A stretch of 64,000 nucleotides of DNA, from NCBI GenBank assembly GCA_026415355.1, contig JAOAHF010000002.1, positions 1 through 64,000 on the forward strand, written 5' to 3'. The notes beneath the pieces are model-generated. The model saw only the letters and a list, made by a program, of their open reading frames with translations, did no database searches and was not told the DNA's origin. Shown here piece by piece: positions 1-64,000 of the stretch. Origin of the DNA: Brevinematales bacterium. Lineage in GTDB: Bacteria; Spirochaetota; Brevinematia; DTOW01. How positions within the stretch are numbered: position 1 is the stretch's first letter; the number at the start of each line of letters is the position of its first letter. The position numbers and the translations under genes are program-made.

Positions 1-114
1 ATAATAGACATATCTCACATCATATAAATCAGTAGAGACAAAACTGTAAGACAAAATTGAAACTATTAGATGTACTTGAGAGTAACATAAAATTCGTCTA
101 GTCTGACAGTATTA

Positions 115-1278
115 CTACTTTGAGAACCCAACTCTCAGAATTTTAGCCGAGTAAAAAACATACCAACTTATAATTATTCCAAGTGGTATAGCAACCATAG
201 CAAGCCCCAAAAGAATATTCACTTGTATGTACGCAAGAGAAGAGGAAAGCACAACAACTACAGGCAAAAACCATTTACCAAATCTAAAAGCAAAAACAAT
301 AGATAAAATATCCGCCATGTAGAAATATCTATCATGCATCCTAGGCAAAAGATATGGTTCTATAAGAGCAAAAAGTAAAAACAAAACCAAAATCTGCTCA
401 CTCCAAAATTCCTTATAAATGGAGTAATTTAAAAAATAATACAAAACAAACAAAAATGTTATTAAAAAACTTACACCTAAACCTATGTAAAATATCGTAT
501 TATTAAATTCACTCTTCAGTGACTCAGGAATAAGTGTATATATGTTAGGAGCACCCAAAGTTAAATCAACATAAGTTTGTGTCTGACTAAAGTATATAAG
601 AACAAGATCTATTAAATCTCTTCCTGCAAACAAGGAAGGAATTATAGCTATTACGTAAGGTATCAAAATCAAAAAAGGATAAAACAAAAATCTCATATCT
701 TTATCGTGAACAAGTTTATTCAGAGTAATAATCGCTAAAGCAGGAATTATAAAAACAGTTTGCAACTTAAAAGCAAACGCTACTCCAATAGATGTATATG
801 CAAGCAAATACCTTTTTTCGATAAGTAACAAGACTCCAACTAGTACAAAAGTAGTATAAATTGAATCACTTTGAGCCCAATAAGAACTGTTCATAATAAC
901 AGTAGGCAGTGACAAAACCAATAAAAATGATAACTTTGACAAAACAGCATTAGATGTAAGTCTATAAACAACTCTTGAAACAAAAAATGAAAGCAAAATA
1001 TCAAATATTACAGATAACACTTTAACAGAGTATAAAGGAGGAAGAGGAATAAATGTAAGGATATAGATCAAATAGAGATAGGTAGGTGAATAATCTGAAA
1101 ACGACCTTGAAAAAGCACTGAATCCTTCGTTTTCAAGTGTCTGATACCACAATGAAATACAATTTTCGTAATCCCAAGAAACCATATCAAAGAATAAAAG
1201 CCTAAAGATAACTACTATATAGATCGCAATTAAAAAAAGCACATTATCTGTTAATTTAACATTAAACAAACCAATCAC
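115..1278 (-). CDS. Polytopic membrane glycosyltransferase (GT-C type)
   Basis: This 387-residue protein is almost wholly hydrophobic, with about nine or more membrane segments. It has the landmarks of GT-C mannosyltransferase-like enzymes that use lipid-linked sugars: acidic residues D31 and D36 in the first outer loop, an AQSD motif around residues 135-138, and an RMHDRYFY motif near residue 313 like the MHERY motif of dolichol/undecaprenyl-phosphate mannosyltransferases. It probably adds a sugar to a surface glycan, lipid or protein on the outer face of the inner membrane, but acceptor and sugar cannot be read from sequence. It is transcribed divergently from the next gene and its other neighbour lies outside the window. 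The family assignment is fairly firm and the substrate is unknown. Confidence 0.7.
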   Translation of the reverse strand: MIGLFNVKLTDNVLFLIAIYIVVIFRLLFFDMVSWDYENCISLWYQTLENEGFSAFSRSFSDYSPTYLYLIYILTFIPLPPLYSVKVLSVIFDILLSFFVSRVVYRLTSNAVLSKLSFLLVLSLPTVIMNSSYWAQSDSIYTTFVLVGVLLLIEKRYLLAYTSIGVAFAFKLQTVFIIPALAIITLNKLVHDKDMRFLFYPFLILIPYVIAIIPSLFAGRDLIDLVLIYFSQTQTYVDLTLGAPNIYTLIPESLKSEFNNTIFYIGLGVSFLITFLFVLYYFLNYSIYKEFWSEQILVLFLLFALIEPYLLPRMHDRYFYMADILSIVFAFRFGKWFLPVVVVLSSSLAYIQVNILLGLAMVAIPLGIIISWYVFYSAKILRVGFSK

Positions 1279-1494
1279 GGAAGAATTATGAATTCAAAAG
1301 GCAAACCTTTTAAACTTAAGGTTACACAAAATTAACCCAGAAACCTTCCATAACTAACTCACTAGTCCGTAAAAAACATCTAAAAAACTCAAAACTAAGA
1401 GACTTATAAGCATTTCATTTTGAAAAAGAATCACAATAAATTGTTTTTAGAGATACAATGTCAATAAAATTTACCTAAGTCGAAGGAGGTAATC

Positions 1495-2628
1495 ATGGTA
1501 GAGGTAAAAGTTTGTAACAACATAAACGAATTCATAAAGGTTCCCTTCTACATCCAAGGAGACGATCCTAACTGGGTTCCACCATTACTTATGGATATAA
1601 AGAGAAAATTAAACAGAAAAAAGTCTTCTTTCTTAAAACATAATGAAGCAGAATTCTTCATAGCATACAAAAATAATAATCCTGTAGGTAGAATAGCAAG
1701 TATACTAAACAATATACATAATCAAAGGTACAACAAAAAAGATGGTTTTTTTGGTTTTTTTGAGAGCATAAACGATCAAGAAGTAGCAAATGCTCTATTT
1801 GATAAAGCTGTAGAATGGTTAAGAAACAAAGGATTAAACACCATATACGGACCTGCTAATTACTCAACAAATGAAGAATGGGGATTACTAATTGAAGGAT
1901 TCGATACTCCTCCTTACATTATGATGCCACATAATCAAGATTACTATAAAAAACTTCTTGAAAACTATGGATTTAAAAAAGCAAAAGATTTGTACGCATG
2001 GTACTACGATACAACACTACCACTAGATGAAAAACTAATAAAACTTAAGGAAAAGATACTCAAAAGAACTAAATTCAAGATAAGAAATATAAATATCAAA
2101 GACATATGGAATGAAGTTGACAGAATAGTTGACATATACCACGACAGCTGGTCAGAAAACTTTTTTTTCATACCCTTAACTGAAGAAGATAAAATAGAAA
2201 TAGCAGAATTTCTAGTATCAATAGTTTATCCAGAATTAGTTATAATAGTAGAAAATGAAAATGGAGAGCCTGTAGCATTTTCTGCGGCAGTACATAACTT
2301 AAACGAAGTACTAATAAAATGCAGAAGTAAAAACTTAAACTTACTTTACATACAGCAACTACTATGCCTAGCTTGTAGATTATACCTAAAGCCTAAAAAT
2401 AAATTCAAAAGTGCTAGACTGCTACTAGCAGGTGTTAAAAAACAGTATAGAGGTCTCGGACTTGATCTACTACTATACATCACAAACTACGAAAACTCAA
2501 GAAAGATGGGTTATGAGTTTGGGGAATTATCCTGGACACTTGAAGACAATAGAATGATAAACGAAGGAATAGAAAAAATGGGTGGTAGAATACACAAAAT
2601 ATACAGGGTTTATTACAAAGATATATAA
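1495..2628 (+). CDS. BcerS-like GNAT-fold acetyltransferase
   Basis: The 377-residue soluble protein resembles the BcerS-like acyltransferase group, long proteins with a GNAT-type acetyltransferase fold of mostly unknown substrate. The N-terminus has the group's pattern of a short strand, a PNWVPP segment near residue 27 and PVGRI near residue 63. Around residues 118-130 is the YGPANYSTNEEWG stretch typical of the family, and the C-terminal part holds a GVKKQYRGLGLDLLLY acetyl-CoA-loop-like segment. A strong GGAGG ribosome site sits seven bases upstream of the ATG. It stands alone and runs into the convergent exported-protein gene with no gap. The family is probable; the acceptor molecule is unknown. 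Confidence 0.7.
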   Translation: MVEVKVCNNINEFIKVPFYIQGDDPNWVPPLLMDIKRKLNRKKSSFLKHNEAEFFIAYKNNNPVGRIASILNNIHNQRYNKKDGFFGFFESINDQEVANALFDKAVEWLRNKGLNTIYGPANYSTNEEWGLLIEGFDTPPYIMMPHNQDYYKKLLENYGFKKAKDLYAWYYDTTLPLDEKLIKLKEKILKRTKFKIRNINIKDIWNEVDRIVDIYHDSWSENFFFIPLTEEDKIEIAEFLVSIVYPELVIIVENENGEPVAFSAAVHNLNEVLIKCRSKNLNLLYIQQLLCLACRLYLKPKNKFKSARLLLAGVKKQYRGLGLDLLLYITNYENSRKMGYEFGELSWTLEDNRMINEGIEKMGGRIHKIYRVYYKDI

Positions 2629-3501
2629 TCAAAATACCATAGAAAGTCTTATAGATAAAACAGTCTTATTGTCTATAACATACAATTCTATAGGTACAGA
2701 AAACTCAAAATCGCGAATTAATGTTCTACTACTAATTCCTATCACAACAGCATAGCTACTAACAACTGAAAAATAACCACCAAGACCTACCCTTGCTCCA
2801 AACCAGTCAGAAAAATAATATAAAAAGTTATAAGTCCCAGCAACTCCCAATCCGAGTTTAGTAATAACAACACCAACCCCAAACTTTTCATAAAACTTTA
2901 TACTAAAATCAATACCATAATCAAAATAGTAGTTTAAAAAATCATAGCTACTACCCACATAAAAAGAAATCCTAAAGTTATTATTAGAATAATAAATATT
3001 CGTATCACTAACAGAAGTATAATTAGTTACATAAACAAAGTTTGTAACTACTACGCTAACCTCATTGGTAAGGGAATAATAATTAGTATAATAGTTAGTA
3101 AAGTAATTAGTTACAATAAAAAGACTTAAAGATTCTTTAGATAATTCCTTAACCTTAAAAGATTCCACAACAGTTTCTCCTAGAACAGTTCTAACTATAA
3201 CTCCATCTTTTGTTCTACCCACCTCAACTCCTTTGATACTCCTACCATCCATCTGTACCTCAACTACCTTTTCTGATATGAACTCTATAACAGCTATATT
3301 CCCCTCACTAAAATTAAGAATTCTACCATCATATGTCTTAAACGAAACTACTCCCCCTTTCTTTGAAAGCAACTTACCTTTAAATACTTCATTATTTTTC
3401 AGTATTAAAACATCAGAGAAAGCAGCATAACTAAATAAAAACAAACTAATCAGAATACTTAATTTTCTCAATATCTTTCTTGCTAAAACTTTTCCTTCCA
3501 T
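2629..3501 (-). CDS. Exported outer-membrane beta-barrel-like protein with TNY repeats
   Basis: The 290-residue product begins with a signal peptide (basic residues 9-13, hydrophobic 14-29). Residues 31-76 and about 82-118 are two related strand-rich modules of the form EVFKGKL...GGVVSFKT..GRILNF. Residues 131-172 are low-complexity, built from TNY/TNYY/TNF units. Residues 177-290 alternate aromatic and polar residues and end in Phe, as outer-membrane barrels do. It is the third gene of the sigma/anti-sigma operon and its start overlaps the anti-sigma gene by 56 bases. It is therefore probably an envelope protein tied to the stress response sensed by that pair. The ATG used here has an AGGA immediately before it; an in-frame TTG at codon 11 is an alternative. 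Function is otherwise unknown. Confidence 0.6.
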   Translation of the reverse strand: MEGKVLARKILRKLSILISLFLFSYAAFSDVLILKNNEVFKGKLLSKKGGVVSFKTYDGRILNFSEGNIAVIEFISEKVVEVQMDGRSIKGVEVGRTKDGVIVRTVLGETVVESFKVKELSKESLSLFIVTNYFTNYYTNYYSLTNEVSVVVTNFVYVTNYTSVSDTNIYYSNNNFRISFYVGSSYDFLNYYFDYGIDFSIKFYEKFGVGVVITKLGLGVAGTYNFLYYFSDWFGARVGLGGYFSVVSSYAVVIGISSRTLIRDFEFSVPIELYVIDNKTVLSIRLSMVF

Positions 3502-4216
3502 TCCTAGTTTCGAAAATTATAAAGTTGTCTTTTATTTCTATCAAATTACCCTCAAAAACTTCGCCACTCTTCAAATATATTTTATTTTGGTATAAACTTC
3601 CAGTGCTTTTTTCTAGCTCTTCACCATTAACCCAAACCTTGCCATTATCAATAAGAATTTTAACCTCACTTGCTTGAAACTTATAGACGATCCCTCCTAT
3701 CTTCAAAACAACTTCATTAAAATTTGAAGAAGGAATAAGCGCAAGATTCCCTTCAAAACCATCAGGAAGAGATATGATCAAAGAAGTACCATTCGAAGAA
3801 AGACTAACTTTATCAAGCAAAGACTTCTCACTCACATTACCTAATTCCAATAGACTACCAGCATATTTATAACTGTAAGTACTATTCAAGATATTAGAAG
3901 TAACTATGAACATTGTAAAAATAATAAGGACCACAGTCATACCTGAAAGTACTATAGAGAACAATCCCAACCTAGAGTTTAAAGATACATTTTCAGGATA
4001 CTTATCATCCTCATCTATCAAAGCCATCTTCTTAAACTGATAGAATTTTTCAAAAACTCTTGACCTAACATTACTTTCTATAGCCTCTATAGCTCTTTCA
4101 TCGACCTCATAGTTAAATGAATCGTACAAACTTTGACAATATTTACAATTTATGATATGACTCAAATCATTATCATCAAGCCCCAAAATCATCTTCTCTA
4201 TATCAACATGCCTCAT
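3446..4216 (-). CDS. Zinc-binding transmembrane anti-sigma factor
   Basis: This 256-residue protein sits two bases after the ECF sigma gene, with AGGAGG in the sigma gene's 3' end as its ribosome site. Residues 20-27 carry Hx3Cx2C (H20, C24, C27), the ZAS signature of anti-sigma domains that hold ECF factors inactive. One membrane segment spans about residues 85-107. The remainder should be periplasmic. Residues 214-256 form a GEVFEGNL...FETRNGRKSF module clearly similar to residues 31-76 of the exported protein encoded immediately downstream. The arrangement suggests an envelope-stress switch in which the sigma factor is released when the periplasmic domain senses a signal. The anti-sigma role is well supported by motif and context; the signal is unknown. 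Confidence 0.8.
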   Translation of the reverse strand: MRHVDIEKMILGLDDNDLSHIINCKYCQSLYDSFNYEVDERAIEAIESNVRSRVFEKFYQFKKMALIDEDDKYPENVSLNSRLGLFSIVLSGMTVVLIIFTMFIVTSNILNSTYSYKYAGSLLELGNVSEKSLLDKVSLSSNGTSLIISLPDGFEGNLALIPSSNFNEVVLKIGGIVYKFQASEVKILIDNGKVWVNGEELEKSTGSLYQNKIYLKSGEVFEGNLIEIKDNFIIFETRNGRKSFSKKDIEKIKYSD

Positions 4217-4218
4217 AC

Positions 4219-4731
4219 TTAACCTCCTGAAATTTTTGATTTTATTTCACTTATTACTCTCTTCAAAACTCTCTTGACAGTCCTCACACTACAACCCTCA
4301 AATTCAGCAATTTCTTCTATCTTGTATCCCTCGAGTCTAAAAATTATCATTTCCTTATCCCTATCTGGAAGAGAATCTATTATATCCATGATTTGTTCTT
4401 TCATGCTTTCACTATCATCATTATAACTAAAACTCTGGGTAATCTCTTCAAACATCTTTCTATCTCTTTTCTCTTTTCTCTTTCTATCCCTTATTATGTT
4501 GATTGCAGTTTTAAAAAGAAAACTTTTAAAGCTACCTCTGGGTGAGTATCTTTTGATGTTCTCCAAGAGTTTTACAAAAGTCTCTTGTACAACATCAACA
4601 GACATATCGACATCTCTAGTATATCTATAAACAAATTTTATGAGTAGTTTACTATACTTATTATAAAGCTCATTAAACGATTCTTCATCACCACATATTA
4701 TCCTGTATATCAACTCTGCTTCTGTATCCAT
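4219..4731 (-). CDS. ECF-family RNA polymerase sigma factor
   Basis: From the preferred ATG the product is 170 residues. Region 2 is seen in GDEESFNELYNKYSKLL and DVVQETFVKLL, and region 4 in SLPDRDKEMIIFRLEGYKIEEIAEFEGCSVRT, a helix-turn-helix for the -35 element. There is no region 1.1 or 3, as expected for extracytoplasmic-function factors. An in-frame ATG at 4788 would add 19 hydrophobic/aromatic residues not typical of the family, so the start at 4731 is favoured, although neither has a clear Shine-Dalgarno. It heads the sigma/anti-sigma/outer-membrane-protein operon and probably autoregulates it. The regulon is unknown. Confidence 0.85.
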   Translation of the reverse strand: MDTEAELIYRIICGDEESFNELYNKYSKLLIKFVYRYTRDVDMSVDVVQETFVKLLENIKRYSPRGSFKSFLFKTAINIIRDRKRKEKRDRKMFEEITQSFSYNDDSESMKEQIMDIIDSLPDRDKEMIIFRLEGYKIEEIAEFEGCSVRTVKRVLKRVISEIKSKISGG

Positions 4732-4907
4732 ATACTGATATGGTAAAGGAAAATAATAATATCTTAACACATAATTAAAACGAGTCATAAAATCAAAAAG
4801 TGTCAGAAAGAAAATCCAGAAACCATCAAAAACTTTTAAAACACCAGGACACTAAACCATAATAAAGTTTTACAATAAATCTCGCACTCTACACCAGGTA
4901 ACAAAAA

Positions 4908-5612
4908 CTAAAGTATTTTATCGTTAACATCATACACTATTGGTTCTTTCAACGTATCAAAAGAGATTTCACCATTAGCAATAAGAGAAAGTGTTTTTAC
5001 AAGTATTTGATGTTCTTTTTCTAGCACTCTTTTAGCTAATGTGTCCGGAGTATCATCAGGAAATACCTTAACTTTTGCTTGCATGATAATCTTACCACCA
5101 TCAACTATATCATTAGCAAAATGAACCGTACAACCATGTATCTTTTCACCAGCTTCCAAAACTCTTGTATGTGTTTCAAGTCCTGGATACTTAGGTAGAA
5201 GAGAAGGATGGATATTTATTACTCTATTTTTAAACGAAGATAATAAAGGCTCCTTTACTATTCTCATAAATCCCGCCATAACAACTATATCAACACAATA
5301 CTTCCTCAAAACCCTTACATATTCCCACTCTCTATCAGTTTCAAATTTAGTTTTGTACTTACCTGGGTATATATACAAAGATTTAATTCCATAACTTCTA
5401 GCAACTTCAAGTCCTCTTGCTGAAGGATTATCACTTATAACAATAACAACTTTTCCGTTTATTCTACCTTCTCTACAGCTCTTTATTATTGCTTCCATAT
5501 TTGAACCACGACCCGATATTAATATTCCTATTCTAAGCTTATCTCTTTTGTTAAGCAACCAAAGTATAAATCTTCTCAACCTAATAAAAAGACACACCAT
5601 ACTAAAAAACAC
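4908..5612 (-). CDS. purN: Phosphoribosylglycinamide formyltransferase PurN
   Basis: PurN transfers a formyl group from 10-formyl-tetrahydrofolate to GAR in purine synthesis. The sequence shows the ISGRGSNMEAI phosphate-binding segment, the catalytic NIHPSLLPKYPG stretch (Asn and His) and the D of HFANDIVDGGKII, all at family spacing. The open frame is 234 residues, about 25 longer than usual: the extra N-terminal residues are hydrophobic and basic and overlap the end of the upstream SDR gene by 11 bases. In-frame TTG codons near residues 12 and 19 would give a normal-length protein, so the true start may be downstream of 5612. No other pur gene is nearby. Confidence 0.92.
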   Translation of the reverse strand: MFFSMVCLFIRLRRFILWLLNKRDKLRIGILISGRGSNMEAIIKSCREGRINGKVVIVISDNPSARGLEVARSYGIKSLYIYPGKYKTKFETDREWEYVRVLRKYCVDIVVMAGFMRIVKEPLLSSFKNRVINIHPSLLPKYPGLETHTRVLEAGEKIHGCTVHFANDIVDGGKIIMQAKVKVFPDDTPDTLAKRVLEKEHQILVKTLSLIANGEISFDTLKEPIVYDVNDKIL

Positions 5613-6378
5613 CCCTTATAAACCCACCATCAACCTGAATACTAGCACCATTTATATAACTAGCCTTCTCTGAACACAAAAATACAACAAACTCAGATAT
5701 CTCCTCAACACTACCAAACCTTCCAAGAGGTATTGAAGACTCTATTTCCTTCTTAACCTCTTCAAAACTTTTGTTTTGTTTTTTACTCCTATTCTCAATA
5801 AGCTTTATAGCTCTATCTGTATAGATATTACCAGTACATATTACATTGAATGTTATATTATCTTTCTTAATAGTTCTTGAAAGAGACTTCGAAAAAGCAT
5901 TCAAACCAGAGCGAAAAACATTAGATAGCATAAGTCCCTCTATAGGCTCTTTCACAGCCATAGACGTCATATACACAATTCTACCCCAACCTTTATCTAA
6001 CATTTTCGGTAAAAAATACCTTGTAAGCCTAACAGCAGACATAAGTATAAGTTCAAATGCGTAATACCAATCTTCACAACTCACATCAAAAAAATCTCCT
6101 GGCTTTGGTCCACCAGTATTAAAAACAAATATATCTACCTCTCCAACAGACTTATAAAGATTTTCAACATCTGACGACTTAGAAAGATCGCAAACAACAG
6201 AAGTTACATCTATACCAATATCCCTAAACTCTCTTTCAGCAGCAATTAGATTATTTTTGTTACTCGAAGATATGATCACTTTAGCTCCCTCAAGCCCTAA
6301 AGCTTTCGCTATTCCCTTACCAATACCTTTACTACTTGCGGTAACTAAAGCTTTCTTACCTTTTATACCTAACTCCAT
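5602..6378 (-). CDS. Short-chain dehydrogenase/reductase-like protein, atypical active site
   Basis: This 258-residue Rossmann-fold protein resembles the BKR-like SDR group near FabG. The cofactor loop is TASSKGIG (residues 13-20) instead of the usual TGxxxGxG, and NTGGP (87-91) replaces NNAG. Ser139 of the triad is present. The YxxxK pair is not: S152 occupies the Tyr position and R156 the Lys position (SNVFRSG). The C-terminal INGASIQVDGG is normal. Such proteins may bind NAD(P) but need not be ordinary reductases. The ATG at 6378 matches the family start (MELGIKGK); an upstream TTG at 6414 is possible. The gene overlaps purN slightly and may be cotranscribed with it. Confidence 0.75.
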   Translation of the reverse strand: MELGIKGKKALVTASSKGIGKGIAKALGLEGAKVIISSSNKNNLIAAEREFRDIGIDVTSVVCDLSKSSDVENLYKSVGEVDIFVFNTGGPKPGDFFDVSCEDWYYAFELILMSAVRLTRYFLPKMLDKGWGRIVYMTSMAVKEPIEGLMLSNVFRSGLNAFSKSLSRTIKKDNITFNVICTGNIYTDRAIKLIENRSKKQNKSFEEVKKEIESSIPLGRFGSVEEISEFVVFLCSEKASYINGASIQVDGGFIRGVF

Positions 6379-6617
6379 AAGGAAATTATTTAAATAAAAT
6401 ATCTCCTTATTCAAACTGAATTCTTACCAAACCCATTAAAACAACCATTACTATCACAAAGCTTACTAGTAAGATATTAATTAGTAAAAATCTACAAAAA
6501 CTTCATTTAATAATACACATTATTGGTGTAATAGATAATCTTGTTAGAATTAGAGACAATTCTTCTGCCCTATTCTTATCAAGAGTCTATTACAAAAATT
6601 TTATATAAGGGGGTCTT

Positions 6618-7124
6618 ATGAGATATTTTATATTAATATTAACCATTTTGGGACTATTAAAAATCTCTTCAGTAAACTGCTTCTCTTTAACTCTAAAAGA
6701 GCTAGATACAATAATCAGTACACTAAAATTAGATGGATACAAATTCATATCAAGGATTTCAGAAAAAGCTTAGAGAATAGAATACACTGTGGGAAAAGAA
6801 AAAAATGAATTTACTATTGAGTTAGGTCCCGAAACTGGTGATGAAGAACTTGATATAATATACATGTTTACAGTACTCAAAGAATATAAAGAAATAACTT
6901 CTCAAAACCTTAAAGAACTTATGTTCTTTTTGAAATCCAACAGCTCTTCTTTAGAAAGCGGTTTTTTCTCAATGTACACATACAATAACAAATGGTATTT
7001 GCTGTATAACTTATCGTTCAGAAGATCATCGTTTACACAAAGCAAATTCAAAGCAATGTTACTAATATCGACATTTCTCTTAAGCACTTATAAAGACTTG
7101 ATAAGAAAAGGTAACTACGATTAA
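6618..7124 (+). pseudogene. Exported YbjN-like small protein interrupted by an in-frame TAG
   Basis: An ATG at 6618 with a GGGGG-type ribosome site six bases upstream opens a frame encoding a signal peptide and the start of a mature domain (51 codons). It stops at TAG 6771-6773. The same frame continues open for another 116 codons to a TAA at 7122, so the two parts look like one gene of about 168 codons with a nonsense mutation (CAG to TAG is one change away). The second half has the length and strand/helix pattern of YbjN or type III-chaperone-like domains and resembles the next gene in layout. A GTG at 6789 could in principle restart translation, but no ribosome site is evident. The family call is weak; the interruption is read directly. 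Confidence 0.65.
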
Positions 7125-7135
7125 GGAGGTACTTT

Positions 7136-7591
7136 ATGAGAAAACATATATTTATATTTCTTTTGACTATCACGGTAGTACTAACCGGATATTCTAACGA
7201 CGAAAAAACTCTCAATCTAATCAATAGGATACTAATAGGATACAATGGAAGTAAGTATATTTTCCAAAAGCAAATTTCCACAAACTCTTGGGTAGTTCAG
7301 CATAACTACAACACTGTTTTTATACTAGCTTACCCTATGTATGTTAGCGCTATAGATTTTATAGAGGTCTACAACGACATAAGCACAGAAAAACTTTCAA
7401 AGGCACTCCTAAATAGCGGGTATTACGACAGTGAATATAACGAATATGGTGTCTTCTCCATAATGCAAAGTGAAGGTAAATATGTTCTTATCTACCTAGT
7501 AAAAATCGATCCCAATGATATAAGTACAAAAACACTAATCCATGCAATCCATAGGGTATCTGAAGCAATAACTAAATACAAAGGTTTTTAA
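7136..7591 (+). CDS. Small exported YbjN-like protein
   Basis: The 151-residue product has a cleavable signal peptide (hydrophobic residues 5-17) and a mature domain of alternating strands and amphipathic helices resembling the YbjN/type III-chaperone-like fold. AGGAGG lies five bases before the ATG, eleven bases after the interrupted gene upstream. The two genes match in organisation (signal peptide plus one domain of similar size) and are probably diverged paralogues in one operon. There is no lipobox cysteine, so it should be free in the periplasm or secreted. Function is unknown. Confidence 0.55.
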   Translation: MRKHIFIFLLTITVVLTGYSNDEKTLNLINRILIGYNGSKYIFQKQISTNSWVVQHNYNTVFILAYPMYVSAIDFIEVYNDISTEKLSKALLNSGYYDSEYNEYGVFSIMQSEGKYVLIYLVKIDPNDISTKTLIHAIHRVSEAITKYKGF

Positions 7592-7655
7592 AATATTTAT
7601 AAGGTAACCTGCAAAAGGGAAGGAGGTTAGAAAAGTAATAGAAATGTACTATAAT

Positions 7656-7688
7656 ACTCTAGATGCTTATGAATAAATCAACTAGAGT
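7656..7688. terminator. Possible hairpin at the dgt 3' end
   Basis: ACTCTAG (7656-7662) and CTAGAGT (7682-7688) form a 7-bp stem with a 19-base loop. It straddles the dgt stop codon between two convergent genes. It lacks a good U-tract on either strand, so it is only a weak terminator candidate. Confidence 0.3.
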
Positions 7689-8924
7689 GTTGGGATCAAA
7701 TAGTTCTTTATAAGTTTTGATAGCAAAGTTATCAGTCATACCTGCAATATACCATGTAGCAAGCCTATGTCTCCATTCATCATCACTACTCGCAGAAAAG
7801 TAATCCCAATACTCTTGGTACTCTCTTGGATAGAGATTTCGCGAATTCTTATCTGAAAATACCTCATATAGCTTTTCTATTATCATTTCACACTTCTTCC
7901 TAGTCCTCAGTATATTTTTGCTTCTATATATAAGCTCATCTTCCAAAGCTCTCATAACCAAGTTTTTGTTCCTAGTAGATTCTTTTACTTGAAGCTTATA
8001 ACTGTACCTACTCTCTTTGTCATCAATCCTAACAAGATTAGTATTCACGACAAACTCATTTATAAGTTTTGATGTAGTAGCTTTTAGTTTCTTCTTTCTT
8101 TCAACTTCTGAAGCTGAATCTTCTATATCCTCTATCATCCTCTTTATTTTTAGAAATATCTTCTCAACTTCGTTAATAGGCACTCTACCACTAAGTCTTC
8201 GAATTATCCTATCAAGTAAAATGTCATTTAGAAGATGCGATCTTAGGAGTCCACTTTTTATACCATCTTCAAAGTCATGCACTGAATAAGCAGAAGTATC
8301 AGCCCAATTTACAATCTGAGATTCTATGCTTCTTTTATACTCTACCGGTTTATCTTGATTCCAATTAGGATCTATCCAGTCTATAGTCTTTTTGAAAAGT
8401 TGATACTCATATAGAAACTTAGGACTTTTATCTTTAGTTGATTTGTACTTTAAAAGTCCATCCAATGTTGATCTTGTTAGATTAAGTCCTTTGTTTTCAT
8501 CCAGATTCTTACCAATTATTTTTATTTCAAGAAATGCTAGTATAACAATATTATGGGCATTAGCATCAAATCCTTCAAATTTGTTAAGCTCGTTCAATTT
8601 ACTCTCACCTGTATGCCCAAATGGAGGATGTCCAATATCATGAGCCAGAGATATAGCTTCAAGTAAATCAGTATCTATTCCATGTCTTATTCCTATTGAC
8701 TTAGCTATTTGAGCAACTTCAATCGAATGCGTAAGTCGTGTTCTATAAAAATCCATAAGACCAGCACCATAAACCTGAGTCTTTGCTTGAAGTCTTCTAA
8801 ACGCACTACTATGTATTATTCTATCTCTATCAATTTCAAAATCAGTTCTCTTATCTCCACGTTTACGTTTTTCGGCCAGCATTCTATCTTTATCAAAAGA
8901 CAAATATCTAACTCTAAACCTCAT
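7659..8924 (-). CDS. dgt: Deoxyguanosinetriphosphate triphosphohydrolase-like HD protein
   Basis: The 421-residue protein matches dGTPase-family HD hydrolases, which cleave dNTPs to deoxynucleoside and triphosphate. Visible features are IIHSSAFRRLQAKTQV near residues 36-51, the HD metal site with H66 (RLTHSIEV) and H95-D96 (LAHDIGHPPFGHTGE), and a later VHDFEDG. The C-terminal ANILRTRKK-like and WYIAGMTDNFA regions are also typical. Its size is close to that of the shorter bacterial dGTPase-like class. It is a lone gene, divergent from aspS, and would act in nucleotide pool control. The exact dNTP preference cannot be read. Confidence 0.87.
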   Translation of the reverse strand: MRFRVRYLSFDKDRMLAEKRKRGDKRTDFEIDRDRIIHSSAFRRLQAKTQVYGAGLMDFYRTRLTHSIEVAQIAKSIGIRHGIDTDLLEAISLAHDIGHPPFGHTGESKLNELNKFEGFDANAHNIVILAFLEIKIIGKNLDENKGLNLTRSTLDGLLKYKSTKDKSPKFLYEYQLFKKTIDWIDPNWNQDKPVEYKRSIESQIVNWADTSAYSVHDFEDGIKSGLLRSHLLNDILLDRIIRRLSGRVPINEVEKIFLKIKRMIEDIEDSASEVERKKKLKATTSKLINEFVVNTNLVRIDDKESRYSYKLQVKESTRNKNLVMRALEDELIYRSKNILRTRKKCEMIIEKLYEVFSDKNSRNLYPREYQEYWDYFSASSDDEWRHRLATWYIAGMTDNFAIKTYKELFDPNTLVDLFISI

Positions 8925-9056
8925 ACCACTCGTATTATAACTCTACTACAAAATGAGCTACAAACTCTGAATAACAACCAAAAGTAATATTAAGAATACC
9001 CTTCACTACCAAACAAAATTCAAAACAGGAATAAGTTTAAAGACAATCTATATATT

Positions 9057-9072
9057 AGTTATAATTATAACT
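9057..9072. promoter_or_regulatory. 16-bp perfect palindrome with -10-like core upstream of aspS
   Basis: AGTTATAATTATAACT is a perfect palindrome that contains TATAAT (9060-9065), 27 bases before the aspS start. It could be the -10 region of aspS and a binding site for a dimeric regulator, or just AT-rich chance. No convincing -35 hexamer was seen at the right distance. Confidence 0.35.
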
Positions 9073-9092
9073 CAAAATTTTGGAGTTTAGCT

Positions 9093-10874
9093 ATGGATAG
9101 CAAATGGATAAGAACAGTATATTGCGGCGACGTGACTGAAGAATATATAGGTAGAGAAATTACATTGAATGGTTGGGTCAAAACCATAAGAGATCATGGA
9201 GGAGTTATATTTGTTGATCTTAGAGATATAAAAGGCATAGTCCAGATAGTTTTCAATCCTGAAGTTAACAAAGATATACATTCAAAAGCAAGTGAACTAA
9301 GAGACGAATACGTAATAGCCATCAAAGGTATCGTCAAAAACCGTCCCGAAGAAAGTATAAATCCCAACATAAAAACCGGTAAAGTAGAAGTATGGGTAAC
9401 AGATTTTGAAATACTAAATACATCAGAAACACCACCTATACCTTTTGACAGTCCTCACATAGTATCCGAAGAGAAAAGACTCAAATATAGGTATTTAGAT
9501 CTAAGGTCCGAAATGATGAAAAACAACATAATAAAAAGACATAAAATAACACAAGTTATCAGAGACTATCTAAATAACAATAACTTCCTAGAGATAGAAA
9601 CACCAATGCTTATCAAATCTACTCCAGAAGGTGCAAGAGATTTTATAGTACCAAGTAGATTAAACAAAGGTAAATTCTATGCATTACCACAATCCCCCCA
9701 AATATTCAAACAAATACTTATGGTATCCGGATTTGACAGATACTACCAAATAGCAAGATGTTTCAGAGACGAAGATTTGAGAGCAGATAGACAACCAGAG
9801 TTTACTCAGGTTGATTTAGAAATGTCTTTTGTTGATATGAAAACAGTAATTAATACAGTTGAAGGAATGATAAAAGATGTATTAAACAGAGTTTACGGTA
9901 TTCAGATAACAGAACCATTCCCAATACTTTCTTACAAAGATGCTATGAATAGATTTGGATCAGATAAACCCGATACAAGATTTGGTATGGAACTTGTAGA
10001 TATAACAGATATAGCAAGAAATACAGAGTTTAAGGTATTTAGAGACGCTATAGAAAATAATGGCGTCATAAAGTGCATCGTAGTAGAAAAAGGTGACGAA
10101 GTATCACGAAGTGAAATAGATTTCTTAAGAGAATGGGTATTAGAATTCGGAGCAAAAGGAGTTGCTTGGTTTAGAGTAAAAAACGGAGATTTGGAATCAA
10201 ATCTTACAAAATTTTTCAGCGAAAAGGTAAGGAAAGAAATAATAGAAAAAACTCAAGCAAAAGAAGGATCACTACTACTCATAGTTGCAGATAAATGGCA
10301 AATCGCTACAACAACACTAGGACATATAAGACTTAGAATGGCACAAAAACTAGATCTCATAAACTCAAAAGAACTTAAGTTTTTGTGGGTTGTAAATTTC
10401 CCTCTCTTCGAATGGAATGAAGAAGAAAATAGATTAGATCCTCTACACCATCCTTTTACTTCACCACTATATGAAGACATACCATTATTAGATACTGATC
10501 CTTTAAAAGTAAGAGCTCAAAGCTATGATATAATACTAAATGGAACAGAAATAGGTGGAGGTAGCATAAGAATACACAATCAAGAACTACAAAGAAAGAT
10601 ATTTAAACTAATAGGACTATCTGAAAAAGACGCTATCGAAAAATTCGGATTTCTACTTGAAGCATTTAAATACGGTGCTCCACCTCATGGAGGATTGGCA
10701 ATAGGTCTAGATAGATTTGTAGCAATATTGCAAGGCATGGACAGTATAAGAGATGTAATAGCATTTCCAAAAACCCAAAAGGCTATCTGTCTACTGAGTA
10801 ATGCACCTTCAGCTGTTGAAAGAAAACAATTGGAAGAACTAGGTATATCTGTTGATGTAGAAGAAAACCAGTAA
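9093..10874 (+). CDS. aspS: Aspartyl-tRNA synthetase
   Basis: The class II synthetase charges tRNA-Asp (or also tRNA-Asn in non-discriminating forms). The 593-residue length is normal for the bacterial type. An OB-fold anticodon-binding domain occupies residues 1-110 (LNGWVKTIRDHGGVIFVDLRD). The catalytic core follows, with motif 2 in FRDEDLRADRQPEFTQ and motif 3 in GLAIGLDRFVAIL. The bacterial insertion (GAD) domain lies between, and GGGSIRIHN is intact. GatA is encoded elsewhere in the window, so the organism uses tRNA-dependent amidation. Whether this enzyme also makes Asp-tRNA-Asn cannot be decided here. Confidence 0.97.
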   Translation: MDSKWIRTVYCGDVTEEYIGREITLNGWVKTIRDHGGVIFVDLRDIKGIVQIVFNPEVNKDIHSKASELRDEYVIAIKGIVKNRPEESINPNIKTGKVEVWVTDFEILNTSETPPIPFDSPHIVSEEKRLKYRYLDLRSEMMKNNIIKRHKITQVIRDYLNNNNFLEIETPMLIKSTPEGARDFIVPSRLNKGKFYALPQSPQIFKQILMVSGFDRYYQIARCFRDEDLRADRQPEFTQVDLEMSFVDMKTVINTVEGMIKDVLNRVYGIQITEPFPILSYKDAMNRFGSDKPDTRFGMELVDITDIARNTEFKVFRDAIENNGVIKCIVVEKGDEVSRSEIDFLREWVLEFGAKGVAWFRVKNGDLESNLTKFFSEKVRKEIIEKTQAKEGSLLLIVADKWQIATTTLGHIRLRMAQKLDLINSKELKFLWVVNFPLFEWNEEENRLDPLHHPFTSPLYEDIPLLDTDPLKVRAQSYDIILNGTEIGGGSIRIHNQELQRKIFKLIGLSEKDAIEKFGFLLEAFKYGAPPHGGLAIGLDRFVAILQGMDSIRDVIAFPKTQKAICLLSNAPSAVERKQLEELGISVDVEENQ

Positions 10875-11008
10875 CTTGATAAATAACAGATCCTAGTCAA
10901 CCAAATACATTTTACGCCGAGGTATGTAAATTCATAACGAAGCATTAGATAATACTAGGTTTGTAGAGCAGATTATATCATATTTAGTTTTTTGAATTTA
11001 GGTTATCT

Positions 11009-11023
11009 CTCATTTAAAATGAG
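11009..11023 (+). other. Small inverted repeat in the aspC leader
   Basis: CTCATT and AATGAG (11009-11014, 11018-11023) pair around TAA, just before the GGAGGG ribosome site of the aminotransferase gene. It is a small hairpin of uncertain meaning. Confidence 0.25.
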
Positions 11024-11043
11024 GTAAAACTTCGGAGGGTAAA

Positions 11044-12225
11044 ATGAGTTTTTCCTTATCTAAAAGAGCAATTGAAATTGAACCATCAGCTACACTATCA
11101 ATAAATGCAAAAGCTAAAGAGCTCAAATCAAAAGGATATGATATAATAAACCTAACTGCCGGAGAATCAGACCTTCCAGTACCTGAATGGATTATTAAAA
11201 ATATTGAGAGATACTTAAGAAGCAATGGAACAAATACCTACAAACCAACCGCAGGTATACAAGAACTCCGAAAGGAAATAGCAGAAAAGTATGAAAAATA
11301 CAATAATGTAGACTATTCAGCAAAAAATATAGTTATCTCAATAGGAGCAAAACAAAGTATATATTTAGCACTATCAGCAATCTGTAACGAAGGAGATGAA
11401 GTCATAATCATATCACCTTATTGGGTAAGCTATATAGAACAAATAAAGCTAGTAGGTGCAAAACCTGTAATACTAAAGACAAAAATAGAAGATGGATTCA
11501 TACCAGATATTAAAAAATTATCATCTCTCGTCACTTCTAAAACTAAAGCAATCATAATTAACAGTCCTAACAACCCGACTGGAGTCTTGTACCCAAGAGA
11601 TATACTTGAAAAGATCGTAGAAATAGCAAAAGAGAAACATTTTTATATTATATCAGATGAAATATACGAAAATTACATATACGAAGGTGAATTCATAAGC
11701 ATTGCTTCGATATCATCAGAAGCAAAAGAGATAACACTCACAATAAATGGATTCTCAAAATCACATTCAATAACAGGATGGAGGCTAGGATATGTATGTG
11801 CTTCTGAAGAATTAGCTAACATTATGGACTCCATACAAAGTCATATATCTTCAGGAACATCATCAATAGTTCAATATGCTTTACTAGGTTTTTTGGATCA
11901 TTACGAAGAAGACATCAAGAAAATAAAAGAAGAATTCACATGTAGAAGAAACTATATAAAAGACGAATTGTCGTCAATTAAAAAAATAAAAGTTATACCA
12001 CCTCAAGGTGCATTTTACTATTTCATAGATGTATCAAATCACTATAACGGTAACATCAAAAATTCCGTTTCTTTCTGTTCAGAGCTACTTGATAAAAAAT
12101 TACTATCAGTAGTCCCAGGTAATGCTTTCGGAGACGAAAACTGCATAAGATTATCTTTCGCATCAAACATGGAAACCATTAAAGAAGGAATAAAAAGGCT
12201 AAAAGAGTTCATAAACAACGAATAA
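11044..12225 (+). CDS. aspC: Class I pyridoxal-phosphate aminotransferase (aspartate aminotransferase type)
   Basis: The 393-residue fold-type I aminotransferase most resembles the Ig group of aspartate aminotransferases of Bacillus and Thermus type, which link aspartate/oxaloacetate with glutamate/2-oxoglutarate. Residues 35-45 read NLTAGESDLPV, NPTG lies at 177-180, SDEIYE at 204-209, and the PLP lysine is K239 in NGFSKSHSITGWRLGY, followed by the R of GWRLGY. GGAGGG lies upstream of the ATG. It follows aspS by 169 bases and may have its own promoter. Substrate range (Asp, aromatic or Ala) is inferred from family only. Confidence 0.88.
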   Translation: MSFSLSKRAIEIEPSATLSINAKAKELKSKGYDIINLTAGESDLPVPEWIIKNIERYLRSNGTNTYKPTAGIQELRKEIAEKYEKYNNVDYSAKNIVISIGAKQSIYLALSAICNEGDEVIIISPYWVSYIEQIKLVGAKPVILKTKIEDGFIPDIKKLSSLVTSKTKAIIINSPNNPTGVLYPRDILEKIVEIAKEKHFYIISDEIYENYIYEGEFISIASISSEAKEITLTINGFSKSHSITGWRLGYVCASEELANIMDSIQSHISSGTSSIVQYALLGFLDHYEEDIKKIKEEFTCRRNYIKDELSSIKKIKVIPPQGAFYYFIDVSNHYNGNIKNSVSFCSELLDKKLLSVVPGNAFGDENCIRLSFASNMETIKEGIKRLKEFINNE

Positions 12226-12282
12226 ATAAAAACAGACTAAAATGAAGATCATATTTCATAAATAAACACAATAAAGAGAAAC

Positions 12283-12302
12283 AGAGGAGTTTTTACTCCT
12301 CT
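12283..12302 (-). terminator. Hairpin terminator between aspC and sodB
   Basis: AGAGGAGT-TTTT-ACTCCTCT is an 8-bp perfect stem with a 4-base loop between two convergent genes. On the minus strand it is followed by the T-rich GTTTCTCTTT, so it reads best as the sodB terminator. It may also block readthrough from the plus strand. Confidence 0.7.
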
Positions 12303-12317
12303 TAGCGTAGAATCAGT

Positions 12318-12938
12318 TTACCTATTAAATATTTCTTCAATAGCTTTTGCTTTTAGGTATCTTCTATTTATTTCATCCCAGTCAGCATACTCAATAATTC
12401 CCAGTAAATATGATTTTCTATCAGAACCATAGTCAATGAAATAAGCATGCTCATAAACATCAATAGCCCAGACAGGCCATGTTTCCCAAACCCCACCGTG
12501 ATTATGAGCATCTCCTAAGAAAGTATGAAGTTTACCATCTCTAAAATCATAAGCAACAATAGCCCAACCTCTAGCAGCCATACCACAAGCAATTACGTCT
12601 TCTATAAAAGCATCCCAAGAACCAAAATCCTCTTTTGCTTTCTTGACAAACTCTAAACTATCATCTGGTTTCTTTGGATTCGGTGTAATAGTCGCAAAGT
12701 ATATTTCGTGTAATATCTGGCCATTAGCGTTGAAAGTTTCATCAACTTTAAGAGACCTATAAGCACTATAAGAAGCAACAGCTTTGCTCCTATCAACAGT
12801 TTTCAAAAGCTCTTCAATTTCATTTCTCTTATTAACATAACCAGCATACAGTTTATCATGGTGTATTGACATAGTCTTCGAAGATACTCTAGGAATAGCA
12901 CCACTATCATATTTCAAATCAACTACCTTAAACGGCAT
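12318..12938 (-). CDS. sodB: Iron/manganese superoxide dismutase
   Basis: It converts superoxide to oxygen and peroxide in the cytoplasm (no signal peptide). All four metal ligands are visible: H26, H77, D160 and H164 (VWAIDVYEHAY). The gateway Tyr is Y34. The glutamine four residues before the second His ligand, typical of Fe enzymes, is Gly73. The C-terminal outer-sphere position, Gln in classical Mn enzymes, appears to be His147 (DAHNHGGVW), as in some archaeal-type or cambialistic enzymes, so metal choice is open. AAGGAGG precedes the ATG. It is a single-gene unit with its own promoter and terminator. Confidence 0.92.
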   Translation of the reverse strand: MPFKVVDLKYDSGAIPRVSSKTMSIHHDKLYAGYVNKRNEIEELLKTVDRSKAVASYSAYRSLKVDETFNANGQILHEIYFATITPNPKKPDDSLEFVKKAKEDFGSWDAFIEDVIACGMAARGWAIVAYDFRDGKLHTFLGDAHNHGGVWETWPVWAIDVYEHAYFIDYGSDRKSYLLGIIEYADWDEINRRYLKAKAIEEIFNR

Positions 12939-12955
12939 AAAAACCTCCTTATATT

Positions 12956-12992
12956 TTTACTAAAAGATAGTAAACTATACATACTTTGTCAA
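12956..12992 (-). promoter_or_regulatory. sodB promoter with overlapping 7-5-7 inverted repeat
   Basis: On the minus strand TTGACA (12987-12992) and TATCTT (12964-12969) are separated by 17 bases, a good sigma-70 promoter. The inverted repeat TTTACTA-N5-TAGTAAA (12956-12974) covers the -10 hexamer. It could be an operator for a Fur/PerR-like or other repressor controlling the superoxide dismutase. The repressor identity is inference. Confidence 0.5.
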
Positions 12993-13104
12993 ATTTCAAA
13001 CTAAAAACTATTTTTAATCCAACCAATCCCAACTCCCTTACTTATCAACTAATCCTCAAATTACATAAAATGAAAATCCAAATTTTTCTATACTAACTCT
13101 ATAA

Positions 13105-13635
13105 CTATTTTGAACTCAAAAGTAACCTATATATATCACTATATCCCAACTCTCTAGCAATATCTATCGGAGTGTATCCTTTCTTATTTCTTTTTTTCAC
13201 AACTGCCTTATTTGCAACAAGTATTCTAACAATCTCATAGTTATTTGACATAACTGCAAGGTGAAGCGGTGTATCTCCATCTATATCAACTGAATTAACA
13301 TCAACACCCATCTGTATAAGCTTTATAACCATACCGACATCTCCTTTGACACATGCTATTCTCAACATTCTATCAAGATAACTTGTATACAAAATCTTAT
13401 CTTTTTCACCTTTGTTAACATCCATGATATCTTTCTTCGAAGTAACCTTGTCACCTTGATTACTGAGACCTAGATCTACATCTTCCTTATTGTATTTAAC
13501 TACCTTAACTTGTCTCTTGGAAGTAGAAGTATCTTTATCCGTTTTCATTGTAGACTTAGTAGGAGCACAAGACACCAAAAAAACAACTAATACAAAGCTG
13601 AGAAAACTAACCATACTCAAAGAAATTCTATTCAT
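13105..13635 (-). CDS. Ankyrin-repeat lipoprotein
   Basis: The product has a lipoprotein signal peptide (MNRISLS, then a hydrophobic run ending in LVSC, with the Cys about residue 23). A lysine/threonine-rich linker comes next, then about three ankyrin repeats covering roughly residues 90-176 (DGDTPLHLAVMSNNYEIVRILV, KGYTPIDIARELGYSDIYRLLL). It is probably anchored in the outer or inner membrane with the repeats in the periplasm. The ATG at 13635 is preferred to a GTG three codons upstream because it starts directly with the signal peptide. Neighbours do not suggest a partner. Ankyrin domains bind proteins, so the role is likely structural or inhibitory; this is inference. Confidence 0.65.
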   Translation of the reverse strand: MNRISLSMVSFLSFVLVVFLVSCAPTKSTMKTDKDTSTSKRQVKVVKYNKEDVDLGLSNQGDKVTSKKDIMDVNKGEKDKILYTSYLDRMLRIACVKGDVGMVIKLIQMGVDVNSVDIDGDTPLHLAVMSNNYEIVRILVANKAVVKKRNKKGYTPIDIARELGYSDIYRLLLSSK

Positions 13636-13818
13636 AAAACCCACATATTCAGATTTTATAAATAAAAAATCCTAGTTTCAATCCAAACTAACAAAATTCA
13701 TACTTCTCTTCAGAACATGTACCTATACACACTAATAAATTTAACTGAAATACCATCATTAACAAAACTACATTAGCAAACTGGAAAACAAACTAGCAAC
13801 ATTTTTCATAATTATGCC

Positions 13819-14928
13819 ATGAATAAAGCTGTATTTTTCATTCCATTACTCGCTCTATTATCTTGTAGTAGTTACAACTTTTCAAATGTTGAGGTAATAA
13901 ACGTAAAAGCAGGTCCCAAAGGCGAATTTGCTGTTGCTTACTACTCAAATCAAACAGTCAATGTTTACTCTTTTGAAAAATTATTAAGAAGCTTCGAAAG
14001 AAAAGCAATCTTCATATCAACAACTAAACAAACTTTTGGTGGATATTACAAAATAACCGATTTTGGATTCCTGAAAGACGGTAGAGTTTATGTAATTGCC
14101 AGTAAACCAACCCTAGGATGGCTAGTCAAAGTAGGAGATAAAGAAATGGGCTACTATGGATACGTAACAGAATTCAAATCATCCTACGATGGTAGCTATT
14201 TTGGCTTCATATACAATATAGGAGGTAACTTCGACGGAACAAACCTAGTAGGGGGTAAATACTTTGTAAATATAAATGGTTTTGATTACGGACCTTATGA
14301 TTATGCATACAATTTAACCTTCGCAGAAAAAGACAACACTTATTATTTCATATACATCTATAAAAATAGACACTTTATTAAATTTAACGAATCTGAGTAT
14401 GGTAGCTATGATTATATACTCGGACCAAAAAAATTTTACAACTCCTCTCAAAAAACTTTCGCATACAAAATGCGAGGTACTTGGTTTCTGTACCCAGATA
14501 AAAAACTACCACAAAATCTTTATTCTTTAATAACAACAGAGAATGAAACCATAGTCCTATACACAAATTCAAACACCACAATCATCTCTAATATCTCTAA
14601 TCATACAAAATTAGTAGTCGATGGAATAGTAACAGATATAAACTCATATAAAGAAAACTACTTAGTAAACACTTTACTTAACGGTAAAAAATTCATAATG
14701 CGTAAAAAAAGCATTTGCGGACCTTACGACGATGTACTAGCAAAAATCACTCAAAATGAAAACATTTTAATAGAATACAAAAGCAATAACTTCTGGTACG
14801 TTGAATTCAAAAACCAGACTTACGGACCTTATAAGTTTCTAGATACATTTATCGAAAGTAACTTAATAAACATAGTATACCTAGACAATGGCAATTTAGG
14901 TATCAAAACTATCTCAACAAAAAACTAA
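13819..14928 (+). CDS. Lipoprotein with repeated YGPYDY-type units
   Basis: The 369-residue product begins with a short lipoprotein signal peptide (LLALLSC, Cys16). The mature part is rich in beta strands with a repeated unit. Each unit has a strand, a Gly-x-Tyr-Gly-Pro-Tyr-Asp turn and another strand: DYGPYDYAYNLTF near 155, YGSYDYIL near 195, CGPYDDVLAKI near 297, YGPYKFLDTF near 335. This pattern suggests a beta-propeller or solenoid reminiscent of WG-type repeats. I do not recognise a named family. It is divergent from the ankyrin lipoprotein gene and convergent with the small unknown pair. It is likely a surface or periplasmic binding protein. Confidence 0.55.
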   Translation: MNKAVFFIPLLALLSCSSYNFSNVEVINVKAGPKGEFAVAYYSNQTVNVYSFEKLLRSFERKAIFISTTKQTFGGYYKITDFGFLKDGRVYVIASKPTLGWLVKVGDKEMGYYGYVTEFKSSYDGSYFGFIYNIGGNFDGTNLVGGKYFVNINGFDYGPYDYAYNLTFAEKDNTYYFIYIYKNRHFIKFNESEYGSYDYILGPKKFYNSSQKTFAYKMRGTWFLYPDKKLPQNLYSLITTENETIVLYTNSNTTIISNISNHTKLVVDGIVTDINSYKENYLVNTLLNGKKFIMRKKSICGPYDDVLAKITQNENILIEYKSNNFWYVEFKNQTYGPYKFLDTFIESNLINIVYLDNGNLGIKTISTKN

Positions 14929-14960
14929 GTACAATAAAATTAACACAAGCAAGATTAAAA

Positions 14961-15257
14961 TCAATTTAACGATACTAAGATCCTCTTAACAAGCGTAACT
15001 TTAAGCTTTTTATATTTACGATTCCACTTTGCCTTTAAAATAAGAATAGAATCTTCGTTATCAAATCTCTTTACACAAACAAAACTTATAACTCCCAAAA
15101 TTTTATTAATCTTTTTTCTATTATATATACCTATATAAGTCTCAACATATTTGTCAAATATTCTGTATACCTCTAACTCATCGCTAATACTAAACACCTT
15201 TTCCACCAACCTAACAATAAATGGATACTTATTACCTTTATCAAAATTGTATCTCAT
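14961..15257 (-). CDS. Small hypothetical protein
   Basis: A 98-residue basic soluble protein of unknown function. AGGAGG lies just upstream, nine bases after the previous gene, so the two are probably cotranscribed. No signal peptide, membrane segment or known motif is visible. The coding-strand composition matches neighbouring minus-strand genes, which supports it being real. Confidence 0.5.
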   Translation of the reverse strand: MRYNFDKGNKYPFIVRLVEKVFSISDELEVYRIFDKYVETYIGIYNRKKINKILGVISFVCVKRFDNEDSILILKAKWNRKYKKLKVTLVKRILVSLN

Positions 15258-15266
15258 ACAAACCTC

Positions 15267-15590
15267 CTAATTCAAAGTATCACCAATATCCTTAATGAGA
15301 TCTATTATCAACTCTCCAGTATCAGATTTACGCGTAATAAACATAAACAATTTCATATCTTCATACGACAAATCTTTCACAAAAACACTCACTACAATAT
15401 TACCAATCTTATATCCACCAAGTATAACATAATCTCTTGTGTATTTCTTAATAATAATAATATTAGCATACTCTTGTTCTGTAACATAAAATACTTTTCT
15501 GTAAATACGATACGCCCTACATTCTTCCACTACTTGAGTCTTCAAAAGTTTCATGGTAGTCAACACAAATTTGAAAAAGTTATTTTCCAT
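15267..15590 (-). CDS. Small hypothetical protein
   Basis: A 107-residue soluble protein with AGGAGG upstream, first gene of a two-gene unit. It shows alternating strands and helices (ANIIIIKKYTRD, VVSVFVKDLSYEDMKLFMFI) but no motif I recognise. The size and pattern recall the YbjN-like pair at 6.6-7.6 kb, but without a signal peptide. That similarity is by eye only. Confidence 0.5.
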   Translation of the reverse strand: MENNFFKFVLTTMKLLKTQVVEECRAYRIYRKVFYVTEQEYANIIIIKKYTRDYVILGGYKIGNIVVSVFVKDLSYEDMKLFMFITRKSDTGELIIDLIKDIGDTLN

Positions 15591-16010
15591 AAAACCTCCT
15601 ATAAAAACAATTATTTCTAAATTACTAACTAAACCTCCAAAAAGTATCTCTCAATATAAACAACTTCAAGTACACCATTCTACTCAAAACCAAAAGATAA
15701 ATACTCTCCAAAAATAGATATCAACAAAACATCGCTAACAATATAAATGAATACTCTCAACTCTAATGATAGACCTACTGTAACAATGTTACTTAATAAA
15801 CCATTTGACAATACAAACACCCTTTTGACTAAAACAACTAGTACACTACGAAATAACAAATCCAGGAATACACTCAGAAACAGGTGAGACATACGACTCA
15901 ATATAACAATTTTGTACACAAAAAACATACCAATATCCAAAGTTAAGAGAAATGGTATTTTTTACGCAATTATTCATATATTTCTGGAAATCGGAATAAA
16001 TACGATTTTC

Positions 16011-16027
16011 TGTCTAAAATTTAGACA
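16011..16027. promoter_or_regulatory. 17-bp palindrome upstream of ruvB
   Basis: TGTCTAAA-A-TTTAGACA is a perfect 8-bp inverted repeat about one central base, 126 bases before the ruvB start. ruvB is in the SOS regulon of many bacteria, so this could be a LexA-type operator of unfamiliar sequence. That is inference. Confidence 0.4.
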
Positions 16028-16057
16028 CTATATAAAAAATAATATTAATTTATACAC

Positions 16058-16076
16058 ACTCTTTGCAACAAAGAGT
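16058..16076. promoter_or_regulatory. 19-bp inverted repeat upstream of ruvB
   Basis: ACTCTTTG-CAA-CAAAGAGT is a perfect 8-bp inverted repeat with a 3-base spacer, 77 bases before ruvB. It may be an operator or a hairpin in the leader. It has no T-run after it, so a terminator is unlikely. Confidence 0.4.
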
Positions 16077-16153
16077 TGAATTTATATAGGCTAATCAAAA
16101 GCTTTGCGAAACAATGTTAATAATAGCTTATGTCAACATTTATAATTTAGGTT

Positions 16154-17158
16154 ATGGAAGACATATTATCACCAAAGAAGCAAACAGAGGAAGAGTTTTA
16201 TGAAGAAAGTATAAGGCCCAGAACATTAGATGAGTTTATAGGGCAAGACAGAATAAAAGAAAACCTAAAAGTTTTCATCCAATCTTCAATTCAAAGAAAT
16301 GAACCACTTGATCACGTACTTATTTCAGGACCACCTGGATTGGGTAAAACAACTCTAGCAAAGATAATAGCAAATGAGTTAAGAACAAATTTTATTTATA
16401 CAGTATCAAATGCATTCCAAAAAATCGGAGATTTAGTAGCAGTACTAACAAACCTTCAGAAGGGAGATGTTTTATTCATTGATGAAATACACAGACTAAA
16501 ACCTGCTTTCGAGGAAGTACTATACTCTGCTATGGAAGACTATGTAGTATCCGTAGTAATAGGAGAAGGTCCTGGAGCTAGAAGTATTAAGATAAATATA
16601 CCAAAATTTACATTGATTGGTGCTACAACAAGAACTGGGCTTTTAACATCACCATTGATATCCAGATTCGGAATAATATTGAGATTTGATTTCTATTCTT
16701 ATGAAGACATGGTAAAGATATGTAAAAGAACAAGCAAGATACTCAAACTAAATATATCAGAGGAAGGAATTAGCGAAATAGCAAGAAGATCAAGGGGAAC
16801 ACCTAGAATATTAAATAGAATCATAAGAAGAATAAGAGATTTCGCAGTCGTTGAGAAAGTAGAACACTTGGATGTAGAATTTACAAGAAAATCGCTAAAA
16901 AAACTTGAGATTGACGAGGAAGGATTAGACGAAATAGACAGAAAGATATTACTTACACTTATCGATAAGTATCAAGGAGGACCTGTAGGATTAAAAACAC
17001 TGTCAGCAAGCATAGGAGAGGAAGAAGATACTATCGAGGATGTATTTGAACCTTTTCTTATACAAAAAGGTTTTATAAAAAGAACTCCCAAAGGAAGAAT
17101 CGCAACAGAACTAGCATACAAACACCTAGGAATACAAAAAAATAATAGTCTTTTTTAA
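16154..17158 (+). CDS. ruvB: Holliday junction DNA helicase RuvB
   Basis: RuvB is the AAA+ motor that drives branch migration with RuvA. The 334-residue length is normal. It shows RPRTLDEFIGQ, Walker A GPPGLGKTT (near residue 57), Walker B with DEIHRL (near 110), sensor TLIGATTRTGLL, the arginine-finger region SRFGI and a C-terminal winged-helix domain (KYQGGPVGLKTLSASIGEE, QKGFIKRTPKGRIAT). ruvA and ruvC are not in the window. The upstream palindromes may mark damage-inducible control. Confidence 0.97.
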   Translation: MEDILSPKKQTEEEFYEESIRPRTLDEFIGQDRIKENLKVFIQSSIQRNEPLDHVLISGPPGLGKTTLAKIIANELRTNFIYTVSNAFQKIGDLVAVLTNLQKGDVLFIDEIHRLKPAFEEVLYSAMEDYVVSVVIGEGPGARSIKINIPKFTLIGATTRTGLLTSPLISRFGIILRFDFYSYEDMVKICKRTSKILKLNISEEGISEIARRSRGTPRILNRIIRRIRDFAVVEKVEHLDVEFTRKSLKKLEIDEEGLDEIDRKILLTLIDKYQGGPVGLKTLSASIGEEEDTIEDVFEPFLIQKGFIKRTPKGRIATELAYKHLGIQKNNSLF

Positions 17159-17247
17159 TCTCTAATCACATCAAAAATCATACATTTTAATCATCACGAC
17201 TTCAGTAGATATTAAGTTATTACTACTATAAGTATCCTTCAATAGTT

Positions 17248-17679
17248 CTATTTTTTGATATATTTTTCAATCATACCTTTTACCTTTGGAAATGGAATAA
17301 AACCTGTTTTATATTCCCTAACTATCCCTTCACTATCTATAATTACAATTGTAGGAGCACTAATAACGTTGAATTTTTCCGCTTCTTTCTTATCATTTAC
17401 AAGGTTAAATCTGACAACATTGCCATATTCTTCGTCAACAAGCTTCATAACGTTAGTCATTTTGTTTCTACCTTTTTCACTCAAAGGTGAAGAGAAATAC
17501 AAAACTAAAATTCTTTTATCACTCAACAATCTCTGGTATTTTGGTGGAAGTTGTATTTTTTTATTTTTCACTACTCTAGCCCTAAGTAAAACCGCAAGAA
17601 AATTAATAAACCTAAAAACAGCCCAAACTGATCCCACAACAATAAGAAGTGCAATAACTATGTTGAGAAAATTATCCAT
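17248..17679 (-). CDS. Membrane-anchored thioredoxin-fold protein without CXXC
   Basis: From the ATG at 17679 the protein is 143 residues, with one N-terminal membrane segment (about residues 3-28) and a thioredoxin-like domain. The usual WCxxC site is replaced by SSPLSEKG, but the fold markers remain: LVLYFSS, VVRFNLVND, cis-Pro loop SAPTIVIIDSEG. It cannot do ordinary dithiol exchange and may be a structural or chaperone-like relative. A TTG 11 codons upstream is a less likely start. It converges on ruvB and is not obviously linked to other genes. Confidence 0.65.
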   Translation of the reverse strand: MDNFLNIVIALLIVVGSVWAVFRFINFLAVLLRARVVKNKKIQLPPKYQRLLSDKRILVLYFSSPLSEKGRNKMTNVMKLVDEEYGNVVRFNLVNDKKEAEKFNVISAPTIVIIDSEGIVREYKTGFIPFPKVKGMIEKYIKK

Positions 17680-17891
17680 AACGATAAAATTATATTCTAT
17701 GAAAACTTTCAATTACAAAAACAATAACAACATAACACACTTCTCAAAGTCACTATTCATACTCTTGAAACTTCATTGTATATTCTGTTATCCAAATATA
17801 ATAAAATCATCCACAAAATTTAGGGAACCTATATTGAAAATAAAAACTAAATGAAAAATAATATAGTAGTAGGAATGGGGAGGGATTTGTA

Positions 17892-19592
17892 ATGAATCAA
17901 ATACTTGAATTTTTGAAAAATATCTTTTCAAGGTTTAGAGAATTACCCTTAACTTCGAAGGTAGTAGTTATATCATCAATCATTGCAATAGTAGTTGCAA
18001 TTGTCGTAGCAGTATTAATATCAAGACCTACTACAAAAGTACTACTCTATCCTCAAGCATTAACACCTGAGGATTTTGCAAGAGTAACTAAAAAACTTAC
18101 TGAACTAAACATTCCATTTGAAACGAAAGATAATAAATTTGTTTTAGTAGCAGACGATGAAATAAAACAAAAGGCAAAAATGCAACTAGCTTGGGAAGGT
18201 ATAATACCAAATAACATAAAAGGTTTTGAGTTGTTTGACGTACAATCATTCACTACAACTGATTTCGAGAGAAATGTCAATCTACACAGAGCAATAGTAG
18301 GGGAAATTGAAAGACACCTCAAGATGATCGATGACATTGAGGATGTTAAGATAGTTTTACCATTCCAGAAAGAAAGACTTTTTAAGGAAGATGAAACAGA
18401 AAAAACCGCTTCAGTAATTATAACACCATCACCATATTCTGATATAAGAGAAAACAAGAAAAAAGTCAAAGCAATAGTAGAACTTGTAGCTAGAGGTATA
18501 GATGGACTTAAACCCGAAAACATAGTAGTAGTTGATAATCAAGGTAACGTACTGAGTGATCTCTTAGTCTCAGATGACATTTCAGATGATATAAGAGCAG
18601 CAAGAGAACAGATAAAAATAAAAGAGAAAATAAAAAGAGAACTAATTGAGCGAATACAAAGTGAACTCTCAAAAGCTATAAGTCAAGATAGAATAATAGT
18701 AAGTGCTGAAGTTGAGATGAGATGGGACAAGAAAGAAATACAACAAGACAAAATAATACCTACCGTAGTGAAGCAAGATAACCCACTAACTCCATACGAT
18801 GAAAGCCAAGTTGAGATAAACGTACCTATAAGTAGAAAAACAACAAAAGAAGACTTCAAGGGACCTGCTTATATACCTGAAGGTCCTCCAGGAGTAGAAG
18901 CTAATGTACCACCTGGAATAAAGGAAAAAATAGATAGGTTTACAACCTATCAAAAAAATGAAGACATCGTAAACTACGAATTGAGTAAAGAAAAGGTTAA
19001 TCAAAAAAATCAACCTTATGATATAAATCGTGTTAGTGTCGCAGTAGCAGTTGACGGAATTTGGGAAGTAGAACTAAAAGACGGAGAACCTGTATTAGAC
19101 GAAAGGGGTAGAGTAAAGAGGAAATTCACCCCACCATCAGAAGAAGAACTTGCCAGAATACAAGAATGGGTCAAAAGAGCAATAGGGTTTAATCCACTAC
19201 GAGGCGATAGTGTAGTGGTAACATTCATTCAATTTGACAGAACAAAACAATTCCAAAAAGAAGATGAAGAACTCCTAAGAAGATACCAAATACGAAGAAT
19301 ATTACTAGCAAGCATACTTGTATTGATTATATTATTCTTGCTAATGTTATTATACAGAGCAATAATGAAGGAAATTGCCAGAAGGAGAAGAATACGCGAA
19401 GAAGAACTTGCAAGACAACAACAACTTATGCGAGAAGCAGCACTTAGAGCAGCAGAACAAGAAGGCGCTATGGTTGAACTATCAGTTGAAGAAAAAGCTA
19501 GAATGGAACTACTCGAAAGTATAATAAGCATAGCAAGAGAAAAACCAGATATAGCAGCAAGAGTTATAAGAACCTGGATTTCAGAAGAGTAG
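17892..19592 (+). CDS. fliF: Flagellar M-ring protein FliF
   Basis: FliF builds the MS ring of the flagellar basal body in the inner membrane. The 566-residue protein has an N-terminal membrane helix (about 24-45), the periplasmic ring-building domains (LLYPQALTPEDFARVTKKL, then EIERHLKMIDDIEDVKIVLPFQ), a second helix (about 463-485) and a cytoplasmic tail that binds FliG. GGGGAGGG lies before the ATG. Unusually, no fliE, fliG or fliH neighbours are present; the gene is a singleton whose last 29 bases overlap folK on the other strand. Confidence 0.96.
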   Translation: MNQILEFLKNIFSRFRELPLTSKVVVISSIIAIVVAIVVAVLISRPTTKVLLYPQALTPEDFARVTKKLTELNIPFETKDNKFVLVADDEIKQKAKMQLAWEGIIPNNIKGFELFDVQSFTTTDFERNVNLHRAIVGEIERHLKMIDDIEDVKIVLPFQKERLFKEDETEKTASVIITPSPYSDIRENKKKVKAIVELVARGIDGLKPENIVVVDNQGNVLSDLLVSDDISDDIRAAREQIKIKEKIKRELIERIQSELSKAISQDRIIVSAEVEMRWDKKEIQQDKIIPTVVKQDNPLTPYDESQVEINVPISRKTTKEDFKGPAYIPEGPPGVEANVPPGIKEKIDRFTTYQKNEDIVNYELSKEKVNQKNQPYDINRVSVAVAVDGIWEVELKDGEPVLDERGRVKRKFTPPSEEELARIQEWVKRAIGFNPLRGDSVVVTFIQFDRTKQFQKEDEELLRRYQIRRILLASILVLIILFLLMLLYRAIMKEIARRRRIREEELARQQQLMREAALRAAEQEGAMVELSVEEKARMELLESIISIAREKPDIAARVIRTWISEE

Positions 19593-20067
19593 CAACATTC
19601 ATTAAATCAAAATACTTATTGATAATCCAACTAACACTAACACCATACTCAGGATCAACAAAACTAGGATAAATTTCAAACAAAGGCACCATAACAAAAT
19701 TCCTTTCTAATCTACCAGGATGAGGAATGATTAAATTATCCGTATCAACTATAAGACTATCATAATAAACAATATCAATATCGATTTCCCTAGGCCCCCA
19801 TCTAAATGTCTCTTTCCTACCAACTAATCTCTCAACATCCTTAACAAACCTTAGAAGTTCAAAAGGTTTTAAGTGAGTATAAGCAAAGACACACAGATTT
19901 AGAAATCTATCTTGTTTTGAATATCCCCAAGGATCAGTCTCATATATACTTGATAACTTTATAATGCTAACACCTTCTCTGAGATACTCAATAGCACTAA
20001 GTATATATCCATACCTAGGTTCAACATTTGATCCAATTGATAATATTATTTTCCTTTTCCTTTTCAC
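19564..20067 (-). CDS. folK: 2-amino-4-hydroxy-6-hydroxymethyldihydropteridine pyrophosphokinase
   Basis: FolK transfers pyrophosphate from ATP to hydroxymethyl-dihydropterin in folate synthesis. The 167-residue protein has the family landmarks ILSIGSNVEPRYGYI, SSIYETDPWGY, DRFLNLCV, and the signature RWGPREIDIDIVYYD with its metal-binding Asp pair, then IPHPGRLERNFVMVPL. The C-terminus runs 29 bases into the end of fliF on the opposite strand. No folP or folB is adjacent. Confidence 0.93.
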   Translation of the reverse strand: MKRKRKIILSIGSNVEPRYGYILSAIEYLREGVSIIKLSSIYETDPWGYSKQDRFLNLCVFAYTHLKPFELLRFVKDVERLVGRKETFRWGPREIDIDIVYYDSLIVDTDNLIIPHPGRLERNFVMVPLFEIYPSFVDPEYGVSVSWIINKYFDLMNVATLLKSRFL

Positions 20068-20164
20068 ACATTATCTCCAAAACTATAAAACTACCTCTAT
20101 TGCTCTATGTTGTAATATTAACCGATGTCTCTTAACAAAATCTGGAGTCTTATATCAGTATTAA

Positions 20165-20938
20165 TCATACTTCAACAACAAGTCCATCATAAGCAGGTAT
20201 AATATTCAATCCTTTGAGATATCCCAATATTTCATCATAATCTATTTCGTGTCCCATGTGTATAAGATATGTAACTTTTGGTTTAAGTAATCTTGTGAGA
20301 TTTATAACCTCGGAAACAGTATAATGAGTAGAGTGAGGAAGATACCTTAAAGCACTAATAATCAAAATCTCTGTTCCCTTCAAAACTTCGAGTGTCCTAC
20401 CAGGTATAAAACTAACATCCGTCAGATAAGACATACTACCAAATCTATAACCATTTACCTTTATGTTGCCATGATAGTAAAAAAAAGTTTTTACTCTAAC
20501 TCCATCTAAAACAATATCATCATAATCTTCTACAATATAAACTCTAACAAGTGGTTTTCCACCCGCTAGTTGAGGTAGATCTTTAAATATATAATCAAAC
20601 CTAGACTGAAATTCCCAGTATGACGTCCGATTCATAAACACAGGTATTATTTTCCAGTTCATAGCAAAATTAAGTTGCCTAACATCATCAAAACCGTTTA
20701 TATGATCCGCATGCGAATGCGTTATAAGTATTCCATCAACTTCAAAAATACCATTACTAATAGCTTGTTGTCTAAAATCAGGAGTTGTATCTATAATAAA
20801 CTTTTTACCTTGGTACTCAACAAAAGTAGACGTCCTAGTTCTTTTATTTTTAGGATTGTCAGACAAGCAAACACTACATTTACATCCAATAACAGGTACA
20901 CCTGTAGAGGTACCTGTACCCAAAAACTTTATAGTCAT
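20165..20938 (-). CDS. MBL-fold metallohydrolase, PhnP-like
   Basis: The 257-residue metallo-beta-lactamase-fold protein resembles PhnP-type phosphodiesterases. It starts MTIKFLGTGTSTGVPVIGC, has a structural cysteine group GCKCSVC, the metal site THSHADHINGFDD (HxHxDH), a later DVSFIPG Asp and LPHSTHYT/HMGHEIDYD histidines. It probably hydrolyses a cyclic nucleotide or phosphodiester; the substrate is unknown. The ATG at 20938 overlaps the stop of the regulator gene as ATGA, which suggests translational coupling. The frame is open ten codons further upstream, inside the regulator gene, but the coupled start fits the family. Confidence 0.8.
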   Translation of the reverse strand: MTIKFLGTGTSTGVPVIGCKCSVCLSDNPKNKRTRTSTFVEYQGKKFIIDTTPDFRQQAISNGIFEVDGILITHSHADHINGFDDVRQLNFAMNWKIIPVFMNRTSYWEFQSRFDYIFKDLPQLAGGKPLVRVYIVEDYDDIVLDGVRVKTFFYYHGNIKVNGYRFGSMSYLTDVSFIPGRTLEVLKGTEILIISALRYLPHSTHYTVSEVINLTRLLKPKVTYLIHMGHEIDYDEILGYLKGLNIIPAYDGLVVEV

Positions 20939-22263
20939 AAACCTTTGTCCTTCTTTTTCTTCATCCAATTATATACACTCCTTCTAGATATACCTAGAAT
21001 TTCTGATGCTTTTGTAACATTACCATTTGTATAATCAAGTATGTATTTTATGTACATATCTTCAAGTTCCCTCAAGGAGTAGAGTCTAGTAAAGTATGGA
21101 ACCTCTACATAACTATCAAACGATATATCATCTATTTCATCACCATCTTTTGACATAACAACATATCTCAAAATTAAATTCTGTAGTTCTCTAACATTGC
21201 CTGGAAAACTGTAACTCATAAGCTTTTTAATAGCACCACTTGTAAATTGAATTTTCTTACCATACACTATTGAATAAATATTCAGAAAATACTCAACAAG
21301 TAGAGGTATATCTTCCTTTCTTTCTCTTAGGGGAGGTACATATATTGGAAAAACATTTAATCTATAAAACAGATCTTCTCTAAATCTACCTTCTTTAATA
21401 AGCGTTCTAATATCAACATTAGTAGCACTTATAATTCTAACATCAACTTCAATGACATCAAGACCACCTATGCGAGTAAATGTTTTATCTTGTAAAAATC
21501 TAAGTAGCTTTGCTTGCACATTTAAAGGCATATTTGAAATCTCATCAAGGAACAAAGTACCTTCATTAGCGTATTCAATTTTACCAATTTTTCTTGCAAA
21601 AGCACCAGTAAAAGCTCCTCTTTCATATCCAAAAAGCTCACTTTCTATTAGAGACTCCGGTAAAGACGAACAGTCTACAGGAACAAATTTTTTGTTTTTT
21701 CTTTTGCTATTAAAATGTATAAGCTTGGCAACAACTTCTTTACCAACACCACTTTCACCCGTTATTAACACACTAACATCACTTTTCGAAGCAAGTTCTA
21801 TCTTCGAAAGTACCTCTTTAGCCTTATTACTATTTCCTACAAACTTAACTCCCCCTTGAGATCTTTTCAAATCCTCAATCTCGTTGTATCTTTCAACCAA
21901 CATTTTCACTTGATTCACAACAATCTCAACTCTACCTACATTAACAGGTTTAACTATGTAATCATAAGCACCTAATTTCATACACTTTACAACTGTACCA
22001 ATGTCATCTATAGCAGTCAAAACAACTACATAAGGAGGAGAGTTTACATCAGTTTTCAACTTACTCAATCTTTCCAAAACATCAATACCACTCATAACTG
22101 GCATTCTTAAATCAAGGAAAACAAGATCATATAAATTATTCTTTATTTTTTCGAATCCCTTATGTCCATCTTCTGCAGTATCCACAATACAACATTCTTT
22201 TAGCATCTCTTCAAAAAGCATTCTTATACCATTCTCATCATCTACCACAAGAACCCTTAACAT
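20935..22263 (-). CDS. NtrC-family sigma-54 response regulator
   Basis: The 442-residue regulator has three domains. A receiver occupies residues 1-120 with phosphoacceptor D51 and VVDDE acid pocket. A sigma-54-activating AAA+ domain follows (about 145-370) with Walker A GESGVGKE, ELFGYERGAFTGA and Walker B FLDEIS. A Fis-type helix-turn-helix ends it (ASEILGISRRSVYNWMKK). The intact GAFTGA implies that sigma-54 (RpoN) is encoded in the genome. No histidine kinase is next to it, so it is an orphan here. It is coupled to the MBL hydrolase downstream. The target genes cannot be read; flagellar control is one possibility. Confidence 0.9.
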   Translation of the reverse strand: MLRVLVVDDENGIRMLFEEMLKECCIVDTAEDGHKGFEKIKNNLYDLVFLDLRMPVMSGIDVLERLSKLKTDVNSPPYVVVLTAIDDIGTVVKCMKLGAYDYIVKPVNVGRVEIVVNQVKMLVERYNEIEDLKRSQGGVKFVGNSNKAKEVLSKIELASKSDVSVLITGESGVGKEVVAKLIHFNSKRKNKKFVPVDCSSLPESLIESELFGYERGAFTGAFARKIGKIEYANEGTLFLDEISNMPLNVQAKLLRFLQDKTFTRIGGLDVIEVDVRIISATNVDIRTLIKEGRFREDLFYRLNVFPIYVPPLRERKEDIPLLVEYFLNIYSIVYGKKIQFTSGAIKKLMSYSFPGNVRELQNLILRYVVMSKDGDEIDDISFDSYVEVPYFTRLYSLRELEDMYIKYILDYTNGNVTKASEILGISRRSVYNWMKKKKDKGL

Positions 22264-22467
22264 AATTATAGAATTTTATAAATTGCCCATTTTATTTTTC
22301 ATTTTACATCTCAAAAATAACCTAAAAGACTAATAACTCAGAGTATCTAATACACTTACATTTTTGATGTAACTTCTCAAAGAAGGCAAGATAGATAAGG
22401 AAAGTAAATCCTACATAACCTAGGCATAACATATATGAAATTACTATTCTAACAAAATATATGCAAA

Positions 22468-24969
22468 TTAAGCACATTTAGTATATCCACAAGATTTGCA
22501 GACATAGCATCCATTTTCATAAACTAGGGTCCTTTCTTCGCAACTTGGGCATTTTTCCATTCTTAGATTAACTCCAGAAACACCTTTACCATTTGAACCA
22601 TTGGTATTATCAAGTTTAACTTTTTCTTTTGTATTTTTAGTCTCATCAGACACCAATTCTGATGATTTTAGCCTCTCTTCATACTCATTTCTATGTATTA
22701 TAGCTAATGCTTTTGCAACTGCATCAGGTATAGAATGTAAAGCAACACCTTGATCCCAAAAAGTTTCATCTCCTTTTATACCCTCAAGCTGTTTGATAAC
22801 AGTATCTATGCTGCCACCATCTTGCAAATATATACTTATAAGCCTACCTATTGCCTCAGCATCTGCTTTTTCATTACCACCACTTTTACCGATGTTTATG
22901 AATACCTCTTTTATCACTCCATCCGAATCTCTATTTACCGTAACATAAAGAGCACCTTGCGGAAGCCTAAATTTAATAGTTTCACCAGTGAGTATTCTAG
23001 GTCTTTTGAACTCTTTCTTCTCAGAGGTTTCCTTTTTCTTATTCTTATCTTCCGTTATCAGCACTCCTTCTCTACTACCTTCTCTATAAACTGTTATTCC
23101 CTTACAACCCAACTTCCAAGCATAGAAATATATGTCACTTATAGTTTTTTCTGTTGTAGATTCAGGTAAATTCACCGTCGAAGATATACTATGGTCTATA
23201 TGCTTTTGAATTGTTGCTTGCATTTTAACTCTAAAGTAAGGATCTATCTGATGCGCCGTAACAAAAAATTTCGGTAGTTCCTCCTCATGCTGAATTCCAA
23301 ACTTACTCATATATCTTTGAACCAATGGATGATACACCTTGAAAAAATCTTGACTCAAAGATTCACTTCTTCTTATATACGAGAGCGCAAAAACTGGTTC
23401 AATCCCACTAGTAACTCCTGCAAGCAATGCCCCACTACCAACAGGAGGAACCGTTAAAATAGCTACATTTCTAAGCCCATACTTTTTTATTTTTTCTTGA
23501 ACCACCTTATCGAGTCTCTTTATAAAAGGACTTTGTAAATGCTTTTTTGGATCAAAGTTAGGAAAAGTCCCCTTCTCAATCGCAAGATTAACGCTCTCGT
23601 CATAAGCAATGTGCTTTATTCTATTAAATAGATCATTCACAAAATCTATCGCTTCATCACTGTCATATTTTATTTTCATTTTTATTAGCATATCTCCAAG
23701 TCCTGTAAAGCCTACCCCTATTCTCCTACTCCTCATTGACGCTTCACTTTGTTCCTTGAGAGGATGACGATTTTTGTTATACTCCAAAACATTATCCAAA
23801 AACCTAACTGTATACCTAACAGCTTTCTCTAGATTCTCCCAATCCACTTCAACATCATCTCCAAACTCATTTATAACAAATCTTTCAAGGTTTACATTTC
23901 CTAAACAACAATCTCCATAGGGTTCAAGTGGAATCTCACTACAAGGATTAGTCGTAAGTATATGCATATCATTGTACTCAGACGTAGACATTTTTCTCAT
24001 AGTAGAATAGAAGATAAGCCCTGGCTCTGCAGAAGCCCAAGCATTATGTATAATCTTATCCCAAAGATCTTTGGCTTTTATAACTCTGTAAATCCTTTTT
24101 TTTCTAATTTCATTTTTATTGGCAACATAAAAATAATTTTTCTCTGGAAAATGATAGAAGCTTCTCCTAGATGTATCAATTTCTATAAAGTCTTCTCTCT
24201 TTCTAAGTAATTCTAATATTTCGTTTATATCTATCGTTCCAAACTCAGCTTGTAAATCTCTTTCTCTCATTATATCAGGATACCACAATTCCCAAGTATC
24301 ATCCCTCTGTACTGCTTCCATAAGCTCATCAGTTATAAGAACTGATATATTAGCATACCTAACTTTTATCCTAAGTGGGTCATTTTTTATAGTTATGAAT
24401 TCTTCAACATCAGGATGAGAGCAATGTATAGTAATCATCAAAGCTCCACGCCTTCCACTTTGTCCAATTGTACCTGTTGTTAATGAATACAAGTCCATAA
24501 ATGAAACAGCACCTGTAGAGCTATATGCAGCATTTCCAACAGGACTACCCTTAGGTCTCAAAACAGATATATCTATACCTACTCCACCACCATAACTATA
24601 AGTCCTAGCCATTTCCTTCATAGTCTCATATATATCTTCAATACTATCTCCCTTTATAGGTAAAACATAACAATTAAGAAGAGTCGCTTTTCTTTCAACT
24701 TGTCCCGCTCCAAACATTATTCTACCACCGGGTATCATCCTAAAATCTTCAAGTAACCAATAAAACTTTTCTTCCCATTCAGCTCTTTTTTCATCTGTTT
24801 CTTCAACAGAAGATATCGCTTTGGCAACTCTTCTCCACATCTCAGGTGGTATCTTCTCTAGTATATTTCCATTGTAATCTCTCAAAGCATATTTTTCAGC
24901 AAAAACTCTAGCCCTAAGTTCATCTCCACCAAACCACTCTAACGTATCTTTTGACAATTCCATTTTCAT
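22468..24969 (-). CDS. nrdJ: Adenosylcobalamin-dependent ribonucleotide reductase (class II)
   Basis: NrdJ makes deoxyribonucleotides using coenzyme B12 and needs no oxygen. The 833-residue protein shows the substrate-site LLNCYVLPIKG, YSYGGGVGIDISVLRP, TNPCSEIPLEPYGDCCLGN (active-site Cys and the radical Cys region), SMRSRRIGVGFTGLGD and PPVGSGALLAGVTSGIEP. The C-terminus ends in a zinc-ribbon-like CPSC...CKSCGYTKC that relays reducing equivalents. AGGAGG precedes the start. No B12 riboswitch or nrdR gene was seen upstream. The gene follows dnaA in the same direction. Confidence 0.95.
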   Translation of the reverse strand: MKMELSKDTLEWFGGDELRARVFAEKYALRDYNGNILEKIPPEMWRRVAKAISSVEETDEKRAEWEEKFYWLLEDFRMIPGGRIMFGAGQVERKATLLNCYVLPIKGDSIEDIYETMKEMARTYSYGGGVGIDISVLRPKGSPVGNAAYSSTGAVSFMDLYSLTTGTIGQSGRRGALMITIHCSHPDVEEFITIKNDPLRIKVRYANISVLITDELMEAVQRDDTWELWYPDIMRERDLQAEFGTIDINEILELLRKREDFIEIDTSRRSFYHFPEKNYFYVANKNEIRKKRIYRVIKAKDLWDKIIHNAWASAEPGLIFYSTMRKMSTSEYNDMHILTTNPCSEIPLEPYGDCCLGNVNLERFVINEFGDDVEVDWENLEKAVRYTVRFLDNVLEYNKNRHPLKEQSEASMRSRRIGVGFTGLGDMLIKMKIKYDSDEAIDFVNDLFNRIKHIAYDESVNLAIEKGTFPNFDPKKHLQSPFIKRLDKVVQEKIKKYGLRNVAILTVPPVGSGALLAGVTSGIEPVFALSYIRRSESLSQDFFKVYHPLVQRYMSKFGIQHEEELPKFFVTAHQIDPYFRVKMQATIQKHIDHSISSTVNLPESTTEKTISDIYFYAWKLGCKGITVYREGSREGVLITEDKNKKKETSEKKEFKRPRILTGETIKFRLPQGALYVTVNRDSDGVIKEVFINIGKSGGNEKADAEAIGRLISIYLQDGGSIDTVIKQLEGIKGDETFWDQGVALHSIPDAVAKALAIIHRNEYEERLKSSELVSDETKNTKEKVKLDNTNGSNGKGVSGVNLRMEKCPSCEERTLVYENGCYVCKSCGYTKCA

Positions 24970-25090
24970 ATAACTCCTCCTTTACTCAACAAATTCGGAT
25001 TAGATCAAAAACATTTTATAAATTTATAAAAACTTTACCCCTTAGTCTCCAGTAAAATACAAACTATCCTATAAACCATCTAAATCACTC

Positions 25091-25119
25091 TTTTTATTTC
25101 CACCTAACATCCCTGTCAA
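25091..25119 (-). promoter_or_regulatory. Possible nrdJ promoter
   Basis: On the minus strand TTGACA (25114-25119) is followed after 17 bases by TAAAAA (25091-25096), in the gap between dnaA and nrdJ. The -35 is perfect but the -10 is weak. Confidence 0.3.
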
Positions 25120-25137
25120 ACTAAAACTTTTAGAAAA

Positions 25138-26568
25138 TTACAATCCACTTTTTATCTTCTTAATCTTAGCTAAGACCTCCTTTATCTGCTCTTTGACTAG
25201 GAAATCTCTCTTTATAAGAGCATCTATTCTTTCGTATGCTCTGACCGCAGTACTATGAACCTTACCAAACTTCTCCGCTATTTCTGAAAAAGTCAAATTC
25301 GTAAGCCTCTTAGCAAGATACATGACAACTTGTCTAGCAAATACAAGCTCATCCTTTCTACCTTCTCCAAGTAAATCACTCACTGTAGTATTGTAATAAT
25401 TAGCAACAGACTTTAGTATATCATCAATAGTATAAACTACTTCGTTAAACTCTTTAGACTTCACATTAACTTCTAGGAGATCCTTAATAAGTACCTTTAC
25501 TGTACCTAAATCAACTCTACCACTCTTAAAAGACAAGAAAGCACACACTTTATTAACAGCAGACTCAAGCGATCTAATATTACTCTGAATAGAATTAGCT
25601 ATAAATTCTTTTATAGAAACATCAATATCAACTCCCTCTTCTTCAAACTTTTTTTCTACAATCTTAAGCCTAGTTTCAAAATCAGGAGGTTTTATCTCAA
25701 CAACTAATCCTCCTTCAAACCTACTTATCATTCTGTCCCCTATCTCATCGAGTTCTTTCGGAGTCCTATCACTTGTAAATACCATTTGCTTTTTATCATG
25801 AGAGAGTTTATTAAATGTATGAAACAGTTCTTCAATAGCTTGCTTCATAGATGATTTAAAAAACTGAACATCATCAAGTAGCAATACATCAGCTTCCCTA
25901 TACCTTAATCTAAACGAATGCAAGTTCTTAGAAGACAAAGCTTTAAAAAATTCATTTGTAAACTGTTCACTAGTAACATATAAAACCCTTTTCGATTTTT
26001 TTGTTCTTGATATCTCGTTAGCAATAGCATGAAGAAGGTGAGTCTTACCAAGACCTACCCCTCCATACATGAATAGCGGATTATAACTCATACCAGGATA
26101 CTTACTAACATTCAAAGCAGAATGATAAGCAAAATCATTACCACTACCAACTATGAATCTATCGAAAGTATATCTAGGGTTTATGTCAGGAATAGCAACT
26201 TCAACCTCCTCCTTCTCAACAACTACAACATTACCATTTACTTTCTCTAGATCAACATCCTCTATATTCTGAAACTTTTTGGAATTAGTTGATCTAAAAT
26301 TCTTTTGGGATTTTTTGATACTACTATCATCCTCACTATCAGGACTTACAATAATCTCAACATCAACATCGTAATACTTAAATGTAGAAACAATCCTATC
26401 AAAATAATTCTTCTCAATCCAAGTCCTAGTAAATTCATCACCAACACAAATAAAGAATTTACCATCTTTACAATAAGTCTTAACCTTTGAAAGAATAACT
26501 TTGTCAAGCTGATTTTCCAAAGTAACAATATTTACAAACTCCTCCCACACCTTCAAAAAAGTATCCAT
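25138..26568 (-). CDS. dnaA: Chromosomal replication initiator DnaA
   Basis: DnaA binds and opens the replication origin. The 476-residue protein has the usual four domains: N-terminal helicase-loading domain (1-75), a variable linker (76-130), the AAA+ domain with Walker A GGVGLGKTHLLH (169-180), Walker B LLLDDVQFF and the sensor SRFEGGL region, and a C-terminal DNA-binding domain with GKVHSTAVRAYERI. Unlike most bacteria it is not followed by dnaN, recF or gyrB: nrdJ lies downstream and a nusB-like gene upstream. No convincing DnaA-box cluster is seen in either flanking gap. Confidence 0.97.
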   Translation of the reverse strand: MDTFLKVWEEFVNIVTLENQLDKVILSKVKTYCKDGKFFICVGDEFTRTWIEKNYFDRIVSTFKYYDVDVEIIVSPDSEDDSSIKKSQKNFRSTNSKKFQNIEDVDLEKVNGNVVVVEKEEVEVAIPDINPRYTFDRFIVGSGNDFAYHSALNVSKYPGMSYNPLFMYGGVGLGKTHLLHAIANEISRTKKSKRVLYVTSEQFTNEFFKALSSKNLHSFRLRYREADVLLLDDVQFFKSSMKQAIEELFHTFNKLSHDKKQMVFTSDRTPKELDEIGDRMISRFEGGLVVEIKPPDFETRLKIVEKKFEEEGVDIDVSIKEFIANSIQSNIRSLESAVNKVCAFLSFKSGRVDLGTVKVLIKDLLEVNVKSKEFNEVVYTIDDILKSVANYYNTTVSDLLGEGRKDELVFARQVVMYLAKRLTNLTFSEIAEKFGKVHSTAVRAYERIDALIKRDFLVKEQIKEVLAKIKKIKSGL

Positions 26569-26773
26569 ACAATCCCCTTAAAAGAGGTAAATATATTTAT
26601 AAACAATCCAAAAACAATCTATCAACAGTAATTTTGATCTTTCTATAAACTACTACACTAAAATACCTAACCTTCTAAACAGTAGTAATATAAATAAATA
26701 TCAAATCAAAAAACAGAATCAAAATTAAACAAACATCTTACAATACGTCATATGCAGATATCATAAAGCGTAA

Positions 26774-27205
26774 TTAAGAAATATTTTGGTTTTTTACAAC
26801 AAGATCCATGAACTTATTTACCATCTTATAAACAGTATTAGTAGAACCATAAGATTTGGATATATTGACAATTTCATCTATTACTATCTTAGGTGAATTA
26901 TCGCCCAAAATAAGCATAGTTAACCCTAAAAGGAGTATAGATTTATCAATAATAAAAATCATGTCTGGGTTTTTAGCATAAAACTTCTTAAACATACTCT
27001 CAACTTTATTTTTATTTGAGAAGTAATAATCAAGTATTTTTTTAGCATATTGCATTATAAACTCTTTATTTCTAAACTCAAGTTCTTCTTTAAAAACATC
27101 ATCAACCCACTTCATACTAATTATCTCATCACATGGAATTCCAAACAAATCTTGGTATATACCTTGAAGAGCAATTTCTCTTGATATAGTTTTGTCAAAC
27201 TTCAT
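26774..27205 (-). CDS. nusB: Transcription antitermination factor NusB-like
   Basis: The 143-residue all-helical protein follows the NusB pattern: SREIALQGIYQ at the N-terminus, IIDKSILLLGLTMLIL in the middle and PKIVIDEIVNISKSYGS near the C-terminus. The closing VNGVLDKI of typical NusB is here YKMVNKFMDLV, so it is a divergent member. NusB binds boxA RNA with S10 in rRNA antitermination. It lies upstream of dnaA on the same strand, separated by about 200 bases. The family call is good but not certain. Confidence 0.75.
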   Translation of the reverse strand: MKFDKTISREIALQGIYQDLFGIPCDEIISMKWVDDVFKEELEFRNKEFIMQYAKKILDYYFSNKNKVESMFKKFYAKNPDMIFIIDKSILLLGLTMLILGDNSPKIVIDEIVNISKSYGSTNTVYKMVNKFMDLVVKNQNIS

Positions 27206-27300
27206 AATCTCGATTAATTATCAAGAAACATCAATTTCAAATCTCAACTTGAGAGTACTCGGAAAAATTTGAACACCATTGAAGTTTTTTTAAGGTTTAG

Positions 27301-27330
27301 TTGAAATTAGACCACTTATTACTCTAAAAT
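27301..27330 (+). promoter_or_regulatory. Likely rpsL-rpsG promoter
   Basis: TTGAAA (27301-27306) and TAAAAT (27325-27330) are 18 bases apart, and the rpsL start follows 25 bases later with an AGAGG ribosome site. This is a plausible sigma-70 promoter. Confidence 0.5.
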
Positions 27331-27355
27331 AATTAGCGCTTTAGAGGTTATTAGT

Positions 27356-27730
27356 ATGCCTACAATAAACCAGCTTGTAAGAAAAGGAAGAGAAAAAGTA
27401 AAGAAAAAGAGTAAGTCTCCAGCTTTAAGAGGATGCCCTCAAAAGAGGGGAGTATGCGTAAGAGTAACTACAATGACACCTAAAAAACCAAACTCTGCTT
27501 TAAGGAAAATAGCAAAGGTGATGCTATCAAATAAAGTTGAAGTCATAGCATATATACCAGGTATAGGGCATAATCTACAGGAACACTCAATAGTACTAGT
27601 AAGAGGCGGTAGAGTAAAAGACTTGCCAGGTGTAAAGTACCACATAATAAGAGGCGCTCTTGATACTCTTGGTGTTGAGGGTAGAAAAACCAGCAGGTCT
27701 AAATATGGTGCTAAAAAACCTAAATCCTAA
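27356..27730 (+). CDS. rpsL: 30S ribosomal protein S12
   Basis: S12 sits at the decoding centre. The 124-residue sequence is full-length and strongly conserved: [48 protein letters not shown] and [13 protein letters not shown]. The lysine of KKPNSA, where streptomycin-resistance changes occur, is the usual residue. It is followed by rpsG after 15 bases. Like rpsG, it is on the A-rich plus strand, which seems to be the lagging strand, unusual for ribosomal genes. Confidence 0.98.
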
Positions 27731-27745
27731 AACTAGGAGGTAAAA

Positions 27746-28216
27746 ATGAGAAAGAAAAAAGCATACAAAAAACATATTCCGCTCCCTGATCACAAATATA
27801 ATAGTGTATTGGTATCAAAGATTATAAACATTATAATGAAAGACGGTAAAAAAATAAAAGCACAAAATATTATGTACTCTGCACTTGAAATAGTAAAGGA
27901 AAAAACTAAAAAAGATCCTTTACAGGTGCTTGAAAAAGCAATAGAAAACCTACAACCCCAGCTTGAAGTTAGATCAAGAAGAGTTGGTGGTGCAACTTAT
28001 CAAGTACCAGTCGAAGTTAGACCAGAAAGAGCATTATCACTAGCAATAAGATGGCTTGTATCAGCTTGTAGAGAACAACAGGGAAGACCCATGACAGAAA
28101 AATTAGCAGATGAGATAATAAACGCATATAACGAACAAGGTAACGCCATAAAGAAGAAAATAGAAACTCATAAAATGGCCGAATCTAACAAAGCATTTGC
28201 CCATTATAGATGGTAA
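27746..28216 (+). CDS. rpsG: 30S ribosomal protein S7
   Basis: S7 nucleates the 30S head and is full-length at 156 residues, with [53 protein letters not shown] and [23 protein letters not shown] lies before the ATG and it is cotranscribed with rpsL. The usual next genes fusA and tuf are absent; the next gene is a flavin-binding-type protein after about 185 bases. Confidence 0.98.
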
Positions 28217-28349
28217 AATACATTTAAGCACTATTGAATTAACACATCTCAGTTCTCATTATAGAACATTCACCTAAACGTTAGAATATCATTAAGGTAT
28301 CTTAGTTTTAAGTATAGTTTCTCGAACCATCAGATACTGAGTATGAAAT

Positions 28350-28386
28350 TTGACAATTAGGTATTCTACTGTGTATTATTATACCT
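28350..28386 (+). promoter_or_regulatory. Promoter of the split-barrel gene pair
   Basis: TTGACA (28350-28355) and TATTAT (28374-28379) are 18 bases apart, a good sigma-70 promoter. AGGTAT (28359-28364) and ATACCT (28381-28386) form an inverted repeat that flanks the -10 region and could be an operator. The start codon follows at 28402. Confidence 0.5.
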
Positions 28387-28401
28387 AGTTAAAGAGGTAA
28401 T

Positions 28402-28782
28402 ATGATATTACCTAATAATGCAATAGAATTCTTAAAAAGTGGTAATGGTATTTCAGTAGTAGGCACAGTAAGTGAGTTTGGAATTGTAAATATATCTCCA
28501 AGATTTATCTTAGAGGTAGAGCCAACAAGACTGTTTTTCGTTTCTGGATTTCCAAACAAAACGTTATACAACCTAAATAAAAACCCCAAATTATGCATTT
28601 CCAAGTGGGATAATGAGCTAAAAGGAAATATAAAGTTTCTAAAAATAATAGGCTTTGCAAAAAACCATACCTCTGGTGAGATATACGAAAAGTTTTCAAA
28701 GGCAATCCAAAGTATGGGATTCCCAAAACCTCTTGCAGTTACAGAAGTAGAATTTAGAGAATATGAACTTTACGGAGGATAA
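28402..28782 (+). CDS. Flavin-binding split-barrel protein (PNPOx-like)
   Basis: The 126-residue protein resembles pyridoxamine-5'-phosphate-oxidase-like FMN-binding split barrels: VVGTVSEFGIVNISPRF near residue 20, LFFVSGFPNKTLYNLNKNPKLCIS near 45-68 and a strand-rich C-terminus. Members bind FMN or related cofactors; the reaction is unknown. AGAGG precedes the ATG. The next gene, two bases downstream, encodes a related protein, so the pair probably arose by duplication and may form a heterodimer. Confidence 0.65.
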   Translation: MILPNNAIEFLKSGNGISVVGTVSEFGIVNISPRFILEVEPTRLFFVSGFPNKTLYNLNKNPKLCISKWDNELKGNIKFLKIIGFAKNHTSGEIYEKFSKAIQSMGFPKPLAVTEVEFREYELYGG

Positions 28783-28784
28783 AT

Positions 28785-29267
28785 ATGAATGCAACTCTTA
28801 TAGACGATAAACTACTTGAATTCTTGAAACAAAACAAAGGTATAATAGCATTTGGTTACACACGTAATGATGGATACCCAATAGTTGAACCTAAGTTTGT
28901 CGTAGACATAAACGAATCTGAAAATTCTATATGCTTCATAGAAAGTAAACAAGACGTAGTTAATAACATTAAATCGTCAAAATCTGTAAGTGTTTCAATA
29001 TTTGATTGGAATGGAAAGGCTTTAGATGGATTTCAACTAAAAGGTATTCCTGAAGTGTATACAAAGGAAAGTGATTTTTTCAATAATGTAATCCAAAGAC
29101 TAGAAACCAAATCACTATCACCATCATTTCTGAATGAATTCTTAGAAGAAATGGAAACTTCCAAAATAATACCCTCTAAAAATTTTGTAGTAAAAATTGA
29201 ATTTAATATGAAATATTCATTAGCACCAAGTCCAGAATCGGCAAAACCGATTGTAGTTATTAAGTAG
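28785..29267 (+). CDS. Flavin-binding split-barrel protein (PNPOx-like), second copy
   Basis: This 160-residue protein has the same opening as its neighbour (FLKQNKGIIAFGYTRNDGYPIVEPKFVV, then ICFIESKQDVVNNIKSSKSVSVSIFD), pointing to an FMN-binding split barrel. It has a longer helical segment about residues 95-130. GGAGG precedes the ATG and overlaps the end of the first gene. The function is unknown; the tandem arrangement suggests that the two proteins act together. Confidence 0.6.
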   Translation: MNATLIDDKLLEFLKQNKGIIAFGYTRNDGYPIVEPKFVVDINESENSICFIESKQDVVNNIKSSKSVSVSIFDWNGKALDGFQLKGIPEVYTKESDFFNNVIQRLETKSLSPSFLNEFLEEMETSKIIPSKNFVVKIEFNMKYSLAPSPESAKPIVVIK

Positions 29268-29380
29268 CAAACTACAACATTAAAGATGTATTCTATACAC
29301 TTCGAGCTAAAAAAGCTTCCTTACAACACTAGAAATCCCATTCCGTGTGGTTTATAAGTTTTTCAACTAATTAGGATAAG

Positions 29381-30322
29381 CTATCTTAGGATAAACTTTT
29401 TTGGATTTATCCTTCTACCGTTTTTTATAACCTCAAAGTGCAAATGAGGTCCTGTTGTCATACCAGTATCACCAACTCTACCTATTATTTGCCCTCTATT
29501 TACTTTCTGTCCACTATTAACAAATATTTTTGACAAATGTCCATATAATGTTTTCATGTTGTTTTGATGTCTTATTACTATGTAGTATCCATAACCATCC
29601 TCATCATACCCCGTTTTCTCAACCACACCTGACATAGAAGCTTTAACAGGTGAACCATAAGAAGCAGATATATCAAGTCCAGAATGGAACCTTACAACAC
29701 CTAAAACTGGATGTTTTCTATAACCAAACCCTGACGTAAATCTACCTATAAGTGGTTTCAAAAATCCTATACCAAGTATATCGGATACGTTCCTCCAACT
29801 CAATTGAACTCCTGGTACCAAACACTCTTTGTCAAAGTGAAACTTGTAACCGTTTGCAACAAATACATCATAAGGATTAACATTATATCTTCTCGATACA
29901 TCAAAAACGGAAAATCTACGATTATTACTATACCTTATTACGTCATCTTCAGAATATAATAATCTTCTACCAGGATGAAGAAATTGGGATGACAATTTAT
30001 TTAGAGAAACTAGAGTACTAATAGATACACCTAGTTTCTTAGATATATTCATAAGTGTATCACCTTTCCTAACCATGTACTCCTTTAACTTGATAGGATC
30101 ACTTGAAGGAACTTCTATTCTTGACACAACAATACGAGATAAACCATCAATCGGAACAGTTATAGTAGACAGAAAAATGTAACCCGAAATAATTATAAAC
30201 ACTAAAGATATACTCAGGTACAAAACAGGTAGCACTCCATAAAAATAATTAACTATAGAAGTACACAACATTCTTCTTCTTATCCTCGAATTAATGAACG
30301 AAAGTTGTTTCTGTATACTCAT
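29381..30322 (-). CDS. LysM and M23-peptidase cell-wall protein
   Basis: The 313-residue protein has an N-terminal membrane segment (about 22-52), a LysM domain (VRKGDTLMNISKKLGVSISTL, about 83-126) and a second LysM-like stretch (about 130-175). It ends in an M23 endopeptidase domain with zinc-site motifs FHSGLDIS, LYGHLSKI and HLHFEVIKNG. It should cleave or bind peptidoglycan in the periplasm. It follows flgG with an 11-base gap, so it may serve flagellar rod passage through the wall. That link is inference from context. Confidence 0.85.
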   Translation of the reverse strand: MSIQKQLSFINSRIRRRMLCTSIVNYFYGVLPVLYLSISLVFIIISGYIFLSTITVPIDGLSRIVVSRIEVPSSDPIKLKEYMVRKGDTLMNISKKLGVSISTLVSLNKLSSQFLHPGRRLLYSEDDVIRYSNNRRFSVFDVSRRYNVNPYDVFVANGYKFHFDKECLVPGVQLSWRNVSDILGIGFLKPLIGRFTSGFGYRKHPVLGVVRFHSGLDISASYGSPVKASMSGVVEKTGYDEDGYGYYIVIRHQNNMKTLYGHLSKIFVNSGQKVNRGQIIGRVGDTGMTTGPHLHFEVIKNGRRINPKKFILR

Positions 30323-30333
30323 ATCAAACTAAA

Positions 30334-31128
30334 CTATCTTTTCAAGTTGACTGCCGTACCTAACATATTATCTGTTGTTTGAATAGCTTTCGAGTTAAAT
30401 TCATATGCTCTCTGAGCCACTATCATATCAACGAATTCTCTAACAGCATTAACGTTTGACATCTCAAGAAATCCTTGATGAATTTTACCAAAACCATCTT
30501 TTGATGGTATCCCTTCATAAGCTGGACCCGATGCTGGTGTTTCTTTGAAAAGGTTTTCTCCTATACTATCAAGTCCAGCAGGATTAGTAAACCTATATAA
30601 CTTTATCTGACCTACTTCTACTTCATCGTTTGAATCCCAAACTTTTGCATAAACCATTCCATTATCAAGTATTTTTATACTTTCAAACCTAAAACCTTCC
30701 GGGAAAACTATCTGGGGATCAAATCTGTATCCATTTGAAGTCAAAAGCTCACCGTTTGAATCAAGTTTAAAAGATCCATCTCTCGTATAAGCATAAGTAC
30801 CATCAGGCATAACTATCCTAAAATACCCCTCTCCTGCAATTGCTACATCAAGTTTATTTCCAGTATTCTGCAATGCACCTTGTGTATGAAACTTAAATGT
30901 AGCAGAAGGCTTAACACCTAATCCTACTTGTATAGGTACAGGATAAATCGTAAGTTCAGATGAAGGAGTCCCTGCCATTCTCTGAGTTTGATACAAAAGT
31001 TCTTCAAATTCTGCTCTACTTCTCTTGTATCCAGTGGTATTGATATTTGCCAAGTTATTAGATATAACATCTATATTAAATTGACCACTTATCATTCCAG
31101 AAGCACCAGTCCAAAGAGATCTAACCAT
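30334..31128 (-). CDS. flgG: Flagellar distal rod protein FlgG
   Basis: FlgG forms the distal rod of the flagellum. The 264-residue protein is normal in length, with the N-terminal ASGMISGQFNIDVISNNLANINTTGYKRSRAEFEEL rod-protein signature, the TQGALQNTGNKLDVAIAGEGYF mid-region and the C-terminal SNVNAVREFVDMIVAQRAYEFNSKAIQTTDNML. GGAGA precedes the start. flgF and flgA are not adjacent; a wall peptidase follows instead. Confidence 0.96.
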   Translation of the reverse strand: MVRSLWTGASGMISGQFNIDVISNNLANINTTGYKRSRAEFEELLYQTQRMAGTPSSELTIYPVPIQVGLGVKPSATFKFHTQGALQNTGNKLDVAIAGEGYFRIVMPDGTYAYTRDGSFKLDSNGELLTSNGYRFDPQIVFPEGFRFESIKILDNGMVYAKVWDSNDEVEVGQIKLYRFTNPAGLDSIGENLFKETPASGPAYEGIPSKDGFGKIHQGFLEMSNVNAVREFVDMIVAQRAYEFNSKAIQTTDNMLGTAVNLKR

Positions 31129-31383
31129 ATCTCCACCTCTTATTAAATTTTCGTTTCAAAACACCAAACTTAAAGTATTATAAAATATCATACATTCACC
31201 ATTATAAAATATACTCTTATACCCTCAACCAAAACTCCAAAAGTAAAAATTCCAAAATAAAAATCACTAAATAACAAACCAACATTTTTACTAAAACTAC
31301 AAAAAACGCAACAGAGATTAAATTAAAGAATATAACCAATTCCAACCAACGAAATCTTAAGATCTATTTCTATTTAAACCTAA

Positions 31384-32691
31384 TTATTGACTCCTACCAT
31401 AAAGGTCGGAAAACCTTACTATATCATCTTCACTTATATAGTCACCTATTTGTATTTCTATAATCTCAAGTGGTATTTTACCAGGGTTTTCGAGTCTATG
31501 TTTAACGGTTTTAGGTATGAATGTACTTTCATTTTCTCTTAAAAAAATAACATTGTCTCCAATAGTAACCTTAGCAGTTCCTTTAATTACAACCCAATGT
31601 TCACTTCGATGATAGTGAAGTTGTAAACTTAACTTTTCTCCCGGATTAACTACTATCCTTTTTATCTGGTAATTTTCACCTTTGTCTATAACAGTATAAC
31701 TTCCCCATGGCCTGTACTCAGTCACACCATACTTAACTTCTTCTCTCCCTTTTATGAGATCCATAATAGAAGTACTATGTCTTTTTGCACCAACATACAC
31801 AACATCAGGAGTTTCTATTATATTCACATCTTGTAAACCATCAACAGCTATCAATCTTTTTGTTGATATAGCAGTTATGTTCTTAGAATTGTTTATTATT
31901 ACATCACCCTTAATATAATTACCCTTATCATCCTTATCAAGTAAATCTGAAACATTATCTATACTGTCAATATCAACAACTTCAACTCCCCAATCATCAA
32001 CCAAAACTTCATTTGACATCTTAACTAAAACATCTTCAAATCTAGTTCCATCTAAATATTCATCTTCGATTATACTTTCAATAGATTTGCTATAAGCATT
32101 TTGAATTAAATCCCTAAACCCAACTACAGATGATATATATAATCCAATATTAAACATCCTAGATTTATCAGAGAACCCAACAAATCTTCTAAAAGGAACA
32201 CCTTGATCTTTTCTTACTTCTATTTTATCTCTAAGATATTGCGACTTTGACGTTGAAATCATTAAAACTTTACCAGGTGGTAATTTATTGATAGTAGAGT
32301 TTAAAGTTTTTGAGAATTGCGAGATATCAATCTTCCAAATTTGGTCTGAATTCGATACAACAACTATTTCATACTTATCAACTTCAGACTGTATGAGATG
32401 TAAAATACCTCTTGATACAGCTTTCAATGTACCCTGAGATCTAGGCTCTACCAATTGTTGAACAGATTCTGTCTTAAAAACCTCGATAGATTGAGATATT
32501 ACAAAAAACCTATTCTCTTGAGGAGCAATTGCAACTATCATATTTGGACTAACAACTGAACTCCACATCTCAAGAGTACTCTGAAAAAGAGACTTTCCAA
32601 ATATTTCCTTACTAAACTGTTTAGGTAAATTATCTCTAGATATAGGCCAAAGTGTCCTACCTTTACCACCACACAGTATCAAAACCCTCAT
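31384..32691 (-). CDS. ManC-like protein: degenerate guanylyltransferase domain plus mannose-6-phosphate isomerase cupin
   Basis: The 435-residue protein has the layout of bifunctional mannose-1-phosphate guanylyltransferase/type II mannose-6-phosphate isomerase. The C-terminal cupin (about 315-430) is well kept: YRPWGSYTVIDKGENYQIKRI, LQLHYHRSEHWVVIKG, FIPKTVKHRLENPG. The N-terminal nucleotidyltransferase is eroded: the signature loop reads GGKGRTLWP with Thr at the usual Arg position, the PADH-like site is SNSDQ, and the FVEKP and WNSG motifs read FVGFSD and FNIG. It may have lost sugar-nucleotide synthesis. The ATG at 32691 begins MRVLILCGGKG as the family does; an ATG six codons upstream is less likely. 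Confidence 0.75.
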   Translation of the reverse strand: MRVLILCGGKGRTLWPISRDNLPKQFSKEIFGKSLFQSTLEMWSSVVSPNMIVAIAPQENRFFVISQSIEVFKTESVQQLVEPRSQGTLKAVSRGILHLIQSEVDKYEIVVVSNSDQIWKIDISQFSKTLNSTINKLPPGKVLMISTSKSQYLRDKIEVRKDQGVPFRRFVGFSDKSRMFNIGLYISSVVGFRDLIQNAYSKSIESIIEDEYLDGTRFEDVLVKMSNEVLVDDWGVEVVDIDSIDNVSDLLDKDDKGNYIKGDVIINNSKNITAISTKRLIAVDGLQDVNIIETPDVVYVGAKRHSTSIMDLIKGREEVKYGVTEYRPWGSYTVIDKGENYQIKRIVVNPGEKLSLQLHYHRSEHWVVIKGTAKVTIGDNVIFLRENESTFIPKTVKHRLENPGKIPLEIIEIQIGDYISEDDIVRFSDLYGRSQ

Positions 32692-32881
32692 AAGCCGAAT
32701 GATAAACAAATTTATTTCTGCTATTCAATTTGAAAATCCCTTCCGATAAAAAGTAAAAAATTTTGTTTAAGTTCAATATAAAAAATGTCACACTCAACTT
32801 CTAAATACCATGAAACACCTAATAAGGATATTTGAAAGCATACAAAAATACTTTTTATTATTCGTACGTACAGGAGAATTT

Positions 32882-34090
32882 ATGAAAAAAGTTACGAATA
32901 TTAGAACCTACATTACAGTAATTTATCTTTTGATTGGATACTTATTACATGGATATGACTTTAGTTGGAAACTAAATACAAATGAAATATTAAGAGTCAA
33001 AAGTTTTGTCAAACAAAATATATACACAAACAACACATTTGTCAAATATGTAGAAATACTGAACAAAGCATCAATTGATGTAAAAAGTATATCAACAGTT
33101 AGTGGGAGAAAATACTATGGAATTGAAGGTATTTTTTATGTCTTTTCAAAAGACTATTCAGAAGATGTCGAATTTAAACTTGACGAAACTCACATAAGTA
33201 AATATGTAATGGAAGAAAATGGTAAAATGAGTATATCAAAAGAATTCATCATGCCAGTCGTTAGAGATGTACCTGTATTTGTCAAAAGAGATATAAAACC
33301 CGGAGATGAATGGTTCTTCAGAGGTAAAGAATTTCATAAAATAGGTTTCACAGAATTGTTTGACTTGGTTGAGATTGAATTCAATGCTCACTACAAGTTT
33401 TCACGAACTACCAACATCCAAGATAAAGAAATCGCAATCATAAACATAAAGTACGGTTTTTCAGATTACTTTAGTAGAACCAAGATAATTCAATATCTTT
33501 CCGGTGCTTCGGAAATAGAATACTACTGGGATATAGCAGAAGGTAAACCCTACTATATGAAGGAAAACTACTTTTTTAATGCTTTATACAAAAACGGTAT
33601 ATCAATAATATATTCAGGATCCTCAGAGAGCTCACTTGAGATTGTAAATAGACTAAAAGAAGACGAAAAAAAAGAAGTCATCTCAAAAGTTCAAGAAGCA
33701 TTAAAAAAACAAGAAAATATTGAAGTACTATCCTCAGAAAACGAAATAAATATCACTATACCAGATATAGTATTCGACTTCAATAAATATACAATCAAAC
33801 AAGAGTTCATAAAAACTCTATCAAACTTGGCAGAAATTTTAAAAAAATACAATCAAGCCGATATAATTGTAGAAGGACATACTGACGATATAGGAGAAGA
33901 TGAATACAATCTAAAACTATCACAACTAAGGGCAAAAGAAGTTGCAAAAATACTAATCAATTTAGGAATAAATCCTAACAGGATATCCTATATAGGTTAC
34001 GGTGAAACAAAACCTAAAGTTCCCAATACATCTCCTCAAAATCGTGCAAAAAATAGAAGAGTTGAAATAAAATTAATATGGGGTAAGTAA
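32882..34090 (+). CDS. Outer-membrane OmpA-family protein
   Basis: The start at 32882 has AGGAGA upstream and gives a signal peptide (VTNIRTYITVIYLLIGYLLHG); a frame-open ATG at 32810 would put a charged extension before it. The product is about 402 residues. The first 280 form a strand-rich domain of unknown fold. The last 110 are an OmpA-type peptidoglycan-binding domain (IVFDFNKYTIKQEF, VEGHTDDIGEDEYNLKLSQLRAKEV, GYGETKPKVPNTSPQNRAKNRRVEI). It should tie the outer membrane to the wall. The CsoR-like gene starts one base after its stop. Confidence 0.85.
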   Translation: MKKVTNIRTYITVIYLLIGYLLHGYDFSWKLNTNEILRVKSFVKQNIYTNNTFVKYVEILNKASIDVKSISTVSGRKYYGIEGIFYVFSKDYSEDVEFKLDETHISKYVMEENGKMSISKEFIMPVVRDVPVFVKRDIKPGDEWFFRGKEFHKIGFTELFDLVEIEFNAHYKFSRTTNIQDKEIAIINIKYGFSDYFSRTKIIQYLSGASEIEYYWDIAEGKPYYMKENYFFNALYKNGISIIYSGSSESSLEIVNRLKEDEKKEVISKVQEALKKQENIEVLSSENEINITIPDIVFDFNKYTIKQEFIKTLSNLAEILKKYNQADIIVEGHTDDIGEDEYNLKLSQLRAKEVAKILINLGINPNRISYIGYGETKPKVPNTSPQNRAKNRRVEIKLIWGK

Positions 34091-34091
34091 T

Positions 34092-34337
34092 ATGGAAAAT
34101 GAAAATAAAAGAAGCCTAATATTTAGATTAAACAGAATAAAAGGGCAAATTGATGGTATAATAAAAATGATAGAAGATGAAGATGACTGTCAACTCATAT
34201 TCCAACAGATAAAAGCTGCTTACAATGCTCTCAAAAGTGCTGGTAAAATCCTTATACTAGACGACATTGGCAAGTGTATTAGTACAGGAGATGAAAAGAG
34301 ACTAAAAAAACTACTAGAAAAAATGATGGAAGAGTAA
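34092..34337 (+). CDS. CsoR/CstR-family repressor-like protein
   Basis: The 81-residue helical protein matches the DUF156 family of Cu(I)- or persulfide-sensing repressors (RLNRIKGQIDGIIKMIEDEDDC). The copper-site triad of CsoR is Cys-His-Cys at spacing 25 and 4. Here the positions are C33, D58 and C62, so the His is replaced by Asp while both Cys are kept. That pattern suits a CstR-like persulfide sensor or a changed metal site. It lies between ompA-like and tmk in a tight plus-strand unit. An HMA-domain gene lies 1.1 kb away. The target is unknown. Confidence 0.75.
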   Translation: MENENKRSLIFRLNRIKGQIDGIIKMIEDEDDCQLIFQQIKAAYNALKSAGKILILDDIGKCISTGDEKRLKKLLEKMMEE

Positions 34338-34338
34338 C

Positions 34339-34965
34339 ATGGTAATAGCATTTGAAGGAATAGATGGTAGTGGGAAATCAACTATTTCAAAAAAACTAGC
34401 ATCTGACCTAAAAGAACTGTTTCAAAATAAGGTATTATGGTTTTCTGAACCAAGTCCAACAGAACTTGGTAAAAGATTAAAGTCTATACTAGTATCAAAA
34501 GAAATAAACTTAGACGTATTTGAACAATCTCTACTTTTCACATCCGATAGAGCATTTTTAATAAGAAACTACATTATTCCATCATCCATCCAAGGCAATA
34601 TAATAATAATGGATAGATCATTTGTATCAACATATGCATATCAAATAATGAACACCGATGATGAAAAACTAAAAAGAATTTTGATAGACTTAACAGAATA
34701 CTCTATAAGGAATTTTTATATAGACACTCTAATTTACCTAAACTGTCCACCCGAAATATCCTTAAGCAGAATAGAAGAAAAAGATGGCATTGAAAGTAAA
34801 GGAATAGAATTTGCCAAAAAAGTCAAATCAAACTATGAACTATTCTTATCACAAGGGCACAAGAATATAAAAAATATTTTTAACATTAACGCAACCGAAG
34901 ACTTCGAAAATGTTTACAAGTGTGTAAAACAAATTATTATCCAACAAACCGGCTATATAGTTTAG
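34339..34965 (+). CDS. tmk: Thymidylate kinase
   Basis: Tmk phosphorylates dTMP to dTDP. The 208-residue protein has the P-loop FEGIDGSGKST (near residue 5), the WFSEPSPTELG substrate loop, DRSFVSTYAYQ (DRY/H-like motif) and the LID-region SRIEEKDGIESKG. It starts one base after the CsoR-like gene and ends close to the convergent CoA-binding-protein gene. Confidence 0.93.
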   Translation: MVIAFEGIDGSGKSTISKKLASDLKELFQNKVLWFSEPSPTELGKRLKSILVSKEINLDVFEQSLLFTSDRAFLIRNYIIPSSIQGNIIIMDRSFVSTYAYQIMNTDDEKLKRILIDLTEYSIRNFYIDTLIYLNCPPEISLSRIEEKDGIESKGIEFAKKVKSNYELFLSQGHKNIKNIFNINATEDFENVYKCVKQIIIQQTGYIV

Positions 34966-34971
34966 AAGAAG

Positions 34972-35439
34972 CTAACCTATCAACTTTTGGTGTTCTATTT
35001 TAATACACTTATCTTGTACAAAGAATATACTACTTTCTTCAGCTATTTTTTTAGCATCATTGTTCACTATTCCCAACTGAAGCCATATACACTTTGGTTT
35101 TAGTCTAACCGCTTCCTGAACAACGGGTACTACTTCAGCAGGATTTCTAAAGATATCAACAATATCTACTTGAAATGGTATATCAGATAGAGATTTGTAA
35201 CATTTTTCACCAAGTATCTCATCATACCCCGGATTAACAGGAACTATCTTGTATCCCTTTTCCTTAAGATATCTAGCAACAGCATTACTAGGTCTATCCT
35301 CTTTAGGTGATAACCCTACTACCGCTATAACCTTGGTTTTCAAAAGGAAATCCTTTATTTTTTCATCTTCTTCTGGATTATTAAACTTGATAGAAAATTC
35401 TTTACCTTTACTCTTATCCATATCACAAGCATCCGCCAT
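34972..35439 (-). CDS. CoA-binding-domain protein (YccU-like)
   Basis: The 155-residue protein is a stand-alone CoA-binding Rossmann domain: VIAVVGLSPKEDRPSNAVARYLKEKGYKI near 38-66, VPVNPGYDEILGEKCY, DIVDIFRNP and a C-terminal IWLQLGIVN...FVQDKCIKIEH. Family members bind CoA; the function is poorly known. AGGAGG precedes the start. It lies ten bases after the HMA-domain gene on the same strand, so the two are likely cotranscribed. Confidence 0.85.
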   Translation of the reverse strand: MADACDMDKSKGKEFSIKFNNPEEDEKIKDFLLKTKVIAVVGLSPKEDRPSNAVARYLKEKGYKIVPVNPGYDEILGEKCYKSLSDIPFQVDIVDIFRNPAEVVPVVQEAVRLKPKCIWLQLGIVNNDAKKIAEESSIFFVQDKCIKIEHQKLIG

Positions 35440-35449
35440 ACAAACCTCC

Positions 35450-35656
35450 TTACAGTTTTTCTACAATTCTTTCTATTTTATATCCATAAAGAGATATACT
35501 ATTTTTTATTTTATCAATACTTGATGACTCAACTATAACCTTGCCTATTTTAATTTCCTTTATTACTGAATCTTTATCAGCAGTAGTTATAGCCATTTTT
35601 ATAGCATTTATACATCCACTACAAATCATACCACTAATTATAATCTCATAAGTCAT
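35450..35656 (-). CDS. Heavy-metal-associated (HMA) domain protein
   Basis: This 68-residue protein is a single HMA domain with the metal-binding GMICSGC loop (M10, C12, C15), as in CopZ/MerP-type metallochaperones that carry Cu(I) or similar ions. No P-type ATPase is adjacent. It precedes the CoA-binding-protein gene, and the CsoR-like gene lies nearby on the other strand. A linked metal or sulfur response is possible but unproven. Confidence 0.82.
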   Translation of the reverse strand: MTYEIIISGMICSGCINAIKMAITTADKDSVIKEIKIGKVIVESSSIDKIKNSISLYGYKIERIVEKL

Positions 35657-35782
35657 ATCTATTTAAGTATAACTAAAATTCTACAAGAATTCAAACTATG
35701 TTTCGTAAGTGGAAAAAACTTAGTTACTAAAATTCCCCTAAAAATAATACAAAAACAAAGGGTGCATAAGCCCCCTATTTAA

Positions 35783-37072
35783 TTACCTTCTCAGACTTGT
35801 TTTTATAAGATTAACAAGCTCTGCCTGTCTTTTTTTCCAAATATTCTTTATTTTTGAGTCAAGTTGTGGATCATCAGCATCAAGTCCTGTAGACTCAACC
35901 AAAGCACTTGTCGCCGGAGACCAAGTTAAAGCCATTTCAGGAACATTCGGCATTGGTATTGCTTCTTTAGCGGCCTCTATGAATATCTGAGATATAGGAT
36001 CATTCTTAACCTCTGAATACTGATACGCACCAACATTCGCAGGAGTCTGTTTACCAACTTTGGCAAAAATTCTACCTGCTTGAGGGCTTGTTATAAATTG
36101 CATAACTTTAAATGCGGCCTGCCTATTTTTAACGTTAGATGACATAAATATACCTTCAACCGTCAAGAAAGGTATTGCTCTTCGTCCAGATCCTTTTATC
36201 CCTGGTAAATCATCTATAACTGGAAATGGTGCAACTCCATAATTCACTTTAGGAGATATTTCAGCTCTAAACCACTGACCATTTACAACAAATAATGCAT
36301 TACCAGAATTAAATAACTCCGTAACGGTTGAACCATCTGCTCCAACTTCACCCTTAGGATCACCTGTTGGATTTATAAGTTTTTTAAGTCTTAAAACATA
36401 CTTTATAGAATTATAAACCGGTTCAGAGTCAAGTAACGGAAAGTATTCAGTACCTTTCCTTCTCTCAAATATCCTACCACCATAACCTTGTATCCACATT
36501 GTATGATAGTAGAAATTACCCATATCATAAACAAAACCTCTCCTACCATAAGGACCAGATCTAGGATCTGTAAATTTCTTTGCAAGATCTATTAACTCAC
36601 TCCAAGTATCAGGTACCTTAGAAATGTAATTTTTGTTGTAGAATAATATGAGATTCTTAAACGACATAGGTAAAGCCCACAAATTATCGTTGTCACCATA
36701 TACATAAGCCATTAGAAGATACTTTGGAAACTGTGAAACGATCTCTTTGGTAATCAAGTTATCTATAGGTACTATTATATTATTGTTAGCCCACTCACCA
36801 GTAAAGTCTTGAGCAAATATGAAAAGATCAGGACCTTTACCAAGAGGTACCATAGTCCTTAATTTATCATTTATAGCATCAAACGGAACAGGTAATAGGG
36901 TAATTTGAACATCAAAGAATGTTATGTTAAATGTGTCTGCAACCTGCTCTATTGCCTTTTTTTCATCACCACGATACGCATGCCAAACATTAACTTTCAC
37001 AACTTGACCAAAAGATTGAACTGTCAAAAACAACAGTACTTGTAGGTATAAAATCAATCTAGTAAATTTCAT
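35783..37072 (-). CDS. Extracellular solute-binding protein of a sugar ABC transporter
   Basis: The 429-residue protein has a signal peptide (LILYLQVLLFLTVQSFG) and no lipobox. The mature part starts VVKVNVWHAYRGDEKKAIEQVADTFN and continues as family-1 solute-binding proteins do, with PDLFIFAQDFTGEWA, ALPMSFKNLILFYNKN, GNALFVVNGQWFRAEISP and VMQFITSPQAGRIFAKVGKQTPAN. It resembles maltose/maltodextrin- or glycerol-phosphate-type binders; the ligand is not readable. The cognate permease and ATPase genes are not in the window, so it is an orphan here. GGGGAGG precedes the ATG. Confidence 0.88.
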   Translation of the reverse strand: MKFTRLILYLQVLLFLTVQSFGQVVKVNVWHAYRGDEKKAIEQVADTFNITFFDVQITLLPVPFDAINDKLRTMVPLGKGPDLFIFAQDFTGEWANNNIIVPIDNLITKEIVSQFPKYLLMAYVYGDNDNLWALPMSFKNLILFYNKNYISKVPDTWSELIDLAKKFTDPRSGPYGRRGFVYDMGNFYYHTMWIQGYGGRIFERRKGTEYFPLLDSEPVYNSIKYVLRLKKLINPTGDPKGEVGADGSTVTELFNSGNALFVVNGQWFRAEISPKVNYGVAPFPVIDDLPGIKGSGRRAIPFLTVEGIFMSSNVKNRQAAFKVMQFITSPQAGRIFAKVGKQTPANVGAYQYSEVKNDPISQIFIEAAKEAIPMPNVPEMALTWSPATSALVESTGLDADDPQLDSKIKNIWKKRQAELVNLIKTSLRR

Positions 37073-37145
37073 AGCATCCTCCCCTTTTATTCCGTAATTT
37101 TATATCAAAGACAAATAGATATCAATAAAATAGTATTAAATAAAA

Positions 37146-37159
37146 ATCTCCTGAGAGAT
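37146..37159 (-). terminator. Possible recN terminator
   Basis: On the minus strand ATCTC-TCAG-GAGAT is followed by TTTTATTT, a short stem with a U-tract between recN and the solute-binding-protein gene. A second inverted repeat TAAACTC/GAGTTTA (37159-37174) touches it. Confidence 0.45.
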
Positions 37160-37200
37160 AAACTCCAGAGTTTAATATTAACAAAAAGCACTTAAAAAAC

Positions 37201-38904
37201 CTACCTCAAACTTTTCGTAAGCAACTCCTCTGCATGTTTCAAACCTGTTTCAGTTTCGTTTCCAAACATCCTCGCTATTTCTCTCTTCCTTTCTTCAAAT
37301 GATGATAGTTTTTTAACTATAACTTTTGTTGTGTTACTTTCAAAGATTTTTTCAACCTTAAAATGTACATCCGACCTCGAAGCAACTTGCGGAAGATGAG
37401 TTATAACTATTATCTGTTGTTTTTTAGATATATCTTTTATAAGATCTCCTACAATATTAGCAGTATTCCCTCCGATACCTACATCTATCTCATCAAAAAC
37501 CATCATATCAACTTCAGATACATTTGCAAGTACACTCTTTATAGCAAGCATAATCCTTGATATCTCACCACCTGAAGCCACACTCCTCAAAGGCCTAACC
37601 TCCAATCCAGGATTAGTAGATATCATAAACTCGACTCTATCTATACCTTTCTCATTAACATCTACTCTTGTACCATTTATCTCTATCATACCGTCATCAG
37701 ATTTGTAATACTTAAAGTCCGTTCTGAAGACTGCTTTCTCCATACCAAGCAATCTTAATAAACCTTCAACTTTCTGATCAAGCTCTTTAGCTTTTCTGAT
37801 TCTCTTGGTTGACAATTCTATACACGCATTTTTTAGATCACCCAAGACTCTACTATACTCATCTTGGAGTTTTACTAAGTTTTCATCACCCAGCTCCAAA
37901 TCATTTATAGCTTTTTCACACTGTCTCATATATTCAATCAGTTCACTAACAGAATTTTTGTTGTATTTTCTCTTCAGCGTCCTAATAAGATCAAGTCTTC
38001 GATTTATATACTCTACTTCATCAGGAGTTATGTTTATCTTACTAATTAAGCGGTTAAGCTCATTAGAAACGCTTCTTATTTGAGATAACCCATCTTCAAG
38101 ATTCTTTACAAGATCTTCAAATGAAGGATTAATCCTAACACCAAACTTCAACTTTCCAATGGCTTTAGATATTGTAGATATAGATGAATACTCCGAATCT
38201 TCCAAAAACGACACTACCTCCTTTATTATCTCCAAAACTTGTTCATAGTTGCTTACATATTTAAACCTATCTTCAAGCTCAATATCCTCACCTTCTTTGA
38301 GATCTGCTCCTCTAAGTTCATCTACAGTATACCTAAGAAAATCCAACTTGTCTTTATTTTGAGATATTTTGTTCTGGAGATCCTTTATTTCTCTTCTGAG
38401 ATTTAGTGCTCTTTCATAAATATTTTTCAACTCTATGAGTTCATTATAAAATCCCCCAAACGCATCAAGATAGTCTATGTGAGTTTTTTGATTTAAAAGG
38501 CTTTGATGCTCATGTTGCCCATGAAAATCAACCAAAAAATCCGAAAGTTCAGAAAGTCTAGAAACAGTTTCAGTGTTACTGTTAATTGTTATCCTACTTC
38601 TACCACTAGAATCAAATTCTCTTTTTATTATTATCCTATCATCCTCTAAAACAAAGTCTAAACTAGTTATCTTTTCTTTAATTCTTTCATTATTTATCCT
38701 GAATACAGCTTCAACTACTACTCTATCTCTACCCGTTTTTATAATAGAAGGATTTGCTCTATCACCTAAACAAAACCCTAAAGCATCAACAATAATGGAC
38801 TTACCCACTCCACTTTCGCCTGTAAAAACGTTAAATCCCTCTCCAAACTCCAGTTCAAGGTCATCTATAATAGCATAGTTTCTTATCCTTATAAACTCGA
38901 GCAT
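37201..38904 (-). CDS. recN: DNA repair protein RecN
   Basis: RecN is an SMC-like ATPase acting at double-strand breaks. The 567-residue protein has the N-terminal Walker A GESGVGKSIIVDAL (near residue 33), a long coiled-coil middle (about 150-380), the ABC signature VASGGEISRIMLAIK, Walker B MVFDEIDVGIGG and the H-loop VITHLPQVASRSD. It stands alone and is divergent from clpC. An AT-only 12-bp palindrome lies just upstream, but no site shared clearly with the ruvB palindromes was found. Confidence 0.95.
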   Translation of the reverse strand: MLEFIRIRNYAIIDDLELEFGEGFNVFTGESGVGKSIIVDALGFCLGDRANPSIIKTGRDRVVVEAVFRINNERIKEKITSLDFVLEDDRIIIKREFDSSGRSRITINSNTETVSRLSELSDFLVDFHGQHEHQSLLNQKTHIDYLDAFGGFYNELIELKNIYERALNLRREIKDLQNKISQNKDKLDFLRYTVDELRGADLKEGEDIELEDRFKYVSNYEQVLEIIKEVVSFLEDSEYSSISTISKAIGKLKFGVRINPSFEDLVKNLEDGLSQIRSVSNELNRLISKINITPDEVEYINRRLDLIRTLKRKYNKNSVSELIEYMRQCEKAINDLELGDENLVKLQDEYSRVLGDLKNACIELSTKRIRKAKELDQKVEGLLRLLGMEKAVFRTDFKYYKSDDGMIEINGTRVDVNEKGIDRVEFMISTNPGLEVRPLRSVASGGEISRIMLAIKSVLANVSEVDMMVFDEIDVGIGGNTANIVGDLIKDISKKQQIIVITHLPQVASRSDVHFKVEKIFESNTTKVIVKKLSSFEERKREIARMFGNETETGLKHAEELLTKSLR

Positions 38905-39074
38905 ATATGTCTATTTTAAATTTAAACAAACAGTTATATCAAAATCTATACTTCTCACTTTTGTATACCGAGTTTTACTTAAGAAATTTTAAAACGACAC
39001 TTTACCGAAAATTATCATAATAATTTGATTTTAGTTTGATGTTTCTTTAAATTTTTTATACAGAGAGGATATGT

Positions 39075-41654
39075 ATGTTTCCTGAAGGACTTACACCTAA
39101 TAGCAAGAAGATTTTAAACATTCTAGCACAAGAAGTTGCTAAGAAACTAAGAAACGACAAGATAGAAGTAGAGCATATACTAATAGGAATAATAAACGAA
39201 AACGAAAATAGAGCAGTATCAGCACTGAGAGAACTAGGAGTAGACACAGAAAAACTAAAGTTTGACATAGAAAATGCTATAAGAAATCCTATGGGACCTA
39301 TAAACATGGGATCCTTACCTTTCAGTCAAAACGTTAAAAAGATACTAGATGTTGCTTTAGAAGAAGCAAAAAAACTAGGACACAACTATATAGGGCCAGA
39401 ACATATACTCATAGCAATCATGAGTGGATACAGCGGTATAGCATATATAGTACTCGAAAATAATGGCATAACAGTAGATGCACTAAGAAGAGTAGTTGCA
39501 AGAATTTCAAATGGCATAACATCATCAATGAGACAAGTCGAACAAAAGGAAAAAATAAAAAAGAAAGTAAGGACTCCATTACTCGATGAATTTGGAACGG
39601 ATCTTTGTAAATTGGCACTTGAAGGAAAGCTAGATCCGGTAATTGGTAGAGATAGAGAAATCGAAAGAGCAATACAAGTTTTAGTAAGAAGGAAGAAAAA
39701 CAATCCTGTATTAGCAGGGCTTCCAGGTGTCGGTAAAACATCCATAGTTGAAGGACTTGCTCAAAGGATAGTAAAAGGGCAAGTACCTGAATACCTAACA
39801 GAAAAGAGAATTATACAGCTAAACATACCAGCAATAGTCGCAGGAACTAAATACAGAGGGGAATTTGAAGACAGACTTAAGAACATAATAAACGAGATAA
39901 AGAGCGCAGGAGATGTAATCGTATTCATTGACGAAATTCATACAGTCATAGGAGCAGGAGCAGCAGAAGGAGCAATTGACGCAGCTAATATACTCAAACC
40001 CGAACTATCGAGAGGAGATATACAATTCATAGGAGCTACTACACTTGATGACTATAGAAAATACATAGAAAGAGATAAAGCACTCGAAAGAAGATTCCAA
40101 ATGATACTCGTTGAGGAACCATCAGTAGAAGTCACATTAGAAATATTGAAAGGTATAAAAAAGAAATATGAGGATTTTCACAAAGTTGTCTACGAAGATA
40201 ATGCAATAACACAAGCCGTATATCTATCAAAACAGTACATACAAGGAAGATACCTACCAGACAAAGCCATTGACTTGATCGATGAAGCAGGCGCAAAAGT
40301 AAGAATGAAATCGTTCTCAAAACCAAAAGAATTATCCGACTTGGAAGCAGAAATCGAAGAATTAGAAATGAAGAAAAAACAGTCAGTTACCAATCAAAAT
40401 TACGAAGAAGCAGCATTCTACAGAGATAAACTAAATGAACTAAGAAATGAATATGAGATAAAAAAACAAGAATGGATGGAAAGAACATCATCCCTAATAA
40501 TACCTGTTACAGTTGATGACATAAGAGAAACACTATCATCAATGACAGGAATACCTGTAAAGAAACTAGGTGGTATGGAGATAAACAAATTAGCAAACAT
40601 CGAAACCGAACTTAAGAAAAGAGTAATAGGACAAGATGAGGCAATAGAAGTCGTATCAAAAGCAATAAGAAGGGCAAGAATCGGACTTAAACCAAAAAAC
40701 AAACCTATAGGTTCATTTTTATTCTTGGGGCCAACAGGCGTAGGGAAAACTGAATTAGCTAAATCGCTAGCTGAGTTTTTGTTTGGTAGTGAGGATAACC
40801 TTATAAGACTTGATATGAGTGAATTCATGGAAAAATTCACAGTTTCGAGATTAGTTGGTGCACCACCAGGATACGTGGGATATCAAGAAGGTGGACAATT
40901 AACAGAAGCAGTAAGAAGAAAACCTTACTCAGTAATACTCTTTGATGAAATAGAAAAAGCACATCCCGATGTTTTCAATATACTATTACAGGTAATGGAT
41001 GATGGAAGGTTAACAGATAGCCTTAACAATATCGTCAATTTCTCAAATACTGTCATAATAATGACCTCAAATCTAGGAGTAAGAGATATAACAAACAAAG
41101 GATATCTAGGATTTGCAAAGTTATCACAAGAAAAAGCTATGGAATACGAAAATATGAAAGATAAATTACTCGACGACGTAAAAAAATACTTCAGCCCAGA
41201 ATTTATAAATAGACTTGATGAAATAGTTGTATTCAAACCACTATCCAAAGATATCGTTAAAGATATAGTAGCTAAGATGATCAATGAAATAAACAGAGAT
41301 CTAGAAATTAATAACATATCAATAACTATATCAGAAGAAGTCAAAGAATTCTTAGCAGAAAAAGGATTTGATCCTAAGATGGGAGCAAGACCATTAAGAA
41401 AAACAATCAGAAAGTATATCGAGGATGTAGTAGCACAAAAAATAATAGAAGAAGGAATCGATATATCCTCATTAGCAAAAGAAAACAAGAAAATACTTGT
41501 CGTATGCAATAGTATTTCAGAAGACAAGGTAAATCTGAAAATAGAAGTCGTCAAATTACAAGAAAAACAACAAGACCAAAAAAACAATAAATCAAAAAGA
41601 AAAGTAATTGACAACAAAAAACATCATATAGCAGATGTAAATATCAAAAACTGA
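39075..41654 (+). CDS. clpC: ATP-dependent Clp protease ATPase ClpC
   Basis: ClpC unfolds proteins for ClpP. The 859-residue protein has the Clp-N repeats (about 1-145), a first AAA+ module with Walker A GLPGVGKTS, a short middle domain containing a UVR-like segment (NYEEAAFYRDKLNELRNEYE, about 437-460), and a second AAA+ module with GPTGVGKTELAKSLAEFLFG and DEIEKAHPDVFN. The short middle region and UVR motif favour ClpC over ClpB. The basic C-terminal tail is poorly conserved. Neither ctsR nor mcsAB is adjacent. GAGAGGA precedes the ATG. Confidence 0.95.
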   Translation: MFPEGLTPNSKKILNILAQEVAKKLRNDKIEVEHILIGIINENENRAVSALRELGVDTEKLKFDIENAIRNPMGPINMGSLPFSQNVKKILDVALEEAKKLGHNYIGPEHILIAIMSGYSGIAYIVLENNGITVDALRRVVARISNGITSSMRQVEQKEKIKKKVRTPLLDEFGTDLCKLALEGKLDPVIGRDREIERAIQVLVRRKKNNPVLAGLPGVGKTSIVEGLAQRIVKGQVPEYLTEKRIIQLNIPAIVAGTKYRGEFEDRLKNIINEIKSAGDVIVFIDEIHTVIGAGAAEGAIDAANILKPELSRGDIQFIGATTLDDYRKYIERDKALERRFQMILVEEPSVEVTLEILKGIKKKYEDFHKVVYEDNAITQAVYLSKQYIQGRYLPDKAIDLIDEAGAKVRMKSFSKPKELSDLEAEIEELEMKKKQSVTNQNYEEAAFYRDKLNELRNEYEIKKQEWMERTSSLIIPVTVDDIRETLSSMTGIPVKKLGGMEINKLANIETELKKRVIGQDEAIEVVSKAIRRARIGLKPKNKPIGSFLFLGPTGVGKTELAKSLAEFLFGSEDNLIRLDMSEFMEKFTVSRLVGAPPGYVGYQEGGQLTEAVRRKPYSVILFDEIEKAHPDVFNILLQVMDDGRLTDSLNNIVNFSNTVIIMTSNLGVRDITNKGYLGFAKLSQEKAMEYENMKDKLLDDVKKYFSPEFINRLDEIVVFKPLSKDIVKDIVAKMINEINRDLEINNISITISEEVKEFLAEKGFDPKMGARPLRKTIRKYIEDVVAQKIIEEGIDISSLAKENKKILVVCNSISEDKVNLKIEVVKLQEKQQDQKNNKSKRKVIDNKKHHIADVNIKN

Positions 41655-41851
41655 AATCTACGCTGAAGAATGATTAGGTAAAACCAAAGTATTTTCAGTA
41701 TAGTTATTAGATATAAATTATATACCATACTAACCCATAAAAAGTAGAAGAATATCAGATTAGAATCTAATTATTGTCTGTTAGATAGTCAGAAATAAAA
41801 AGTTAACTTCTAAACCCGTACTTATTGTTAAATAAAATACTCAAAGAAACT

Positions 41852-43288
41852 TTAATCAAACAACCTTTCAATGAAATATGAAAATCTCAGTAACTCTTTA
41901 TCCTTAAATGGTTTTCCAATTATTTGCATACCTATAGGTAGCTTATTTCTATCATAGCCTACAGGTATCGATATAGCACAAGTACCAACAAGATTAACCG
42001 TAACAGTAAATATGTCCGAAAGATACATTTCTATAGGATTCGAAGTTTTTTCTCCTATTTTAAACGCCGTAGTTGGAGTTGTAGGAGATACTATAAAATC
42101 AACTTCTTTGAAAGCATTTGTAAAGTCTTCTTTAAGTAGTGTTCTAACTTTGAGAGCTTTTAGATAATATGCATCATAATATCCAGCAGATAAAACATAA
42201 TTACCCAACATTATTCTTCTCTTCACCTCTTTCCCAAAACCTTCAGTCTTCGTATTATAATAAACTTCTTTTAGAGATCTTGCTTCCGCCCTGTAACCAT
42301 ACCTTACACCATCAAATCTAGCTAGATTAGAACTTGCTTCAGCGGGAGCAACTATGTAGTAAGTAGGTATAGCATATTTACTCCTAGGCAACGAAATTTT
42401 CTTTACCTTAACACCCTTCCTTTCAAGAATAGATATTATATCCAGAATTCTACTTTTTATCTCTTCTTGAACATCATCCGTGAAATACTCTTCAGGAATA
42501 CCTACACTTATAGAATATGGATCTATTTTATCTTTAAGACCCTGAGAAAACGAAGTATCCTCAACTCTAACAGAAGTAGAATCCTTGGGATCATAACCGG
42601 CAATAACTTCAAGAAGTATAGCAGCATCTTCAACAGTTTTTGTTATAGGACCTATTTGATCTAAGGAAGAACCAAAAGCCACAAGTCCGTATCTAGAAAC
42701 AAGACCATAAGTTGGTTTTAATCCAACCGTACCACAAAATGCAGAAGGTTGTCTTATAGACCCACCAGTGTCAGACCCTAATGATGCTACAACCATATCA
42801 CTGGCAACACTAGCAGCAGACCCCCCAGAAGATCCTCCAGGTACTCTATCTCTATCGTGGGGATTTCTAACTATACCATAGTAAGAAGTTTCATTAGAAG
42901 ATCCCATAGCAAACTCATCCATGTTTAATTTGCCAATTATTACACCACATTCTTTTTTTATCTTCTCTACTACCGTCGCATCTTCAACTGAAACAAAACC
43001 CTCCAATATTTTAGACCCACATGTTGTAGGTAAATCTTTTACATTTATGTTGTCTTTTATACCTATAGGAACACCTAACAGCTTACCCTCAAGTTTATCT
43101 ATGTTTTGATCAATGTATTTAGCAAACTTTAAAGCATTTTCTTCATCGATTTTTATAAAAGCATTTATAGGTTTCTTAGAATTAAAATCTTCCTTTATTC
43201 TAGATATATAACTAGAAATAAGATCAAAAGCCGAAAACTTTTTATTTTTTATCCCTTCAATAACTTGTGAAATAGTTAAGTTTTTCAC
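41852..43288 (-). CDS. gatA: Glutamyl-tRNA(Gln)/aspartyl-tRNA(Asn) amidotransferase subunit A
   Basis: GatA releases ammonia from glutamine for tRNA-dependent amidation by GatCAB. The 478-residue amidase-signature protein shows the catalytic Ser-cisSer-Lys set in GVPIGIKDNINV (Lys) and GGSSGGSAASVASDMVVASLGSDTGGS (Ser pair). The length is usual. gatB and gatC are not adjacent; instead it overlaps the dksA-like gene by four bases and follows rpmA in a small translation-linked operon. This implies indirect Gln and/or Asn tRNA charging in the organism. Confidence 0.95.
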   Translation of the reverse strand: MKNLTISQVIEGIKNKKFSAFDLISSYISRIKEDFNSKKPINAFIKIDEENALKFAKYIDQNIDKLEGKLLGVPIGIKDNINVKDLPTTCGSKILEGFVSVEDATVVEKIKKECGVIIGKLNMDEFAMGSSNETSYYGIVRNPHDRDRVPGGSSGGSAASVASDMVVASLGSDTGGSIRQPSAFCGTVGLKPTYGLVSRYGLVAFGSSLDQIGPITKTVEDAAILLEVIAGYDPKDSTSVRVEDTSFSQGLKDKIDPYSISVGIPEEYFTDDVQEEIKSRILDIISILERKGVKVKKISLPRSKYAIPTYYIVAPAEASSNLARFDGVRYGYRAEARSLKEVYYNTKTEGFGKEVKRRIMLGNYVLSAGYYDAYYLKALKVRTLLKEDFTNAFKEVDFIVSPTTPTTAFKIGEKTSNPIEMYLSDIFTVTVNLVGTCAISIPVGYDRNKLPIGMQIIGKPFKDKELLRFSYFIERLFD

Positions 43289-43644
43289 CTAATTCTAGCC
43301 TCCTGCTTTTTTCTAGCACAATTTGAACAAATATCTGTATAAGGAATTGCCTCTAATCTCTCAATTTCTATATCAACACCACAACTCCTACACTTCCCAT
43401 ACGTTCCCTCATCAATTCTCTTAAGAGCATCATTTATCTTGTCTATTATTTCTCTTTGTATTCCTGATATACTAGCAAGAAGTTGAGACTCATAAAAATC
43501 ACTTGCCCTATCCACGATATCCCCTTCTGAATTATTAGTAAAGTATTTTATAGCCATTTCCTCACCGAAAATATCAGATAATATTTGAAGTTTCTCTTTT
43601 TTGAGTTTTTCTTTCATTTCTTCAAGTTTTTGCTTGGATAACAT
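43285..43644 (-). CDS. dksA: DksA/TraR-family zinc-finger regulator
   Basis: The 119-residue protein has an N-terminal coiled-coil (about 1-78) and a C4 zinc finger (C85, C88, C106, C109). The coiled-coil tip region carries acidic GDIVDRASDF, comparable to the DxxDxA tip with which DksA acts in the RNA polymerase secondary channel. It probably modulates transcription with ppGpp. It lies between rpmA (4-base gap) and gatA (4-base overlap), so synthesis is coupled to translation genes. Confidence 0.85.
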   Translation of the reverse strand: MLSKQKLEEMKEKLKKEKLQILSDIFGEEMAIKYFTNNSEGDIVDRASDFYESQLLASISGIQREIIDKINDALKRIDEGTYGKCRSCGVDIEIERLEAIPYTDICSNCARKKQEARIR

Positions 43645-43648
43645 AAAC

Positions 43649-43885
43649 TTATACCTCCACTACTTTAACATATTTCTTCCCTTTTCTCATATAAAATTTT
43701 ACTTTTCCATCTTTCAGAGCAAAAAGAGTAAAATCTCTACCCTGTCCTACATTTTCACCTGGATATATCTTGTTACCTACCTGTCTCACTATTATATTAC
43801 CCGCTCTTGCATACTCATTATCATACAACTTCACACCTAAACCTTTACCTCTACTCCTATCTTTTACATTAGGATCTTTAGCCAT
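43649..43885 (-). CDS. rpmA: 50S ribosomal protein L27, short N-terminus
   Basis: The 78-residue protein is L27 by its core: [51 protein letters not shown]. Only 15 residues precede LGVK, compared with 20 in E. coli, and the usual HKKxGGS stretch that reaches the peptidyl-transferase centre is missing: the start reads [21 protein letters not shown] seven bases upstream supports this ATG. rplU (L21) is absent; dksA and gatA follow. Confidence 0.92.
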
Positions 43886-44046
43886 ATAAGCCCTCCAAAA
43901 ATTAATTCCTGTATTTTAAAAGATGAAAATCTAAACTTAAAACTTCAAAAAAGATCAAAATCTAGAATTTTGAAACCACAAAAAGCTAAAATACACTCCT
44001 ACAGTTATCAAAAAAATTCTCTCCCACCAAATCCAAACAGAATTCT

Positions 44047-44865
44047 CTATATATCATGGAAATTATTCCTATATTCATTTATAACCTCTAATAATTGATC
44101 TTTAGTATTCACAACAAAAGGACCATATTTTATTATTTTCTCACCTACTGATTTAGCACTAGCAAAAATAATAATTGATTCATCAATAGCTAAAATATCC
44201 ACAATACCTCTACTCAGAAAAGCAATATTTGAATGGGTTATACTTTCACTATTCAACTTTATTAAACCATCTGAAACTACGATAAAGGAAGTATGATGTT
44301 CTGGCACTACAAAACTTACCTTCTGGTTTTTACAAAGCTTTGCTAAAATGTATGTTGTAAGGTTCCTACTAAAATTCAAGTTTTTTTCATTTTTGTACTC
44401 TCCTGCAACTATATTTACAAGTACATCACCATCAACTACAACTTTATGTCTATACTTCTTATAGAAAGGTTCAGACATCTTCAAAGACGATAATACATTT
44501 ATCCACATTTGGAATCCCCAAAGCAACTTTTGCTTAGAAAACAAAGGCATCTCTGAGTGTATTATTCCCCTTCCTGTATTCATAAATTGTATATCACCTT
44601 CTTCCATTACTTCAACAGTACCTTTTGAGTCACTATGTCGCAATTTACCAGAAAGCATATAAGTCATAACCTCAAAACCTGCATGTGGATGCGGTGGAAA
44701 ACCTTTAGAATAACTTTCATAATCATCACTTTTGAACTCATCAAGAAGTAGAAAAGGATCAAAATAACTGTAAGTCTGTCCAATGTATCTCTTAACTTTA
44801 ACTCCAGCTCCTTCCTCCAACTCCATAGCTCCTAGCATGAATTCAATATCTGAATACTTTCTCAT
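44047..44865 (-). CDS. Pirin-family cupin protein
   Basis: The 272-residue bicupin matches pirins: FDPFLLLDEF, then the metal-binding FPPHPHAGFEVMTYMLSGKLRHSDSKG and GRGIIHSEMP. The His-His-His-Glu set of the N-terminal cupin is visible (H-x-H in PPHPH, RHSDS, HSEMP). Some family members are quercetin dioxygenases and others regulators, and the role here is unknown. It is divergent from the tusA-dsrE pair with a gap of about 125 bases. Confidence 0.88.
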   Translation of the reverse strand: MRKYSDIEFMLGAMELEEGAGVKVKRYIGQTYSYFDPFLLLDEFKSDDYESYSKGFPPHPHAGFEVMTYMLSGKLRHSDSKGTVEVMEEGDIQFMNTGRGIIHSEMPLFSKQKLLWGFQMWINVLSSLKMSEPFYKKYRHKVVVDGDVLVNIVAGEYKNEKNLNFSRNLTTYILAKLCKNQKVSFVVPEHHTSFIVVSDGLIKLNSESITHSNIAFLSRGIVDILAIDESIIIFASAKSVGEKIIKYGPFVVNTKDQLLEVINEYRNNFHDI

Positions 44866-44991
44866 GTTTAGTAATTTACAAAAAATATCACAAAATTCAA
44901 ATTTTCAAACTTTTTACAAAATAGATGTTTTCAAAATTTGACTTTCTTAAATTTTTATTATAAAATTATAATGTACTTTTTGAGGTTATCT

Positions 44992-45234
44992 ATGGATACA
45001 TCATATAAAGTCGACAAGGAACTAGATATAAGAGGTTTAGTATGTCCTTTTACATATATTAAGTCAAAGTTGTTTATTGAAAGTGAAGTGAAATCTGGGG
45101 AAATTGTTAGAATAATAACAGATCATGAACCTGCTTCTAGAGATGTACCTAGAAGTTTTGTAGAAGATGGTCATGAGCATTTAGCAACTGAAGCGCAAGG
45201 TAACTTATGGATTATGTATTTTAAGAAAAGATAG
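44992..45234 (+). CDS. TusA-like sulfur carrier protein
   Basis: From the ATG at 44992 (GAGG upstream) the protein is 80 residues, the normal size of TusA/SirA sulfur carriers; 18 hydrophobic codons before it are not family-like. The persulfide Cys is C18 in DIRGLVCPFTYIKSKL. The second Pro of the usual CPxP motif is Thr21. The remaining fold is kept (GEIVRIITDHEPASRDVPRSF). It is followed by a DsrE-like gene, forming a sulfur-relay pair. The partner acceptor is unknown. Confidence 0.85.
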   Translation: MDTSYKVDKELDIRGLVCPFTYIKSKLFIESEVKSGEIVRIITDHEPASRDVPRSFVEDGHEHLATEAQGNLWIMYFKKR

Positions 45235-45245
45235 GAGGATTGGGT

Positions 45246-45740
45246 ATGGAAGAAAAGAAAAAAGACTCTTTATCAATAGTAGTTTTTACTGACGATTACG
45301 ATAAAGCGATGGCATCTCTTGTTATGGCTACAGGTGCAAAAGCAACCGGCTGGGATGTAACACTTTATTTCACTTTTTGGGGTCTAAACCTAATAACAAA
45401 AAAGAAATTATCTGGAAAATATAAAAGGAATTTGATACAAAAACTGTTTGGCATAATAAATAAGCCTTCTGTTGATAAAGCAAAACTATCCAAGTTCAAC
45501 TTCGGTGGAATTGGTAAAGGAATGCTCGAAATCTTACTTAAACAGAAGAAAATACCTACCTTGAAAGAACTATTCGATTATGCAAACCAATTAGGAGTAA
45601 AAATCGTCGCTTGCTCTTTAGCAATGAACGTATTCGGACTCTCTAAAGATGATCTTGAGGATTTCGTAAAAGAAATCGTAGATGTCCCAGAGTACCTTAG
45701 AATCGCCAAAGAGTCTTCAGTAGCACATTTCATAGCATAA
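45246..45740 (+). CDS. DsrE/DsrF/DrsH-like sulfur-relay protein
   Basis: The 164-residue protein belongs to the DsrE2-like group: SIVVFTDDYDKAMASLVMATGAKATGWDVTLYFTFWGLNLI, then KLFDYANQLGVKIVACSLAMNVFGLSKDDL with the conserved Cys near residue 121. Such proteins pass sulfane sulfur with TusA. AGGAGG at 45233-45238 points to the ATG at 45246; an in-frame TTG two codons earlier is too close to it. The gene follows the tusA-like gene by 11 bases and is surely cotranscribed. Confidence 0.85.
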   Translation: MEEKKKDSLSIVVFTDDYDKAMASLVMATGAKATGWDVTLYFTFWGLNLITKKKLSGKYKRNLIQKLFGIINKPSVDKAKLSKFNFGGIGKGMLEILLKQKKIPTLKELFDYANQLGVKIVACSLAMNVFGLSKDDLEDFVKEIVDVPEYLRIAKESSVAHFIA

Positions 45741-45829
45741 CGCATTAAAAGCATAAAAGGATTTTGATATTGTTTAAGATGCAAATATAGTAACTAGAAA
45801 ATAACAACTCTCAAATACAAGGAAAATAT

Positions 45830-45849
45830 AACTTACAAGCTTGTAAGTT
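45830..45849 (-). terminator. 20-bp palindrome over the hemW stop, likely terminator
   Basis: AACTTACAAGCTTGTAAGTT is a perfect 20-bp palindrome containing the hemW stop codon (45833-45835). On the minus strand it is followed by ATATTTTCC, so it can act as an intrinsic terminator whose stem includes the last codons of hemW. Confidence 0.5.
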
Positions 45850-46969
45850 CCCTTACTATGTAGTTAGAAACTATCCATCCTTGAAGTGTGGGTATTATTT
45901 TACCTTCAAAAAGTTTAAGATAACCCAAGCTTTCGATCTCTCTAACTCTATTCAAAAACTTATTAAAACCATCTTCATCCAAAAACTTTTTGACATTATA
46001 AATATCAAAACCATCTTTTTTTCTAAAACCTAACATAACTAACTCTTGATATGCCTTATAATTATCAATTTCATCAACTTCATCAACCGGTAATAGTCCT
46101 TTGCTTAGTCTTGATATATATTCTTTTATACTCAAAGTATTCTTATATCTCCGGTTTTCTAAGAATCCTGATGCTCCCAAACCTATTCCAACATATTCAC
46201 ACCTATCCCAGTATATCATATTATGCCTAGACTCAAATCCTTTAACAGCGTAGTTTGATATTTCATAATGTTCAAATCCCTTTGAAGAGAGTAAATCATG
46301 AATTTTGAAAAAATCTTCAGCATCTTCTCTCAAAGAAACTATACCTTTCTTTACAAAATAGCTTAATGCTGTATATTCTTCAACAGTCAAACTATACGCA
46401 GAAACATGCTTAACCTCAAAATCCAGAATTTTCTCTAAAGTTCTTACTGTATCTTCAGACGTAGATGAAGGTATACCATATATTACATCACAACTAACAT
46501 TATCAAAGTATTTTCTCAATAACTCCAAAGCAACAGTATTAGTATAAGATGTATTCCTCCTTGAAAGTAACCTAAGAAGTCTATCATCCATACTTTGTAT
46601 TCCTAAACTTATCCTGTTTATAGGGCTACTTTTCAAAAATTCAACAAACTCACCATCTACATCTTCAGGATTAACTTCAATAGTAAATTCAACAATACTA
46701 TTTAAATCTACAAACTGAGAAAGTTTTCTTATAAGCAAATCAAGGTAATATCTCCCCAACAATGAAGGTGTTCCTCCACCTAGATAAACAGTTCTAACTC
46801 TTGATAAAAAACCTTCATACAATCTGAGTTCTTCAACAATAAACTTCACATAAACATCAAATAGATTAGTAACAATCTTGTTATTCATATCAATAACGGC
46901 AAAATCACAGTATATACATCTTTTCCTACAGAAAGGAATATGTATGTAAAGTCCTATCATGTCTCTCAT
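45833..46969 (-). CDS. hemW: HemW-like radical SAM protein
   Basis: The 378-residue protein opens with YIHIPFCRKRCIYCDFAV, the CxxxCxxC radical-SAM cluster site of the HemN/HemW group, followed by TVYLGGGTPSLL, RISLGIQSMDD and NVSCDVIYGIPSST. The N-terminus lacks the longer extension found in true HemN coproporphyrinogen dehydrogenases, and the first Cys lies near residue 13, so HemW (heme chaperone) is the better name. A C-terminal HemN-type domain follows. Either of the two close Met codons (residues 1 and 4) could be the start. It has no neighbouring heme genes. Confidence 0.88.
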   Translation of the reverse strand: MRDMIGLYIHIPFCRKRCIYCDFAVIDMNNKIVTNLFDVYVKFIVEELRLYEGFLSRVRTVYLGGGTPSLLGRYYLDLLIRKLSQFVDLNSIVEFTIEVNPEDVDGEFVEFLKSSPINRISLGIQSMDDRLLRLLSRRNTSYTNTVALELLRKYFDNVSCDVIYGIPSSTSEDTVRTLEKILDFEVKHVSAYSLTVEEYTALSYFVKKGIVSLREDAEDFFKIHDLLSSKGFEHYEISNYAVKGFESRHNMIYWDRCEYVGIGLGASGFLENRRYKNTLSIKEYISRLSKGLLPVDEVDEIDNYKAYQELVMLGFRKKDGFDIYNVKKFLDEDGFNKFLNRVREIESLGYLKLFEGKIIPTLQGWIVSNYIVRELTSL

Positions 46970-47343
46970 TGAAGGCTAAGCGTAGAAAATATATGTCTCA
47001 AGATAAATCTTCTTACTAAAGTTAATAAAGTTTTCCACTAAAATAAAGCCACCAAAATTATGCAAATTTTATAATCCTAAGATTATCTTTAATTTGATAA
47101 TAATATATAGCTATTGTAGTTTTAGATACTAATTTTGAACAAAATCTTGTGTTAATAAGTAATTTACAAAGATATTAGCTGAGTTTAAATACTTTTATAA
47201 CAAGGAAGACTTGAGATTTGTATTAACTTATTAGAAATCTATCATTTCATCTAGTAACCAACAGCTCTTCTAAATACTATCAGACTTCAAGAAGTTTTGT
47301 TAATAGATTTAAAATAGCTTCCAGAGATATTTAAAATCTAACT
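46970..47343. other. 374-base intergenic region between hemW and mnmE
   Basis: This very AT-rich divergent gap has stops in all frames and no RNA gene that I can recognise. It holds a weak inverted repeat (ATTATC/GATAAT with an 8-base loop, near 47080-47100). It presumably carries the two promoters, but no convincing pair of hexamers stood out. Confidence 0.4.
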
Positions 47344-48801
47344 ATGAGAGAAGTATTTCTTGACGAAGATACAATTTTTGCTCCAATAACTCCAAATATG
47401 CACTCAGCAATTACCGTTATAAGAATATCTGGAGATAAAGCAATTGAAGCCGTTGACAGAATATTTAAAGGGAAAAAGAGAGTAAAAGACATGGCAACAC
47501 ATACGCTTTTGTATGGAAATATCATCGATAAAAACGAAAAGATCGATGATGTAGTTGTAGCCTTGATGAGAAAACCTAAATCTTATACAGGAGAAGATGT
47601 AGTAGAAATAAGTTGTCATGGAAATCCAATAATCGTAGGTAGAATAATGGAGTTGCTTAAAGCCCAAGGATTGAGGATGGCATTACCAGGTGAATTCACA
47701 AAAAGAGCAGTATTAAACGGCAAAATAGATCTTCTACAAGCAGAAGCAGTAAATTCTCTGATAACGAGTAAAAATCTATCTAATGTCAAAATATCACGTA
47801 ATATACTCGATGGGAAACTATCCGAAGAGATAAAAAGTGTCAAAGAAGAATTATTAAATCTTCTTGCATACCTTGAAGTACTAGTAGATCACCCAGAAGA
47901 AGATCTTGCCAATAGAGACTGGGAATTTATAAAATCTTCTATCAAAAACTGTATACTCAAGCTTAAAAAGCTATTAGCAAGGTCTCAAAAATCAAGATTT
48001 TTCAGCGAAGGACTCAAAATATGTATCGCAGGGAAAACCAATGTCGGTAAATCGAGTCTCATGAACGCTCTAGTTGAAGAAGATAGATCAATAGTTTCAA
48101 ATATACCTGGAACTACAAGAGATGTAGTAAAAGAGATAATCTCAATAGAAGGAGTACCCATAAGTCTTTCCGACACAGCAGGCATAAGAAGATCAAAAAA
48201 CCCCATTGAAACAGAAGGGATAAAAAGAACCATAGATAGTATCCTATCAGCAGATGCTATAATACTAGTCTTTGATTCATCAAAAAAACTTTCAGACTCT
48301 GATATAAATTTAGTAAATATGATAAAAGATTATATAAGGAACAAAAACGTATTTGTGGTGATTAACAAAATTGATACTCTAGTAGAAGTTCAAAAACTAC
48401 AAACAACTTCAGAAAAGTTACCCATACTAGAGAAAGTAAAACATAAAGTATCAAAAATCTTTGAAGATGCTAATTTGAATGTTTCCGAATATTTCTTAGT
48501 TTCCGCAAAGTATAGATACGGCATCAATGAACTTTCTAAAAGTATCATAAAAAACCTAGTAGGTGATGTTGAAGACGAAATTAACAACATCCTCATAAAC
48601 AACGAAAGGCAAAGGAAACTTATAGAAGATACAATATCTTCATTAGAAGAGGCATACGAAACTACACTAAATAGAATGTCAGAAGAATTTATAGCAATAG
48701 GTATAAGAGATGCTTTATCTTATATAGGAGAAATGATAGGTGAAGTCACAACAGAAGACCTTATGGACAAAATATTTCAAAATTTCTGCATCGGAAAATA
48801 A
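47344..48801 (+). CDS. mnmE: tRNA modification GTPase MnmE
   Basis: MnmE with MnmG modifies U34 of certain tRNAs. The 485-residue protein has the N-terminal formyl-tetrahydrofolate-binding domain (DTIFAPITPNMHSAITVIRISG, SYTGEDVVEISCHGNPII), the G domain with G1 GKTNVGKSS, G3 DTAGIR and G4 NKID, and the C-terminal FCIGK motif with its catalytic Cys. The next gene starts two bases after its stop. mnmG is not in the window. Confidence 0.96.
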   Translation: MREVFLDEDTIFAPITPNMHSAITVIRISGDKAIEAVDRIFKGKKRVKDMATHTLLYGNIIDKNEKIDDVVVALMRKPKSYTGEDVVEISCHGNPIIVGRIMELLKAQGLRMALPGEFTKRAVLNGKIDLLQAEAVNSLITSKNLSNVKISRNILDGKLSEEIKSVKEELLNLLAYLEVLVDHPEEDLANRDWEFIKSSIKNCILKLKKLLARSQKSRFFSEGLKICIAGKTNVGKSSLMNALVEEDRSIVSNIPGTTRDVVKEIISIEGVPISLSDTAGIRRSKNPIETEGIKRTIDSILSADAIILVFDSSKKLSDSDINLVNMIKDYIRNKNVFVVINKIDTLVEVQKLQTTSEKLPILEKVKHKVSKIFEDANLNVSEYFLVSAKYRYGINELSKSIIKNLVGDVEDEINNILINNERQRKLIEDTISSLEEAYETTLNRMSEEFIAIGIRDALSYIGEMIGEVTTEDLMDKIFQNFCIGK

Positions 48802-48802
48802 T

Positions 48803-49504
48803 ATGCAACTACACATGTTTAAAGATAGGAGCACCCGAATATCAAAAACTGAATTTATAAATCTTTTAAAGTGCCCCTATACCTGGTTTCTAAGTAAAAT
48901 AACAGGAATAAAAACAACACCAACACGGAGTATGAAACATGGTATAAACCTACATGATATTATGAAGAAAGTAAATGAAGAAAAGGACTTGTATAGAATT
49001 AGACACTTACTAAACAAATATCAAAATGAAAATCCTCACTATCAAACAGAAATCAGTAATATACAAAAATTTCTAGACTACAGAAAAGTAAGAAAACAAA
49101 CAATATTTCCAAAATTTACAGAACAAAGATTCGAAACAACATTCAATAAACTCAAACTAGTAGGAGTAGTTGACGCAATATACGAAGAAAACAATTACAT
49201 TGAAATTTTCGAATACAAAAAGAGCTTGTATAACATCAAAAGTATCTTTCTTGAAGTTTCTTACTATTCCTTCATCATATCTAAAAATGATACCTTAATG
49301 AATGGAAAGAATGAGATAAGAATGGGTACCTTTTCATTTGATACAGGAACAATAAAATACAGGAGATTCAAAACTGAAAACATATCTAGGAAGCTTAAAA
49401 AAGCAATAAGAATCATAGAAAAACGTAAATTCGTACCAAAACCCTCTATAGATAATTGCAGAACCTGTATTTTCAGAACGCATTGCATCTACAAAAAATA
49501 TTAG
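48803..49504 (+). CDS. Cas4/RecB-like PD-(D/E)XK nuclease with Fe-S cysteines
   Basis: From the ATG just after mnmE the protein is 233 residues. It has the landmarks of Cas4/AddB-type nucleases: C24 in NLLKCPYTWFL, H51 in HGINLHDIM, D124 in GVVDAIYE, E137 and K139 in EIFEYKK, and a C-terminal CxxCx5C (C219, C222, C228), which with C24 would bind a 4Fe-4S cluster. It is likely a single-strand DNA exonuclease. No cas1, cas2 or CRISPR repeats are visible, so it is a stand-alone member probably serving DNA repair. It is translated immediately after mnmE. Confidence 0.75.
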   Translation: MQLHMFKDRSTRISKTEFINLLKCPYTWFLSKITGIKTTPTRSMKHGINLHDIMKKVNEEKDLYRIRHLLNKYQNENPHYQTEISNIQKFLDYRKVRKQTIFPKFTEQRFETTFNKLKLVGVVDAIYEENNYIEIFEYKKSLYNIKSIFLEVSYYSFIISKNDTLMNGKNEIRMGTFSFDTGTIKYRRFKTENISRKLKKAIRIIEKRKFVPKPSIDNCRTCIFRTHCIYKKY

Positions 49505-49643
49505 TCTTATATTTACTCAAATACTTAACCTACACCGAAATTTAAGTAAAATGTTGAAAATAAAAATTTAACCATTTTTAATTCTACTAGACAAACTTGA
49601 ATAAAGTATCCGCATTGAAAGATAATATCTTAAGAGGGAATGT

Positions 49644-50471
49644 GTGAGGGGACCTAATATAGATCTTTCAAAATATGAGCTTGATCCCGAAGAAGAAGAA
49701 AGAAGATGGAGAGAATATAAGAAAACTAAAGACATAAAAATTAGGAACTTTTTCATAGAGAAATATGCACCTCTAGTTAAATATGTCGTTGCCAACATGA
49801 ACATAACTGTAAACAATCAATCAGATTACGATGATCTCATCGGTTGGGGGATAGACGGGCTTATAGACGCAATTGACAGGTTTGATCCAGACAGAGGAGT
49901 AAAGTTTAAAACATACGCTATAATAAGGATAAGAGGTGCCATATATGATAAACTTCGAGAAATGGACTGGATACCTAGATCTGTTAGGCAAATAGAAAAA
50001 GAATATCAGAAAGCTTTTTCTGAACTCCAGTACGAACTAGGCGAAAAACCTAGTGAAGATATGATAGCAGAAAGGTTAGGCGTTTCATTAGAGGAGTTTG
50101 AGGAAACATCAATAAAACTTCAGAATTCAAGAAACTATATAAACTCACTAGATGACATACTATTCCCTGACTCCTCATCAGACAGTACTATCACACTTGA
50201 GGATGTAATAGAAGCACCAGATGAACTAACTAATCCGGAAAACATTGTAATAAGAAACGAAATCATAGAAAAAATAAAGGAAGCCATAAAAGAGTTACCA
50301 GAAAAAGAACTTCAAGTTATTATGCTATACTACCATGAAGAACTTACTCTAAAAGAAATAGGTGCTGTCTTAAACGTAACAGAATCAAGAGTATCACAAT
50401 TACACGCAAGAGCACTTGAACTACTCAAAGAGAAACTTAAACCATTTATCAAATCAAAAGAAGACAAATAA
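49644..50471 (+). CDS. fliA: Sigma-28 family sigma factor (FliA/WhiG type)
   Basis: The 275-residue factor has region 2 (DYDDLIGWGIDGLIDAIDRFDPDRGVKFKTYAIIRIRGAIYDKLREMDWIPRS), region 3 (EYELGEKPSEDMIAERLGVSLEEF) and region 4 (LPEKELQVIMLYYHEELTLKEIGAVLNVTESRVSQLHARAL) of flagellar sigma factors, without region 1.1. It should direct late flagellar genes. The start is GTG with GAGGG upstream. Pcm and a secreted M23 protein follow within a tight plus-strand run. No flgM anti-sigma gene is seen. Confidence 0.92.
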   Translation: MRGPNIDLSKYELDPEEEERRWREYKKTKDIKIRNFFIEKYAPLVKYVVANMNITVNNQSDYDDLIGWGIDGLIDAIDRFDPDRGVKFKTYAIIRIRGAIYDKLREMDWIPRSVRQIEKEYQKAFSELQYELGEKPSEDMIAERLGVSLEEFEETSIKLQNSRNYINSLDDILFPDSSSDSTITLEDVIEAPDELTNPENIVIRNEIIEKIKEAIKELPEKELQVIMLYYHEELTLKEIGAVLNVTESRVSQLHARALELLKEKLKPFIKSKEDK

Positions 50472-50472
50472 A

Positions 50473-51147
50473 ATGATAAGAGAAGAATTTATAAAGAAAT
50501 CCAAAGAAAGATTAAAAAGGCTACTAAAATCTGAAAACCTCTTAGATGAAAAACTAGAAGAAGCATTTGATAGAGTACCTAGAGAGTATTTTTTCCCAGA
50601 AAATATAAAAGAAAATTCATATCTAAACAATGCCTTCGAAATAGGATATGGGCAAACTATATCTCAACCAACTATGATATTCATCATGCTTAAAAGATTG
50701 GATATAAACAAATCTCACAAAGTACTAGAAATAGGAACAGGTAGTGGATACCTTACTGCACTACTTTGTGAACTTGCTCACTTTGTGTACTCAGTAGAAA
50801 TTATACCAGAACTCGCAATAACAGCACAAAACAGACTAAAAAATCTCGGATACCTTAATTTCGAAATAGTAATAGGTGATGGAAGTAAAGGATTAATTGA
50901 TTATGCCCCTTATGATAGGATTGTCGTAAGTGCTGCATGTCCTAAAATACCTCAAATACTAGTCGATCAACTATCAGAAAATGGAATTTTAGCCCTACCT
51001 GTAGGTAGCATTGAATTACAAAGACTAGTAATCGTAAAAAAACACCACAATTCAATTGAAACTACCAATGACGTGTGTTGTAGGTTTGTACCACTAATAG
51101 GAGAAGAAGGATTCAAAGATGAGAACGTTAAAAAAACTAAAAATTAG
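50473..51147 (+). CDS. pcm: Protein-L-isoaspartate O-methyltransferase
   Basis: Pcm repairs isoaspartyl residues using S-adenosylmethionine. The ATG at 50473, one base after the sigma-factor stop, gives a 224-residue protein with VPREYFFPENIKENSYLNNAFEIGYGQTISQPTMI, the SAM-binding LEIGTGSGYLTALL and SVEIIPEL motifs and DGSKGLIDYAPYDRIVVSAACP. The C-terminus overlaps the following M23 gene by 29 bases, so the three genes are probably one operon. Confidence 0.92.
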   Translation: MIREEFIKKSKERLKRLLKSENLLDEKLEEAFDRVPREYFFPENIKENSYLNNAFEIGYGQTISQPTMIFIMLKRLDINKSHKVLEIGTGSGYLTALLCELAHFVYSVEIIPELAITAQNRLKNLGYLNFEIVIGDGSKGLIDYAPYDRIVVSAACPKIPQILVDQLSENGILALPVGSIELQRLVIVKKHHNSIETTNDVCCRFVPLIGEEGFKDENVKKTKN

Positions 51148-52042
51148 CATACTAGCAATAGTAGTTTTAATACCATTAACTTATTCTCAAACCTTCGAAA
51201 TCTCAAAAAGTATAATATACTCGACAGGAGATTTAATAACCATATCTACCAAAGAAAATGCTAGTGATATATTTACTATTGCTTCTTATAACACAAACAT
51301 AAAGTTTCCTTTTTATCAGATATCAAATATCTATATATCTTTTATACCAATTCCACCAGAAGTAATGATTAAGTCATTACCTATAACAGTTCTTGACAAG
51401 AAAAATAACATAATTTTCCAAACAAACGTTATTTTGGATTATGTTGACAAAATAAAAGAGAAACCTAGAAAACTAAAACTAACAAAACACTCGAAACAGG
51501 TTCTAAAAGAAAAAGAAAAAATAGCAAAAGATACTGCTTATATATTAAGCACAATAAATGGTATCAACAGAAATACATTTATAAATAGTAGTATTGATTT
51601 CGTTTTGCCATCATCAAACAGAATAACATCATCTTTTGGAGTTTCTAGGTTATATCCAGATGGCAGAATAAGATATCATAGAGGTATAGACTTTAGTTAT
51701 GAACCCGATGATAATGTGTATGCAGTGGGAAGTGGTATTGTAGTAATATCTAGCAATTTTATAGCAAACGGAGAGTCAATATACATCTACCACGGGAACG
51801 GTATAATATCATCATATTTTCATCTGAAAGAACGCCACGTTAACGTTGGAGAAAAAGTAAACAAAGGACAAATCATAGGTAAAATAGGACAAACAGGCAT
51901 TTCAACTTCACCACATTTACATCTAGGTATGTACATCTTAGGAATAGGTGGATACGTAGCATTTGACCCATCAGTAATCATGAAAATGAGTAAATCTCAA
52001 GCAGAAACAAATCATGATCTAAATTCTGATGAACTAGATTAA
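51119..52042 (+). CDS. Secreted M23-family peptidase
   Basis: The 307-residue product has a signal peptide (residues 6-23, ending YSQ), a strand-rich N-terminal domain (about 24-150) and an M23 domain with YHRGIDFS, ISSYFHLKERHV and HLHLGMYI zinc-site motifs. It should cut peptidoglycan cross-bridges or act as an activator. It differs from the LysM/M23 protein at 29.4-30.3 kb in lacking LysM and in having a cleavable signal. It overlaps pcm by 29 bases. A link to flagellar assembly is possible through the sigma-28 gene upstream. Confidence 0.85.
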   Translation: MRTLKKLKISILAIVVLIPLTYSQTFEISKSIIYSTGDLITISTKENASDIFTIASYNTNIKFPFYQISNIYISFIPIPPEVMIKSLPITVLDKKNNIIFQTNVILDYVDKIKEKPRKLKLTKHSKQVLKEKEKIAKDTAYILSTINGINRNTFINSSIDFVLPSSNRITSSFGVSRLYPDGRIRYHRGIDFSYEPDDNVYAVGSGIVVISSNFIANGESIYIYHGNGIISSYFHLKERHVNVGEKVNKGQIIGKIGQTGISTSPHLHLGMYILGIGGYVAFDPSVIMKMSKSQAETNHDLNSDELD

Positions 52043-52091
52043 GTAAAATTCTGTTGAAATCATTCCAAAAATGTTTGTAAAAATCAATTCT

Positions 52092-53423
52092 CTACTTAAC
52101 AAACATACAGTAAAGCTCTTTCACACTCATTCTTAGAATATTGGCAACTTCAAGTCCAATTTCATCATCTTTAAGCTGTAATTCAAACAAACTCTTATCT
52201 CTTGCTTCATTGTAAGATTGTATCAAAGAACCCACTTTTCTGTAAGCATCCCTGAATGGAATCTTGAATTTATTCATCACCCAAAACGAAATATGAACTG
52301 AAAATATATCTTTTTTCATTTTCGAGAAAACACCTTCTTCGTCTATGTGTAGATAGTCCAAGACTTCATACAGAACTTCAAGAACCTTGATCGTCTCCTC
52401 AAGACTTTCAATCACAAATTCTTTGGTTTCTTGTAAATCCTTACTGTATCCACTGACGAGAGAAGACACTATACTAATCGCTGAAACTAAATAACCAAGT
52501 AACTTTTTAGGCTTAGCTCTCATAAGTTCAAATACATCTGGATTTTTCTTATGAGGCATTATACTACTACCTGTTGTTATCTCATCAGAAAGTTTTATAA
52601 ACCCAAACTCATCAGATGAATACAGTATAATATCATTAGAAAATCTAGACACATCTGATAGAAGAACAACCAGTGAAAATACAACCATACTCTCGTACTT
52701 ACCCCTAGTGTTTTGGCAGTACAAAGGGTTTCTGATATAATCAGAAAACTCCAAAAGTTTTGTAGTATATTCTCTATCTAAAGTTATAGGGACACCATAA
52801 CCTGCTGAGCTACCTAGAGGATTTCTATCAATAAAATCATATACATACTTAATGAATTTTCTATCATCCTCAAATGCCTCTATGAAAGAACTCAACCAAA
52901 AATCAACTGTAATTGGCATTGCTTGTCTTAGATGAGTATAGCCTATAAAAGGTTTACCTTTGTATTTCTTAGAAAGATCAATAATCCTATTGATAACCAT
53001 ATCGATCTTCTCAATAATCTGATTGAGTTTGTCCTTTTCATACAACCTTATAGCAGTCAAAACTTGATCATTTCTACTCCTACCTGTATGTATTTTTTTT
53101 CCCACATCACCTAATACTGAAGTTATGTAGTTCTCAATGTAAGTATGTATATCTTCATCCTCAATCTTTAGTTGGGGAGGACTTTTCTCAAACTTCTTAA
53201 GCAAACTCTCTAATTCCAAAACTACCTTTCTAGTCTCATCATCAGTAAGAATACCAATTTTATTTAACATTTTTACATGAGCTAAAGTACCTTTTACATC
53301 ATAAGTTGCCAACTTGCTATCATATATGTAATCTTTTCCAACTTCAAACTCCTCTACTATACTTAAAATGGGAGTATTACTTTTTTGCCAAAGCTTCATA
53401 AAAATCTCCTTATATACTGACAA
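52092..53423 (-). CDS. argH: Argininosuccinate lyase
   Basis: ArgH splits argininosuccinate into arginine and fumarate. The 443-residue protein shows DEDIHTYIENYITSVLGDVGKKIHTGRSRNDQV, GYTHLRQAMPITVDFWLSSF, NPLGSSAGYGVPITLDRE and the fumarase-family signature GSSIMPHKKNPD with its catalytic Ser. The Gln of the usual MPQKKNPD is His. argG is not adjacent. The gene is divergent from the DUF4912 gene. Confidence 0.95.
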   Translation of the reverse strand: MSVYKEIFMKLWQKSNTPILSIVEEFEVGKDYIYDSKLATYDVKGTLAHVKMLNKIGILTDDETRKVVLELESLLKKFEKSPPQLKIEDEDIHTYIENYITSVLGDVGKKIHTGRSRNDQVLTAIRLYEKDKLNQIIEKIDMVINRIIDLSKKYKGKPFIGYTHLRQAMPITVDFWLSSFIEAFEDDRKFIKYVYDFIDRNPLGSSAGYGVPITLDREYTTKLLEFSDYIRNPLYCQNTRGKYESMVVFSLVVLLSDVSRFSNDIILYSSDEFGFIKLSDEITTGSSIMPHKKNPDVFELMRAKPKKLLGYLVSAISIVSSLVSGYSKDLQETKEFVIESLEETIKVLEVLYEVLDYLHIDEEGVFSKMKKDIFSVHISFWVMNKFKIPFRDAYRKVGSLIQSYNEARDKSLFELQLKDDEIGLEVANILRMSVKELYCMFVK

Positions 53424-53530
53424 AACTCTAGTTTATTATCAAAGTATTACCAGCCTCCTCTCAAAGAACAAACAACAAATAACTAAAGCTTAAAGTTGAT
53501 ACAACCAAATTCTTCTTTTTTTTGGTTTTG

Positions 53531-53559
53531 TTGAAAACTTGAGATAGGTAGTTTATACT
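53531..53559 (+). promoter_or_regulatory. Promoter of the DUF4912 gene
   Basis: TTGAAA (53531-53536) and TATACT (53554-53559) are spaced by 17 bases, a strong sigma-70 promoter, followed by AGGAGG and the ATG at 53591. Confidence 0.65.
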
Positions 53560-53590
53560 ATCATAGGAAGAAGAATTTTAGGAGGATTTT

Positions 53591-54655
53591 ATGAAAAATC
53601 TTGATAAAATGACAAAAAACGAACTTATAGACCTAGCTAAAGAAAAAGGGTTAAGCGTTAATTCAAAAATGACAAAAGATGAAATAATTAATCTTCTACA
53701 AAATAGTACAACAACCAAAACTACTAGAAAACAAACATCCTCAAAAGCTACCAAAACTAAAAAGATACTTGAACAAATAGAAAAAAGTATTGAAACAACA
53801 ATTTCATCATCACAAATTTATGAAACAGAACAGAGTGTTGTATATTTTGTAGAGCAAACTAGAGAACTACCTTACGAGTACGGAGATACTAAAATAGTAT
53901 TGCTAGTACAAGATCCATACTGGACACATGTATACTGGGAGATCTCACATAGAAAGAGAGAAGAACTAGGATTATTGCCAAGAGCGGAACATGGCAAACA
54001 GTTAGTAGTAAGGGTTTATGATGTTACTGGAGTAGAAAAAATGTTTAATGGGCTAAATGCTAACTCCTTCTTCGATGTATACGTAAATGACTATACCAAC
54101 AATTGGTATATAAATGTACCAGAGTATGATAGAAGTTATTGCGTAGACTTAGGGGTGATAATTGACGGCAATTTCATAGTCATAGCAAGGTCTAACATAG
54201 TCAGAGTACCAAGAGGAAGTATATCACCTTATTATGATGAAGAGTGGATGATAGTAACCGACGATATATTGAAGGCATCAGGACTTGGAGTATTACATGA
54301 GGTTGTTGGTTCAGGAATGATGATAAGAGCATTAGAACTACCTTTTAACCTATCATCCGCAGAGTTTGTTAGCTCATTTGCTATACCAGAAAGACCACCC
54401 CATAGAAAAGGATTCTGGCTCGAGGTACATACTGAACTAACTGTTTACGGACAAACCGAACCAGATGCAACAGTAACTATATTCGGAGAAAAAATAAAGC
54501 TTGACAAAGATGGTAAATTCTACCTAAAAATGTACTTACCAGACGGAATAAGAAACATACCTATCGTTGGAACATCATCTGATGGAACACATACTATATC
54601 TGTCATACCAATAGTCGAGAAGAAAACAGAAAGATACGAGGACATAAAAAGATAA
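53591..54655 (+). CDS. Rho_N plus DUF4912 protein
   Basis: The 354-residue protein starts with a Rho N-terminal-like/SAP helix domain (KMTKNELIDLAKEKGLSVNSKMTKDEIINLL, residues 6-36), then a Thr/Lys-rich linker. It continues into a DUF4912 domain (about 85-350) with LPYEYGDTKIVLLVQDPYWTHVYWEIS near residue 94 and FNLSSAEF and TVYGQTEPDATVTIFGE later. DUF4912 proteins occur in spirochaetes and some thermophiles; their function is unknown. The N-terminal module may bind nucleic acid. It is monocistronic with a good promoter and AGGAGG. Confidence 0.85.
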   Translation: MKNLDKMTKNELIDLAKEKGLSVNSKMTKDEIINLLQNSTTTKTTRKQTSSKATKTKKILEQIEKSIETTISSSQIYETEQSVVYFVEQTRELPYEYGDTKIVLLVQDPYWTHVYWEISHRKREELGLLPRAEHGKQLVVRVYDVTGVEKMFNGLNANSFFDVYVNDYTNNWYINVPEYDRSYCVDLGVIIDGNFIVIARSNIVRVPRGSISPYYDEEWMIVTDDILKASGLGVLHEVVGSGMMIRALELPFNLSSAEFVSSFAIPERPPHRKGFWLEVHTELTVYGQTEPDATVTIFGEKIKLDKDGKFYLKMYLPDGIRNIPIVGTSSDGTHTISVIPIVEKKTERYEDIKR

Positions 54656-54807
54656 TACCATAATAAATTACAAAGTAATTTTTCTATCTTGAAGATCATT
54701 CAAAAAAGATGCTCTTAGTAAAAGCTGGTAGTTTAGTTTATATATAAGGAAAACAAAGAACCTATTCTCTTGATTCATGCTAAAAAATATTCCTAGTTTC
54801 TAAACAT

Positions 54808-56403
54808 TTAATAACTCACTTTCACATTATTCTGATTTAAGTTAGTACTCTTGATAACTAAATAAAAAATACTACCCTTGCCAATTCCTTTAGTTTTTGG
54901 TATTATTTGACCACCTATCATAGAAGCAAACTTTTTTGACAGAGACAATCCTATACCAGTACCCTGAAATCTTTTCACTCTAACTTCTTCTAGTTGAGTG
55001 AACGTATCAAAAATCCTTTCAATATCATCTTCTGATATACCTATTCCTGTATCCTCTACTTTAAAAACAATACTCTCTCTTACCTTGTACAGATAAACCT
55101 TTACCCATCCTTTCTCAGTAAACTTTATAGCATTTGATACTAAGTTTGTAAGTATTGATTTTATCATCATATAGTCAGTTTTTATATACACTTCACCTAT
55201 AAGATTATAAACAAATAAAGAAATACCTTTATTCATAGCTAGAACTTCTCCGTATTTTTTCACATCATCTAAAAGTTCAGAAAGGTTAACATCAGTAAAA
55301 ACTGGCGTCATTGCTCCTGCTTCTAATTTTGAAAGATCAAGTATATTATTGATCATACTAAGAAGAGAAGTACCCGCAGAAAGTATATAATCCAAGTATT
55401 TTTTTTGCTCTTCTTCTGAAAAACTTCCTATTTTAAGCAACTCAACAAAACCTAGTATAGCATTCAGAGGAGTTCTAAGTTCATGCGACACATTAGCAAC
55501 AAATTCAGACTTGAGTCTTGACAGTTCTTCAGCTCTTCTCTTAGCCTTTATAAGGCTAGTATTTATCTCATGCAATTTTATTCTATGTGTCATAACAAAC
55601 GAAAGAACTTTCAAGATTTCTTTGTCAATATCCGTTATAGAATTTTTGTTTTTGTTAAACCAAACTGCAAAAATACCTTTAATATCTCCAAACTCCCCTA
55701 ACGGTAGTATACCAACTAGCCTTGATGAATTTTCATTACCATTCTCCATGTAAAAAAACTCCTCTTTTTTATGCTTTATTAGATTTTTTACATGTTCCAA
55801 CATATTTGTAGACTTGATAAAATTAATATCTTCACCAAAACTTGATATTACGTTTATTACATTACCACTTAAAATCCCTACTAAAGATTTTTCTATGTCC
55901 GTAAATGTCACAAGTGATAAAAGAGATTGAGAAAAAGCACTTTTTATAGAAACTTCGTATATTAGAGGTTCTATAGCAAAAACAAGTGACTTCAGATACT
56001 TAAACCTATTATATATACCTTCAAACTTTACATAGTTTCTTAGATAGTTATCTACAAAATGGTACAAAACAACTATATTTCCCTTCTCTACAGTACTAGG
56101 AATATCAAAGCACATAAAGTACCTATCTACAAATTTGAAACAACAAAATTCTTTTCCTACCTCGTAATTACGCAAATTCCTTACATACTCTACAAACTTA
56201 GAATAAATATCCTGACTACCTACAAATACTGTATTTTCGAAATCTCCAAAAACAAACTCCTTGACACCCCATTCAGATTCTAGCAAAGAATATAAATCCT
56301 GAAAAACACTACCAAGTCTTGTCTCAAGAGATAGTATATCCACTAATTTGCTATAAAAACTATCATTACTCATACTACTCATCGAATTCTTTGAATGGAT
56401 CAA
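54808..56403 (-). CDS. Sensor histidine kinase
   Basis: The 531-residue protein has a long N-terminal sensory part without clear membrane segments (about 1-280, including a GAF-like stretch near 160-275). The HisKA domain follows with phosphoacceptor H307 (FVANVSHELRTPLNAILGF), then a HATPase domain with NLVSNAIKFTEKGW, VEDTGIGISEDD, FTQLEE and GTGIGLSLSKKFASMIGG. It is probably cytoplasmic and senses an internal signal. The response-regulator gene lies upstream and overlaps it by 29 bases, so the two form a cognate pair. Confidence 0.92.
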   Translation of the reverse strand: MIHSKNSMSSMSNDSFYSKLVDILSLETRLGSVFQDLYSLLESEWGVKEFVFGDFENTVFVGSQDIYSKFVEYVRNLRNYEVGKEFCCFKFVDRYFMCFDIPSTVEKGNIVVLYHFVDNYLRNYVKFEGIYNRFKYLKSLVFAIEPLIYEVSIKSAFSQSLLSLVTFTDIEKSLVGILSGNVINVISSFGEDINFIKSTNMLEHVKNLIKHKKEEFFYMENGNENSSRLVGILPLGEFGDIKGIFAVWFNKNKNSITDIDKEILKVLSFVMTHRIKLHEINTSLIKAKRRAEELSRLKSEFVANVSHELRTPLNAILGFVELLKIGSFSEEEQKKYLDYILSAGTSLLSMINNILDLSKLEAGAMTPVFTDVNLSELLDDVKKYGEVLAMNKGISLFVYNLIGEVYIKTDYMMIKSILTNLVSNAIKFTEKGWVKVYLYKVRESIVFKVEDTGIGISEDDIERIFDTFTQLEEVRVKRFQGTGIGLSLSKKFASMIGGQIIPKTKGIGKGSIFYLVIKSTNLNQNNVKVSY

Positions 56404-57127
56404 AATTCAAGTTTTCGGTATCATTTTTGATACCAATTATATCTCTAAAATTTTCAAAACTTTCCCTTGTTAAATATACTTCGCGTATTCCTAGAGACTT
56501 AATTTTCTCGATTGATTTATCATCAAGCACAAAACCTTCTTTATATATCACAGCTTTATTCTTCAAAATTGGAGCACCTAAAACCATACCTTCAACAAGA
56601 TCATCAACGGAAACTTTTATACCCGTTTCAAGCTCTTTTTTCACACTGCTATTTTCAAAACTACCTTGATTCGAAGAATCTGAAACAGAACTAATGGATG
56701 ATTGAGTAGTAGTAGTAGTATCTTTGTTTAACTTTGAAACATAAGATGGAACATCTTTGAGCTCTTCTTCAATTATAATCTTTTTTACAGTTTCGAGTAG
56801 TTTTGTAGGAGATACAGGCTTAACAAGATACGCTTTTATATTATACGAAGCCATCTCTTTAACATCGTACACTGACGAACTTGCACTAACAACTATTATA
56901 GGTATTTTTGAATACTTCAAATCCTTTGATATAGTATTAGCAAATCTAAAGCCACTCATACCTGGCATATATAAGTCAAGTATTATAATGTCTGGTAATA
57001 TAGTTTTAAGAACATTCAATGCTTCATTACCATTCATAGCAACAACAACTTCATACCCCTTCATTGTTAAAGTATCATAAAATAATCTGATATTTAATGG
57101 GTTATCTTCAACCAATAAAATCTTCAT
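56375..57127 (-). CDS. Response regulator with HD-GYP-associated-type C-terminal domain
   Basis: The 250-residue protein has a receiver domain (1-120; phosphoacceptor D51 in IIILDLYMPGMSG). A Ser/Thr-rich linker (about 135-165) follows, then a small C-terminal domain of the form VDDLVEGMVLGAPILKNKAVIYKEGFVLDDKSIEKIKSLGIREVYL. That domain resembles the one often found before HD-GYP c-di-GMP phosphodiesterases, but no HD-GYP domain follows. There is no DNA-binding domain. It is first gene of a pair with the histidine kinase. The output is unknown. Confidence 0.82.
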   Translation of the reverse strand: MKILLVEDNPLNIRLFYDTLTMKGYEVVVAMNGNEALNVLKTILPDIIILDLYMPGMSGFRFANTISKDLKYSKIPIIVVSASSSVYDVKEMASYNIKAYLVKPVSPTKLLETVKKIIIEEELKDVPSYVSKLNKDTTTTTQSSISSVSDSSNQGSFENSSVKKELETGIKVSVDDLVEGMVLGAPILKNKAVIYKEGFVLDDKSIEKIKSLGIREVYLTRESFENFRDIIGIKNDTENLNFDPFKEFDE

Positions 57128-57158
57128 ATTATTATGATATGAGTTTTAAATTCATTTT

Positions 57159-58151
57159 TCAATAAACAATAAATCTCGATCTTATAGCTCCTGCCTCCTT
57201 CATGAGAAGTAAAATTTGAATCAAATCGTCAGATTTTACACCTAACTTCGATAGATGATCAACAAAATCTTTTAGATAATTTGATGGAATATAATACACT
57301 TCACCTCTCTCAAAGAAGTTTAGTTCTCCAAACTCTATTCTCATTCCCTTATAAGAAATACTTGTATTATAAACTCTAGGATTACCGGTTATTATTATGC
57401 TGCTACTCCTCTGGTCTATAACAACAAAAGACTCGTCCGGAATACTAACTTCAGTATCCATAACTCTAGATACAAAATCAAACTCATTACCTTGAAACTC
57501 CTGCGGTATCTCTATCTCTAAAGTGTTAACATCAATAACTTTTATGTTAATTTTCTCAAAATTCTCCTTCAGTAATTTAATAACTCCATTTATAGAAGGA
57601 GGAGATAAATTTTCGAAAAACAATCTAAAACTACCTTGATCTATTGATGAAGTTCCTAAATCAACACTAACTAATCCTCCATTTGGCACAATTCCAGTTG
57701 TCTTCACATTGCCCTTTGGAGTTATTACACTACCCTGCGCATACGCTACTACATTACCCTCAGAATCCTTAAGTGGAGTAGTAATTAAAAATCCACCTTC
57801 AAGTGACCTAGCATCAAATATTGAAGAAACATTTACATCGAAAGTAGTACCTTTCTTAAAATTACTAGGTATTCTAGCAGAAACCAAAACAAACGCAGTA
57901 TTCCTCATTTGAATATTAGTATGAGATATATCTATTCCAAATTTTCTCAAGTGCTCTATTATTGAAAGTGAAGTAGCATAGTTTTTTGAAGTATCTCCAG
58001 TTCCCTTAAGACCAACAACGACACTATATCCGTAAACCTGTATGCTATCACTACCAACTATCCTAGCAATATCTTTTATCTTCAAACTTTCAGAATACAA
58101 ACCTAAAGGCAATATAAGTAACATTAAAGAAACAAAACACAAAAACCTCAT
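57159..58151 (-). CDS. flgI: Flagellar P-ring protein FlgI
   Basis: FlgI forms the P ring around the flagellar rod. From the ATG at 58151 it is a 330-residue protein with signal peptide (FLCFVSLMLLILPLGLYS), then IKDIARIVGSDSIQVYGYSVVVGLKGTGDTS, AFVLVSARIPSNFKKGTTFDVNVSSIFDARSLEGG and PNGGLVSVDLG. A start 17 codons upstream would place charged residues before the signal. The protein is a little shorter than many FlgI proteins. flgH and flgJ are not adjacent. Confidence 0.92.
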   Translation of the reverse strand: MRFLCFVSLMLLILPLGLYSESLKIKDIARIVGSDSIQVYGYSVVVGLKGTGDTSKNYATSLSIIEHLRKFGIDISHTNIQMRNTAFVLVSARIPSNFKKGTTFDVNVSSIFDARSLEGGFLITTPLKDSEGNVVAYAQGSVITPKGNVKTTGIVPNGGLVSVDLGTSSIDQGSFRLFFENLSPPSINGVIKLLKENFEKINIKVIDVNTLEIEIPQEFQGNEFDFVSRVMDTEVSIPDESFVVIDQRSSSIIITGNPRVYNTSISYKGMRIEFGELNFFERGEVYYIPSNYLKDFVDHLSKLGVKSDDLIQILLLMKEAGAIRSRFIVY

Positions 58152-58401
58152 ATTAAAATTTTCGTTTTCAAAGAAATCAACAAAAGTTTTTAACAAACAC
58201 AAAATCCTGAATCTATAACCAACTTAGCAATAGGTATTACATTTAAGTCAAAACATCACCGATCAACTAAACTCTGAACTCATTAATTCAACCTCAAAAA
58301 CCCATTATCAACCTTTAAATTAGCTTACCATAACCTTTCACAAAACTTAACTAAAACTTCTTAAATATCAATTAATCACTTTTCACCAGACGAACTTATT
58401 T

Positions 58402-59670
58402 CTAAACTGTTTTAACTAAAAATCTAAACGATACAAATACAGAAGACAAAATCGAAAGTACTACACTAGAAACTACCGGAACTAGAATATCACTCGATGT
58501 AATTTGGAAAAACTCTTTTTTGACAAATGTCTTAATAACATCATATTGATCTATAAGAATTGATGCATAACTAGTAAATACACTCTGAGATATCAAACTA
58601 GAAATAAGAGAAAAAACAAAAACAATAAGAGTAATCAATATTGATATTGAAAGAGAAATATACAACTTATTTGCTCCTAATAGTCTTAGGAGTGACAAAA
58701 ACTCAACTTTAGTAGCAACAAAAAGCATAATTGATATAAAAACAGAAACAACAGCAAATATTCCAACAAGAATTATCAATCCCAAAACTATGTAAGATAT
58801 GAATGATTTTATATTCTCAACAAAAACAGTTTTATCCGTTGAAGTTTCAATAACATATCCCATCCTTTTTATTCTTTCGATAACTGAATTAACATACTCA
58901 TGAGAAACAACCTCAACATACAACATTGAGAAACTTGGCTTGTACTCAGGAACTAACTCTTTAGCAAGGTAAGTAGCAGCATTTATAGGCATACATATAC
59001 TCAAAGCAGGTATATTCTCACTTATACCAACTATTTGTCCCTCTTTCTCAAAGTACTTTGGTAATGTTCTGAAACTCGATTTACCCGCAAAAAAAGAAAA
59101 CTTCAGCCCTTTGAGAATATTTTCATTAACAGTTGGAGTACCTTGTCCCCTAGCAAATGCTAGATTGTATCCTTCTATTATACTTTTTGGGACCACAAAA
59201 GGTATACTCTTTTCTCCTTCCACATATTTGAAAGAGTACCCCTTAAATATATCTTTTCTAACAAGCTCATAATCAATACCATAAGTAATCATATCAGATC
59301 TACCAACTATTCCAAACACTCTCAATATAACACTACTTGGAAAAGGTACCTCCATTACCCTATAAACTTTTTTAACACCTTTTATCCTTGAGATTTTCAT
59401 GTATTCATTTTGAGTAATTCTAGAACCTTTGACTTCACCTGCAAATATAGTCTTCGGTATAACTCTAGGAGTTACCTTTATAGTATCTGGTGGTAACTTG
59501 GAACCTATACTCTCCTCGACAGTTTTATTAACAGCATTCCTAACACCTAGAATTACAACAACAAAAGAAGAAAATACAAATATTGATATTAACAGAAAAA
59601 CAAGATAAATCTTCCCTTTTTGAAGTAGTAACTTTTGTATACTCAAAAAATTAAGAAACCAAGAAATCAT
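58402..59670 (-). CDS. FtsX-like (LolC/E-type) ABC transporter permease
   Basis: The 422-residue protein has the MacB/FtsX/LolC layout: one N-terminal membrane helix (about 20-43), a large periplasmic domain (about 45-285) and three C-terminal helices (about 288-320, 335-370, 395-418). Lipoprotein release (LolCDE-like) is the likely role, but no ATPase gene is adjacent. Its start overlaps the murA stop by four bases, so it is the last gene of the rpmE-murA-permease unit. Confidence 0.8.
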   Translation of the reverse strand: MISWFLNFLSIQKLLLQKGKIYLVFLLISIFVFSSFVVVILGVRNAVNKTVEESIGSKLPPDTIKVTPRVIPKTIFAGEVKGSRITQNEYMKISRIKGVKKVYRVMEVPFPSSVILRVFGIVGRSDMITYGIDYELVRKDIFKGYSFKYVEGEKSIPFVVPKSIIEGYNLAFARGQGTPTVNENILKGLKFSFFAGKSSFRTLPKYFEKEGQIVGISENIPALSICMPINAATYLAKELVPEYKPSFSMLYVEVVSHEYVNSVIERIKRMGYVIETSTDKTVFVENIKSFISYIVLGLIILVGIFAVVSVFISIMLFVATKVEFLSLLRLLGANKLYISLSISILITLIVFVFSLISSLISQSVFTSYASILIDQYDVIKTFVKKEFFQITSSDILVPVVSSVVLSILSSVFVSFRFLVKTV

Positions 59671-60938
59671 ATAAGATCAGCTTTTTCTCTGGAGACTTTT
59701 GCTCCAAGTTTAGAAAGTTTTTCTTCAATTCTTTCATAACCTCTATCAACATGGTAGAGTCTAAGCAACTCACCTTTTCCCTCTGCTCCCAAAAGTGCAA
59801 TTATCAATCCTGCACCACCTCTCAAATCTGAAGCCATAACAGTAGCAGAATAAAGCTTCTCAACACCTCTTATTATTGCGGAAGCGTTTTCTATAGTTAT
59901 ATCCGCTCCCATTCTATTCATTTCAGCCGCATGGGCAAATCTATTCTGAAATATTCTTTCAGTTATCACACTTATACCCCTTGATTTTGTTAAAACAGCC
60001 ATAAGCTGAGCCTGCAAATCTGTTGGGAATAAAGGATAAGGCAAAGTAACTACATTAACAGGTTCATATCTATCTATACCCTTAACAAGTATAGTATCTT
60101 TAGTAGTCTCGATTCTTGCACCCATTTGTCTAAAAACATTTATAGGTTCAGTTAAATGGCTTGGCTCAACATTTCTAAGTAATACCTCTCCACCCGTCAT
60201 CATACCTGCTAAAATATAAGTACCTGCCTCAATTCTATCTGGTATAACAGTGTATTCACATCCTTTTAGCTTTTTAACACCTTCTACCACTATCGTATTA
60301 GTTCCGTGTCCTTTTATCTTAGCACCACACTTTATGAGAAAATTAGCTAGATCTACAACTTCAGGCTCCATAGCAGCATTATCAATGACAGTAGTTCCTC
60401 TAGCAAGCGTAGCAGCCATCATAACGTTTTCAGTAGCAACAACACTAGTACCATTAATACCAAGCATATTAACGAAACCACCCGTAAGTCCATCAGTTTC
60501 AGCAACAATGTAACCATGCTCTACCTTAACACTAGCACCAAGTATTCGCATCCCTTTTATATGTAGATCAACAGGTCTAGGTCCTATAGCACAACCACCA
60601 GGAAAAGAAACTCTAGCTCTTCTTCTCTTAGCAAGAAGGGGACCTAAAACCGCTATTGAAGCACGTATTTTCTTAACTATCTCATAAGGTGCTTCATACG
60701 GTTCCTCAGTCTTACTCTTTATTACCATCGTACCATTGGAAAATTTGATCTCTTTACCAAGTATTTCAAGGAGTTTTTTCATTACTCTGACATCTTCTAA
60801 ATCAGGTACATTGTGTATAATAACATCATCTTCTAATAAGATGGTAGCAGAAATTATAGGAAGAACTGAATTTTTAGCTCCACTAATCTCAACCTCACCG
60901 TATAATTTTATCCCTCCCTCAACTACCAACTTATCCAT
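59667..60938 (-). CDS. murA: UDP-N-acetylglucosamine 1-carboxyvinyltransferase
   Basis: MurA commits UDP-GlcNAc to peptidoglycan by adding enolpyruvate. The 423-residue protein has K22 in EISGAKNSVLPII, the active-site C116 in SFPGGCAIGPRPVDLH (the fosfomycin-target Cys is present), ATLARGTTVIDNAAMEPEVVDLA and DLRGGAGLIIALL. It sits two bases after rpmE and overlaps the permease gene. Confidence 0.97.
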   Translation of the reverse strand: MDKLVVEGGIKLYGEVEISGAKNSVLPIISATILLEDDVIIHNVPDLEDVRVMKKLLEILGKEIKFSNGTMVIKSKTEEPYEAPYEIVKKIRASIAVLGPLLAKRRRARVSFPGGCAIGPRPVDLHIKGMRILGASVKVEHGYIVAETDGLTGGFVNMLGINGTSVVATENVMMAATLARGTTVIDNAAMEPEVVDLANFLIKCGAKIKGHGTNTIVVEGVKKLKGCEYTVIPDRIEAGTYILAGMMTGGEVLLRNVEPSHLTEPINVFRQMGARIETTKDTILVKGIDRYEPVNVVTLPYPLFPTDLQAQLMAVLTKSRGISVITERIFQNRFAHAAEMNRMGADITIENASAIIRGVEKLYSATVMASDLRGGAGLIIALLGAEGKGELLRLYHVDRGYERIEEKLSKLGAKVSREKADLI

Positions 60939-60940
60939 AA

Positions 60941-61141
60941 CTACCTAACTTTGTATTTCTTCTTGAATTTATCAACTCTACCACCAGCATCTACTATTTT
61001 TTTTCTACCAGTATAGAAGGGATGACAATTTGAGCAAACTTCTATATATTCCTCATCAAAAACGGATAATATCTCAATAACATTACCGCAACCACATCTA
61101 ACCTTCGAGACTTTCAAAGCAGGATGAATTCCTTTTTTCAT
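60941..61141 (-). CDS. rpmE: 50S ribosomal protein L31 (zinc form)
   Basis: From the ATG at 61141 the protein is 66 residues and starts [20 protein letters not shown] as L31 does; 15 codons upstream are not family-like. The zinc ligands CxC and CxxC are present ([20 protein letters not shown]), so it is the C+ form used when zinc is plentiful. GAGGAT lies upstream. It heads the unit with murA. Confidence 0.95.
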
Positions 61142-61333
61142 ACCATCCTCACAACATTTAGTATTTATTATACACTCAAACAACAACTTCTTTCAAGAAA
61201 AGTCCTTTTTAAACAATAAAGTCTGAAATTTTTTGAGAGATGCTTCATAAAATAGCTTAAGGTTATGGAAATGGATATTTTTAGTATATAACATCTCTTG
61301 CTTCTCTGTTTTCTTTCTTTTGAAAATAACACC

Positions 61334-61347
61334 AAAAGGAGGTGATC
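61334..61347 (+). other. Orphan maximal Shine-Dalgarno sequence
   Basis: AAAAGGAGGTGATC matches the reverse complement of the 16S 3' end almost completely, but no start codon follows at a useful distance. It may be a relic of a lost gene start. Confidence 0.35.
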
Positions 61348-61444
61348 TGAAAACTTACCTATTATTGAGTATTCCAGTTTCATATCCTATTCTATCCAAT
61401 TTTTCATTCAAGTATCAAACAATAAATTAAAAACTTTCTATTTG

Positions 61445-61466
61445 TCTTTTCTTATGAAAGAAAAGA
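61445..61466. repeat. Inverted repeat (9-bp stem)
   Basis: TCTTTTCTT and AAGAAAAGA pair around ATGA. There is no T-run after it on the plus strand. It lies 24 bases before the G/T-rich segment begins. Confidence 0.4.
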
Positions 61467-61577
61467 TTTAAAAACTACTTGGATGAGTTATGAGCACATG
61501 GTATTCAGATTACTCTTATACAAAGAATGCTAATAAAGGTTTAGAGTTTTATGATACACTCGTAGTGGAGTCTTGAT

Positions 61578-62415
61578 ATGGGAAAGAATGAGAGTATTTA
61601 CCTTGGTGCTGGGAGTGTTGAGAATATTAACTCTACGAAGTATGAAGATTTTCTAAGAGATATATACCCTGTTAGTGTAGTCTCAAAGCTGGATTATTTG
61701 ATGAATGTGGCAATAGAAACACCATTGTATTTTGTGAATAAGGAGCTTATAGATTTGTTATGCCCACCTAAACCGAAGATAAGACCAGAGATAGACAAAA
61801 AATAGGCCCTGTGTAGGTGTCTTTGTCTCTAATTTCAAGGAAACTGGGGAGCCTAAATATGATAATGTATTACTAAGGCTGGAATATCCAAGCATATTTA
61901 TATGTCTTGAAAGGGTATACAATCAAGCAGAAGAAGAAAATATTAGTCTTCAAGTATCTTTTGAGTCGGTGTATTATCACGAGTTGGGACATGCATATTT
62001 TTATACTCCTATTAGAGACACAAATTCACAGGGAAATGTACATTACTATGTTATTTCGGAGTCTCTTGCTAACGCAGTAGCCTATGAGAGATTTAGGTCA
62101 CAAGAGGAGATAGCGCAATTTTTGAAAGATGTTTCAGGGCAACCACCAGAGTATCGTGGATATGTTGTTTTTGTGAATTTTGGTAATTATCCAGAAGGAG
62201 GATCTGGCAAAAAGTCTCTCACTAGAGATGTGGAGGTAGATCTTCAAAAAATAGAAGATCTCCAGAAAATACAGGCCTTCAAGGGTATAACTCCCACTAT
62301 AGCACTGTATCCTGAAATGTTCAGACCAGTAATATTTAAAAGAATATGGAAAAGCAAATTTTTCAAGGATGAATTCTTTGACGAATTGGAAGAATTTATT
62401 AAAAGCGAGGTATGA
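61578..62415 (+). pseudogene. HELGH zinc metallopeptidase-like gene with a frameshift at an A6 run
   Basis: An ATG at 61578 (GGAG upstream) opens 75 codons that stop at TAG 61803. The next frame is open from 61795 to 62415 and carries on a plausible protein: its first 54 codons precede any start, so it is a continuation and not a separate gene. Removing one A from the six at 61797-61802 joins the parts into about 278 residues. The joined protein has IFICLERVYNQA, then YYHELGHAYFY (HExxH zinc site) and SESLANAVAYE, whose Glu could be the third ligand. No signal peptide is visible. The ankyrin gene overlaps or follows directly. Whether the shift is a mutation, sequencing error or slippage cannot be told. 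Confidence 0.7.
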
Positions 62416-62432
62416 TAATAAGGAGGAATGTT

Positions 62433-63479
62433 ATGAAAAGTGAAGAGTTTTATCTGGAAAATATTCTAGGTGCTACAAGGAATGACGAACTGAAAACTAT
62501 TGAAGAGATACCTATCTCTACACTTTCTGAAATTCTCAAGAATGAACAATCTTCCAAAACATTAGCAACTCATTGTGCTTCCTACGGCAGGACTAGTATA
62601 GCCAAGTTTTTGTATTCAAAAGGACTTAACTTTAAATTCAAGGACGATAAAAATGGTCAGACTCCTTTACATTATGCCGTTGGTTCAGGAGAATATTCTA
62701 TGGTTGAGTTCCTTGTAGATATTGGACTAGATGTTAATGAAAAGACAAGTTATGGTCTTACACCACTGCACATAGCGGTGGATAGGGATAACAAGAAGAT
62801 AGTAGATCTTCTTTTGAGAAGAGGAGCTAGGGTGGATGCCGTAGATTTTGAAGGAAAGACACCACTGCACATAGCATGTATTAATAATTTTAGAAGAATT
62901 GCGGAAATTCTATTAAAAAGAGGGGCAGATATAAATGCTAGAGATTTTCAGGGGTGGACACCACTTCACTATGCGTTCTACTACAACAGTTCTGATGTTG
63001 CTCTTCCCCTTATAAGCAAGGGGGCAGACAGCAAGAATAGAGACAATAGTGGTATGACTCCACTGCATCTGGCTTGTATGAGAGATAACGTAGATGTTAT
63101 CATGGCAACTATAAAAGACGTAAAGGATCTTGGGGTCATGGATGGTAAAGGGACGCCTGCTATAGTTCTGGCAGATATCTATCGTAGCACTAAAGTTCTT
63201 GATTTTGTAAAGAGTTTTGAAGGAGGAGAAAGTTTGTTAAGTGATGCAAAGATTTTTTACCACATGGTAAGAGTGTTTTCCGGAATTCAAGGAACGGTTA
63301 GGAAAATTACTAATCCTTTGGGTATCTATGATTCAGGATCGGAAAGCACAAAATCAGGCATAGAAAACTCTAATATAGTTGATCATCTCAAGGAAACCTT
63401 TACAATATCAGAGAGCATAAAATTGGATAATGGTTTTAGACTGACTAGAATTTCAAGAAGACCAAATTATATATTGTAG
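62433..63479 (+). CDS. Ankyrin-repeat protein
   Basis: AGGAGG at 62421-62426 supports the ATG at 62433; an ATG at 62412 that overlaps the peptidase stop (ATGA) is an alternative. The roughly 348-residue product has about six ankyrin repeats between residues 60 and 245 (NGQTPLHYAVGSGEYSMVEFLV, YGLTPLHIAVDRDNKKIVDLLL, EGKTPLHIACINNFRRIAEILL, QGWTPLHYAF, SGMTPLHLAC). An unassigned 100-residue C-terminus follows. There is no signal peptide, so it is cytoplasmic as read. The tight coupling to the peptidase gene suggests a partner or inhibitor role; that is inference. Coding composition is G/T-rich, unlike other plus-strand genes here. Confidence 0.85.
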   Translation: MKSEEFYLENILGATRNDELKTIEEIPISTLSEILKNEQSSKTLATHCASYGRTSIAKFLYSKGLNFKFKDDKNGQTPLHYAVGSGEYSMVEFLVDIGLDVNEKTSYGLTPLHIAVDRDNKKIVDLLLRRGARVDAVDFEGKTPLHIACINNFRRIAEILLKRGADINARDFQGWTPLHYAFYYNSSDVALPLISKGADSKNRDNSGMTPLHLACMRDNVDVIMATIKDVKDLGVMDGKGTPAIVLADIYRSTKVLDFVKSFEGGESLLSDAKIFYHMVRVFSGIQGTVRKITNPLGIYDSGSESTKSGIENSNIVDHLKETFTISESIKLDNGFRLTRISRRPNYIL

Positions 63480-63610
63480 ATTGATATTCTAGTGGTAACA
63501 ATATTGGTCAGTTAGTATCGCTTTTGAGGATCGGATCTATTCGAGTACCTTCTCTTTCTTATTAACTCAATTAAAAGGACTTTCTATAGATACCATTACT
63601 TTTTAAATTT

Positions 63611-63626
63611 AATTGAAATTTCAATT
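63611..63626. promoter_or_regulatory. 16-bp perfect palindrome
   Basis: AATTGAAATTTCAATT is perfectly palindromic and lies 24 bases before the last gene's start. It may be an operator, though its low complexity weakens the case. Confidence 0.3.
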
Positions 63627-63649
63627 GTTATTTGATAAAATGAAAGTAT

Positions 63650-64000
63650 ATGTTAGAAGTAAAAGAATTTTTTCTTTATACTTCAAAAGAAAAGTTTTTA
63701 TCAAATGAGTACGTAAAAGATATCGAAAAAGTATATCATGAGTTTATTAAAGGCAATAAAAATGCAATAAAGGATAAAATTAACCTTTTCAGAGATACTA
63801 CCAGACTTGTATTCGGTATTGAAATGAGTGACAAAGAAGTAGTCTATCACTGGGAAAACATATTTGACATAAGAAAGGGATTTCCAAACTATGACATAAG
63901 AATAATAAGTTTTGATTATTTTCTCAACAATCACAAAATTTATAATCCAAAGATAATAGAAATGGAAAAATTTATAGGACTACTTGAAACAATGCTACAA
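63650..64000 (+). CDS. Hypothetical protein, cut by the window end
   Basis: An ATG at 63650 starts a frame that is still open at the last base (117 codons seen). The visible part is soluble, helical and charged, with a segment VVYHWENIFDIRKGFPNYDIRIISFDYF and no motif I recognise. Codons are A-rich, as in the other plus-strand backbone genes and unlike the preceding ankyrin gene. No strong ribosome site precedes it. The function is unknown. Confidence 0.55.
   Translation, partial: MLEVKEFFLYTSKEKFLSNEYVKDIEKVYHEFIKGNKNAIKDKINLFRDTTRLVFGIEMSDKEVVYHWENIFDIRKGFPNYDIRIISFDYFLNNHKIYNPKIIEMEKFIGLLETMLQ

Follow-up and report, generated by a model that had tools for sequence, protein, structure and literature searches.

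Cell-surface signalling of the FecR type is known mainly with TonB-dependent transporters. In the FecI-FecR-FecA and PupI-PupR-PupB systems, an ECF sigma factor gene is followed by the gene of a single-pass regulator and then by that of the outer-membrane partner. The periplasmic part of PupR consists of a CJM beta domain and, after it, an STN subdomain, of which the signalling domain of PupB is a structural homologue (PMC7186176); the homologous domains stand at the C terminus of the regulator and at the N terminus of its partner. As for the direction of the signal, PMC11637429 reports that transducers bind the anti-sigma factor when no signal is present and shield it from proteolysis.

FecR-like anti-sigma factors have also been described in Leptospira, where the papers on LIC12756/LIC12757 (PMC13118517, PMC12155086) describe no module in common with an outer-membrane partner. 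None of the TonB receptors of L. interrogans has a signalling N-terminal extension (PMC13118517), which leaves its FecR-like LIC12756 without a known outer-membrane partner.

Here we analyse a three-gene unit in a window of 64,000 nucleotides from a Brevinematales bacterium (contig JAOAHF010000002.1 of assembly GCA_026415355.1). It has the gene order of the Fec and Pup systems and, as in PupR/PupB, the regulator ends, after a predicted beta domain, in a domain that has a homologue at the N terminus of the partner. However, the shared domain is a predicted Sm/SH3-like barrel rather than an STN domain, and the partner is not a TonB-dependent transporter but a protein of 290 residues with tandem modules, which Fec/Pup partners lack, and a small barrel-like region of ~115 residues. 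Because the STN domain and the TonB transducer are both absent, we treat the unit as one that would work like cell-surface signalling without filing it as a member. Our literature search found no work linking an Sm/SH3-like module with FecR anti-sigma factors.

Results

Layout of the locus

The features of the operon, which lies on the reverse strand, are collected in Table 1. Its first gene encodes an ECF sigma factor with regions 2 and 4 (TIGR02937, 94.6 bits against a cut-off of 42.9). We place the start at MDTEAEL because the orthologue in the sister species G001 begins at the equivalent MENEAEL; the longer reading frame would run into the candidate promoter. The sigma gene adjoins that of an anti-sigma factor whose single membrane span was read from the sequence, the gene order of cell-surface signalling, and the anti-sigma reading frame in turn shares 56 overlapping bases with that of an exported protein. 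For the latter, the ATG at 3501 is backed by the orthologue in the second sister species, G003, and a TTG at 3471 is a possible alternative. A Pfam search returned no match in either the anti-sigma factor or the exported protein, and for the anti-sigma factor no FecR domain even at E = 10.

Table 1. Features of the three-gene unit and its upstream region in window coordinates
Feature	Position	Strand	Basis or remark
Candidate ECF-type promoter of the operon, GACAC-N17-CGTT	4779..4804	-	Both elements invariant before the sigma gene of all three species
ECF sigma factor gene	4219..4731	-	Start MDTEAEL; longer reading frame reaches 4788
Single-pass anti-sigma factor, 256 aa	3446..4216	-	Follows sigma gene; H-x3-C-x2-C; one hydrophobic segment; same-place orthologues in G001 and G003
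Anti-sigma H20-x3-C24-x2-C27, zinc-anti-sigma-like, predicted cytoplasmic	4136..4159	-	Sequence
Anti-sigma predicted transmembrane segment, residues 83-106	3899..3970	-	Hydrophobicity read from sequence
Anti-sigma predicted periplasmic beta domain, residues 113-203, FecR/PupR-like by fold only	3608..3880	-	AF2 pLDDT ~75; Foldseek
Anti-sigma C-terminal predicted Sm/SH3-like module, residues 207-256	3449..3598	-	AF2; Hfq superposition; conservation
Exported protein, 290 aa	2629..3501	-	Reading frame; signal-peptide-like N terminus
Exported protein module 1, residues 30-74	3280..3414	-	Alignment, BLASTP, profile; AF2
Exported protein module 2, residues 77-120, diverged copy	3142..3273	-	Register with two-module proteins; AF2, same strand order
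Exported protein T/N/Y-rich linker (TNYFTNYYTNYY...)	2977..3141	-	Sequence
Exported protein C-terminal predicted beta-barrel-like region, last residue F	2635..2976	-	Long predicted strands, low confidence; Foldseek

Three further observations concern this neighbourhood. The H-x3-C-x2-C motif occurs in the anti-sigma factors of the window's genome and of G001 and is missing from the shorter G003 orthologue (L004 1468-2184). Within the window the exported protein is the only reading frame with a T/N/Y-rich linker; a linker of this kind, with TNYYTN repeats, also occurs in a lipoprotein elsewhere that is preceded by the promoter motif discussed below (L173 1-579, reverse strand). A GNAT-like acetyltransferase gene (1495-2628, forward strand) converges on the operon and keeps its position in G001 and G003.

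Homology of the shared module

The initial annotation had matched residues 214-256 of the anti-sigma factor with residues 31-76 of the exported protein, and this match is real, with bounds that shift slightly to 207-254 and 26-74. The score of 71 in a local alignment of these segments compares with a mean of 24 for shuffled sequences (z = 9.2, 0 of 2,000 shuffles as high), which rules out chance or composition as the origin of the match. A BLASTP comparison of the full-length proteins has E = 2e-4, and the profile-profile comparison that had been proposed as a check, made with three-species alignments, finds homology beyond composition (probability 84%, E = 7.8e-6) over a region that is the module only. 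By this homology the regulator and its predicted outer-membrane partner have a candidate docking domain in common.

The second related copy that had been proposed in the exported protein (residues ~77-120) could not be recovered by pairwise comparison (z about 1), but an hhalign alignment that spans both modules places it in register with module 2 of two-module proteins found elsewhere among spirochaetes (E = 2.7e-8), and AlphaFold gives it the same strand order as the first.

Across the three species the modules are the best-conserved regions of both proteins: in the anti-sigma module 52% of positions are invariant, compared with 12-15% in the rest of that protein, and 42-50% in the exported protein's modules against 17-25% in its other parts. 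Each module is far nearer to its orthologues in the other species (48-68% identity) than to the module of the neighbouring gene (23-33%), which makes the pair older than the genus.

Predicted fold and relatives in Leptospira

Searched against the PDB, the module profile finds Sm/SH3-like small barrels, led by the myosin N-terminal SH3-like domain (E 4.6e-5), with RNase P component 1 (0.004) and the Hfq-like MJ1435 as further matches. AlphaFold models the anti-sigma module as a five-stranded small barrel (pLDDT 90-96) with a short helix ahead of the last strand, as in Sm/Hfq proteins, and the model superposes on Hfq at about 1.1 A across 48 columns (Foldseek; VIA Z ~8). By profile and model, then, the module is an Sm/Hfq/SH3-like small beta-barrel. 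The likeness to Hfq/Sm and SH3-like proteins covers strand order and fold only, since the modules described here, unlike Hfq/Sm, are predicted to be periplasmic and are fused to a membrane anchor or a signal peptide.

For the exported protein the model gives module 1 at pLDDT 84-90, module 2 at 60-72 and then long strands of low confidence, for which the best Foldseek matches are the 8-stranded barrels NspA, Ail, PagL, OmpX and OmpA. Structure prediction, which had been suggested as a check for both proteins, thus yields Sm/SH3-like modules in each, and the exported protein is best modelled as two small-barrel modules followed by an 8-strand-like barrel, the latter with low confidence. The periplasmic part of the anti-sigma factor has PupR CCSSD (6ovk) as its best Foldseek match in the PDB (E 4.4e-3); the top 11 also include 4m0h, an anti-sigma factor of FecR type from Parabacteroides. 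We take the PupR match as suggestive, because it is a weak one, with TMq 0.39, and because no homologues went into the fold prediction of the middle domain; the match comes from Foldseek, the matches listed by VIA-align being Hfq and not PupR.

Below their cut-offs, NCBIfam profiles point to relatives in Leptospira. The module resembles the N-terminal domain of exported proteins in two families, LA_0442/LA_0875 (NF047433; 26.6 and 31.0 bits for our two proteins, cut-off 43, which we regard as homologous) and LB_137 (NF047503; 17.2 and 33.1 bits, cut-off 200), where it takes the same N-terminal position as in our exported protein. It also resembles the C-terminal end of the spirochaete FecR-like LIMLP_03685 anti-sigma family (NF047528), whose profile ends in the module at positions 304-346 of 347. 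Our anti-sigma factor is not a LIMLP_03685 orthologue, because it reaches 20.1 bits against a cut-off of 200 and matches in the module only. No Leptospira member of NF047528 scored above cut-off among the genomes searched, and our literature search found nothing describing these Leptospira family names.

Linkage in close relatives and across Spirochaetota

In the 1.76-Mb genome that contains the window, the module profile is confident only in the two adjacent genes (E 7e-23 and 7e-21; the next match, a partial one, has 0.32), and in G001 and G003 it finds exactly two matches each, in the same two adjacent genes; these counts are to be read with a profile trained on these two copies, which very diverged copies such as module 2 escape. 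The profile search found no module in G002 or G004 (82-84% complete), nor did these genomes yield an anti-sigma relative or a full-length relative of the exported protein. A profile search with the anti-sigma alignment in collections of genome contigs and viral contigs likewise returned no relative. The three genes keep the same order in G001 and G003, and other families of the phylum show the linkage as well, so that the conservation of the unit in relatives, which had been named as a further check, holds.

To follow the linkage more widely, we surveyed 80 loci of FecR/anti-sigma-like proteins from Spirochaetota, in which genes were called and the module profile was iterated. A C-terminal module was present in 56 of the 76 anchored loci, a count biased by the way the loci were found, and a sigma gene lay directly upstream in 24 of the 76. 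When the anchor had the module, the next gene carried one too at 21 of 42 loci (12 of 18 when the anchor was also sigma-linked), compared with 0 of 11 when the anchor was without it. Among upstream genes only 6 of 323 carried a module, a contrast to 21 of 42 with Fisher p 1.6e-17, although the loci are not phylogenetically independent. The first, non-iterated profile reproduces the next-gene enrichment (p 1e-9), but with it the contrast between anchors with and without the module is not significant (p 0.21). The linkage of the module between neighbouring genes is not due to chance.

The partners are diverse. In a distant family, L007 repeats the whole arrangement, with an ECF sigma factor, a FecR-domain anti-sigma factor with C-terminal module and an exported barrel-like protein with N-terminal module. 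Barrel-like partners with one or two N-terminal modules occur at this locus and at L113, L079, L092 and L117; membrane-type partners of a PGWSG/PGWGQ kind have an N-terminal module at L051, L052, L055, L056 and L107; FecR-module lipoproteins are the partners at L085, L095, L104 and L109; and a four-module protein takes this place at L115 and L130. The pairing is wider than sigma switching, because some FecR-module proteins are lipoproteins without a sigma gene. At L079, L092 and L117 (also L131, L132 and L134), a FecR-domain lipoprotein with C-terminal module precedes a two-module barrel-like protein and there is no sigma gene. The third gene of the L115/L130 clusters encodes an exported protein of 239 aa with four tandem modules, 3' of two FecR-module proteins; it is a natural concatemer suited to structural study.

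Over the phylum, the module is present in 112 of 296 Spirochaetota genomes at 1-19 copies each and in many protein architectures, usually directly after a signal peptide. Since some spirochaetes have up to 19 copies per genome, in many envelope proteins, the module is not specific to sigma switches.

A candidate promoter and regulon

Upstream of the sigma gene in all three species, GWCAC and CGTT are invariant and exactly 17 nt apart, with spacers that differ. The pattern has one exact match in the window against 0.12 expected, and it resembles ECF promoters such as TGAAAC/CGTC. Genome-wide, exact GWCAC-N17-CGTT has 7, 5 and 8 matches in the three genomes, a number not above the reversed-pattern control; it is placement alone that stands out. 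A version relaxed by one mismatch was rejected, its matches falling mostly within genes.

In all three species the motif lies 23-26 bases 5' of the start of orthologous large lipoproteins (L153, L161 and L163) that have an alpha-amylase domain and, in the two species whose gene is readable in full (G001 and G003), starch-binding modules as well (Pfam 1e-45). The loci concerned are G000:C6:1878-1904 in the window's genome (L153/L177), G001:C123 (L163/L170) and G003:C8 (L161/L169), and the proteins that are full length, in G001 and G003, are ~1480-1490 aa long with Ig-like, GH13 alpha-amylase and CBM25/26/53 modules. The motif also lies 5' of an exported, beta-barrel-like protein of 182-186 aa in the window's genome and G001, and in G003 with an 18-base spacer (L175 2753-3313, reverse strand; L172 2077-2628; L169 9116-9664, reverse strand), and it precedes further lipoproteins at L155 and L159. 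By a Markov estimate, ~1.3e-4 matches are expected in each upstream region, or ~0.2 per genome at ~1700 genes, and each genome has 2-3 correctly placed sites other than that of the sigma gene. Because of this difference the regulon is well supported as a prediction, and we consider it likely, from motif placement, that these genes are controlled by the sigma factor.

Discussion

The observation from which this work began, that the anti-sigma factor and the adjacent exported protein share a module, is real and recurrent, and it is better supported than the initial annotation could know. Computation establishes the homology of the modules, their fold class, their conserved linkage and the promoter motif shared with other envelope genes, and we judge it probable that the two proteins are functionally linked. 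The annotation's idea of an unusual switch with one domain in both sensor and target was right as regards the shared domain; such sharing has a precedent in PupR/PupB, and the unusual features here are the type of domain and a partner that is not of the TonB kind.

We propose, with moderate confidence, that the three genes form a switch resembling cell-surface signalling. In its predicted topology, the outer-membrane protein would present its N-terminal Sm-like modules in the periplasm, and the anti-sigma factor would expose its own Sm-like module, at the C terminus, in the same compartment on a beta domain resembling that of FecR/PupR. Being homologous, the modules of the two proteins could then dock in the manner of the STN domains of PupR and PupB, and we give direct docking as the signalling step about an even chance. 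A change in the outer-membrane protein, whether in ligand binding, folding state or abundance, would alter the module contact, the anti-sigma factor would be switched or degraded, and the freed sigma factor would act at GWCAC-N17-CGTT promoters to drive its own operon together with a small regulon of envelope genes. The predicted targets include the alpha-amylase lipoprotein with starch-binding modules and the small beta-barrel-like exported protein. By analogy, the shielding described in PMC11637429 may be one possible direction of effect for the present switch. Because the predicted targets include an alpha-amylase lipoprotein, the signal may be related to starch or maltodextrin.

The strongest alternative is that the module is a general envelope anchor of spirochaetes, for example to peptidoglycan or a common periplasmic scaffold, so that both proteins are co-located without contact and the exported protein is merely a target of the operon. 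Peptides and cell-wall material are common binding partners of SH3-like folds, and the distribution of the module over many architectures and more than a third of the Spirochaetota genomes, mostly after a signal peptide, is what such an anchor would produce. However, a general anchor does not predict that the sole confident copies in three genomes sit in adjacent genes and are lost together, nor a strong next-gene enrichment that depends on a module in the first protein, and we consider it unlikely. Local duplication, by which the exported protein's module was copied from the adjacent 3' end of the anti-sigma gene, or the reverse, would make the adjacency historical rather than functional. The overlap of the two reading frames fits such an event, and tandem duplication alone could explain the pairs elsewhere in which the downstream partner is a FecR-module paralogue; yet the pair in our locus is older than the genus, and many partners elsewhere carry the module at the opposite end of a protein body that is unrelated, which makes this account improbable. 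Least probable is the annotation's suggestion that sensor and barrel protein recognise the same small ligand or compete for it, with free ligand reporting the occupancy of the barrel: homologous domains could bind the same ligand, and a starch-degrading enzyme in the candidate regulon could supply it as product, but we found no conserved pocket or ligand-binding relative to support the idea, the solved structures closest by profile are small barrels with proteins or nucleic acids as binding partners, and the more natural role of an Sm/SH3-like barrel is contact with another protein, which favours direct docking over a common ligand.

Beyond this locus, we tentatively envision a spirochaete-wide class of transmembrane sigma switches in which an Sm-like barrel, common to FecR-type regulators and to outer-membrane partners of diverse structure, takes over from STN domain and TonB transducer as the docking joint in the periplasm and, here, would control a surface starch-degradation regulon; we hold this somewhat less firmly than the switch itself. 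If it is true, the design in which regulator and partner bear homologous docking domains has arisen from two unrelated folds. FecR-like anti-sigma factors occur in spirochaetes, Leptospira among them, and the shared module names the adjacent gene as a candidate outer-membrane partner; in systems like LIC12756, an adjacent module-bearing gene would be a candidate partner if LIC12756 carries the module. The shared module thereby offers a candidate contact surface, and the promoter motif a readable output.
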